Origin: Tannerella sp.
GTDB lineage: Bacteria; Bacteroidota; Bacteroidia; Bacteroidales; Tannerellaceae
Length of the DNA: 35,058 nucleotides
Direction of reading: 5' to 3'
NCBI GenBank assembly: GCA_031257565.1
Contig: JAIROL010000002.1
Location: 1 to 35,058 of the forward strand
The notes under the pieces were generated by a model that was not told the DNA's origin, made no database searches, and saw nothing but the letters and a program-made list of their open reading frames with translations. Within the stretch, counting starts at the first letter, position 1, and each line of letters opens with the position of its first letter. The position numbers and the translations under genes were made by a program. This document shows, piece after piece, positions 1 to 35,058 of this stretch.

Positions 1-1083
1 CAGGAATCGCTTCAGGACATTTACAGGATACTGAAAGCAACCGACGAGCATCTGCGGTTTGTCTTCCTGACCGGCGTGTCGAAATTCGCCAGACTGTCGA
101 TCTTCTCCGCCCTGAACAGTATGAAGGATATTACGATCGACGAACGTTATGCCGCAATATGCGGCTATACGCAGGAAGAACTGGAGCATTATTTCTCCGA
201 ACATATTGATGCGTTAACGGAAAAAGAAGGCGACACCCGCGAACACCTGCTGGATAGAATCCGCTACTGGTACGACGGCTATACCTGGGACGGCAGGACT
301 GCGGTTTATAATCCGTATTCGACCCTGTTGCTGTTCGACGTCCGGGTGATTTCCAATTACTGGTTTGCCAGCGGCACGCCGACCTTTTTGATCGAACAGC
401 TCAAAAAACGCGAACAGACGGATTTGGTATTCGAGCCATTCGAGGCTTCGCCCAAGATTTTCGACAGTTTCGACCCTGCCCATATAGAAAATATCCCCCT
501 GCTGTTTCAAACCGGTTATCTGACCGTCAAAAGCATACGACCTACGGAAGAAGAGCCGGAATATACGCTTGGCATACCCAACCGTGAAGTCTTCCTCTCC
601 CTGAACGAATATCTGCTGAGCGCTTACAGCGAATATCCGCTGTCGGGAATCGCCATACTGAAAGAAAAAATGAGCCGGCAACTCCGGTCGCTCGACGCCG
701 CGGGTTTCGCCCAAAGCGTCCGCACGATGCTCGAAAATATCCCGTACAATATTCGGATCGGCAATGAAAAGTATTATCATTCGCTCTTCCTGTCGTGGAT
801 GCTGACGATGGGCTTCACGGCGCACGGCGAGATGACGACCGGCAGCGGACGCATCGACGCCGTACTGGAACAGACGGATGCCGTCGTCGTATGCGAACTG
901 AAATATCATGCGAAAACGAAAACGGGCGCTCTGCTCCGCAATGCAATGAAACAGATTCACGATAAAAAATATTACGGAAAATACATGGACAAAGGCAAAA
1001 AGATCGTCCTGCTCGCCCTGGCGTTCTCCGGAAAGGATGTCGGCTGCAAGATGGATGCTATTGAGAAAGAATTGAAAGGTTAA
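1..1083 (+). CDS. AAA-ATPase-like / PD-(D/E)XK nuclease family protein, 5' end outside window
   Basis: The frame is open from the first base, so the gene starts upstream; the GTG at 76 lies inside a conserved stretch (FVFLTGVSKFARLSIFS) and is not the start. The visible 360 residues are the end of an AAA-ATPase-like domain followed by a PD-(D/E)XK nuclease-like C-terminus (DUF1703/PDDEXK_9 type). The nuclease signature is visible as GRIDAV, then CELKYH about 14 residues later, which supplies the Asp and the Glu-x-Lys of the fold. Such genes are abundant and often multicopy in Bacteroidota; their cellular role is not established. The gene is more GC-rich than the glycan locus downstream. It ends in TAA within GGTTAACC, and the same palindrome supplies the stop of the convergent pseudogene. 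A degraded relative lies at 8473-8740. Confidence 0.85.
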   Translation, partial: QESLQDIYRILKATDEHLRFVFLTGVSKFARLSIFSALNSMKDITIDERYAAICGYTQEELEHYFSEHIDALTEKEGDTREHLLDRIRYWYDGYTWDGRTAVYNPYSTLLLFDVRVISNYWFASGTPTFLIEQLKKREQTDLVFEPFEASPKIFDSFDPAHIENIPLLFQTGYLTVKSIRPTEEEPEYTLGIPNREVFLSLNEYLLSAYSEYPLSGIAILKEKMSRQLRSLDAAGFAQSVRTMLENIPYNIRIGNEKYYHSLFLSWMLTMGFTAHGEMTTGSGRIDAVLEQTDAVVVCELKYHAKTKTGALLRNAMKQIHDKKYYGKYMDKGKKIVLLALAFSGKDVGCKMDAIEKELKG

Positions 1084-1361
1084 CCCAACTCGGCCTGCTT
1101 CGGAACAAATTCCTGTCCGACAAAACCTTTATATCCCGTTTCAACAGGCGTTCTCATAATGGCCGGATAATATAATTCCTGTGTTTCGTCTATTTCTGCA
1201 CGTACCGGGTTTCCTCCGGTATGTATATGGGAAAAACAGGAATGGTATTTACGAATATGCTCAATGATATTTCTCTCCATGATCTGCATATTGCAAATAT
1301 CATATAACAATTTGAAATTAGGCGATCCCACACGTTTACACAACTCTACGCCCCACGCCAA
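1080..1361 (-). pseudogene. C-terminal fragment of a hydroxypyruvate isomerase-like TIM-barrel protein
   Basis: About 93 codons on the minus strand match the C-terminal third of the hydroxypyruvate isomerase/sugar-phosphate isomerase (xylose isomerase-like TIM barrel) family. Recognisable pieces in order are WGVELCKRV, SPNFKLLYDI, MQIMERN, FSHIHTGGNP, EIDETQELYY and GYKGFVGQEFVPK. The usual family length is around 260-300 residues, so roughly the first two thirds are missing. No ATG or plausible ribosome site precedes the similarity; it begins near a TTG at 1361 and upstream sequence in frame is not recognisable. I call it a truncated remnant. Its stop codon shares the palindrome GGTTAACC with the stop of the convergent upstream gene. 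Confidence 0.75.
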
Positions 1362-1416
1362 AGGGAGTTTTATACGGCAAAACAGCCGTTATAATATTTT
1401 TAACCTGATATTTAAA

Positions 1417-1444
1417 TTGTTTATTAAAAATATTATTACTTTTG
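1417..1444 (+). promoter_or_regulatory. Bacteroidota-type promoter for the BamA-like gene
   Basis: TTG at 1417-1419 and TACTTTTG at 1437-1444 (consensus TAnnTTTG) are 17 bp apart. Transcription would begin around 1448-1452, on top of the first ATG at 1450. Either the mRNA is nearly leaderless or translation starts at the in-frame ATGs at 1459 or 1462. Confidence 0.55.
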
Positions 1445-1449
1445 AAGCG

Positions 1450-2859
1450 ATGAAAGTAATGATGAACAAAATTGTATGGCGTATCTCTCTAGCGCTTCTA
1501 ATATGCGGGTATATAAAAGCTTCCGATATCTGCATATCAAATATTTACATATCCGGAAATAAACAAACAAAAGAGTTTACGATTTTAAGGGAATTACCGT
1601 TCCATACAGGAGATATTATGTCTGAAGACAAACTGATTCATCAGCTTCAGGTTGCAACAGAGCATCTTAACAATACTTCCTTGTTTAATTATGTACACAT
1701 AGATTATATGCCCGATACGCTGAACAGGGACAACTGTTTGTCATGCATTGTAACCATACAGGTCGAAGAAAGGTGGTATTACTGGCCGCAGGTCAGTCTC
1801 AAACTGGAAGACCGTAATTTAAGCGCCTGGTTGCACGAGAAAAATTTTAACCGTGTAACGATAGGTTGGGGACTGCGTATTTATAACGTTTTCGGCATGA
1901 GGCATAAAATTGCCGTCAGCCACTATTTCGGTTATGAAAAAGGACTCCGCCTGTCATATTCAAATATAGCATTAGATAAAAAACGCACTAAAATGCTGGG
2001 ATTCAGCACGAGTATGCTGTTTAATAAAAATCTGAATGTCGGTTCGGAAAAGAATAAGGTTATCTACATTAAAGACCCGGACAACTTCCTGGACCGTACA
2101 TTTGAAGGCATGATCCGTTATTCGTACAGGCCGGGAATACGAAATACGCATGCCATAGACATAGGGTATCAAAGAACGCATCTGGGAGATACCATATTGA
2201 AAATAAATGAAAATTACTGGGGTTCCGATAATCCGGTAAACCATGCGTTCAAATTATCTTACGATTACAGCTACGAACACCGCAACTACATCGCCTATCC
2301 GACAAAAGGGTACTATGCCGGTACGGAAATAAAAGGAATAACGGCAGATAAAATGCATTTTTTCTACGGAGAACTCAACCTGAAGTTGCAATATTATGAA
2401 GAAATCTTTTCCCGCTGGTTCTGGAGTTCAAGACTAAATACCGGCATCACAGTTAAAAACAAACGCGCCTATACCTACGATCGTCATGTCGGATACGAAG
2501 ACAAAAATATTACGGGGTACGACTACTACGTCATAGACGGACAGCGCTACGCAATCCTCAATAATGATATCCGCTTTCTTCTGATGCCTGAAAAAATATT
2601 TAACCTCGATTCTTCCCGGACAACATCAAAATTCAAGAAAATACATATCAGCCTTTACGCAAAACTCATGTACGACGTCGGGTATGTACACAATAAGTAC
2701 AGAGACGAAGCCCATACGCTGGCCAACGCCTTTCTTTGGGGGAGCGGCCTGGGGCTTGACCTCGTAACCTACTATGACGTCGTGCTTAATTGCAGTTATG
2801 CAATAAATAAAATGGGTGAAGGCCGGTTTTACTTTGGAATCAAAGCGCCTCTTTTCTGA
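1450..2859 (+). CDS. BamA/TamA (Omp85/D15)-like outer-membrane protein
   Basis: The protein has about 469 residues. It carries a short hydrophobic N-terminus (IVWRISLALLICGYIKAS) typical of a signal peptide, then a POTRA-like segment (about residues 30-110, including ISNIYISGNKQTKEFTILREL and a later LFNYVHIDY). The rest is a long beta-barrel region with alternating aromatic strands, a D15-type segment (RNYIAYPTKGYYAG), and an aromatic C-terminus (FYFGIKAPLF) suited to recognition by the outer-membrane assembly machinery. With only one clear POTRA unit it is smaller than BamA (about 800 residues) and is likelier an accessory Omp85 relative than BamA itself. The start at 1450 is chosen because the upstream frame runs through the promoter and lacks a signal peptide; 1459 and 1462 are equally possible. 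It ends exactly where convergent tyrA ends. Confidence 0.8.
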   Translation: MKVMMNKIVWRISLALLICGYIKASDICISNIYISGNKQTKEFTILRELPFHTGDIMSEDKLIHQLQVATEHLNNTSLFNYVHIDYMPDTLNRDNCLSCIVTIQVEERWYYWPQVSLKLEDRNLSAWLHEKNFNRVTIGWGLRIYNVFGMRHKIAVSHYFGYEKGLRLSYSNIALDKKRTKMLGFSTSMLFNKNLNVGSEKNKVIYIKDPDNFLDRTFEGMIRYSYRPGIRNTHAIDIGYQRTHLGDTILKINENYWGSDNPVNHAFKLSYDYSYEHRNYIAYPTKGYYAGTEIKGITADKMHFFYGELNLKLQYYEEIFSRWFWSSRLNTGITVKNKRAYTYDRHVGYEDKNITGYDYYVIDGQRYAILNNDIRFLLMPEKIFNLDSSRTTSKFKKIHISLYAKLMYDVGYVHNKYRDEAHTLANAFLWGSGLGLDLVTYYDVVLNCSYAINKMGEGRFYFGIKAPLF

Positions 2860-3633
2860 CTATTTTATTTTTTCTCTTACATCTTCAAGAAACTCTTTCA
2901 TTTTTACCGTATCCTTAGCCGCAATGACGTCCTGTAAGACTGACAGTTTTTCCTGAATACGGGCTATCTGACGCGGAGTACGCGGATTAAACAAGATTTC
3001 CGTCAGCAGGTAATCATCCTCGGATAAAAGTCCGCGCGCAATTTTCATGTGGCGTTTAAACGTCGTACCGGGCGCATCCTGATGGACCATGGTCGCAGCA
3101 AATACAAGCGTAGAAGCAAACGGAATACCAAGCGAATAGGCCACAACCTTATCATGTTCCTCAAATGTATATTCGAAGACATTAAGTTTAAGCTTGTCGT
3201 ATAAATCCTTAAAGAATATTTTTCCAAGATGATCTCCCTCTGAAATTATAATCGTATTTTCTTTTGCCAGATTCGCAAGATTTGCAAACGTCGGACCGAA
3301 CATCGGGTGAGTAGAAACATAGGGAAAACCGCATGTCGCATAAAATTCCTTCAGATTGTTTTTCACCGAAGCAATATCCGAAATGATACAATAAGGCTTC
3401 AGGTAAGGAAGCGCCGGTTTAAATGCATCTATTGTATAGTTCAATGTAACGCAGTTAATAACAAGTTCCGGAGCAAAATCTTTTATTTCTTCCGGCGATT
3501 GCATACGAATTGCATTATAGATAAAACGCATACGCTTCGGATCTTTTTCCAATACGGCTACTTCATGATCAAAACTCAGCAAATCGGCGAAGAAAGATCC
3601 CATCTTTCCCGCGCCCAATATCAATATCTTCAT
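2860..3633 (-). CDS. tyrA: Prephenate dehydrogenase
   Basis: The 257-residue protein catalyses oxidative decarboxylation of prephenate to 4-hydroxyphenylpyruvate, the tyrosine branch of aromatic biosynthesis. The Rossmann nucleotide-binding motif is at the N-terminus (GAGKMGSFFADLL, residues 7-19). A conserved HPMFGP motif of the prephenate dehydrogenase family follows near the middle. Length matches the short TyrA form common in Bacteroides and relatives, without a chorismate mutase or ACT domain. It is the last gene of the operon, 34 bp behind the DAHP synthase/chorismate mutase gene. Its stop abuts the stop of the convergent outer-membrane gene with no spacer, so there is no room for a conventional terminator between them. 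Confidence 0.93.
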   Translation of the reverse strand: MKILILGAGKMGSFFADLLSFDHEVAVLEKDPKRMRFIYNAIRMQSPEEIKDFAPELVINCVTLNYTIDAFKPALPYLKPYCIISDIASVKNNLKEFYATCGFPYVSTHPMFGPTFANLANLAKENTIIISEGDHLGKIFFKDLYDKLKLNVFEYTFEEHDKVVAYSLGIPFASTLVFAATMVHQDAPGTTFKRHMKIARGLLSEDDYLLTEILFNPRTPRQIARIQEKLSVLQDVIAAKDTVKMKEFLEDVREKIK

Positions 3634-3667
3634 TCCAGTATTTTTTTTAAATTAAAAAAATGCATTA

Positions 3668-4744
3668 TCAGCCGTTTTCATTCATTATGACCATTTGCTG
3701 ACGCACAGATTCTTCATGTATCTCGCTTAGTATTTTTTTTACGAAATCAGGGTTCAGCTCCATGGAAGAACCCATCTTTGTCCTATTTTCCAGGATCTCT
3801 CCGTAACGTGGCGTCTGTAAAACAGGCATATTATGCTCTTTCTTATACACGCCAATCTCGCGCGACACGCGCATGCGTTTTGCTAAAAGTTCCAGCAACC
3901 CTTCGTCGATGCTGTCTATTTGATGACGCAATTCCGTTAAATTCTCGGTTGTCTGCGTCACATCGCGTATAACAAGGAGATTCAGAATATAATCCAACAC
4001 ATCGGGAGTTATCTGTTGGGAAGCGTCGCTCAACGCTTCTTCCGGATTCGGATGCGCTTCGATGATCAAACCGTCAAAATTAAGGTCCATCGCCTGCTGG
4101 CATAACGGAGCAATAAGTTCCCGCTTACCTCCGATGTGACTCGGATCACAGAGGATAGGCAGATTGGGATAACGGCGACGCAACTCAATCGGTATATGCC
4201 ACAAAGGAATGTTGCGATACATTTTCTTATCATACGAACTGAATCCGCGATGAATAACGCCTATGCGATGAAGTCCCGCCCCATATATACGCTCGATGGC
4301 GCCTATCCATAATTCCAGATCGGGATTGACCGGATTCTTTATTAATACAGGCATATCCACCCCGTGCAGGGCGTCTGCTATTTCCTGAACGGCAAAAGGA
4401 TTTGCTACGGTACGCGCTCCTATCCATAAAATGTCGATACCGGCTTTTAAAGCTTCAAAAACATGGTCGCGCGTCGCAACTTCAGTGGCAACATACATAC
4501 CGGTTTCCTCTTTCACTCGCTTCAACCACGGCAGGCCTGCCGATCCCGCGCCTTCAAATCCTCCCGGCTTGGTACGCGGCTTCCATATTCCCGCACGGAA
4601 AATTTTTATCTCCTTTGAAGCCAGGGCTTTTGCCGTATTCAACACTTGCTCTTCCGTTTCCGCACTACACGGGCCGGCTATAACCAACGGGCGTTTATCA
4701 TCTATACCCGGTAGTAAAATTGATTGTAAATCCAGATTTTTCAT
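3668..4744 (-). CDS. Bifunctional DAHP synthase / type II chorismate mutase (AroQ-type domain)
   Basis: The 358-residue fusion makes 3-deoxy-arabino-heptulosonate 7-phosphate from phosphoenolpyruvate and erythrose 4-phosphate, and converts chorismate to prephenate. Residues about 1-255 form the DAHP synthase barrel: GPCSAE (24-29), RAGIWKPRTKPGGFEG, GARTVANP, LIKNPVN, HRGFSSYDKK, DPSHIGGKRE and IIEAHPNPEEALSDASQQ. Residues about 265-358 form an all-helical AroQ chorismate mutase (LRHQIDSIDEGLLELLAKRM, then REIGVYKKEHNMPVLQTPRY). This order, with the mutase at the C-terminus, is the Bacteroidota arrangement; in related bacteria the mutase domain acts as a prephenate-responsive regulatory domain. 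It lies 72 bp after the aminotransferase gene and 34 bp before tyrA, so it feeds prephenate to both branches. Confidence 0.93.
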   Translation of the reverse strand: MKNLDLQSILLPGIDDKRPLVIAGPCSAETEEQVLNTAKALASKEIKIFRAGIWKPRTKPGGFEGAGSAGLPWLKRVKEETGMYVATEVATRDHVFEALKAGIDILWIGARTVANPFAVQEIADALHGVDMPVLIKNPVNPDLELWIGAIERIYGAGLHRIGVIHRGFSSYDKKMYRNIPLWHIPIELRRRYPNLPILCDPSHIGGKRELIAPLCQQAMDLNFDGLIIEAHPNPEEALSDASQQITPDVLDYILNLLVIRDVTQTTENLTELRHQIDSIDEGLLELLAKRMRVSREIGVYKKEHNMPVLQTPRYGEILENRTKMGSSMELNPDFVKKILSEIHEESVRQQMVIMNENG

Positions 4745-4816
4745 ACGATTATTTATTAACTACTTAACCATTATATTATTTTTACGGGATCATTTCCGTC
4801 ACAACATTCGCATTTG

Positions 4817-6025
4817 CTATTCTAAATTCAGTTTTTTTATCCTGTCAAGCGCCGTCTCCAGCACATTATTCTTACAACAAAGCGAAATCCGCACATACCT
4901 GTCGCCTGTACTTCCGAATATGAAGCCGGGCGTTATAAAGACGTTTGCCTCATACAAAACCTTATCCGCCAGGTCTCCGCCACTTCTTGCACGATCCGGT
5001 ATCCTGCCCCATAAAAACATCCCTACCTGTCGCTTATCATAAGTACAACCCAGCGCTTCCATTATCTGTCCGGCAAGATCGCGGCGACTCCCGTATACCT
5101 TATTCATACCATCATACCAGTCCCTTCCCGCTTTCAACGCCTCTATCACGGCCGATTGCATCGGCCTGAACTGTCCCGAATCGACATTACTCTTCACTTT
5201 AAGCGCCCATTGCACAAACTGCGCATTGGATACCAGCATTGCCATACGCCATCCGGGCATATTATGTGATTTGCTCATGGAATTCAATTCGATGCAAATA
5301 CTTTTAGCCTCCGGAATACTCAATATGCTTCGCGGATTATCATTAAGAATAAAACTGTACGGGTTATCATTACATATAACAATGCCATGCGCAAGACCAA
5401 AGCTCACTAATTTTTCATACGTTGCAACGCTGGCGTCCGCGCCGGTAGGCATATTGGGATAGTTGACCCACATTAGTTTAACCATCGGTTTGCCGGCCTT
5501 TTGCCTTTCCGACAGCATACGCTCCAGTTCGTCAAAATCAGGATACCATCCGTTTTTTTCATCCAGTTCATAGGAAACAATATCTGCGCCGACAAGTTTA
5601 CTGACAGACGTATAAGTCGGGTACCCCGGATTCGGCGTCAGCGCCCCGTCTCCCGGATTCAGAAAGGCCATTGAGATATGCAAGATACCTTCTTTCGAAC
5701 CGATCAACGGCTGAATTTCCGTTTCGGGGTCAAGTTTCACCCCATACCATCGATCATACCAGTCCGCAAAACCTTTGCGCAAAGCCGGTATCCCCACGTA
5801 TGGCTGATAACCATGTACGTCATCTTTCCGTATTTCGGAACAAAAAGTATCTATTGCCTGTTCTGACGGGGGCATATCCGGACTCCCAACGCCAAGATTG
5901 ATCACATTCTTACCGGCAGCATTCATTGTTGCTACTTCTTTCAATTTCTTTGAAAAGTAATATTCTTCAACGCAGCCGATCCGATCAGCCGGACGAATAT
6001 CACACGCTTTGCGTTCCTTCTGCAT
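4817..6025 (-). CDS. PLP-dependent class I/II aminotransferase of the Phe/Tyr operon
   Basis: The 402-residue fold-type I aminotransferase most likely transfers the amino group to phenylpyruvate and 4-hydroxyphenylpyruvate, the last step to Phe and Tyr; this specificity is inferred from context. Visible motifs are NLGVGSPDMPP (substrate loop), HGYQPYVGIP, NPGYPTY, VNYPNMPTGA, the NDNPYSF segment, and the pyridoxal-phosphate lysine K252 in NSMSKSHNMPGWRM. The C-terminus carries RISLCC with the carboxylate-binding arginine. The chosen ATG overlaps the end of pheA by 26 bp and is preceded by AGGGG, so translation is probably coupled to pheA. The overall sequence resembles LL-diaminopimelate aminotransferase-like enzymes, which is the main alternative, but the gene neighbours favour an aromatic role. 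Confidence 0.88.
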   Translation of the reverse strand: MQKERKACDIRPADRIGCVEEYYFSKKLKEVATMNAAGKNVINLGVGSPDMPPSEQAIDTFCSEIRKDDVHGYQPYVGIPALRKGFADWYDRWYGVKLDPETEIQPLIGSKEGILHISMAFLNPGDGALTPNPGYPTYTSVSKLVGADIVSYELDEKNGWYPDFDELERMLSERQKAGKPMVKLMWVNYPNMPTGADASVATYEKLVSFGLAHGIVICNDNPYSFILNDNPRSILSIPEAKSICIELNSMSKSHNMPGWRMAMLVSNAQFVQWALKVKSNVDSGQFRPMQSAVIEALKAGRDWYDGMNKVYGSRRDLAGQIMEALGCTYDKRQVGMFLWGRIPDRARSGGDLADKVLYEANVFITPGFIFGSTGDRYVRISLCCKNNVLETALDRIKKLNLE

Positions 6026-6842
6026 ATTCCCCTAAAATTTTGAGATCTTTTGTTAACGGCATAATTGCATCCAAAGCCTGTTTATACCTTGTATAATCGC
6101 CAAAAGTCAGATCCACATAAAATAAATATTCCCATTCCCGCCCGATAATCGGCAATGATTGTATCTTCGACAGGTTCATATCATAAAAAGAAAGTATAGT
6201 CAGCGCTTTTGACAAACTTCCAGCCGTGTGCGGAAGTGAAAAAACGAGCGATGATTTATTTTTCGTCATTCCTCTTTGCATATCTTCCGCGGTCCATGGA
6301 TCTGCAATCGTAAGAAAACGCGTGAAATTCCGACGGTTTGTTTCAATTCCTTCCGCCAGCGCTTCAAGGCCATAGATCTCCGCAGCCCGTTTACCGCAAA
6401 CGGCAGCGTGCCCGTCCAGCTTATTTTCGGCAATCCACTTGGCGCTCATTGCCGTATCTTCTTTTTCCACAATCTTGACCCCCGATAATGTCTCCAGATA
6501 TTCGGCACACTGCATCAATGCAATCGGATGAGAATTGACTTCCGTTATCTCGGCTAATTTCGTTCCCGGTAAAGCCGCTAAAGCATGCGATATCCGTAAC
6601 TTATATTCTCCGATAATATGACATCCGCTCTGACGTACCAGTTCATGATTCTGCAACAAACTACCCGCAATGGTGTTCTCTATCGCCATCATCCCTATGA
6701 TCGATGCATCATCATGAATTTTCTTTATAACATCCCCGAATGAATGACATCCTATAATCTCAATCTCTTCTTCTCCGAAATAATTACGGGCTGCAGCGTC
6801 ATGATATGAACCCGATATTCCCTGAATAGCTACTTTTTTCAT
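6000..6842 (-). CDS. pheA: Prephenate dehydratase
   Basis: The 280-residue enzyme decarboxylates and dehydrates prephenate to phenylpyruvate. The periplasmic-binding-protein-like catalytic part is residues about 1-180, with GISGSYHDAAA, MMAIENTIAGSL, SHALAALPG, VNSHPIALMQC and the catalytic TRF motif (174-176) in NRRNFTRFLTI. An ACT regulatory domain follows (about 195-275: SLPHTAGSLSKAL, then LSKIQSLP where many homologues carry an ESRP motif), so feedback inhibition by phenylalanine is expected. It is the first gene of the operon. Its leader transcript of about 275 nt contains an apparent Phe/Tyr attenuator. The end overlaps the start of the aminotransferase gene by 26 bp. Confidence 0.95.
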   Translation of the reverse strand: MKKVAIQGISGSYHDAAARNYFGEEEIEIIGCHSFGDVIKKIHDDASIIGMMAIENTIAGSLLQNHELVRQSGCHIIGEYKLRISHALAALPGTKLAEITEVNSHPIALMQCAEYLETLSGVKIVEKEDTAMSAKWIAENKLDGHAAVCGKRAAEIYGLEALAEGIETNRRNFTRFLTIADPWTAEDMQRGMTKNKSSLVFSLPHTAGSLSKALTILSFYDMNLSKIQSLPIIGREWEYLFYVDLTFGDYTRYKQALDAIMPLTKDLKILGEYAEGTQSV

Positions 6843-6956
6843 CTTTTATATTATTTTATTTCTACATTGATCAAATTCTGAGATTCATTTAAACAATTAC
6901 TATAAACCGCCCGCATATCGTATCGACTGCTGCGCATATTATAGTTCGTTTACCGT

Positions 6957-6997
6957 CAAAATAAAAGTCCTGCCGTAAGCTACGGCAGGACTTTTAT
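6957..6997 (-). terminator. Attenuator terminator hairpin in the pheA operon leader
   Basis: A perfect 17-bp inverted repeat occupies 6961-6977 and 6981-6997 with a 3-nt loop. Read on the minus strand the GC core is GTCCTGCCGTA/TACGGCAGGAC, followed by the U-rich run TTTTATTTTG, which is the form of an intrinsic terminator. It lies between the leader peptide stop (7025) and the pheA start (6842), not after a gene, so it would stop the operon transcript prematurely. The 5' arm can pair alternatively with the end of the leader peptide ORF. Confidence 0.85.
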
Positions 6998-7047
6998 ATC
7001 TAAATCTCAATTTTTCCTTAATCTTTAATACATATAAAATTCCTGCC
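6984..7047 (-). promoter_or_regulatory. Predicted antiterminator pairing (segments 7047-7032 and 6999-6984)
   Basis: On the minus strand the segment GGCAGGAATTTTATAT (7047-7032) lies inside the last codons of the leader peptide. It pairs with ATATAAAAGTCCTGCC (6999-6984), the 5' arm of the terminator plus flank, in 15 of 16 positions. The first segment is almost a copy of the terminator 3' arm, which is how attenuators switch. A ribosome stalled on the upstream Phe/Tyr codons would leave it free to form the antiterminator. A ribosome reaching the stop codon at 7025 would cover it and let the terminator form. The pairing is read by eye; no folding energy was computed. Confidence 0.78.
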
Positions 7048-7102
7048 TTCGCCTGTCAAAGTAAAAGTAAAAATAAAAATATGTATTAAAATAATTTTTC
7101 AT
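7025..7102 (-). CDS. Phe/Tyr-rich leader peptide of the pheA operon (25 aa)
   Basis: The short ORF encodes MKNYFNTYFYFYFYF followed by DRRRQEFYMY and a TAA stop. Thirteen of 25 residues are aromatic (6 Phe, 7 Tyr), with eight consecutive alternating Tyr/Phe codons at positions 8-15 and no Trp. It begins about 15-20 nt after the predicted transcription start. This composition mirrors the end products of the operon behind it and is the hallmark of leader-peptide attenuation, as known for pheA and pheST leaders in enterobacteria. The stop codon lies about 28 nt before the terminator hairpin, and the RRQE codons contain the antiterminator segment. Ribosome-site signal upstream is weak (GAAAG), which is normal for this phylum. 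Confidence 0.85.
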   Translation of the reverse strand: MKNYFNTYFYFYFYFDRRRQEFYMY

Positions 7103-7122
7103 CTTTCGAGTATTTTCGGTTA

Positions 7123-7153
7123 CAAATGTACAGACTTTTTTCAAACCGCCAAA
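7123..7153 (-). promoter_or_regulatory. Promoter of the pheA operon
   Basis: On the minus strand TTTG (7153-7150) and TACATTTG (7130-7123, consensus TAnnTTTG) are separated by 19 bp. The transcript would start near 7117 and include the leader peptide, the terminator hairpin and about 115 nt more before pheA. Confidence 0.8.
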
Positions 7154-7267
7154 CAAATTGTTATTTTTTTTTCAAAGAAAATAGGTTTTACATAAACAAA
7201 GATACAATCGCCTTGTTTTGATCCGGGATCAGATACGGATAAGGTCCCTGCAATGACTGAAAATAGA

Positions 7268-8050
7268 CTACAGTTCTCTTATCCAGATATTACGGAAACT
7301 GATCGGTTCGCTCGGATCGCCATGACTCTGCAAGATAATCGGACCGGGACCATGTTTTTCAACCCTTGGAAATCCGATATACTCGGTTGTTCCCAGTATC
7401 GTCGTATGATTTTGAACAACGATTCCATTATGAATAACAGTCACGCTCGGAGGCGTACGGTAGACGCCGTCTTCTTTAAAAACAGGAGCGGTATAAATAA
7501 TATCATACACATTCCACTCGCCCGGTTTCCGCATAGCATTTACCAGCGGACGCGCCTGTTTATAAATACTTCCCGCCTGTCCGTTCGAATAAGTTTCATT
7601 CTGATAATTATCCAGAATCTGAACTTCGTATTGTCCCTCGAGGAAAACGCCGCTGTTACCGCGCGCCTGGCTTGTTCCCGTTATGTTCGCCGGAACACGC
7701 CATTCTATATGCAACTGAAAACTTTCAAACTCCTGTTTGGTTTGAATATCCCCATGTTTCTTATTGACGGTAAATGTGCGGTCGTCATTAACAATCCATT
7801 CTGCCGCACCTTTCGTTTTTACGCTCTCCCAGGCCGACAAATCTTTTCCATCAAACAAAACAATGGCGTCCGAAGGCGCGGAATTTGTGCAAATATCCCC
7901 CGGAGTAATTATGGCAGGCTGCGGTAACCAGAATTCCGACATCCCGGGACGCATTTTTTCAGGTTCAGGATACTCTTTCTGAGCATGGGAAGACAGGCTT
8001 GACAAGGATAAGGCGGTAAAAACGCCTATTTTTAAAACATTGTTTTTCAT
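7268..8050 (-). CDS. DUF1080 (3-keto-disaccharide hydrolase-type) secreted protein
   Basis: The 260-residue protein has a signal peptide (about residues 1-23, ending SLSSHAQ), so it is exported. The remainder is one DUF1080 domain, a concanavalin-like beta-sandwich now named 3-keto-disaccharide hydrolase. Visible family features are IVLFDGKDLSAWES, the WIVNDDRTFTV strand, FQLHIEWRVPA, GNSGVFLEGQYEVQILDNY, the GQAGSIYKQ loop, GEWNVYDIIYTAP, NGIVVQNHT and the C-terminal ILQSHGDPSEPISFRNIWIREL region. Members are frequent in Bacteroidota and Planctomycetota and probably act on keto-sugars or related glycosides; the substrate here is unknown. It is monocistronic, with its own consensus promoter, and ends about 115 bp before the pheA promoter. 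Confidence 0.88.
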   Translation of the reverse strand: MKNNVLKIGVFTALSLSSLSSHAQKEYPEPEKMRPGMSEFWLPQPAIITPGDICTNSAPSDAIVLFDGKDLSAWESVKTKGAAEWIVNDDRTFTVNKKHGDIQTKQEFESFQLHIEWRVPANITGTSQARGNSGVFLEGQYEVQILDNYQNETYSNGQAGSIYKQARPLVNAMRKPGEWNVYDIIYTAPVFKEDGVYRTPPSVTVIHNGIVVQNHTTILGTTEYIGFPRVEKHGPGPIILQSHGDPSEPISFRNIWIREL

Positions 8051-8083
8051 ACTATTCAGATTATTTTAATATTTATGTGACGA

Positions 8084-8114
8084 CAAAGATAATATAGGTA
8101 GTATCTACTACAAA
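8084..8114 (-). promoter_or_regulatory. Promoter of the DUF1080 gene
   Basis: On the minus strand TTTG (8114-8111) and TATCTTTG (8091-8084) are 19 bp apart, a near-perfect Bacteroidota vegetative promoter. The start point would be about 27 nt upstream of the ATG at 8050. Confidence 0.75.
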
Positions 8115-8151
8115 ATAAATAACTATATTTTTTTACGACGCCATTAATTAA

Positions 8152-8321
8152 TCAGGCAATACGCTTTTAACGCAGCTTATCGTAAGCAAATATATCAATC
8201 ATCTCCCCGTCTACCGTCAAGAGGAAATCTTCAAAAGGTTGAGCTTGTCGGAAAAACAAACGTTTTCGTGGAAACAGATGGAAAGCGCTCTATTGGTCAG
8301 GACGGCTCGCCAAACGAGATA
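8152..8321 (+). pseudogene. IS66-family transposase remnant
   Basis: In one plus-strand frame the sequence reads LLTQLIVSKYINHLPVYRQ followed by EEIFKRLSLSEKQTFSWKQM. This is the conserved central part of IS66-type transposases (KYvdHLPLYRQe.i..R......QT...W). Only about 50 codons survive, without start, DDE motifs or inverted repeats, and the frame closes at about 8321. A perfect 8-bp inverted repeat (GATAAAAC/GTTTTATC, 8318-8336) follows. I read it as an old insertion fragment. Confidence 0.65.
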
Positions 8322-8374
8322 AAACAATGTTTTATCATTGGGAGTTAGATATAACCCCATCGATATCTCATAAC

Positions 8375-8460
8375 GGTTGAATAAGAATATCCGTGTGAGG
8401 GGAGACTTTCACGCACGGTTCTGTGAGAGGCTGGCGCTGAAATGCGCCGGCCTACTCGAC
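8375..8460 (+). mobile_element. 3' tail of a group II intron (domains V and VI)
   Basis: CCGTGTGA...TCACGCACGG at 8391-8420 forms the domain V hairpin with its characteristic CG bulge. Domain VI follows as GGCTGGCGC/GCGCCGGCC (nine pairs, one G-U), then a segment holding a candidate branch-point A (CCTACTCGAC) and a 3' end at 8460. The base of domain V reads GAATATCCG where active introns have GAGCCG, so the catalytic triad position appears damaged. No reverse transcriptase or 5' domains lie upstream, only the IS66 scrap. The intron is therefore a dead 3' fragment. Confidence 0.72.
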
Positions 8461-8472
8461 ACTTTTGAATGA

Positions 8473-8740
8473 TCATATACAGGATTGGGCGACTCTGTTT
8501 GTCACCTCCATTCGGCATCGGATTTCCGTTCCCGAGAAGGCGACGCCCGGCAGCAGGATTTTTCCCGGTATATGGACGGTCATATTTCTTTTCGTGAATT
8601 TGTACCATTGCCCTGTCACATAGCGTCTCGGCGTCTTCCTTTTTGCTGTATTTCAGTTCGGCTATTGTATGCACGGACTACCAGATAGTAATCTCCCGCC
8701 GGGATATTGGAAACGCTTATCCGTCGATGAAGATTATAGT
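8473..8740 (-). pseudogene. Frameshifted C-terminal fragment of a PD-(D/E)XK (DUF1703) protein
   Basis: Three reading frames must be joined to recover the family. GDYYLVV is in one frame (near 8700), then AELKYSKKEDAETLCDRA and QIHEKKYDRPYTG in a second, then ILLPGVAFSGTEIRCRMEV in a third, ending at the TGA 8475-8473. Together they match the C-terminus of the intact relative at 1-1083 (ELKYH, QIHDKKYYGKY, LALAFSGKDVGCKM). At least two frameshifts and loss of the whole ATPase part make it a pseudogene. Its 3' end lies 12 bp from the 3' end of the intron fragment. Confidence 0.72.
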
Positions 8741-8821
8741 CGTGATCTTGCCGAGTTATTGCCCAACAGCCCAAAGTTCTTAAAAAATACATAAAAAATG
8801 GCATGGTTGTAAAAATACAAC

Positions 8822-8829
8822 TACATTTG
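8822..8829 (+). promoter_or_regulatory. Candidate -7 element of the hicAB promoter
   Basis: TACATTTG matches TAnnTTTG and lies 28 bp before the first possible hicA ATG (8857). No good TTTG is found 19 bp upstream; a TTG at 8807-8809 is only 12 bp away, so the -33 part is weak. Confidence 0.45.
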
Positions 8830-8844
8830 TATTGTCAATTGAAA

Positions 8845-8880
8845 ACCAAGAGTTCTATGAAGACCAAGAGTTCTATGAAG
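8845..8880 (+). repeat. Perfect 18-bp tandem duplication across the hicA start
   Basis: ACCAAGAGTTCTATGAAG occurs twice back to back (8845-8862 and 8863-8880). Each copy contains an ATG and, because 18 is a multiple of three, both ATGs (8857 and 8875) are in the same frame. Confidence 0.9.
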
Positions 8881-9073
8881 ATTTGGAAAGTAAAAGAAAT
8901 GATCAATTATGTCGAAAGCGACGGTTGGTATTTCGTAAATCAGATTGGTTGGTAGCCATCGGCAATACCGACATCCTACGAAAAGAGGACGGGTAACAAT
9001 TCCGGGAAAACTAAGTGATGATTTATTGCCAGGAACGGCAAACAGTATATTAAGACAAGCAGGGCTGAAGTAA
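8875..9073 (+). pseudogene. hicA: HicA mRNA-interferase toxin, inactivated by a 4-bp duplication
   Basis: The first frame reads MKIWKVKEMINYVESDGWYF then VNQIGW and stops at TAG 8953-8955. The next frame over continues with SHRQYRHPTKRGRV, TIPGKLSDDLLPGTANSI and LRQAGLK, then TAA at 9071-9073. This is HicA split in two. Removing one GGTT from the tandem GGTTGGT at 8947-8953 restores a continuous 64-residue HicA, the normal size, with GSHRQ carrying the catalytic histidine. The break falls just before that histidine, so the toxin cannot act as an mRNA interferase. A start at 8857 would add six residues. The gene lies 24 bp upstream of hicB, the usual hicA-hicB order. Confidence 0.85.
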
Positions 9074-9097
9074 GTCCTGCATTTAAAACAAAAAAAT

Positions 9098-9502
9098 ATG
9101 GAAAAAGTAGTTGTAACAGTTGAATTATCAGAAAATAATTATTCTGCATATTTAGAAGATCTTCCAGGATGTGTTTCTACCGGAAAAACATTTGATGAAT
9201 TAAAAAGTAACATCCGTGAAGCTGTGGATTTTCATCTTGCCGGTATGCGTGAAGATGGGGATGATATTCCGGAGCAGTTTACGAAAAAATATCAATTTGT
9301 GTTTCGTTTTGACCCTCAAAGTCTATTACAGCGCTATAATGGTATATTTACTAATTTTGCGTTAGAACGTATTACCGGAATTAATCAACGCCAATTGCAG
9401 CGTTATGCTTCAGGAGTAAGCAGGCCGCGTCGTCCTCAGGCTGAAAAAATAGAAAAGGCATTACATAAACTTGGAAAAGAATTATTAATAGTGGAACTGT
9501 AG
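9098..9502 (+). CDS. hicB: HicB antitoxin with C-terminal helix-turn-helix
   Basis: The 134-residue protein begins with the HicB partial RNase H-like fold (MEKVVVTVELSENNYSAYLE, DLPGCVSTGKTFDELKSNI, EAVDFHLAGM; residues about 1-65), which binds and neutralises HicA. Its C-terminal part (about 80-134: NFALERITGINQRQLQRYASG then RPRRPQAEKIEKALHKLGKE) looks like a helix-turn-helix of the Xre type, expected to bind the hicAB promoter and repress it. The gene is intact although the toxin gene before it is broken, so it survives as an orphan antitoxin and possible DNA-binding repressor. ATG at 9098 follows an A-rich leader and fits the conserved N-terminus. Confidence 0.88.
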   Translation: MEKVVVTVELSENNYSAYLEDLPGCVSTGKTFDELKSNIREAVDFHLAGMREDGDDIPEQFTKKYQFVFRFDPQSLLQRYNGIFTNFALERITGINQRQLQRYASGVSRPRRPQAEKIEKALHKLGKELLIVEL

Positions 9503-9785
9503 TTTAAACAAAAGTAAACAGGATTCCCCATGGAAAAAGAGGTTTCCTCCTTTAATTGTAATACCCGTGTTTTCCCATTGAACCGTTCTATATCTGCGCC
9601 CTAAAAATCAAATGTTTTCATATCTGTTATCTTTTAAAAAATTTCCGGGAATACGGAATGTTATCCGGTCAAAAAGATAAACTCAGTTTGAAGAAACGAC
9701 AGTATAAAGTTGCTTTAGATGTCGAATACCTCATAAAAATTATAAACTTTTGATACGGTTGCCCTGCATTTTTATAATAAACGTA
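9503..9785. other. Intergenic stretch between hicB and gdhA
   Basis: No RNA gene or strong terminator is seen here. A 31-codon plus-strand ORF (9658-9753, MLSGQKDKLSLKKRQYKVAL then DVEYLIKIINF) looks faintly protein-like but has no recognisable relatives and may be a scrap of a lost gene. Confidence 0.4.
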
Positions 9786-9815
9786 TTGATTTTTCATCAC
9801 AAAAAACTACCTTCG
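9786..9815 (+). promoter_or_regulatory. Promoter of gdhA
   Basis: TTG (9786-9788) and TACCTTCG (9808-9815, one mismatch to TAnnTTTG) are 19 bp apart. The start point near 9821 leaves a leader of about 27 nt before the ATG at 9848. Confidence 0.65.
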
Positions 9816-9847
9816 CGCCCGAAATAAACATAAAACATAAAACACCA

Positions 9848-11185
9848 ATGAAAGTTCAAAAAATTTTAGACAACCTGAAAAGAAGATTTCCGAATGAACC
9901 GGAATATCATCAGGCAGTAGAAGAGGTACTCGAATCTATCGAGGAAGTTTACAATTCTTATCCGGAGTTTGAAAAAAACAACCTGATAGAGCGCCTTTGC
10001 ATTCCGGATCGCATTTTCTCTTTCCGCGTTACATGGGTAGATGATAAAGGTAACGTACAAGCAAATATGGGATACCGTGTACAGCATAACAATGCAATCG
10101 GTCCTTACAAAGGAGGAATCCGTTTTCATGCATCGGTCAATCTTTCTATTTTAAAATTCTTAGCATTCGAACAGACTTTTAAAAATTCGCTGACAACGCT
10201 TCCAATGGGCGGCGGTAAAGGCGGTTCCGATTTTAATCCGAAAGGAAAGTCAAATGCGGAAATCATGCGCTTCTGCCAGGCATTCGTACTTGAATTATGG
10301 AGGCATATCGGACCTGAAACCGATGTTCCTGCAGGCGATATCGGAGTCGGCGGACGCGAAGTCAGCTACATGTACGGCATGTATAAAAAACTGGCCCGCG
10401 AAAACACGGGTACATTTACCGGAAAAGGCGTCGAATTTGGCGGTTCGTTGATTCGCCCCGAAGCGACAGGATACGGAAATATTTATTTTCTGATGAATAT
10501 GCTGAACGCCAAAGGAATCAGCGATCTGAAAGGACAGGTTGTTTCCATATCCGGTTCGGGAAATGTAGCGACCTATACAGCAGAAAAAGTACTGGAGCTT
10601 GGCGGTAAAGTAGTTACATTATCCGACAGTAACGGTTATATATACGATCCGGACGGTATAGATAAAGAAAAGCTGGAATATGTCTTCGAATTAAAGAACG
10701 TATACCGCGGACGTATTAAAGAATATGCTGAAAAATACGGTTGCAAATATGTCGAATGCGGACGTCCGTGGGCCGAAAAATGCACCATTGCATTGCCTTC
10801 CGCCACACAGAACGAGCTAAACGAAGAAGATGCGGAAACGCTTGTCAAAAACGGATGCATCGCCGTATCGGAAGGCGCAAACATGCCGTCTACGCCGGAT
10901 GCAGTCGCCGTCTTCCTGAAAAACAAGATTCTTTATGCGCCTGGTAAAGCGGCCAATGCAGGCGGCGTTTCCGTATCAGGACTTGAAATGACCCAGAATG
11001 CAATCAAGCTGAGCTGGTCATGCGAAGAAGTAGATCAGAAACTGCAGAGTATCATGAAAAACATCCACGAGGCCTGCGTAAAATACGGAACAGAAAAGGA
11101 TGGTTTCGTTAACTATGTAAAAGGCGCCAATATTGCCGGATTCATGAAAGTAGCCAAAGCAATGACGGCACAGGGAATTTTATAA
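9848..11185 (+). CDS. gdhA: NADP-type glutamate dehydrogenase
   Basis: The 445-residue enzyme interconverts 2-oxoglutarate plus ammonium and glutamate, the main ammonium-assimilation route in many Bacteroidales. Length and motifs fit the short hexameric class: GPYKGGIRFH (85-94), the active-site PMGGGKGG (119-126), PAGDIGVGGRE (161-171) with the catalytic Asp, TGYGNIYF, and a Rossmann fingerprint SGSGNVA (235-241). The second strand ends in SDSNG with Ser rather than an acidic residue, as in NADP-preferring enzymes such as E. coli GdhA; cofactor choice remains inference. The C-terminal NAGGVSVSGLEMTQNA motif is complete. The gene stands alone, between its own promoter and a strong terminator. 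Confidence 0.95.
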   Translation: MKVQKILDNLKRRFPNEPEYHQAVEEVLESIEEVYNSYPEFEKNNLIERLCIPDRIFSFRVTWVDDKGNVQANMGYRVQHNNAIGPYKGGIRFHASVNLSILKFLAFEQTFKNSLTTLPMGGGKGGSDFNPKGKSNAEIMRFCQAFVLELWRHIGPETDVPAGDIGVGGREVSYMYGMYKKLARENTGTFTGKGVEFGGSLIRPEATGYGNIYFLMNMLNAKGISDLKGQVVSISGSGNVATYTAEKVLELGGKVVTLSDSNGYIYDPDGIDKEKLEYVFELKNVYRGRIKEYAEKYGCKYVECGRPWAEKCTIALPSATQNELNEEDAETLVKNGCIAVSEGANMPSTPDAVAVFLKNKILYAPGKAANAGGVSVSGLEMTQNAIKLSWSCEEVDQKLQSIMKNIHEACVKYGTEKDGFVNYVKGANIAGFMKVAKAMTAQGIL

Positions 11186-11207
11186 AAGCCATAAAGTTAT
11201 AATATTG

Positions 11208-11248
11208 AAAAAACGGTTTGCCGGTAAAAGGCAAATCGTTTTTTGTTT
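11208..11248 (+). terminator. Intrinsic terminator of gdhA
   Basis: AAAAAACGGTTTGCC (11208-11222) and GGCAAATCGTTTTTT (11230-11244) form a 15-bp stem with one G-U pair and a 7-nt loop. A T-run with further T-rich sequence follows. It begins 22 bp after the gdhA stop codon. Confidence 0.85.
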
Positions 11249-11302
11249 TATGGACTCCGACATTATGACGGCGATAAAAACTATTCTTGGCGGCGATATA
11301 AA

Positions 11303-11332
11303 TTGACAATGAAAGAAAAAGTTGTATATTTG
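11303..11332 (+). promoter_or_regulatory. Promoter of the outer-membrane receptor gene
   Basis: TTG (11303-11305) and TATATTTG (11325-11332) are 19 bp apart. The start point near 11338 supports translation from the ATG at 11354 rather than from in-frame ATGs further upstream. Confidence 0.7.
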
Positions 11333-11353
11333 TTGAACGAAAGAAGGATTAAT

Positions 11354-13768
11354 ATGAGAAATAAAATCTTGATTGTATGTGCCTTGCGTTTGCTTTTCAC
11401 GGGATTGCAGGCGCAAAATGACCGGACGATTACCGGGCGTGTGCTGGAGGAGGCTTCCGGCGAAGCGCTGTCGGGGGTAAGCGTAGTACTGTATTCAACC
11501 GATTCGACATTGATAGCCGGCGCCTCGACGGATGCCGACGGGATATTTTCGCTTAAAACAAACCGTAGCGGAGACTGTTTTATGACAGCCTCTTACATGG
11601 GCTATTTGCAGCAACGGTTCGACTTGAGCCTGACCGACAAAAACAGGAACATCATTCACACCGATATTTTTCTTCAACAGGGAAGTATAGAACTGCAGGA
11701 AATTTCAGTCGTCACACGCCGGAGGCAGATGGTTTACAAACTTGACAGGAAAGTGATTGAAGCGGCGGGATACATCTCGACGGCGGGAGGAACGGCTATC
11801 GATATTCTCGAACAGACGCCTTCGGTCAGGGTGGATGCTAACGGGGAACTCACCTTCCGCGGCAGTTCCGGATTCAAAGTCTACATTGACGGAAAACCGG
11901 CTACGGCGGACGGAAGCGCCGCGTTGGAGCAAATCCCCGCCGGACAGATAGAAAACATTGAAATAATCAGTACTCCATCGGCAAAAAACGAAGCCGACGG
12001 CGTAGCGGGAATTATTAAAGTGAATACAAAAAAGCAGACAGCCGGCGGATGGAGCGGGATGATAAACGCAACGGGAAGCGCCGTCGAATCGCGCAGCATT
12101 GATTTTCTAACATTCTACAAAAATGATAAGCTGCGCCGGCAAACCTCCGGCGAGGCTTCGCGCAGGTATTTGGTAAGCGATTTCGACCAGTTGAAACATA
12201 TCAACGTGGACGACGCCCTAACGACTACGCACGCCACGGGCGAAAGGAAGAGTTTCGTGGAACTGTACGCCATCCGTAGCGGGCTGGACCTGTACCGGGA
12301 TAAAACGACCTGGTCGGCGGCGCTGGAATCGCGCTACCGGATACGCAACCGCGGCGGACGTCTTCATTATGAAGATACCTGTCTGTCGAACATAACCGGC
12401 GAGAGAACAAACGTTTCTTACGAGGGGCACGATTATGTCCGGCTGCACGACTTGACGCTGAAGGGCGACCTCGGCTTTGAACATCGCTTTTCGGACAACG
12501 GACACAGTCTGACAGGCTCCTTTCTCGCTTTCTACGAACACGATGCCATGGAATTTTTCTACACCGACCTGTTCGACATGTCCGGGAACCTGGCGCAGGG
12601 ACACCGTGCCTGGGAATACGAGTACCGTTTTACGGCGCAGGGGAACCTCGATTATGTTCTGCCGTTGAACGACAAGACGGGCAAGATCGAGGCGGGGTAT
12701 TATTTTTTCACATACACCGAAGACGGCGATTACAAGGTCGATTTCTTCAATCCCTCGCAGAACGCTTTTGAGCGGCATGACGACCTGTATAACAAATTTG
12801 TTTTTCGCAGAGACATACACGCGCTGTACGCCATGTTGTCGAACACACATTCGAAATTCGCCTATCAGCTTGGTCTAAGAGGAGAATTTGCCCATCGCAA
12901 ACTGGAAAACAACGAAGCATGGGCACGTCACACCTGGGACAAGTTCGACCTGTTTCCTTCGGCGCATCTCGCCTATACATTCGACGAAAGTAATCGCCTA
13001 ATCCTGGGATACTCGCGCCGCATCACTCACCCGCAGCTGTTTTACATGGAGCCGTATGTGGTATATGTCGACTATTATACGGCGCAGTGCGGAAATCCGA
13101 AAATCCGTCCCGAATACACCAACTCCATCGAATTGACATACGCCAGGACAATCGGAGAACATTCTGCCGCCGCAACGCTGTTCCACCGGCGGCGCACGGA
13201 CAAAATAGAACGCCTGCGCGTTCCTTACCACACGGGCGTCACGCTCGACTCGATGTCGAACGTTGGCAACGATTATTCTACCGGCGCAGAGATTGCAACG
13301 AACTTCCATCTCTCGAAGCGGTGGAACACGGACGTCAACGGAAGCATGTTTTATTACCTTATCGCAAACGAACATAAAATAGACGGGGATGAGGAAAGCC
13401 TGAACTGGCAGTTTGCACTCAACAACAATTTTGACGTTGCACGAAATACAAGGATGCGGTTGGAAAGCTATTTTGTAGGCCCTTCGGTAAGTACGCAGGG
13501 ACGGGTAAATGAATTTTTCTATTTTAACTTTTCGGTGAGGCAGCAACTGTTCAATCGCCAGGTATCCGCAACTTTGAATATACGCGATGTTTTCTCGACA
13601 GCTAAGTATGTGGATACGAAAAACGGCATGAATATGGATTCCAAAACAATTATTTATCCTGCATCGCCTTTGGTTACGCTCTCATTGAGTTATGCTTTCA
13701 ATAATTTCAAGTCGCAGAAAAAAGAAGAAAAAACCATGCACGATTTATTTGAAGGAACAAACAGGTAA
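11354..13768 (+). CDS. TonB-dependent receptor-like outer-membrane beta-barrel protein
   Basis: The 804-residue protein starts with a signal peptide (ILIVCALRLLFTGLQAQ). A CarboxypepD-regulatory-like domain follows (about 24-108: ITGRVLEEASGEALSGVSVVL, DADGIFSLKT, ASYMGYLQQ), then a plug-like region (about 125-225: KLDRKVIEAAGYISTAGGTA, ILEQTPSVRVDANGELTFRG, VYIDGKPAT, NIEIISTPSAKNEADGVAGI). The rest is a large barrel of the outer-membrane beta-barrel family 3 type, with YSRRITHPQLF, NPKIRPEYTNSIEL and the typical late segments RQQLFNRQVSATLNIRDVF and VTLSLSYAFNNFKSQKKEE. It does not have the SusC signature and no SusD gene is next to it, so it probably serves metal, cofactor or peptide uptake. 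The gene is visibly more GC-rich than the glycan locus downstream. Confidence 0.85.
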   Translation: MRNKILIVCALRLLFTGLQAQNDRTITGRVLEEASGEALSGVSVVLYSTDSTLIAGASTDADGIFSLKTNRSGDCFMTASYMGYLQQRFDLSLTDKNRNIIHTDIFLQQGSIELQEISVVTRRRQMVYKLDRKVIEAAGYISTAGGTAIDILEQTPSVRVDANGELTFRGSSGFKVYIDGKPATADGSAALEQIPAGQIENIEIISTPSAKNEADGVAGIIKVNTKKQTAGGWSGMINATGSAVESRSIDFLTFYKNDKLRRQTSGEASRRYLVSDFDQLKHINVDDALTTTHATGERKSFVELYAIRSGLDLYRDKTTWSAALESRYRIRNRGGRLHYEDTCLSNITGERTNVSYEGHDYVRLHDLTLKGDLGFEHRFSDNGHSLTGSFLAFYEHDAMEFFYTDLFDMSGNLAQGHRAWEYEYRFTAQGNLDYVLPLNDKTGKIEAGYYFFTYTEDGDYKVDFFNPSQNAFERHDDLYNKFVFRRDIHALYAMLSNTHSKFAYQLGLRGEFAHRKLENNEAWARHTWDKFDLFPSAHLAYTFDESNRLILGYSRRITHPQLFYMEPYVVYVDYYTAQCGNPKIRPEYTNSIELTYARTIGEHSAAATLFHRRRTDKIERLRVPYHTGVTLDSMSNVGNDYSTGAEIATNFHLSKRWNTDVNGSMFYYLIANEHKIDGDEESLNWQFALNNNFDVARNTRMRLESYFVGPSVSTQGRVNEFFYFNFSVRQQLFNRQVSATLNIRDVFSTAKYVDTKNGMNMDSKTIIYPASPLVTLSLSYAFNNFKSQKKEEKTMHDLFEGTNR

Positions 13769-13774
13769 AATCAG

Positions 13775-13862
13775 GATGGATATGCTGTTATCGGAGCCGG
13801 AAAGCGTCGTAACCAAAGATATACCTGCCAACAGTCCGGCAGTTGGAAATCCCGCCGGATAA
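13775..13862 (+). pseudogene. C-terminal scrap of a hexapeptide-repeat sugar O-acetyltransferase
   Basis: Seven bases after the receptor stop, the sequence reads DGYAVIGAG in one frame and, after a single extra A near 13802, SVVTKDIPANSPAVGNPAG and a stop at 13860-13862. This is the last coil and tail of left-handed beta-helix acetyltransferases of the Maa/LacA/NodL type (VIGAGSVVTKDIP...AVGNP). Only about 28 residues remain and they contain a frameshift. No other part of the gene is present, so the region has been rearranged next to the receptor gene. Confidence 0.72.
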
Positions 13863-13929
13863 TTCGCAGCATGTAAACAAAGATATATTCCAAGAATAAA
13901 ACGTCAGCGCCAAGCCGCAAGCGGTTTTA

Positions 13930-13974
13930 TGAGAAATCTCCACATCTCCGCTTAGCTGCGAGTAGTATTTCTCA
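13930..13974. repeat. Inverted repeat / possible hairpin after the receptor gene
   Basis: TGAGAAAT (13930-13937) and ATTTCTCA (13967-13974) are complementary. Inside is a second small stem, CGC/GCG, around the loop TTAGCT. A smaller CCGC/GCGG hairpin followed by TTTT lies just before (13914-13927). These may end transcription from the receptor side; no U-run follows the larger hairpin. Confidence 0.4.
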
Positions 13975-14140
13975 GAGAAGTATTGTCTTATTTATTCTTT
14001 CCATAGAAGGTGTTTACAAAATGAGAAAGGGGGAAAATACGCAGTTGTGTTTCTTGTTGATAGCTTTTTTTTAAAAAAAACAATCATTGTTGTCAGCTAA
14101 AATCAAGAAGTTTATATAATTTACATGTTACAAGTTGATA

Positions 14141-14380
14141 ATGAGCGATATTTATCAAATAACGGATGCCGGAATAGTTAGAACTTATTTAAGTCCTTTT
14201 AATCATATTCCTGAAATAAGGAAAACGCCCGGCAGAAATTCCGGTTATGATATAGACAGACGCGAAAGTATTGGCGGTTTAGTAAATATGGTTGTTACGA
14301 ACGATTTAATATATTTTGTATATACTGCAAAAAGTGATCTGGAATATTACAATTCCGGTCATTTGTCGCCCGAATTGTAG
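14141..14380 (+). CDS. Small hypothetical protein, possibly a scrap of a 6-bladed beta-propeller protein
   Basis: An ORF of about 79 residues begins MSDIYQITDAGIVRTYLSPF and ends with LVNMVVTNDLIYFVYTAKSD, LEYYNSGHLSPEL. It lacks a signal peptide. The succession IYQIT...G.V..Y...F and then a strand with F.Y resembles single blades of the 6-bladed beta-propeller (BF3164/TolB-like) lipoproteins that are common beside glycan loci, but those have 350-400 residues. This is weak similarity by eye; it may be a truncated leftover or a separate small gene. No clear promoter precedes it and it lies 279 bp upstream of susC. Confidence 0.4.
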   Translation: MSDIYQITDAGIVRTYLSPFNHIPEIRKTPGRNSGYDIDRRESIGGLVNMVVTNDLIYFVYTAKSDLEYYNSGHLSPEL

Positions 14381-14515
14381 TAAATAGACTTTTTTCTCTA
14401 AAAAAACTCATTTTCTTTTTAAACTAATGATTAATTAATGCAAACGGTAAAGGATGAATTAGATATTTGCATTCAAAATATTTTATTTTTTAATTTTTAA
14501 CTAAATAATGATACC

Positions 14516-14665
14516 ATGAAAAAAGTCTGCCTTATTCTAATATTCATAAGAATGCCTTGTCGAATCCCTAAAAAAACAATCGACATATTGCAAAACTGTA
14601 ATTACATCGAATTACTTAATAGTAACCTTAGATTATTTTATGAACAATTAATAATAATTTTATGA
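14516..14665 (+). CDS. Short ORF overlapping the susC start (ATGA)
   Basis: The 49-codon ORF begins MKKVCLILIFIRMPCRIP and stops at TGA 14663-14665, overlapping the susC ATG at 14662 in the arrangement ATGA. The first residues are hydrophobic, like the beginning of a signal peptide, and the rest is not recognisable. The overlap would permit translational coupling with susC. It may instead be the decayed start of a lost gene. The sequence from 14384 to 14515 is very AT-rich and shows no convincing TAnnTTTG promoter; GATATTTG near 14462 is only a partial match. Confidence 0.3.
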   Translation: MKKVCLILIFIRMPCRIPKKTIDILQNCNYIELLNSNLRLFYEQLIIIL

Positions 14666-17600
14666 ACATCAAAAATTGTAGAAAAAAGAGCAAATCACTA
14701 CTGAGGAGTAAAAGCATATACGCTATACTTCGAGTATTAATGGTATTGTTTCTTTATGCCGGATCCATCCAAGTAGTAACGGCACAAAACAATACGAGGG
14801 AAATCACAGGAAAAGTGATTGATGAAAGTGGAGAAGCGATCATCGGCGCAAGTATAACGACCTCCGAAAACTCGATCGGAACGATTACCGATGGCGATGG
14901 TTTCTTCTCTCTAAAAGTATCTTCCAATACCGCCTTGAGTATTTCATACATAGGTTATTTGACAAAGAAAATAACTGTTGACGAAAAAAAACATTATGAA
15001 ATAGTATTGGTTGAAGACACTAAAATTCTGGATGAGGTAGTCGTGGTTGGTTACGGTATTCAGAAAAAGGCGACAATCACAGGTTCTGTTTCTGCGGTCA
15101 ATAGCGAACAATTGATGACAACCAAAAGCGCTAATATTCAAAATATGTTAACCGGCAAATTGCCGGGCGTACGGAACATCCAAAAGACTTCTGAGCCGGG
15201 TCAATTTACCAACCAATTTGATATTCGCGGACTGGGAAGCCCTTTGCTGATTGTAGATGGCGTGCCTCGTGGAGATTTGCCGCGTATGGATCCGAATGAT
15301 GTGGAGAGTATTTCCATACTGAAAGATGCATCGGCAGCCGTTTATGGCGTGCGTGCAGCTAATGGGGTGGTTTTAATAACTACCAAAAAGGGAGAAAAAG
15401 GAAAAGCAAAGATTGAATACTCGGCATATTATGGGATTCAAACGCCTGCCGAAATATTACGCCCGCTCGGGGCATGGGACAGGGCTATACTGGCAAATGA
15501 ACTCAAGATGAGAAGTACTACCGATCCGCAAGTAGAATACGATCAGGATTATTTCGATAGATTGTCAAGAGGAGAAATGCCTGACACTGACTGGTATGAT
15601 GCAATATTAAAAAACACGTCTCCACAGCAACAACATAATATATCGGTTAGCGGCGGTTCCGAAAAAGTGGATTATTACGTAAATTTAGGTTATACCGATC
15701 AAGGTAGTTTCTTCAGAACCAATTCGGCTAATTACAATCGTTACAACCTGAGAAGCAATCTGAACGCGCAAATCACCAGTGACCTGAAAGCCGGTATTAA
15801 GCTGAACATGATCATGGACGAAACCAACCGCCAACAGATGGGAAGTTGGGAAATATTCAAGATGCTTTGGCGTTCCAGACCGAACGACGCCCTGTATGCC
15901 AACAACACCGCCCCCTATTTCCAAAGACCCGGAGTGGAATGGAATCCGGCAGCGTCAATCGACCCCGACCTTACCGGATTTGTAAAGGACAAAAAGAATA
16001 TATTCCAGTCTAATATGTCTCTGGAATATACTGTCCCATTCATAAAAGGATTGACGGCAAAAGTGATGTACAGCTATGATAGAACATACAACGATAATAG
16101 CAGCTTCAGGAAAGAATATAATGAATACACCTACAATGCCGTCACCGAAATCTATGAAATAGCCTCGACGCGAAACAGCAAAACAGAATTGAGACGAGTA
16201 TTCAGTACCAGCTATTCCACGCTGTGGAATACGCAATTAAATTATGACGACACTTTTGCAGAAAAACATCATGTAGGCGCCTTGTTGTTATATGAAGAAA
16301 GTTATAGCCAGGGATACGATTTCAGCGCGAAACGTTTTTTTGATATTCCTATTCCTTATCTTTTCGCAGGCAGTTCTGAAAACCAGGAAGGAACCGGTAG
16401 CGGTTTAAGTGAAAACGCCTCTAAAGGATTGGTGGGAAGATTAGGTTATGATTATAGCGGAAAATATATAGCGGAGTTCTCTTTCCGTTATGACGGGTCC
16501 TCCAAATTCCCGAAAGGAAAACAATGGGGCTTCTTCCCAAGCGTATTATTAGCATACCGTATATCCGAAGAAGCTTTTATCCGGAATAATTTACCTTTTG
16601 TACAGAATCTGAAGCTAAGAGGTAGCTGGGGAAGACTTGGCGACGACGGGGCTTCACAGTTCCAGTTTATAGAAGGGTATGATTATCCGCAGTCGTTTCA
16701 CAACAGGACCACTCTCCCAAGAGGTTCCGTCTTTGGAAACACCTTTGTCAATGCGCTTGGATTCCGTGCCGCACCGAATCCCAATTTGACCTGGTATACC
16801 GCCGATATGCTTAATGCAGGTATTGATGTTGATCTTTGGAGCAGTCTGTTTGGCCTTTCAGTCGATTTTTTCCAACGAGACCGTGACGGATTATTGGATA
16901 CCCCGGCCATAACAGTACCTGCTACCTTTGGTACGGATATCTCGCAAGCCAATCTGAACGCCGACCGTACATCAGGATTTGAAGTGGAATTGCGGCATCG
17001 TAACAAAATAGACGATTTCATATACAACGTGACCGGTTCCATACAGATGACCCGAAGCATGTGGACCCGGAGGCTGACGTCCGGCCGCTCTAACTCTTAT
17101 GATTACTGGCGCAATAATTACATAGACCGTTATAAGGATATTTGGTTTGGGAAGGGCGTTAGTGGAACCTATCAGTCTTATGACGAAATAGCAAATTCTA
17201 TATATGCAGACGCAAACTCGCTTCCCGGCGACCCTGTTTATGAGGATTGGAACGGTGACGGCGTCATTGATGATCAGGATAAGTACCCCATTGCCACCAC
17301 AACCAATTCCGACAATAACGGAGGGCTTCCCGGTACCAACCTCAATAACGCCCGGAATTATCCTCTTATGAATTTCAGTCTGACGTTGGGAGGACAGTGG
17401 AAATGGATTGATCTCAACCTCTTATTTCAGGGAGCAGCCATGTCATATATAGGATATGGAGAACAATTGTTGAACCCGCTGACCTGGGATGGAAACGCCT
17501 TGGATCTTCTGTACGACAGGTGGCATCCGGTTGATCCGAATGCAGATCCGTATAACCCTAATACCCAATGGGTTTCGGGATACTATCCTTACGGATCGAA

Positions 17601-17862
17601 GAGGGCGGAAGAAACATCCAGCTTCAATCTGCAAAGTGGCGCTTATCTGCGTTTGAAAAGCGCTGAAATTGGTTTCACACTCCCCAAAAGCAGAGCTTTT
17701 GACCGCGTGGGAATCAAGGACCTGCGGCTATACGTCAATGCCTATAATTTATTGACAATCACAGGAGTCAGAGGACTAGACCCGGAAAAACCTACTGAAT
17801 CGTACGGTTATCTTTATCCATTGAGCAGAACTTATAATTTTGGCGGTTCAATCACTTTTTAA
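14662..17862 (+). CDS. SusC/RagA-family TonB-linked outer-membrane transporter
   Basis: The 1066-residue TonB-dependent transporter imports oligosaccharides across the outer membrane in partnership with SusD. In order: signal peptide (about 1-42, ILRVLMVLFLYAG ... VTAQ), carboxypeptidase-regulatory-like domain (about 47-118: REITGKVIDESGEAIIGASI, TDGDGFFSLKV, SISYIGYL), the SusC signature DEVVVVGYGIQKKATITGSV (124-143), and the plug domain (about 145-245: IQNMLTGKLPGV, LLIVDGVPRGD, ESISILKDASAAVYGVRAA, NGVVLITTKKG). A long barrel follows, ending TYNFGGSITF with the usual terminal aromatic. Length is normal for the family (about 1000-1100). It is the first gene of the glycan locus and is followed after 12 bp by susD. 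No sigma/anti-sigma pair or hybrid two-component regulator is adjacent in the window. Confidence 0.95.
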   Translation: MNIKNCRKKSKSLLRSKSIYAILRVLMVLFLYAGSIQVVTAQNNTREITGKVIDESGEAIIGASITTSENSIGTITDGDGFFSLKVSSNTALSISYIGYLTKKITVDEKKHYEIVLVEDTKILDEVVVVGYGIQKKATITGSVSAVNSEQLMTTKSANIQNMLTGKLPGVRNIQKTSEPGQFTNQFDIRGLGSPLLIVDGVPRGDLPRMDPNDVESISILKDASAAVYGVRAANGVVLITTKKGEKGKAKIEYSAYYGIQTPAEILRPLGAWDRAILANELKMRSTTDPQVEYDQDYFDRLSRGEMPDTDWYDAILKNTSPQQQHNISVSGGSEKVDYYVNLGYTDQGSFFRTNSANYNRYNLRSNLNAQITSDLKAGIKLNMIMDETNRQQMGSWEIFKMLWRSRPNDALYANNTAPYFQRPGVEWNPAASIDPDLTGFVKDKKNIFQSNMSLEYTVPFIKGLTAKVMYSYDRTYNDNSSFRKEYNEYTYNAVTEIYEIASTRNSKTELRRVFSTSYSTLWNTQLNYDDTFAEKHHVGALLLYEESYSQGYDFSAKRFFDIPIPYLFAGSSENQEGTGSGLSENASKGLVGRLGYDYSGKYIAEFSFRYDGSSKFPKGKQWGFFPSVLLAYRISEEAFIRNNLPFVQNLKLRGSWGRLGDDGASQFQFIEGYDYPQSFHNRTTLPRGSVFGNTFVNALGFRAAPNPNLTWYTADMLNAGIDVDLWSSLFGLSVDFFQRDRDGLLDTPAITVPATFGTDISQANLNADRTSGFEVELRHRNKIDDFIYNVTGSIQMTRSMWTRRLTSGRSNSYDYWRNNYIDRYKDIWFGKGVSGTYQSYDEIANSIYADANSLPGDPVYEDWNGDGVIDDQDKYPIATTTNSDNNGGLPGTNLNNARNYPLMNFSLTLGGQWKWIDLNLLFQGAAMSYIGYGEQLLNPLTWDGNALDLLYDRWHPVDPNADPYNPNTQWVSGYYPYGSKRAEETSSFNLQSGAYLRLKSAEIGFTLPKSRAFDRVGIKDLRLYVNAYNLLTITGVRGLDPEKPTESYGYLYPLSRTYNFGGSITF

Positions 17863-17866
17863 GGAG
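17861..17866 (+). promoter_or_regulatory. Strong Shine-Dalgarno for susD
   Basis: AAGGAG overlaps the susC stop codon and lies 8 nt before the ATG at 17875. Such a canonical site is unusual in this phylum and supports 17875 as the start, even though the ATG at 17899 gives the neater lipoprotein signal. Confidence 0.6.
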
Positions 17867-17874
17867 ATCGAATC

Positions 17875-20031
17875 ATGAACATACTAAAGATAGAAAAAAT
17901 GAAAAAAATACATTTGATAGCAGTCGCATTGCTTCTTTCTTTCAGTTGGTTGACGTCTTGTGTCGATCTGGACATTACGCCTACGTCGATTATTACCGAA
18001 GAAGATATATACAATGAAAATGGGATTAAAGCCTACATGGCCGGTATGTACAACTACTTGCCCATGGAAGACTTTAAATACGATACGAACAGTGATGGCC
18101 AGATTGGTGGCGGATACTATGTGACTAACGGTATCAGCGTCTGGAATTTCTGGAACTCTACCGGTGAAATGGTCAACCGGAACAACACGAATCTTCCGCT
18201 TCATCGCAGAGGCTACTGGAAGAGCGCCTTTCAGGTGATTCGTCGGGCAAATACCCTGATCAATAATTTGCCGAACTATCCGGCGCTGGCAACCCAGTCT
18301 AAAGCATGGATTGGCGAGGCCAGATTTATCAGGGCTTATGTTTATTTCCAACTGGCGAAACGTTACGGAGGTTTGCCGAAAATTTTTGAAGCGCAGACGC
18401 TTGATCCTAACGACGAATCCACTTTGTGGGTAGCCCGTGAAAGTCATGCCGCCACATACGATTTTATTCTGCAAGATCTGGATGAGGCTATTGAAAGCCT
18501 GCCGGAAACAAACGAGGCAGGCCGTGCCAATAAATATGTAGCAGCCACGATCAAGAGCCGCGCCGCCCTTCATGCCGCTACTACGGCCCGTTACGGCAGC
18601 ATGAAATTCCAAGACTGGGCAGTGGATGGGGTATTGCTTCAGGGTATACCGCAAGACAAAGCCAACGATTATTTTAAACAGGCATGGGACGCCGCCAAAC
18701 TGGTAGAAAGCGGTGGCAGATACGAACTTCACAGGGCTAATGTTAGCGATAAAACGGCTAATTATGCGGAAGTGTGGGAAAAATGCGATGAAAATAAGGA
18801 ATCTATATGGTTGCGCAAATTTGATTTCAATATGGCAGTACACTCCTATAACTCCATAATGTCTCCCCCTCGTATGTGTACTGAAGGTGGCGACCGTTTC
18901 AATCCTACTCTCGACTGGGTGGAATTGTTCGATGGACTGCCGCTTGATGAAAAAGGTAACTTTAGCGCTTTTGACGAAAACGGCAATTACATTGTATATG
19001 ATAACAGCCAGCAACTGTGGGAAGGCGCTGAACCGAGGCTCAGAGCAAATATCCTGATTCCCGGAAACCTCTACAAGGGAGGAATAAAACTTGATGTGCG
19101 CGCCGGTATTATTAAGGAGCAATATGATCCGGCAGTAGACAGGTTTAAGAAGTTTACTGTTGATGACGGAAAAGAAAGACAAGGTCTTAACTCGGGATCG
19201 GTGTGGAACAGGGCGGAATATCCGGCCGGTAATCCTTTCCGGGAGAGAACTGTCTTCGACTGGTCGACACAGCCGTCAGCCATCCAAAATGATCCTTATG
19301 TGCGTTCGGATGGAGTTAAGATTTTCAAGAATGGATTGGACGGACCGAGGGTGACCGGTACTACCACTACCTCTAATACGGTAACCGGATTTTTCGGACG
19401 TAAACATTTGAACATTACCCTTCCAAAAGGCGAAACGGTGAATAATACTTCTACCCAGTCATGGATTGAAGCAAGGTACGCCGAAGTGTTGCTCAACCGC
19501 GCCGAAGCGGCCATAGAGTTGGCGCAGGGCGGCGTAACATTATATAATGAGGCAAATATGCTGGAAGACGCTTTCAACTGTATTAACGACATACGCGACC
19601 GCGCCGGAGCCAATCCCTTAACCGATTTGTCGGAACTTTCCACAGAGCCGGCTTATACCCGATGGGCTAATCAGGGACCGAAAGGACAAGGCGCATTTGT
19701 GGAAGCTCCCAACAGGGCCTTACAGATTGTGCGCGTGGAAAGATACAAGGAACTGGCATTCGAAAGCAAAATCTATTGGGACCTGCTCCGCTGGTTTACT
19801 TTCGATACTCAGATCAGGCAGTATTTCAGAAGAGGATTGTATCCGATTATGTATGCTAAGGGTGCGACGGTAGATGAAAACGGTATCCCCAACGGAAAAT
19901 ACATCTATGACGCAAAATCTGCCGACGAAGCAGCCGGATTAGTCACTTTCAGCGTGAATAATTATTATGAAGGTATTCCAACGGATGAGTTGAAGAATAA
20001 TCCTTTGCTGCAAAAGAACAGAAATCAATAA
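17875..20031 (+). CDS. SusD/RagB-family glycan-binding outer-membrane lipoprotein
   Basis: The 718-residue surface lipoprotein (710 from the internal ATG at 17899) caps the SusC barrel and binds the glycan. The lipoprotein signal is MKKIHLIAVALLLSFSWLTS followed by the acylated Cys (lipobox LTSC). Family features are the N-terminal LDITPTSIITEEDIY, a tetratricopeptide-like helical region (AFQVIRRANTLINNLPNY, AKAWIGEARFIRAYVYFQLA-type helix with KRYGGLP), and the C-terminal IEARYAEVLLNRAEAAIE, INDIRDRAGANPL and VRVERYKELAFESKIYWDLL RW segment. It is somewhat longer than the family average (500-650). The gene lies 12 bp after susC and the pair defines the polysaccharide-utilization locus. Confidence 0.95.
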   Translation: MNILKIEKMKKIHLIAVALLLSFSWLTSCVDLDITPTSIITEEDIYNENGIKAYMAGMYNYLPMEDFKYDTNSDGQIGGGYYVTNGISVWNFWNSTGEMVNRNNTNLPLHRRGYWKSAFQVIRRANTLINNLPNYPALATQSKAWIGEARFIRAYVYFQLAKRYGGLPKIFEAQTLDPNDESTLWVARESHAATYDFILQDLDEAIESLPETNEAGRANKYVAATIKSRAALHAATTARYGSMKFQDWAVDGVLLQGIPQDKANDYFKQAWDAAKLVESGGRYELHRANVSDKTANYAEVWEKCDENKESIWLRKFDFNMAVHSYNSIMSPPRMCTEGGDRFNPTLDWVELFDGLPLDEKGNFSAFDENGNYIVYDNSQQLWEGAEPRLRANILIPGNLYKGGIKLDVRAGIIKEQYDPAVDRFKKFTVDDGKERQGLNSGSVWNRAEYPAGNPFRERTVFDWSTQPSAIQNDPYVRSDGVKIFKNGLDGPRVTGTTTTSNTVTGFFGRKHLNITLPKGETVNNTSTQSWIEARYAEVLLNRAEAAIELAQGGVTLYNEANMLEDAFNCINDIRDRAGANPLTDLSELSTEPAYTRWANQGPKGQGAFVEAPNRALQIVRVERYKELAFESKIYWDLLRWFTFDTQIRQYFRRGLYPIMYAKGATVDENGIPNGKYIYDAKSADEAAGLVTFSVNNYYEGIPTDELKNNPLLQKNRNQ

Positions 20032-20141
20032 TTTAAAAAACAATAATATGAAACGAACAGGCAAAACGGCTTGCGCCAAAGAGAATGAATATGCTGTGAG
20101 TTCCATGTTACCTTAATGTTAAAAAAATAAATAATGTACTC

Positions 20142-20912
20142 ATGAAAATATTAAGCAAATATATCGTCTCCCTTCTCTGCTGTATACTGGTCGTATCCTG
20201 TGAAATAGATAATTATGACGGGCCGGACGCTACTATACAAGGAACGCTTTATGATCATAACGGACAGCCGTTACAGGTGAATCAGGGATCGGCTTACATC
20301 CGGGCGAGAGAAGTTAGCTGGGCAAAAAACAATGAAACTAATTTTGTCGGAAACCAGACATTGAAAGTACAACAAGATGGGACTTACCGGAATACTAAAT
20401 GGTTTTCCGGAGAATATCGTATGATGCCTTATGCCGGTAACTTCTACCCTTATGACGATGAGAAACAGGATACCGACGACGCCGGCGATCTGGTACAGAT
20501 ATCAGGCGCTACTACCAAAGATTTCACAGTGACCCCCTACCTGACCATTGAATGGATGAAAAAACCTGCGATGACTTCGGATAATTATCTGGAGTGTTCC
20601 GTTCGTTTTAAAAGGAATCAGAAGGCCGGATATGAAATGCCCGATGTAAGGGAAGCCTGGTTACGCGTATCACGTTCGGTTAATGCAGCGGCAGCCGACG
20701 GACAATATTTCAAGGTCAAAATGGATTTGACCAACGACATGGAAGGTCAGGAAGTAAATTTCCGGACAGATATACCATTGAAATATACCGGTACTGACTA
20801 CTGGATTCGTGTTCAAATGGACTGTAAAGCGGCTGCCGGAAAGCCTGAGACCAACTATCCGGGTATAGGAGCCGCTAATTATACGACCATTGAAAAGATA
20901 CATGTCCCATAA
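20142..20912 (+). CDS. DUF3823 lipoprotein (SusE-position surface glycan-binding protein)
   Basis: The 256-residue protein has a lipoprotein signal (MKILSKYIVSLLCCILVVS then Cys20). DUF3823 members occupy the position of SusE/SusF behind SusD in Bacteroidota glycan loci and are thought to be surface glycan-binding proteins. The N-terminal half resembles a carboxypeptidase-regulatory-like fold (ATIQGTLYDHNGQPLQVNQG, TLKVQQDGTYRNTKWFSGEY). A second beta-rich half follows (FTVTPYLTIEW, LECSVRFKRNQKAGYEMPDV, REAWLRVSRSVN, YWIRVQMDCK). There is no catalytic motif. It starts 110 bp after susD, and the gap holds only a 22-codon ORF of doubtful value. The gene is followed by the large heptad inverted repeat. 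Confidence 0.8.
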   Translation: MKILSKYIVSLLCCILVVSCEIDNYDGPDATIQGTLYDHNGQPLQVNQGSAYIRAREVSWAKNNETNFVGNQTLKVQQDGTYRNTKWFSGEYRMMPYAGNFYPYDDEKQDTDDAGDLVQISGATTKDFTVTPYLTIEWMKKPAMTSDNYLECSVRFKRNQKAGYEMPDVREAWLRVSRSVNAAAADGQYFKVKMDLTNDMEGQEVNFRTDIPLKYTGTDYWIRVQMDCKAAAGKPETNYPGIGAANYTTIEKIHVP

Positions 20913-20932
20913 AAATTGTCTACGTGATAAAA

Positions 20933-21148
20933 GTGATAAGTAATAAGTAATAAGTGGTAAGTGGTAAGTGGTAAGTAATAAGTGATAAGTAATAAGTGAT
21001 AAGCAGGCTAACGTCGGCACATACTATAACGCCTTAATCATAAGACAAAAGTCAAAAAAACAGCCGGCGTCAGCCGACTTACAACTTACAACTTACAACT
21101 TTCAACTTTCAACTTTCAACTTTCAACTTACAATTTTCAACTTACAAA
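20933..21148. repeat. Symmetric inverted repeat built from 10 + 10 heptads
   Basis: The left arm holds ten consecutive 7-bp units GTRRTAA (20933-21002), a 3-bp spacer, and GGCTAACGTCGGC (21006-21018). The right arm mirrors it: GCCGGCGTCAGCC (21063-21075), a 3-bp spacer, and ten units of TTACAAC/TTTCAAC type (21079-21148). The 13-bp inner stems pair with two G-U positions. GTGGTAA and TTACAAC pair in 6 of 7 positions. The centre (21019-21062) is 44 bp. Read as RNA it would give a hairpin of about 86 positions per arm between the DUF3823 gene and the esterase gene, so it could affect mRNA stability or separate expression of the two operon halves. Function is not known. Confidence 0.85.
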
Positions 21149-21180
21149 CCCAAAGAGATTAAAAAATAAAACATTCCTGT

Positions 21181-22623
21181 ATGAAAAATAACATATTGAT
21201 CATGGCAGTCAGCTTTTTCTGCTTTATATTCAACGCTTATCCTAAAATAACATTACCAACCATATTGGATGACAATATGGTCTTGCAACAAAAAGCGAAT
21301 ATAAAATTATGGGGAGACGCGCGTCCCGATTCCAAAATTGAAATAAAACCGTCATGGACGGATAAAACATATTCTGTATTATGCCATTCAGACGGGAAAT
21401 GGGAGCGCCTGATTCCGACTCCTGAAGCCGGCGGCCCCTACGAAATTCATCTTAGCGACGGAGAAAAGCTTATACTGAAGAATATTTTAATAGGAGAAGT
21501 CTGGTTTTGCTCCGGACAATCGAACATGGAAATGCCCATGAGAGGATTCGATCGGCAACCCGTGGAAAATACAAACAACGTCATTGCCAAAGCAAAACCG
21601 TCTACCCCGATAAGAATGTACACTACCGATTCGGAGAATGGCAGATGGGTGCGTCAGTTTAATAAGCGGCCACAGACAGACTGCAAGGGTAAATGGTTGA
21701 ATAATTCTCCTGAAAACGTGGCTAATATAAGCGCCCCGGCTTATTTCTTTGCGCAATATATACAGGAAGTTCTGAGCGTTCCTGTGGGTATTATCGTTTC
21801 TTCCTGGGGAGGTTCTAAAGTAGAAGCCTGGATGAGCAAAGAGGCTTTAGAACCTTTCAAAGAAATTGATTTGTCTCATCTTTTGAATGATAAGGAGATT
21901 AAAAATCCCACAAGTACTCCCGCTGCGTTATACAATGCGAAAGTTGCTCCTTTAACGAATTTTGTAATAAAAGGATTTCTTTGGTATCAGGGAGAAAGTA
22001 ATCGGGATAATGCGGATTTATACAAGAGGTTGGTTCCTGCATTTGTTGCGGATTTAAGAAAGAAATGGAATGTCGGGGATTTCCCGTTTTATTTTGTGCA
22101 AATCGCGCCGTTCAATTATGAAGGGCCGGATGGTACGTCTTCTGCAAAACTGCAAGAAGTACAGCTTCAACACATGAAAGAAATTCCTAATTCGGGAATG
22201 GTGACAACATTGGATATCGGACATCCTTTTTTTATTCATCCGGTGGATAAAAAGACTGTTGGAGAACGGCTTGCCTATTGGGCTTTAGGTAATACTTATC
22301 ATTTGAAAGGCTTTGGCTATAAACCGATCATTTATAAATCGATGGAGATTTCCACAGGAAAGATATATATTGATTTTGACAATGCACAACGTGGGATTTG
22401 TCCGATGTGGACTCAATTAAAAGGATTCGAAATAGCAGGAGAAGACCGGATATTCTATCCGGCAAAAGCCGAAATTGAAACTAAGACGGCTCGTCTGGCT
22501 GTATCAAGTGAAAAGGTAACTGCTCCCGTCGCTGTGAGGTATGCTTACAAAAATTATGCTGAAGCAAGCATTTTTGGGATTGATGGAATTCCCGTCGCAC
22601 CATTCAGAACAGACAACTGGTAA
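21181..22623 (+). CDS. SASA-domain sialate O-acetylesterase-like carbohydrate esterase
   Basis: The 480-residue protein has an N-terminal hydrophobic signal (NNILIMAVSFFCFIFNAYP). The SGNH-type esterase fold is marked by GEVWFCSGQSNMEMPM (nucleophile Ser114), PVGIIVSSWGGSKVEAWMS with the oxyanion region, FLWYQGESNRDNADLY, and TTLDIGHPFFIHPVDKK carrying the catalytic Asp/His pair. The N-terminal beta-sandwich (LPTILDDNMVLQQKANIKLW) and the C-terminal beta domain match the usual sialate O-acetylesterase layout. Family members remove acetyl esters from sialic acids but also from xylan and other glycans; nothing else here points to sialic acid, so deacetylation of the locus's own glycan is likelier. 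It begins 32 bp after the heptad repeat. Confidence 0.88.
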   Translation: MKNNILIMAVSFFCFIFNAYPKITLPTILDDNMVLQQKANIKLWGDARPDSKIEIKPSWTDKTYSVLCHSDGKWERLIPTPEAGGPYEIHLSDGEKLILKNILIGEVWFCSGQSNMEMPMRGFDRQPVENTNNVIAKAKPSTPIRMYTTDSENGRWVRQFNKRPQTDCKGKWLNNSPENVANISAPAYFFAQYIQEVLSVPVGIIVSSWGGSKVEAWMSKEALEPFKEIDLSHLLNDKEIKNPTSTPAALYNAKVAPLTNFVIKGFLWYQGESNRDNADLYKRLVPAFVADLRKKWNVGDFPFYFVQIAPFNYEGPDGTSSAKLQEVQLQHMKEIPNSGMVTTLDIGHPFFIHPVDKKTVGERLAYWALGNTYHLKGFGYKPIIYKSMEISTGKIYIDFDNAQRGICPMWTQLKGFEIAGEDRIFYPAKAEIETKTARLAVSSEKVTAPVAVRYAYKNYAEASIFGIDGIPVAPFRTDNW

Positions 22624-22664
22624 ACGAATAAAGGCAACTGAAAGGCCGAAAATGTAATTATAAA

Positions 22665-25600
22665 ATGATTGGAAAACGAATATTGAATAAAATTACTCTT
22701 CTATTGATTGCTTTCGCATATCAAATCACATTTGCCTATGCCCGGAAGTATACAGATTATGTTGATCCGTATATAGGTTCGGGAGGTCATGGCCATGTTT
22801 TTGTCGGAGCAAGCGTCCCTTATGGCGCCGTTCAGGTTGGTCCTTCCAATTTTTTCAAAGGCTGGGACTGGTGTTCCGGATATAATTATCGGGATAGTGT
22901 GATAATCGGTTTTCCGCAGCTGCATTTGAGCGGAACAGGTATCGGCGATTTGGGAGATGTACTCATCATGCCTTACATGGGTGATGTAAAACTTGATAAA
23001 GGCAAAGAAACCGAACGCTACAGTGGTTATGCTTCCAGGTTTTCTCATGCAAACGAGGTCGTAAAACCAGGTTATTACAGCGTGAAATTAGATGATTATA
23101 ATATCGATGTGGAACTTACCGCTACAGAACGTGTAGGATTCCATAAATACACATTTCCGGAAGGAGGAAGCGCCCGTATCATTATTGATCTGAAAGACGG
23201 TATTAATGATAAATCGGTCGATACCTATATCGAATGGGTCGATAAATATACCATTAAAGGTTATCGCTCGTCGGAAGGCTGGGCGAAAAGACAACAAGTA
23301 TTCTTTACTGTTAAATCGTCTGTTCCGATCAATCACTTTTCTGTTTATGAGGACAAAGAGCCGGTCAAAGGGAAAAAAGCGAAAGGAGCGTCCACTAAAG
23401 GCCTGATCAGTTTTGAAAAGTCTCCCGGAATCGTATTCCTAAAGGTTGGCATCTCTCCCGTAAGTTCGGATAATGCGCTTAAGAATATCCGGTCGGAAAT
23501 TCCAAAATGGGATTTTGAAGAAATAGCCAAGCGAGCCGATGAAAAATGGAACAAAGAACTATCTAAGATCGATGTGGAAACAAAAAACGAGGCCGGTAAA
23601 CGGATTTTTTACACAGCCATGTATCATTCGATGATACATCCCTCTTTATTCAGCGATTCTAATGGAGAATACAGAGGAGCGGATTGGAATGTCTATAAAG
23701 ATCCCGGTTTTGACAATTATACCATATTTTCCCTCTGGGACGCCTATCGTGCGGCGCACCCTTTATATACGATCATTGACCCGAAACGGACAGCAGATTT
23801 CGTTAACAGTATGCTGACTGTATTCGACCAAACAGGTATGCTCCCCATCTGGCGTCTGCAAGGATATGATACCGGTACAATGGTTGGGGTTAATAGCTTC
23901 CAGGTCATTTCCGAAGCATATATGAAAGGAATAAAAGGATTCGATCCTGTTCGGGCATTCAATGCGCTTAAAACTTCTGCGATGAGCGATGTACGTGGAT
24001 TGGATTTCGACCGGGACTTCAAAGCCATCCCTTCAGACGTAATGAGGAATCGTCCGGTAGCGACGGCTCTCGAATATGCCATTGGAACGGCAAGCATTGC
24101 TTTAATGGCAAAGAAAATGGGCAAAATGGAAGAATATGAATATTTTAAAAAGCGATCGGGAAATTATAAACTTTATTATGATGAAGAAGTCGGTTTTATA
24201 AGAGGTAAAATGAAGAACGGAGAATGGAACCCGGTTTTCGATCCGATAAAATCCAAAAGACCATATGCTACGGACTATGCGGAAGGAAATGCATGGCAAT
24301 ACCTTTGGCTTGCTCCACACGATATTTACGGTTTAATGGATATGTTAGGCGGAGAAAATATTTTCACCGACAGATTAGATACATTCTTCTCTCTCGAATT
24401 TGATCCTTCCGATCCGGATGTTTTGATTGACCTGACGGGAAATATAGGACAATACGCCCACGGAAATGAACCGAGTCATCATATCGCCTATACGTATGCT
24501 TACGCTGGTCAACAATGGAAAAGCGCGCGCCTTTCACGCCATATTATGAATAAATTCTATACCGATAAACCTGATGGAATTATCGGAAATGAAGATTGCG
24601 GACAAATGTCGGCTTGGTATATCCTTTCTTCTTTGGGCTTCTATCCGGTATTTACAGCTTCAGGCGAATATGTAATCGGAAGTCCGATTTTTGACAAATC
24701 AACTATCAATCTGGAAAACGGGAAAAAATTCACAATAGAAACTATCCATAATTCTCCTGAAAACATTTATATTCAATCTGTTGAGTTGAATGGGGAAAAT
24801 TATCCATATACAAGTTTCAATCATCAGGATATTGTAAACGGAAGCTCCATGAAAATCGTGATGGGAAATAAACCGAATTACGACTATGGTAAAAATCATG
24901 CCCGCCGTCCGGAATCCGGAGGAAACGAGAAAATAGTAACAAAACCCTTTTCTCATCCGGGAATGATTCAAAGCAAAGAAGACATGGAATACATGAAACA
25001 ACAGGTCCTGGCAGGAAAAGAACCCTGGAAAACCGCATTCGAGAATCTGAAAAAAGAAAGTCCTCTTGATTTCAAACCTAAACCGGTTACTCATATATCC
25101 GTAGGCCCTTACGGAGCTAACAGTATAGGAGGAAGGGAGTATAGCTCAAGCGCCACGGCGGCATATAACCATGCTTTAATGTGGTATGTCACAGGCGATA
25201 AAGCCTATGCGAACAAAGCGATAGAAATCCTGAATGCCTGGTCTTATCGCTTGTGGGATTTCGACGCCAACGACGCAAAATTAAACGTGGGACTAAGCGG
25301 ACCGAAATTCCTTAATGCCGCCGAAATTATGAAACATACCGGTTCCGGATGGACTGAAAAAGACATAGAACAATTCAAACGATTGGTTATGACTGTATTT
25401 TATCCCACTATCAAGGATTTCTTTACAGAAGCAAATGGAAACTGGGACGCATCAATCATCTATACCCTGTTTTGTATCGGGGTATTTATGGACAATCACG
25501 AAATATTTAATCGTGGAGTAGACCGTTATTACTATGGAGTCGGCAATTCCGGCATCACAAAATACATTTATCCGACCGGACAAAGCCAGGAAACTACCCG

Positions 25601-26921
25601 GGACTGGGATCATGTTCAACTCGGAATCGGAGAATTTGCTAAAGCCGCGCAAGTAGCTTGGACTCAGGGCCTGGATCTATATAGTATTGCTGACGACCGG
25701 CTTGCTCTGGGCTTTGAATATACTTCTAAATTTATGATAGGAGGCGACATTCCTGTCTTCGGAATTTTATCACACAGGAGAAAAGATAAATACAAAGACG
25801 CCTATGAATCTATCTACAACCATTATAAAACGGTGAAAGGAATAGAGATGCCTTATACAAAAGAAGTAATTGAAAAGTATACCCGTCCGGAATCGTCTGT
25901 CGGAGTATTGACTGCTATTCGAAATCCTCTTGATTACGATCCGGTAGTGCAGAAACAAATGCTTCAGCCGGATAGCAGAGCTAAACATCCATCTGAAACA
26001 GGGGCTTTAAATACCTCGACAGCTTCGGCTCCTTCCGGTTCAATCATTATCCGCCCGGGAGAATCCATACAGGATGCTATTGATAAAAATTCAAGTAGCG
26101 CCAAATGGATCATCCTCGCAAAGGGAGTACATACAATCAAAGAACCTCTGAAAATGCAAAGCGGTATCGTCATGGCAGGGGAAGGCAATGAATCTGTCCT
26201 GCTCTTAAACCCGGAATTAAGCGCCTCAACCATCGTTAACGCTTCAAACGATATGCATGATGTTGTGATACGGGATTTGCTGATCGAAGGAGCGACTAAA
26301 GCGGTTGCCAACGAAGATCCTAATCACGACAGGAGGGGTCGCTCCTACATGAGCGCGCTCGGCAGAGGAGGAATTTTATTCTCTGCCGATGAAGAACTTC
26401 AAATGAAAAATATACGCTTCGAGAATCTGACTGTTCAGAACTGTACTAAGAATGGAGTTGTCATAAAAGGCGCGTCCAACGTAAAAGTGTTCAACTGCGA
26501 TTTCAGCGATAGCGGGTCGAGCGTAGTCCCCGGAGCCGGGCTTCATCACAATTTGAATCTGTCGTATGTAGTCGATTGTGAAATAACCGACAGCAGGTTC
26601 GATACCTCGCCGTGGGGGAATGGTATCTATATGATTTCCGGCAAAAACATTACTGTTTCGGGTAATGAAATGTGCCGGAATCATTTGTCCGGTATTTATT
26701 GCGCAGAAAGCGCTCATATAACTATTACAGATAATCTGATGGAAGGGAATGACAGAGACGGCATAACAGTCGATGCGATGTTATCCGGATGCAAAATGGT
26801 CGCCATCCGGAACAATTGTACTCAAAATAACGGGCGATATGGTATCATGACAAAAAACGCAGCCGGGCTGAAAGAATCTGAAAATATTTTCTCATTTAAC
26901 CGGAAGAAACAAACGAACTAA
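22665..26921 (+). CDS. Three-part fusion: GH92 mannosidase + alginate-lyase-like domain + right-handed beta-helix
   Basis: This continuous 1418-residue protein has a signal peptide (about 1-26) and three modules. Residues about 28-748 are a complete GH92 exo-alpha-mannosidase: DPYIGSGGHGHVFVGASVPY, FSLWDAYRAAHPLYTI, EGNAWQY with probable acid Glu540, GNEPSHHIAYTYAYAGQ, GNEDCGQMSAWYILSSLGFY. Residues about 760-1100 are an alginate-lyase family (PF05426-like) alpha-toroid: SHPGMIQSKEDMEYMKQQV, SSSATAAYNHALMWYVTGDK, NGNWDASI and TGQSQETTRDWDHVQLGIGE. A Ser/Thr/Ala-rich linker (about 1101-1125) leads to a parallel beta-helix (about 1126-1410: RPGESIQDAID, GILFSADEELQMKNIRFENL, NGVVIKGASNVKVFNCDFSD, NHLSGIYCAESAHITITDNL). 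The domains normally occur as separate genes. No frameshift or internal stop is seen. It lies 41 bp after the esterase gene and 12 bp before the GH30 gene. Confidence 0.9.
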   Translation: MIGKRILNKITLLLIAFAYQITFAYARKYTDYVDPYIGSGGHGHVFVGASVPYGAVQVGPSNFFKGWDWCSGYNYRDSVIIGFPQLHLSGTGIGDLGDVLIMPYMGDVKLDKGKETERYSGYASRFSHANEVVKPGYYSVKLDDYNIDVELTATERVGFHKYTFPEGGSARIIIDLKDGINDKSVDTYIEWVDKYTIKGYRSSEGWAKRQQVFFTVKSSVPINHFSVYEDKEPVKGKKAKGASTKGLISFEKSPGIVFLKVGISPVSSDNALKNIRSEIPKWDFEEIAKRADEKWNKELSKIDVETKNEAGKRIFYTAMYHSMIHPSLFSDSNGEYRGADWNVYKDPGFDNYTIFSLWDAYRAAHPLYTIIDPKRTADFVNSMLTVFDQTGMLPIWRLQGYDTGTMVGVNSFQVISEAYMKGIKGFDPVRAFNALKTSAMSDVRGLDFDRDFKAIPSDVMRNRPVATALEYAIGTASIALMAKKMGKMEEYEYFKKRSGNYKLYYDEEVGFIRGKMKNGEWNPVFDPIKSKRPYATDYAEGNAWQYLWLAPHDIYGLMDMLGGENIFTDRLDTFFSLEFDPSDPDVLIDLTGNIGQYAHGNEPSHHIAYTYAYAGQQWKSARLSRHIMNKFYTDKPDGIIGNEDCGQMSAWYILSSLGFYPVFTASGEYVIGSPIFDKSTINLENGKKFTIETIHNSPENIYIQSVELNGENYPYTSFNHQDIVNGSSMKIVMGNKPNYDYGKNHARRPESGGNEKIVTKPFSHPGMIQSKEDMEYMKQQVLAGKEPWKTAFENLKKESPLDFKPKPVTHISVGPYGANSIGGREYSSSATAAYNHALMWYVTGDKAYANKAIEILNAWSYRLWDFDANDAKLNVGLSGPKFLNAAEIMKHTGSGWTEKDIEQFKRLVMTVFYPTIKDFFTEANGNWDASIIYTLFCIGVFMDNHEIFNRGVDRYYYGVGNSGITKYIYPTGQSQETTRDWDHVQLGIGEFAKAAQVAWTQGLDLYSIADDRLALGFEYTSKFMIGGDIPVFGILSHRRKDKYKDAYESIYNHYKTVKGIEMPYTKEVIEKYTRPESSVGVLTAIRNPLDYDPVVQKQMLQPDSRAKHPSETGALNTSTASAPSGSIIIRPGESIQDAIDKNSSSAKWIILAKGVHTIKEPLKMQSGIVMAGEGNESVLLLNPELSASTIVNASNDMHDVVIRDLLIEGATKAVANEDPNHDRRGRSYMSALGRGGILFSADEELQMKNIRFENLTVQNCTKNGVVIKGASNVKVFNCDFSDSGSSVVPGAGLHHNLNLSYVVDCEITDSRFDTSPWGNGIYMISGKNITVSGNEMCRNHLSGIYCAESAHITITDNLMEGNDRDGITVDAMLSGCKMVAIRNNCTQNNGRYGIMTKNAAGLKESENIFSFNRKKQTN

Positions 26922-26933
26922 GCAAATACAACC

Positions 26934-28038
26934 ATGAAGAAGATATTGATAATATTGGTTTCAGTTGTACTCACAACCACAAGTCTATTACATGCACAGC
27001 AAGTGGAATGGGTATACAGCACAATGGAAAACAGGCGGCAAAAAGGTGATAAAATCAGTTTGGAAAAGAAGCAGGCCGGAGATGCCGATAATGGGCTTCC
27101 CCCCCTGGTCGCCGCCGGCATGGATGAAAACGAATAACCACTATGCGGGTAGTATGGATGAAAAAGGACGCGATTACAATGGCCTTGCGCGAGAGCAGGC
27201 AAATTCGGAACATGCTACCGGATTTAAAATGCTGAAAGGTTACCTGGAGGCATATGCCCTTTACTTTGCCAAATTCGTAAAAGCCTACGAAGCGGAGGGA
27301 ATAAAAATCGAAGCAGTTCATGTACAGAACGAACCCTGTTCGAATCAGAAGTTTCCAAGTTGTAAATGGCGCCCGGAAGATTTGAGCTTTTTTATCGGAG
27401 AGTACCTCGGCCCTGAATTCGAAGAGGAAAATATTGAAACGGAAATATTCTTCGGTACCATTAATACACGATTCCCCGATTACTTTCGGACTGCCTTGAA
27501 CGACGAAAAAGCAAGGAAATACATAAAAGGCGTAGGGTTTCAATGGTCTGGAAAAGACGCAATCCCCTCTATACACAAGGAATATCCCAATCTGAAACTT
27601 ATACAAACGGAATCGGAATGCGGAAACGGAAATAATGACTGGGGATATGCGGAATATACATGGGGGTTAATCAATCATTACCTGACAAATGGCGCCAATG
27701 TTTATACTTATTGGAATATGGCGCTTGATAATACAGGGCTCAGTACCTGGGGTTGGAGGCAAAATTCAATGGTATCAATAGAAAAAGCAACCGGAAAAGT
27801 GACTTACAATCCTGAATATTATGTGATGAAGCGCCTCAGCGCTTATGTAATACCCGGGTCCTATCGCTTAAAAACCAATAAACAGGATAATCATTTGGCT
27901 TTTGTCAATCCGGATGGAAAAATTGTAGTAATCGTGGTCAACAAAGAAGAAGTAGAAAAGAAGATTAAGATAAGTTACAACAACAAACTGATAAACCTCA
28001 ATCTGAAAGCAAAATCTTTTAATACAATTCGTTTTTGA
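26934..28038 (+). pseudogene. GH30 glycosidase gene with internal deletion and frameshift
   Basis: The start is normal for a secreted GH30 enzyme: MKKILIILVSVVLTTTSLLH then AQQVEWVYSTMENRRQKGDK and ISLEKKQAGDAD. In intact relatives about 130 residues follow before the barrel motif PWSPPAWMKTNNHY. Here that motif comes at once, one frame over, so the first frame ends at 27137 while the family sequence continues from about 27090 to 28038. The junction is a run of seven C (27099-27105); six C would restore one frame. The remaining part keeps both catalytic glutamates (HVQNEP, Glu at 27331-27333; and IQTESECG) and the C-terminal beta domain. Because several barrel strands are missing, an active enzyme is unlikely in either frame. 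The gene sits between the GH92 fusion and GH63 with tight spacing. Confidence 0.83.
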
Positions 28039-28057
28039 TAACAATCTGATAATAAAT

Positions 28058-29953
28058 ATGAAACTAAAAAAACTAATACTGCTGATCCTATATGTTACCG
28101 TCTGTTTTAATATCACAGCCCAAGTGACACCTGAACAGCAGTATCAAAAACTGCAACGAGAATTATCCGCCGGCTGGAATACATGGGATACAAGAAGTGT
28201 CCTGACTCATGTGCTGCTCCCGTATGGCGCCGCCATCGAGTTGAATCTCGCAGACGACGAGGGCAATAGAATTAATACCTTCCGTATCGGGGGGCAACCG
28301 CTGATGCACCCGGGATCCCATGCTTACGACGGAAGCTATACCGATGTGTCACTCGAATGGAAGGGACATAAACTTCGGGTACAAAGCGCATCGGAGGGAT
28401 TGAACAATATAATCCTGATAACCCCATTGGAGGGGAACCGGAAAAACGGACAACTCGTAATCGTACCCAAATCCCTTTGGCAAAGAGCAAATAAAATAGT
28501 GATGGAAAAGGACAAATTCTCCATTGCTCCTTATGGTTTCGATATAAAGATTCCGGTCACAACCCGGGGACTCTTTATTGAAGAAAATGAAAAGGAAATA
28601 AAGATATGCGTTGATGAACCGGTAGCCATTTGTTGCGGACGGGACATGACCATTCGGGAAGCACAAAAATATATCGAAGAAAAAGGCAATGCATTCATTA
28701 AGCAAAACAAAGAAAAATACAAGAAAGACTACGAGTTGTATAACGCTATGCAAAGCGTATTGGCCTGGGACAATATTTATGATCCTTCGATAAGGAAAGT
28801 GATTACGCCCGTCAGCCGGAACTGGAATGTCAACTGGAGCCACCACCCCGAATTCGGAGGGTTTGTGCTATTTTGCTGGGATACTTATTTTGCAGGCATG
28901 ATGCTTGCAACTGATAATAAAGAACTGGCTTATGCGAATGTGGTTGAAATTACAAATTCAATTACAGAAATGGGATTTGTCCCGAACTTTTATACCGGCA
29001 ATGATCTGAAATCAAGGGACCGCTCCCAACCTCCTGTCGGCTCTTTAGCCGTATGGACGATCTATGAGAAATACGGAGAAAAGTGGTTACTGGAATTATT
29101 ATATAATAAACTGCTCACATGGAACAGATGGTGGAATCAAAACAGGAATATTGACGGTTTGCTATGTTGGGGAAGTACTCCATATGAAAAGGTCACCTAC
29201 CATGCCCGGGAAAGCGGAGGAGTAAATGAACTATACTGCGCAGCGCTGGAATCCGGATTGGATAATTCCCCGATGTATGACAATATCAAATATGACAGAA
29301 AATGTCACATGATGCTCCTTAATGATGTGGGATTATCTTCTTTGTACATAATGGATTGTGATTATCTGGCAAAGATAGCGGAAGTATTAGGGGAAAATGA
29401 GGAGGAAAAAGAACTACGTGAAAGAAGTAAGAAATATCGTGACAACCTGCAAACTTTATGGGATGAGTCAAAAGGATTGTATTACAATAGGCATACAGAT
29501 ACCGGTTTACTCAATCCAAGAATTTCTCCGACGAATTTCTATCCCTTATTAGCCAAGGCTCCCAACGAAGAACAAGCGGCAAAAATGATTAACGGGCATT
29601 TACTGAATCCGGAAGAATTCTGGGGCGAATGGGTAATCCCTGCTACACCGAGAAATGACCCGGCTTTCAAAGACAATATTTACTGGCGGGGAAGGATTTG
29701 GGCTCCATTGAATCTTCTCGTGTATTTAGGTTTGAAGAATTATGATTTCAAAGAAGCCCGTCAATCATTAGCGGAGAAATCAAGGTATCTTCTTTTGAAA
29801 AGCTGGAGCTCGGATGGATTTGTGTTTGAAAATTATAACGCAACGAACGGCCAGGGAGACGATACCGCGAGAAGCGATAAATTTTACCATTGGGGAGCCT
29901 TATTAGGCTTTATCGGGCTAATTGAGGACGGGTATTTTATGAATAAACAATAA
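28058..29953 (+). CDS. GH63-family alpha-glycosidase
   Basis: The 631-residue secreted protein has signal peptide LKKLILLILYVTVCFNITAQ. An N-terminal beta-sandwich (about 40-200) precedes an (alpha/alpha)6 barrel (about 225-630) of the GH63/trehalase-like type. Barrel motifs are GGFVLFCWDTYFAGMMLAT, DRSQPPVGSLAVWTIYEKYG, DGLLCWGS, ALESGLDNSPMYD with the probable acid Asp402, FWGEWVIPATPRNDPAF, IYWRGRIWAPLNLLVYLGL, and FENYNATNGQGDD with the probable base Glu591. GH63 includes eukaryotic processing alpha-glucosidase I and bacterial YgjK and mannosylglycerate hydrolases, so the bond could be alpha-glucosyl or alpha-mannosyl-type. It is 19 bp behind the broken GH30 gene and 11 bp before GH31. 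Confidence 0.85.
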   Translation: MKLKKLILLILYVTVCFNITAQVTPEQQYQKLQRELSAGWNTWDTRSVLTHVLLPYGAAIELNLADDEGNRINTFRIGGQPLMHPGSHAYDGSYTDVSLEWKGHKLRVQSASEGLNNIILITPLEGNRKNGQLVIVPKSLWQRANKIVMEKDKFSIAPYGFDIKIPVTTRGLFIEENEKEIKICVDEPVAICCGRDMTIREAQKYIEEKGNAFIKQNKEKYKKDYELYNAMQSVLAWDNIYDPSIRKVITPVSRNWNVNWSHHPEFGGFVLFCWDTYFAGMMLATDNKELAYANVVEITNSITEMGFVPNFYTGNDLKSRDRSQPPVGSLAVWTIYEKYGEKWLLELLYNKLLTWNRWWNQNRNIDGLLCWGSTPYEKVTYHARESGGVNELYCAALESGLDNSPMYDNIKYDRKCHMMLLNDVGLSSLYIMDCDYLAKIAEVLGENEEEKELRERSKKYRDNLQTLWDESKGLYYNRHTDTGLLNPRISPTNFYPLLAKAPNEEQAAKMINGHLLNPEEFWGEWVIPATPRNDPAFKDNIYWRGRIWAPLNLLVYLGLKNYDFKEARQSLAEKSRYLLLKSWSSDGFVFENYNATNGQGDDTARSDKFYHWGALLGFIGLIEDGYFMNKQ

Positions 29954-29964
29954 CACATCAATTT

Positions 29965-32346
29965 ATGATAAACATGAAGATATCAGGTTTTATTCTAATA
30001 TTTATTTTTTCAGTCATCCAATCGTACTCTCAGGATTACGAAGATTTAATCATGTACGGACAGAGTTTGAATGGCCCTATTGCAGGAAATAGCAACGACG
30101 AACCTTATATCGCTAGCTGGGACGTCTACGTCCATTCATGGGAAAAGACAAATGATGCGCTTGTCATTGAAACCGTTGACGGCTTTTTATCCTTGAGACC
30201 TTATGAATTCGGCGCTTTGCATTATAAACTTATTCCTTTAAATCAAAAGGAGAATAAAAACAGTTATGCAGTTATCAAAGAATTTCCCGCAGCCGATTTC
30301 AAAGTGGAAGAGGATGATAGTGATTTAATATTGATCGCCAATAAATATAAATTTGTACTGCATAAGTTCACAGGCAATTTCAGTTTTTATGATTCAAATG
30401 GCAGATTATTGCTTAAAGAAACCACAAATAAAAGACAGGAAATACGAGAAGATTCGATAAAACCATATAGCCTGTTTAAAGTTACTCCCGACGAGGCTCT
30501 TTATGGTTTGGGTCAATTCAGAGATAATGCCTTAAATCTACGTGGAAAAAAACGCGAACTGGTTCAATTCAATACCCAGGCGGCTGTGCCGGTCATCTAT
30601 TCGACGGCAGGCTGGGGTTTATTCTGGGATAATCCGTCCCGTACGGTTTTTGAAGATAATGACAAGGGCATGAGTTTTGTTTCTGATTTTGGAAATCAAT
30701 TGGATTATTATCTCTTTGTCGGAAGCGCTCTTGATACCTTGATATCATCCTATCGGCAATTAACAGGAGAAGCGCCTATGATCCCTTACTGGTCGCTTGG
30801 TTTTCATCAAAGCCGTAATAAATATGCAACACAGAATGAAGTCCTGAGTATTGCCCGGAAAATGCAAGAAGAGAATATCCAAATGAGCTCTATTTTCATT
30901 GATTATTTTTACTGGCAAAAGTATGGAACAGGCTCGCACCGGTTTGATGAGAGTATTTTTCCTGATCCGAAAGGGATGTTAAAAACGTTGCATGATAAAT
31001 ACCAAACCAAAGCGGTAATCACCATCTGGCCTACGTTTAAAAAAGGAACAGCCCATTATGCCGAACTCGAATCGAAAGGGATGTTGCTTGATGGCGCCAA
31101 AGCGCTGGACGGAATAATCTATGATGTTTTTAATCCGGAAGCAAGGAGAATCTACTGGAAACAGATTCTTCCTCTTGTACAAACAGGATTGGACGGCTGG
31201 TTTCTTGATGGTCCGGAACCTGACCATGTGAATTCGTTTCTTCCGGTCAATACATTTGTCGGCCCGGCAGTAACAGTAAGAAACTTATATCCACTGTTGC
31301 ATTCTGAAAATTTTTACGACAACTTACTGAAGTTGTACCCTGACAGACGTCCATATATTCTTACGCGCTGCGCATGGGCGTCACAGCAAAGGACGGGTTC
31401 TGCTATCTGGTCGGGAGACATTCCGGTAACTTTTGACGAACTGCGGAAACAAATAACGGCCGGATTAAATTTTGTGGCTACCGGAATTCCTTATTGGACA
31501 ACCGATATTGGCGGCTATCAGGGTGGAAACCCTGAAGATGAAGAGTATCGGAATTTGTTTACCCGCTGGTTTGAGTATGGCGCCTTTTGTCCTGTTTTTC
31601 GCTCTCACGGACGTCGCTCTCCGGGAGATACCAAAGCTCCGAACGAACTTTGGGCATATGGTAAAGAGGTACAGCATATTTGCATGGAATACATCAATCT
31701 AAGGTATACGCTGATGCCTTATATATATACATTAGCCGGCGACGTCGCACATAAAAACTACACGCCGATGCGCCTGCTTGCTTTCGATTTTCCGGATGAT
31801 AAAAACGGCTTGGATTGTAGAGACCAATTCATGTATGGACCGGCGCTGCTTGTATGTCCGGTATTAGAAGCCGGAGCCGTTAACAGAGAAGTCTATTTGC
31901 CGGAAGGTAGTAAGTGGATAGATTTCTGGACAGGTAAGATGTATAACGGAGGACAGCAGATTGTGGCAGATGCTCCTATAAGCAAAATACCTTTGTATGT
32001 AAAATCCGGAGCGATCATTCCAACTTATCCTGATAATAAAAAAACGAATATGCCGGATGGTCCGATTAAAATTTATATTTACAAAGGAAGTGACGGATAT
32101 TTTGAATTATATAAAGACGACGGCGAATCGTTCGAATATAAACGCAACAAATTCGCCTATATTCCTTTTTCCTGGGATGATGAAAACAACGAATTACTGA
32201 TTGACTCTCAAATAGGGGATTATAAGAAAGGAGAAATTCAGGAATTTCAGATTGTTCTTGTAGAAAGTCAACAAAAATATTTACCTTTAGTCCCTGTAAA
32301 AAAATATCTGCAATACAAAGGAAGTAAACAAAAAGTCAAATTATAA
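29965..32346 (+). CDS. GH31-family alpha-glycosidase
   Basis: The 793-residue secreted enzyme (790 from an ATG at 29974) has a signal peptide ending near QSYSQ. An N-terminal galactose-mutarotase-like domain runs to about 265 (DEALYGLGQFRDNALNLRGK). The TIM barrel follows: APMIPYWSLGFHQSRNKYAT, FIDYFYWQKYG, GLDGWFLDGPEPDH with nucleophile Asp415, RCAWASQQRTGSAIWSGDIP with acid/base Asp485, and FRSHGRRSPGD. The C-terminus carries the proximal beta domain and a DUF5110-like distal domain (PIKIYIYKGSDGYFELYKDD). GH31 covers alpha-glucosidases, alpha-xylosidases and glucosidase II; the PEP after the nucleophile (in place of SEP or NEP) does not settle which. It is 11 bp from both neighbours. Confidence 0.9.
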   Translation: MINMKISGFILIFIFSVIQSYSQDYEDLIMYGQSLNGPIAGNSNDEPYIASWDVYVHSWEKTNDALVIETVDGFLSLRPYEFGALHYKLIPLNQKENKNSYAVIKEFPAADFKVEEDDSDLILIANKYKFVLHKFTGNFSFYDSNGRLLLKETTNKRQEIREDSIKPYSLFKVTPDEALYGLGQFRDNALNLRGKKRELVQFNTQAAVPVIYSTAGWGLFWDNPSRTVFEDNDKGMSFVSDFGNQLDYYLFVGSALDTLISSYRQLTGEAPMIPYWSLGFHQSRNKYATQNEVLSIARKMQEENIQMSSIFIDYFYWQKYGTGSHRFDESIFPDPKGMLKTLHDKYQTKAVITIWPTFKKGTAHYAELESKGMLLDGAKALDGIIYDVFNPEARRIYWKQILPLVQTGLDGWFLDGPEPDHVNSFLPVNTFVGPAVTVRNLYPLLHSENFYDNLLKLYPDRRPYILTRCAWASQQRTGSAIWSGDIPVTFDELRKQITAGLNFVATGIPYWTTDIGGYQGGNPEDEEYRNLFTRWFEYGAFCPVFRSHGRRSPGDTKAPNELWAYGKEVQHICMEYINLRYTLMPYIYTLAGDVAHKNYTPMRLLAFDFPDDKNGLDCRDQFMYGPALLVCPVLEAGAVNREVYLPEGSKWIDFWTGKMYNGGQQIVADAPISKIPLYVKSGAIIPTYPDNKKTNMPDGPIKIYIYKGSDGYFELYKDDGESFEYKRNKFAYIPFSWDDENNELLIDSQIGDYKKGEIQEFQIVLVESQQKYLPLVPVKKYLQYKGSKQKVKL

Positions 32347-32357
32347 ACAAATCTGTT

Positions 32358-34643
32358 ATGTTCAGAAAAATTCAATCAATCGTTTTATTGGGTGCATTTT
32401 TATTTATTACTTCATGTGGCGGGCCTGTGGAAAAATTAGAGAATCGTACCGATCCTGTCGATTATGTAAATCCCTATATGGGTAATATCAGTCACTTACT
32501 GGCGCCGACTTTTCCGACGATTCATCTTCCCAACAGCATGTTGAGAGTATATCCTGAAAGAAGAGACTACACCTGCGACTTGATCGCCGGCCTGCCCGTG
32601 ATCGTTACAAGCCACAGAGGAAGCTCCGCCTTTAATATCAGTCCGGTCGGCGCCGATTATACAAAACTGGTCCCGGTGGTCGATTATACTTACGACAATG
32701 AGAAAATAACGCCCTATCGTTATTCGGTTTTTTTTGATGAAGAAAAAATACAAGTGGATTATGCTCCCTCTCATCAATCAGGAATATACGCCATTATTTT
32801 TGAAGAAGATGGATTGAATAAACTGATCGTTAATACCCGGAACGGTCAATTAGAAGCCACAGAAAACGGAGTCAAAGGCTGGCAGCTAATTGGGGCCGGT
32901 CCAACCAAGGTATATTTATACCTTGAGACAGAGCAGGTCATGAAAAACGTCGGAGCCTTGGATAAGAAGATATCTTCAATCAACTACAAAAATACATCCG
33001 TCGAAGGACGAAATGAAGCGCTGGTACTGGAGTTTAATGGGAAAAGTCTGAACCTGCGCTATGGAATTTCGTTTATCAGCGAAGAACAGGCAAAGAAAAA
33101 CCTGCGAAGAGAAATCAATACATACGACGTTGATAACATAGCAAAGATCGGACGCGGCAAATGGAACGACGTCTTAGGTAAAATAAGTGTGAGCGGAGGC
33201 TTCGAAAACGATAAGACCGTCTTTTATACATCTCTTTATCGTATCTATGAACGAATGATCAATATCTCCGAAGATGGAAACTATTATAGCGCAGCAGATA
33301 ATACGGTTCACAACGATGAAGGAATCCCTTTTTATACTGATGATTGGATTTGGGATACCTACCGGGCAGCTCATCCTTTGCGTATTTTGGTTGACCCGGA
33401 AATGGAAACGCACATGATCAACTCTTATATCAGGATGGCACAACAGACCAAAGAAGGATGGATGCCGACTTTCCCTGAAATAACCGGCGACAGCCACCGG
33501 ATGAATGGAAACCATGCCGTAGCCGTAGTTTGGGACGCTTATTGCAAAGGATTACGGGGATTTGACCTGGAAGCGGCCTATAACGCCTGTAAAGGCGCTA
33601 TCATGGAAAAATCCTTAATTCCCTGGACGAGGGTTCCCAATACGGAACTGGATGTTTTTTATCAGGAAAAAGGATACTTCCCTGCTTTGCATGAAAGAGA
33701 GGAAGAATATATAAAAGAAGTTGTTCGGGGAGAAAAACGCCAGCCGGTAGCGGTGACCTTGGGTACATGCTACGATGACTGGTGTTTGTCGCAGATTGCG
33801 AAAGAATTGGGAAAAGAAGACGATTACGATTACTTTTTAAACCGATCCTATAATTATCGTACTTTATATAACGAAGAAACAGCCTTCTTCCATCCGAAAG
33901 ATAAAAATGGGAATTTTATCCAACCGTTCGACTACCGTTTCTCCGGCGGACAGGGAGCCAGGGATTATTACGATGAAAACAATGGCTGGACTTACAGGTG
34001 GGATGTTCCTCATAATCCGGCGGATCTTATTAAATTAATGGGCTCGCCGAAAATATTTACAAATAATTTGGATCAAACTTTCAGAGAGCCTCTTGGTAAG
34101 GGGAAATATCAATTTTATGCCCAGTTACCTGATCAGACCGGTAATGTCGGACAGTTTTCAATGGCAAACGAACCCTCTTTGCATATACCTTATCTGTATA
34201 ATTATGCCGGCCAACCATGGAAAACCCAAAAACGAATACGGACCTTGCTCAACCAGTGGTTCCGTAACGATCTGATGGGAGTTCCCGGAGATGAAGATGG
34301 CGGAGGAACGTCTGCTTTCGTTGTCTTTTCAGCTATGGGCTTTTATCCCGTAACACCCGGTTCGCCAACTTATAACATTGGCTCGCCATTGTTCGAAAAT
34401 ATAAAAATTAAACTTACAAACGGGAAAATCGTTGAAATAGAAGCTAAGAACTGCTCGGCTGAAAATAAATATATACAATCGGCTACGCTAAATGGAATCG
34501 AATTAAATCAACCATGGTTTAACCATAGAGATATTGAAAACGGAGGAACATTAGTTTTGGTAATGGGTAATAAGGCAAATAAAGATTGGGGCTCTTCTCC
34601 TGATAATGTTCCTCCCTCTGTAGAAAAAAACTGCCCTGAATAA
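32358..34643 (+). CDS. GH92-family alpha-mannosidase lipoprotein
   Basis: The 761-residue protein has a lipoprotein signal (MFRKIQSIVLLGAFLFITS then Cys20), so it is membrane-anchored. It is a full-length GH92 enzyme: DPVDYVNPYMGNISHLLAPT, DDWIWDTYRAAHPLRILVDP, ENNGWTYRWDVPHN with probable acid Glu540, MANEPSLHIPYLYNYAGQ, and GDEDGGGTSAFVVFSAMGFY. It differs at key places from the GH92 part of the fusion protein (NEPSLH against NEPSHH; GWTYRW against AWQYLW), so the two probably cleave different alpha-mannosidic linkages or substrates. It is 11 bp behind GH31. The next gene in the series, starting 26 bp further on, is cut by an insertion sequence. Confidence 0.92.
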   Translation: MFRKIQSIVLLGAFLFITSCGGPVEKLENRTDPVDYVNPYMGNISHLLAPTFPTIHLPNSMLRVYPERRDYTCDLIAGLPVIVTSHRGSSAFNISPVGADYTKLVPVVDYTYDNEKITPYRYSVFFDEEKIQVDYAPSHQSGIYAIIFEEDGLNKLIVNTRNGQLEATENGVKGWQLIGAGPTKVYLYLETEQVMKNVGALDKKISSINYKNTSVEGRNEALVLEFNGKSLNLRYGISFISEEQAKKNLRREINTYDVDNIAKIGRGKWNDVLGKISVSGGFENDKTVFYTSLYRIYERMINISEDGNYYSAADNTVHNDEGIPFYTDDWIWDTYRAAHPLRILVDPEMETHMINSYIRMAQQTKEGWMPTFPEITGDSHRMNGNHAVAVVWDAYCKGLRGFDLEAAYNACKGAIMEKSLIPWTRVPNTELDVFYQEKGYFPALHEREEEYIKEVVRGEKRQPVAVTLGTCYDDWCLSQIAKELGKEDDYDYFLNRSYNYRTLYNEETAFFHPKDKNGNFIQPFDYRFSGGQGARDYYDENNGWTYRWDVPHNPADLIKLMGSPKIFTNNLDQTFREPLGKGKYQFYAQLPDQTGNVGQFSMANEPSLHIPYLYNYAGQPWKTQKRIRTLLNQWFRNDLMGVPGDEDGGGTSAFVVFSAMGFYPVTPGSPTYNIGSPLFENIKIKLTNGKIVEIEAKNCSAENKYIQSATLNGIELNQPWFNHRDIENGGTLVLVMGNKANKDWGSSPDNVPPSVEKNCPE

Positions 34644-34669
34644 TTATTTATAAACAAAATAAATCTTTT

Positions 34670-34735
34670 ATGATAATGCGGAATTTTTTAATCCTGACAA
34701 GTTTATGTATAGCAATACAATTTAGCGTTGCGATT
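34670..34735 (+). pseudogene. Start of a secreted-protein gene truncated by an insertion sequence
   Basis: Twenty-six bases after the GH92 stop, an ATG opens with MIMRNFLILTSLCIAIQFSV, a convincing signal peptide. Within a few codons the sequence becomes the end of a transposase gene on the other strand, and the frame closes at 34796-34798. The operon therefore had at least one more exported protein whose body is missing here. The exact junction is uncertain and lies near 34722-34740. Confidence 0.6.
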
Positions 34736-35058
34736 TGTATTTCAATCGACGATAGATTGCCTCCACTTTTGGAGTCGGTTCGCTGCATTGACGACTAAGA
34801 ATGACTTCATCGTAACGGTTCTGAGAAACGGTTGTCACTGCTTTCTGCGTATTCATGATGCGGATGATTTCTTTCCATTGAAAATTGACAGGCGTTATAT
34901 CTGTTTTGATATCAGCATTTTCAACCTGTGTGTCCGCTTCATTTAGCTTCCGTTTGAGCTGATAGCGAACCGTGTTTACTACCCAGTATGCCAACAGTCC
35001 CAGATGGAGATGCGCCATCGTCGCATCGTCCCTTTTATGGTAAATCGGGCGCAAGTCC
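34722..35058 (-). mobile_element. IS4/IS1634-type transposase C-terminus, runs off the window
   Basis: The minus-strand frame is open to the right edge and encodes about 111 residues. Features are LRPIYHKRDD, ATMAHLHLGLLAYWVVNTVR, YQLKRKLNEAD, WKEIIRIMNTQKAVTTVSQN and RYDEVILSRQCSEPTPKVEA. This is the C-terminal part of DDE transposases of the IS4 superfamily, most like the IS1634-type elements common in Bacteroidales (RPIYHK..D.TMAHLHLGLLAYW). In relatives a basic tail of about 25 residues follows LKYK; here the frame stops after LKYKSQR, so the element may itself be truncated at this end. No terminal inverted repeat can be defined with one end in view. Confidence 0.78.

Follow-up and report, generated by a model that had tools for sequence, protein, structure and literature searches.

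The Escherichia coli pheL leader is rich in Phe codons and devoid of Tyr, and it controls pheA and not a joint Phe/Tyr operon. The E. coli trp attenuator follows a three-helix logic in which the control codons themselves constitute strand 1, and the leader described here resembles it on both counts. It also recalls the E. coli pheA system, where a short Phe-rich leader before the prephenate dehydratase gene responds to Phe-tRNA by attenuation (PMC11802643). The same source describes the Corynebacterium glutamicum aroR leader, in which Phe-Tyr-Phe codons precede an aromatic pathway operon and ribosome stalling is used; it differs from our case by its phylum, its operon (with aroF) and its response to Phe only (PMC11802643).

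Within the phylum, work on Flavobacterium psychrophilum gave strong clues that amino-acid operons are attenuated through leader peptides, and described a 5′ element ahead of pheA that is kept in Flavobacteriaceae and has no Rfam match (PMC9723704). This element has phylum and gene in common with the leader studied here; the accessible part of the account gives no leader sequence and is silent on covariation, on Tyr content, on a link to the operon and on occurrence outside the family (PMC9723704). Both are probably the same ancestral element. In Bacteroides thetaiotaomicron, long 5′ UTRs harbour small ORFs reminiscent of leader peptides (PMC7366714). In 2010, leader-peptide systems had, to the knowledge of the authors of one report, been shown only in Proteobacteria and Actinobacteria before their own Firmicutes case (PMC2965389), and in the accessible text of a paper on his genes, attenuation is mentioned for enterobacteria alone (PMC8305728). 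A literature search on leader peptides or attenuation in Bacteroidetes/Bacteroidota, Bacteroides and Flavobacteri gave only PMC9723704 and PMC7366714 as relevant, with a thin coverage of subscription journals and older comparative attenuator work lying outside it. The statement of the original prediction that attenuation is little described in Bacteroidota is right in that reports are few; the subject is not undescribed, as the clues and the pheA 5′ element of PMC9723704 attest. The mechanism itself is a classical one, and earlier reports had hinted that it exists in the phylum. The present analysis adds a Bacteroidales member, a covarying three-helix anatomy, the conserved Phe/Tyr mix, the association with a joint operon and the breadth of occurrence, none of which was found in print within this incomplete coverage.

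Anatomy of the leader region

The window, that is the whole stretch of DNA analysed (35,058 nucleotides of a Tannerella sp. contig, JAIROL010000002.1), carries on its minus strand a four-gene operon assigned by homology (Pfam) to Phe and Tyr synthesis, which matches the codons of the leader preceding it (Table 1). That this leader is a ribosome-mediated attenuator, as originally proposed, is supported by architecture, conservation and covariation. From these sequence data we estimate at about nine in ten the probability that it attenuates transcription of the operon pheA-aminotransferase-DAHP synthase/chorismate mutase-tyrA. Several elements by which an attenuator is recognized can be read in the sequence: an aromatic ORF, a terminator, an antiterminator excluding it, a protector hairpin, a spacing suited to stalling and a matching operon.

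Table 1. Positions of the leader elements, the operon genes and the upstream neighbour in the window
Feature	Position	Strand	Details
Predicted Bacteroidota-type promoter	7123..7153	-	TTTG 7153-7150, 19 nt, TACATTTG 7130-7123; sequence reading
Predicted leader ORF, 25 codons + TAA	7025..7102	-	ATG 7102-7100, stop 7027-7025; 13 Phe/Tyr codons
Segment 1, outer arm of protector hairpin	7079..7090	-	pairs with 7035-7024 in minimum-energy fold
Control codons YFYFYFYF, eight Tyr/Phe in succession; partly segment 1	7058..7081	-	sequence reading
Segment 2, antiterminator 5′ arm	7032..7047	-	within the leader ORF of the window; 15/16 pairs with segment 3; covariation
Segment 3, arm common to both helices	6984..6998	-	pairs with segment 2 or segment 4
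Intrinsic terminator hairpin (segments 3 + 4)	6961..6997	-	17 perfect bp, loop 3; then TTTG to 6957
pheA, prephenate dehydratase	6000..6842	-	PF00800
Class I/II aminotransferase	4817..6025	-	PF00155; overlaps pheA end
DAHP synthase-chorismate mutase fusion	3668..4744	-	PF00793, PF01817
tyrA-like prephenate dehydrogenase	2860..3633	-	PF02153, 30.9 bits vs cut-off 26.5
3-keto-disaccharide hydrolase gene, upstream of leader	7268-8050	-	same strand as pheA operon

The promoter, leader, segment 2 and terminator hairpin noted earlier are confirmed. What had been called a consensus promoter reads as a Bacteroidota-type one at the same place, TACATTTG corresponding on the minus strand to the TAnnTTTG -7 box, a motif that we took from the F. 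psychrophilum paper (PMC9723704). On re-reading, the short ORF has the announced codon content, including the eight consecutive aromatic codons, and encodes the peptide M K N Y F N T Y F Y F Y F Y F D R R R Q E F Y M Y. The claimed pairing of segment 2 with the terminator 5′ arm also stands (15 of 16 positions, -20.2 kcal/mol), no shuffle out of 200 being equally good. The hairpin is perfect, as predicted; its tail, said to be U-rich, proved short, with just three further U before a G, and is weaker than the tails of many relatives. Folding of the region 7123-6950 gave -49.1, compared to -24.9 (sd 3.6) for dinucleotide shuffles (z -6.75).

Between the terminator and pheA, the window has a gap of 118 nt (6960-6843), compared to ~15-51 nt in related loci having the leader; on reading, a TAnnTTTG box was not seen in this gap. 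On the plus strand, positions 8386-8460 match a group II intron (Rfam RF00029, 51.2 bits).

An E. coli-type sigma-70 promoter scan found no more sites than in shuffles, and its model does not cover Bacteroidota promoters. TAnnTTTG boxes were counted instead. Taking only the leaders having an ATG and sufficient upstream sequence (n=68), a box lies within 75 nt 5′ of the leader ATG in 67, compared to 164 of 3400 single-base shuffles.

A riboswitch, T-box or known Rfam leader was rejected, no family reaching its gathering score in the window leader. Phe_leader (RF01859) aligns with it over the full model (1-125) at 21.5 bits (E 0.22), far from the gathering score of 55, and is outscored by L10_leader, also sub-threshold (23.4 bits, E 0.066). 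A scan of 20 of the 21 class- and phylum-level loci lacking a scripted leader call (see below; L140 left out) gave zero family matches. A terminator-bearing RNA element before an amino-acid operon could also detect tRNA or the amino acid directly, without a ribosome, acting as a T-box, a riboswitch or a protein-bound leader. Given the Rfam result and a conservation centred on the aromatic codons, the competing arms and their spacing, we regard such direct sensing as very unlikely here.

Conservation ahead of pheA

Relatives were collected in one scan of a genome collection, which gave at least 577 stretches encoding a relative. The best 80 loci were kept; they belong to Tannerella, Parabacteroides, Bacteroides, Phocaeicola and other Bacteroidales, a few being labelled only Bacteroidia/Bacteroidetes. 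Among these best 80 of at least 577, an aromatic core followed by a hairpin is found ahead of pheA in 72. The leader is absent from seven (L021, L022, L025, L040, L060, L065 and L075), and one (L023) is not assessable, its contig being cut 43 nt upstream of pheA. Two loci missed by the terminator scan, L048 and L055, do possess the hairpin by reading, with almost no U-tract; the leader of L011 starts with GTG and L037 lies at a contig end. The leader of Phocaeicola vulgatus ATCC 8482 (L050) belongs to this set. The original prediction had called for a search upstream of orthologous pheA genes, and conserved aromatic ORFs followed by hairpins with covarying arms were indeed found there.

The leader goes with the operon. 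For the 68 of these best 80 loci (of at least 577) with at least 3.3 kb downstream, the order pheA-aminotransferase-DAHP synthase/chorismate mutase-tyrA is retained in 64. In the best-80 set, all 63 assessable loci with intact order have the leader (one further intact locus is not assessable), as against none of the four with another order (L021, L022, L025, L040). One of these four, L025, keeps a terminator hairpin ahead of pheA without the aromatic leader and is perhaps a decaying copy.

A wider draw gave a match in 45 of 158 class genomes and 88 of 99 phylum genomes, from which only the best-scoring matches were taken (n=51 besides the window). The scripted criterion was a short ORF, starting with ATG only, in which at least six of ten codons are Phe/Tyr. 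A leader was recognized in 33 of these 51 best-scoring loci (30 by script and three by eye); L098, L110 and L112 carry shorter aromatic leaders with a matching hairpin, found by reading. No leader was found by script or reading in 18 of the 51. By labelled kinship, it is present in 5/5 loci of the order of the window, 26/35 of other orders of the class and 2/11 outside the class. Here again the operon context matters: 33 of 41 loci with an adjacent aminotransferase or DAHP synthase gene have a leader, compared to 0 of 10 with pheA alone (Fisher p 3e-6, kinship ignored). In L108, an EPSP synthase gene ends inside pheA, which is therefore probably transcribed from a promoter further upstream; L116 is of similar appearance.

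The scripted criterion picked out 101 of 131 pheA upstream regions (each at least 120 nt, window included), compared to 21 of 2620 dinucleotide shuffles and 1 of 131 reverse complements, so that the leader ORF is not a chance product. These figures bear on a rival explanation, in which the hairpin would be the ordinary terminator of the upstream 3-keto-disaccharide hydrolase gene, whose strand it shares, and the Phe/Tyr ORF an accident of U-rich DNA. Such a reading is extremely improbable: the ORF is far above shuffles, the promoter box counted above separates the upstream gene from the hairpin, and segment 2 covaries with the terminator arm (see below).

In two loci of the wider set, two aromatic leaders follow each other, each with its own hairpin and T-run, at ~351 and ~198 nt upstream of pheA in L102 and at ~315 and ~188 nt in L129. 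They appear to be tandem attenuators before a single pheA. Scored singly, the first switch is matched by 1 (L102) and 3 (L129) of 200 shuffles; the second is uncertain in L102 (5 or 51 of 200, depending on the arm length taken) and unsupported in L129 (68 of 200).

Competing helices: pairing, covariation and geometry

Pairing between segments 2 and 3 was compared with that of 200 shuffles of segment 2. In 71 of 72 loci (the window and 71 related loci, including L025, which passes without a true leader), at most three shuffles were equally good. The exception, L037 (84 of 200), holds a mismatch in segment 2. In the wider set, no more than 10 of 200 shuffles pair as well in 25 of the 30 loci with a scripted leader call. 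The five others are L102 and L129, the tandem loci, and L106, L114 and L119, in which the pairing is without shuffle support.

Covariation was examined in an alignment of 73 leaders, from which L025 was left out. The seven-pair core of the antiterminator is paired in 96.9% over the 73 sequences, compared to 33-47% when the arms are slid, and three of its pairs vary on both sides (AU 40/GC 28, GC 57/AU 16 and GC 43/AU 27). For the terminator core, the corresponding values are 97.3% and 30-57%, with four pairs varying on both sides. In both helices, three measures lie above all 500 shuffles: the cells paired, the cells with both sides changed and the covariation score. Two other measures are less discriminating: the count of pairs changed on both sides and that of further pair types do not rise above shuffles for the antiterminator (reached by 493 and 500 of 500) and do so weakly for the terminator (reached by 82 and 26 of 500). 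Segment 3 takes part in both helices, and accordingly segments 2 and 3, often with segment 4, vary together, as in GGCAGGA/TCCTGCC, GACAGGA/TCCTGTC, AGCGGGA/TCCCGCT and AACGGGT/TCCCGTT. The RNAalifold consensus of the 73-sequence alignment contains the terminator only, because a competing helix cannot be displayed; named structures were counted instead.

On a PheA tree of the Bacteroidales set, each position of segments 2 and 3 changed 2-4 times, and each position of segment 4 changed 7-14 times. Given so few events, a test on independent pairs was replaced by one using the wider leader set. For 25 leaders from outside the order of the window (tandem loci L102 and L129 included), the summed energy of segment 2 with its true partner is -393, compared to -263 (sd 15) after permutation, and none of 2000 permutations reaches it. 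Taken singly, 13 of the 25 loci do better than with every segment 2 of another family (4 of 11 when one locus is taken per family). Segment 3 differs between families in this wider set, which is the stronger proof of covariation of the arms.

The relative positions of the elements are equally constrained. Segment 2 starts 10-15 nt past the last aromatic codon in all 73 leaders. In E. coli, the leading edge of the ribosome lies 15 nt from the first P-site base. With such an edge, a ribosome awaiting the last aromatic codon ends 9 nt beyond this codon, just before segment 2, and the spacing would let a ribosome stalled on the control codons leave segment 2 free in 73 of 73 leaders (E. coli edge assumed). 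The position of the stop codon, judged by distances only in the same 73 leaders (L025 out), is of two kinds: 2-4 nt ahead of segment 2 in 24, and 9-42 nt past the start of segment 2 in 49. The first arrangement is that of the E. coli trp leader, whose stop lies just before segment 2. In the 49 others, among them the window, the ORF continues through the segment 2 core, and in this they differ from the trp attenuator, which also has Trp as its control codons. In the window (7060-7025), the stop present in its five closest relatives (L001-L005), 4 nt before segment 2, is absent and the ORF is eight codons longer.

A protector hairpin (1:2) was scored in minimum-energy folds before segment 3 is made, when at least 13 of 20 bases around segment 2 were paired upstream. 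It was found in 64 of 73 leaders, compared to 416 of 1460 controls in which the upstream part, segment 1, was shuffled. Segment 2 pairs there with the aromatic codons, so that sensor codons and protecting strand are the same bases. Sequence comparison thus shows helices 1:2, 2:3 and 3:4 as foldable structures with conserved arms, and covariation for 2:3 and 3:4.

The energies of the two pairings were compared, as suggested with the original prediction. When the ribosome is stalled and transcription has advanced as far as segment 3, the most favourable fold is the 2:3 helix (-20.0 kcal/mol). In the complete leader with the ribosome stalled, the terminator is more stable at equilibrium than the antiterminator (-25.0 vs -14.8), and the choice must therefore be kinetic, made during transcription.

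Taken together with the classical models, these elements suggest the following course of events. A shortage of charged tRNA-Phe (very likely) or tRNA-Tyr (likely) would make the leading ribosome stall in the aromatic run and mask segment 1. Segment 2, at least 10 nt past the last aromatic codon, would stay just outside the stalled ribosome and could pair with segment 3 while segment 4 is untranscribed; the terminator would be blocked and the four genes transcribed. With both tRNAs charged, the ribosome would reach or pass segment 2, segments 3 and 4 would form the terminator and the transcript would end near 6957. If no ribosome is present, segment 2 would be occupied in the 1:2 hairpin and segment 3 would be available to the terminator; the operon would thus be off by default.

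Amino acids sensed and attenuators of other operons

Phe sensing by the leader is very likely. The last ten codons of the aromatic run comprise at least two Phe and at least two Tyr in all 73 leaders (365 Phe and 279 Tyr of 730 codons). When the cluster is defined by Phe alone, the non-Phe residues inside it are Tyr in 247 of 339 cases in these 73 leaders and in 51 of 82 in 26 others (L102 and L129 left out), and Tyr is present in all 99. This enrichment argues that Tyr codons are kept, not that Tyr is sensed: these codons also pair with segment 2, and the C. glutamicum leader ignores Tyr. The attenuator might thus sense Phe only, the Tyr codons being filler that keeps the control strand U-rich for pairing with segment 2. 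The precedent is the aroR leader, whose Phe-Tyr-Phe codons answer Phe and not Tyr (PMC11802643), and the location of the aromatic codons in the 1:2 hairpin makes an RNA constraint on UAC/UUU codons possible. We find a Phe-only sensor possible and rather doubtful, considering that Tyr takes most of the non-Phe positions and occurs in every leader, and that the operon holds a tyrA-like gene. Tyr sensing by the leader is plausible and rather likely, which is less firm than the sensing of both end products put forward in the original prediction.

Certain leaders may go further. Those of L098 and L110 contain Tyr-Phe-Trp-Phe-Tyr, together with a matching ACGGGAGG segment and a hairpin, and Trp occurs in 12 of 26 leaders from outside the order of the window. 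Leaders of the L098/L110 type possibly read all three aromatic amino acids.

Similar leaders were seen ahead of other amino-acid operons. In the genome of the window itself, MIAIQNLSILRSINVIVVLCREA lies 165 nt upstream of ilvD (L179, G000 contig 50), with a terminator-like hairpin and a 2:3 pairing matched by 3 of 200 shuffles, and MNIFNIHCPHHYNER lies 154 nt upstream of hisG (L142, G000 contig 56), with a terminator hairpin and a 2:3 pairing matched by 1 of 200; the segment boundaries of both were picked by hand. They are likely attenuators responding to Ile/Val/Leu and to His, respectively. As raw counts, a leader in which seven or more of ten codons are Ile/Leu/Val is found in 6 of 11 ilvD loci, Trp-Trp-Trp leaders followed by terminator-like hairpins in 2 of 11 trpE loci (L160 and L161, order-level relatives), and a His-His-Gly-His-His-His leader followed by a terminator-like hairpin in 1 of 13 hisG loci (L147, order-level relative). 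At contig ends, the script took an adjacent ORF for hisG (L141, L142, L151 and L153); the values given above for the genome of the window (L142) come from a second reading of its hisG. A convincing leader was not found at homoserine dehydrogenase loci, most of those fetched starting inside the gene.

Start sites in the phylum lack Shine-Dalgarno sequences, as reported for F. psychrophilum (PMC9723704), and A predominates in the 12 bases preceding 68 leader starts. On balance, we lean slightly towards a single ancestral Bacteroidota attenuator behaving as a mixed Phe/Tyr OR-gate, which would turn the joint operon on when either tRNA is short and in which ribosomes would track RNA polymerase closely without Shine-Dalgarno sequences.

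The breadth of these leaders is of interest in a phylum with few described leader peptides. Wide, covarying pheA leaders, together with those of ilvD, hisG and trpE, would mean that translation is coupled to transcription in Bacteroidota, which is directly testable, and the pheA leader may represent a natural two-input Phe/Tyr sensor in gut bacteria.
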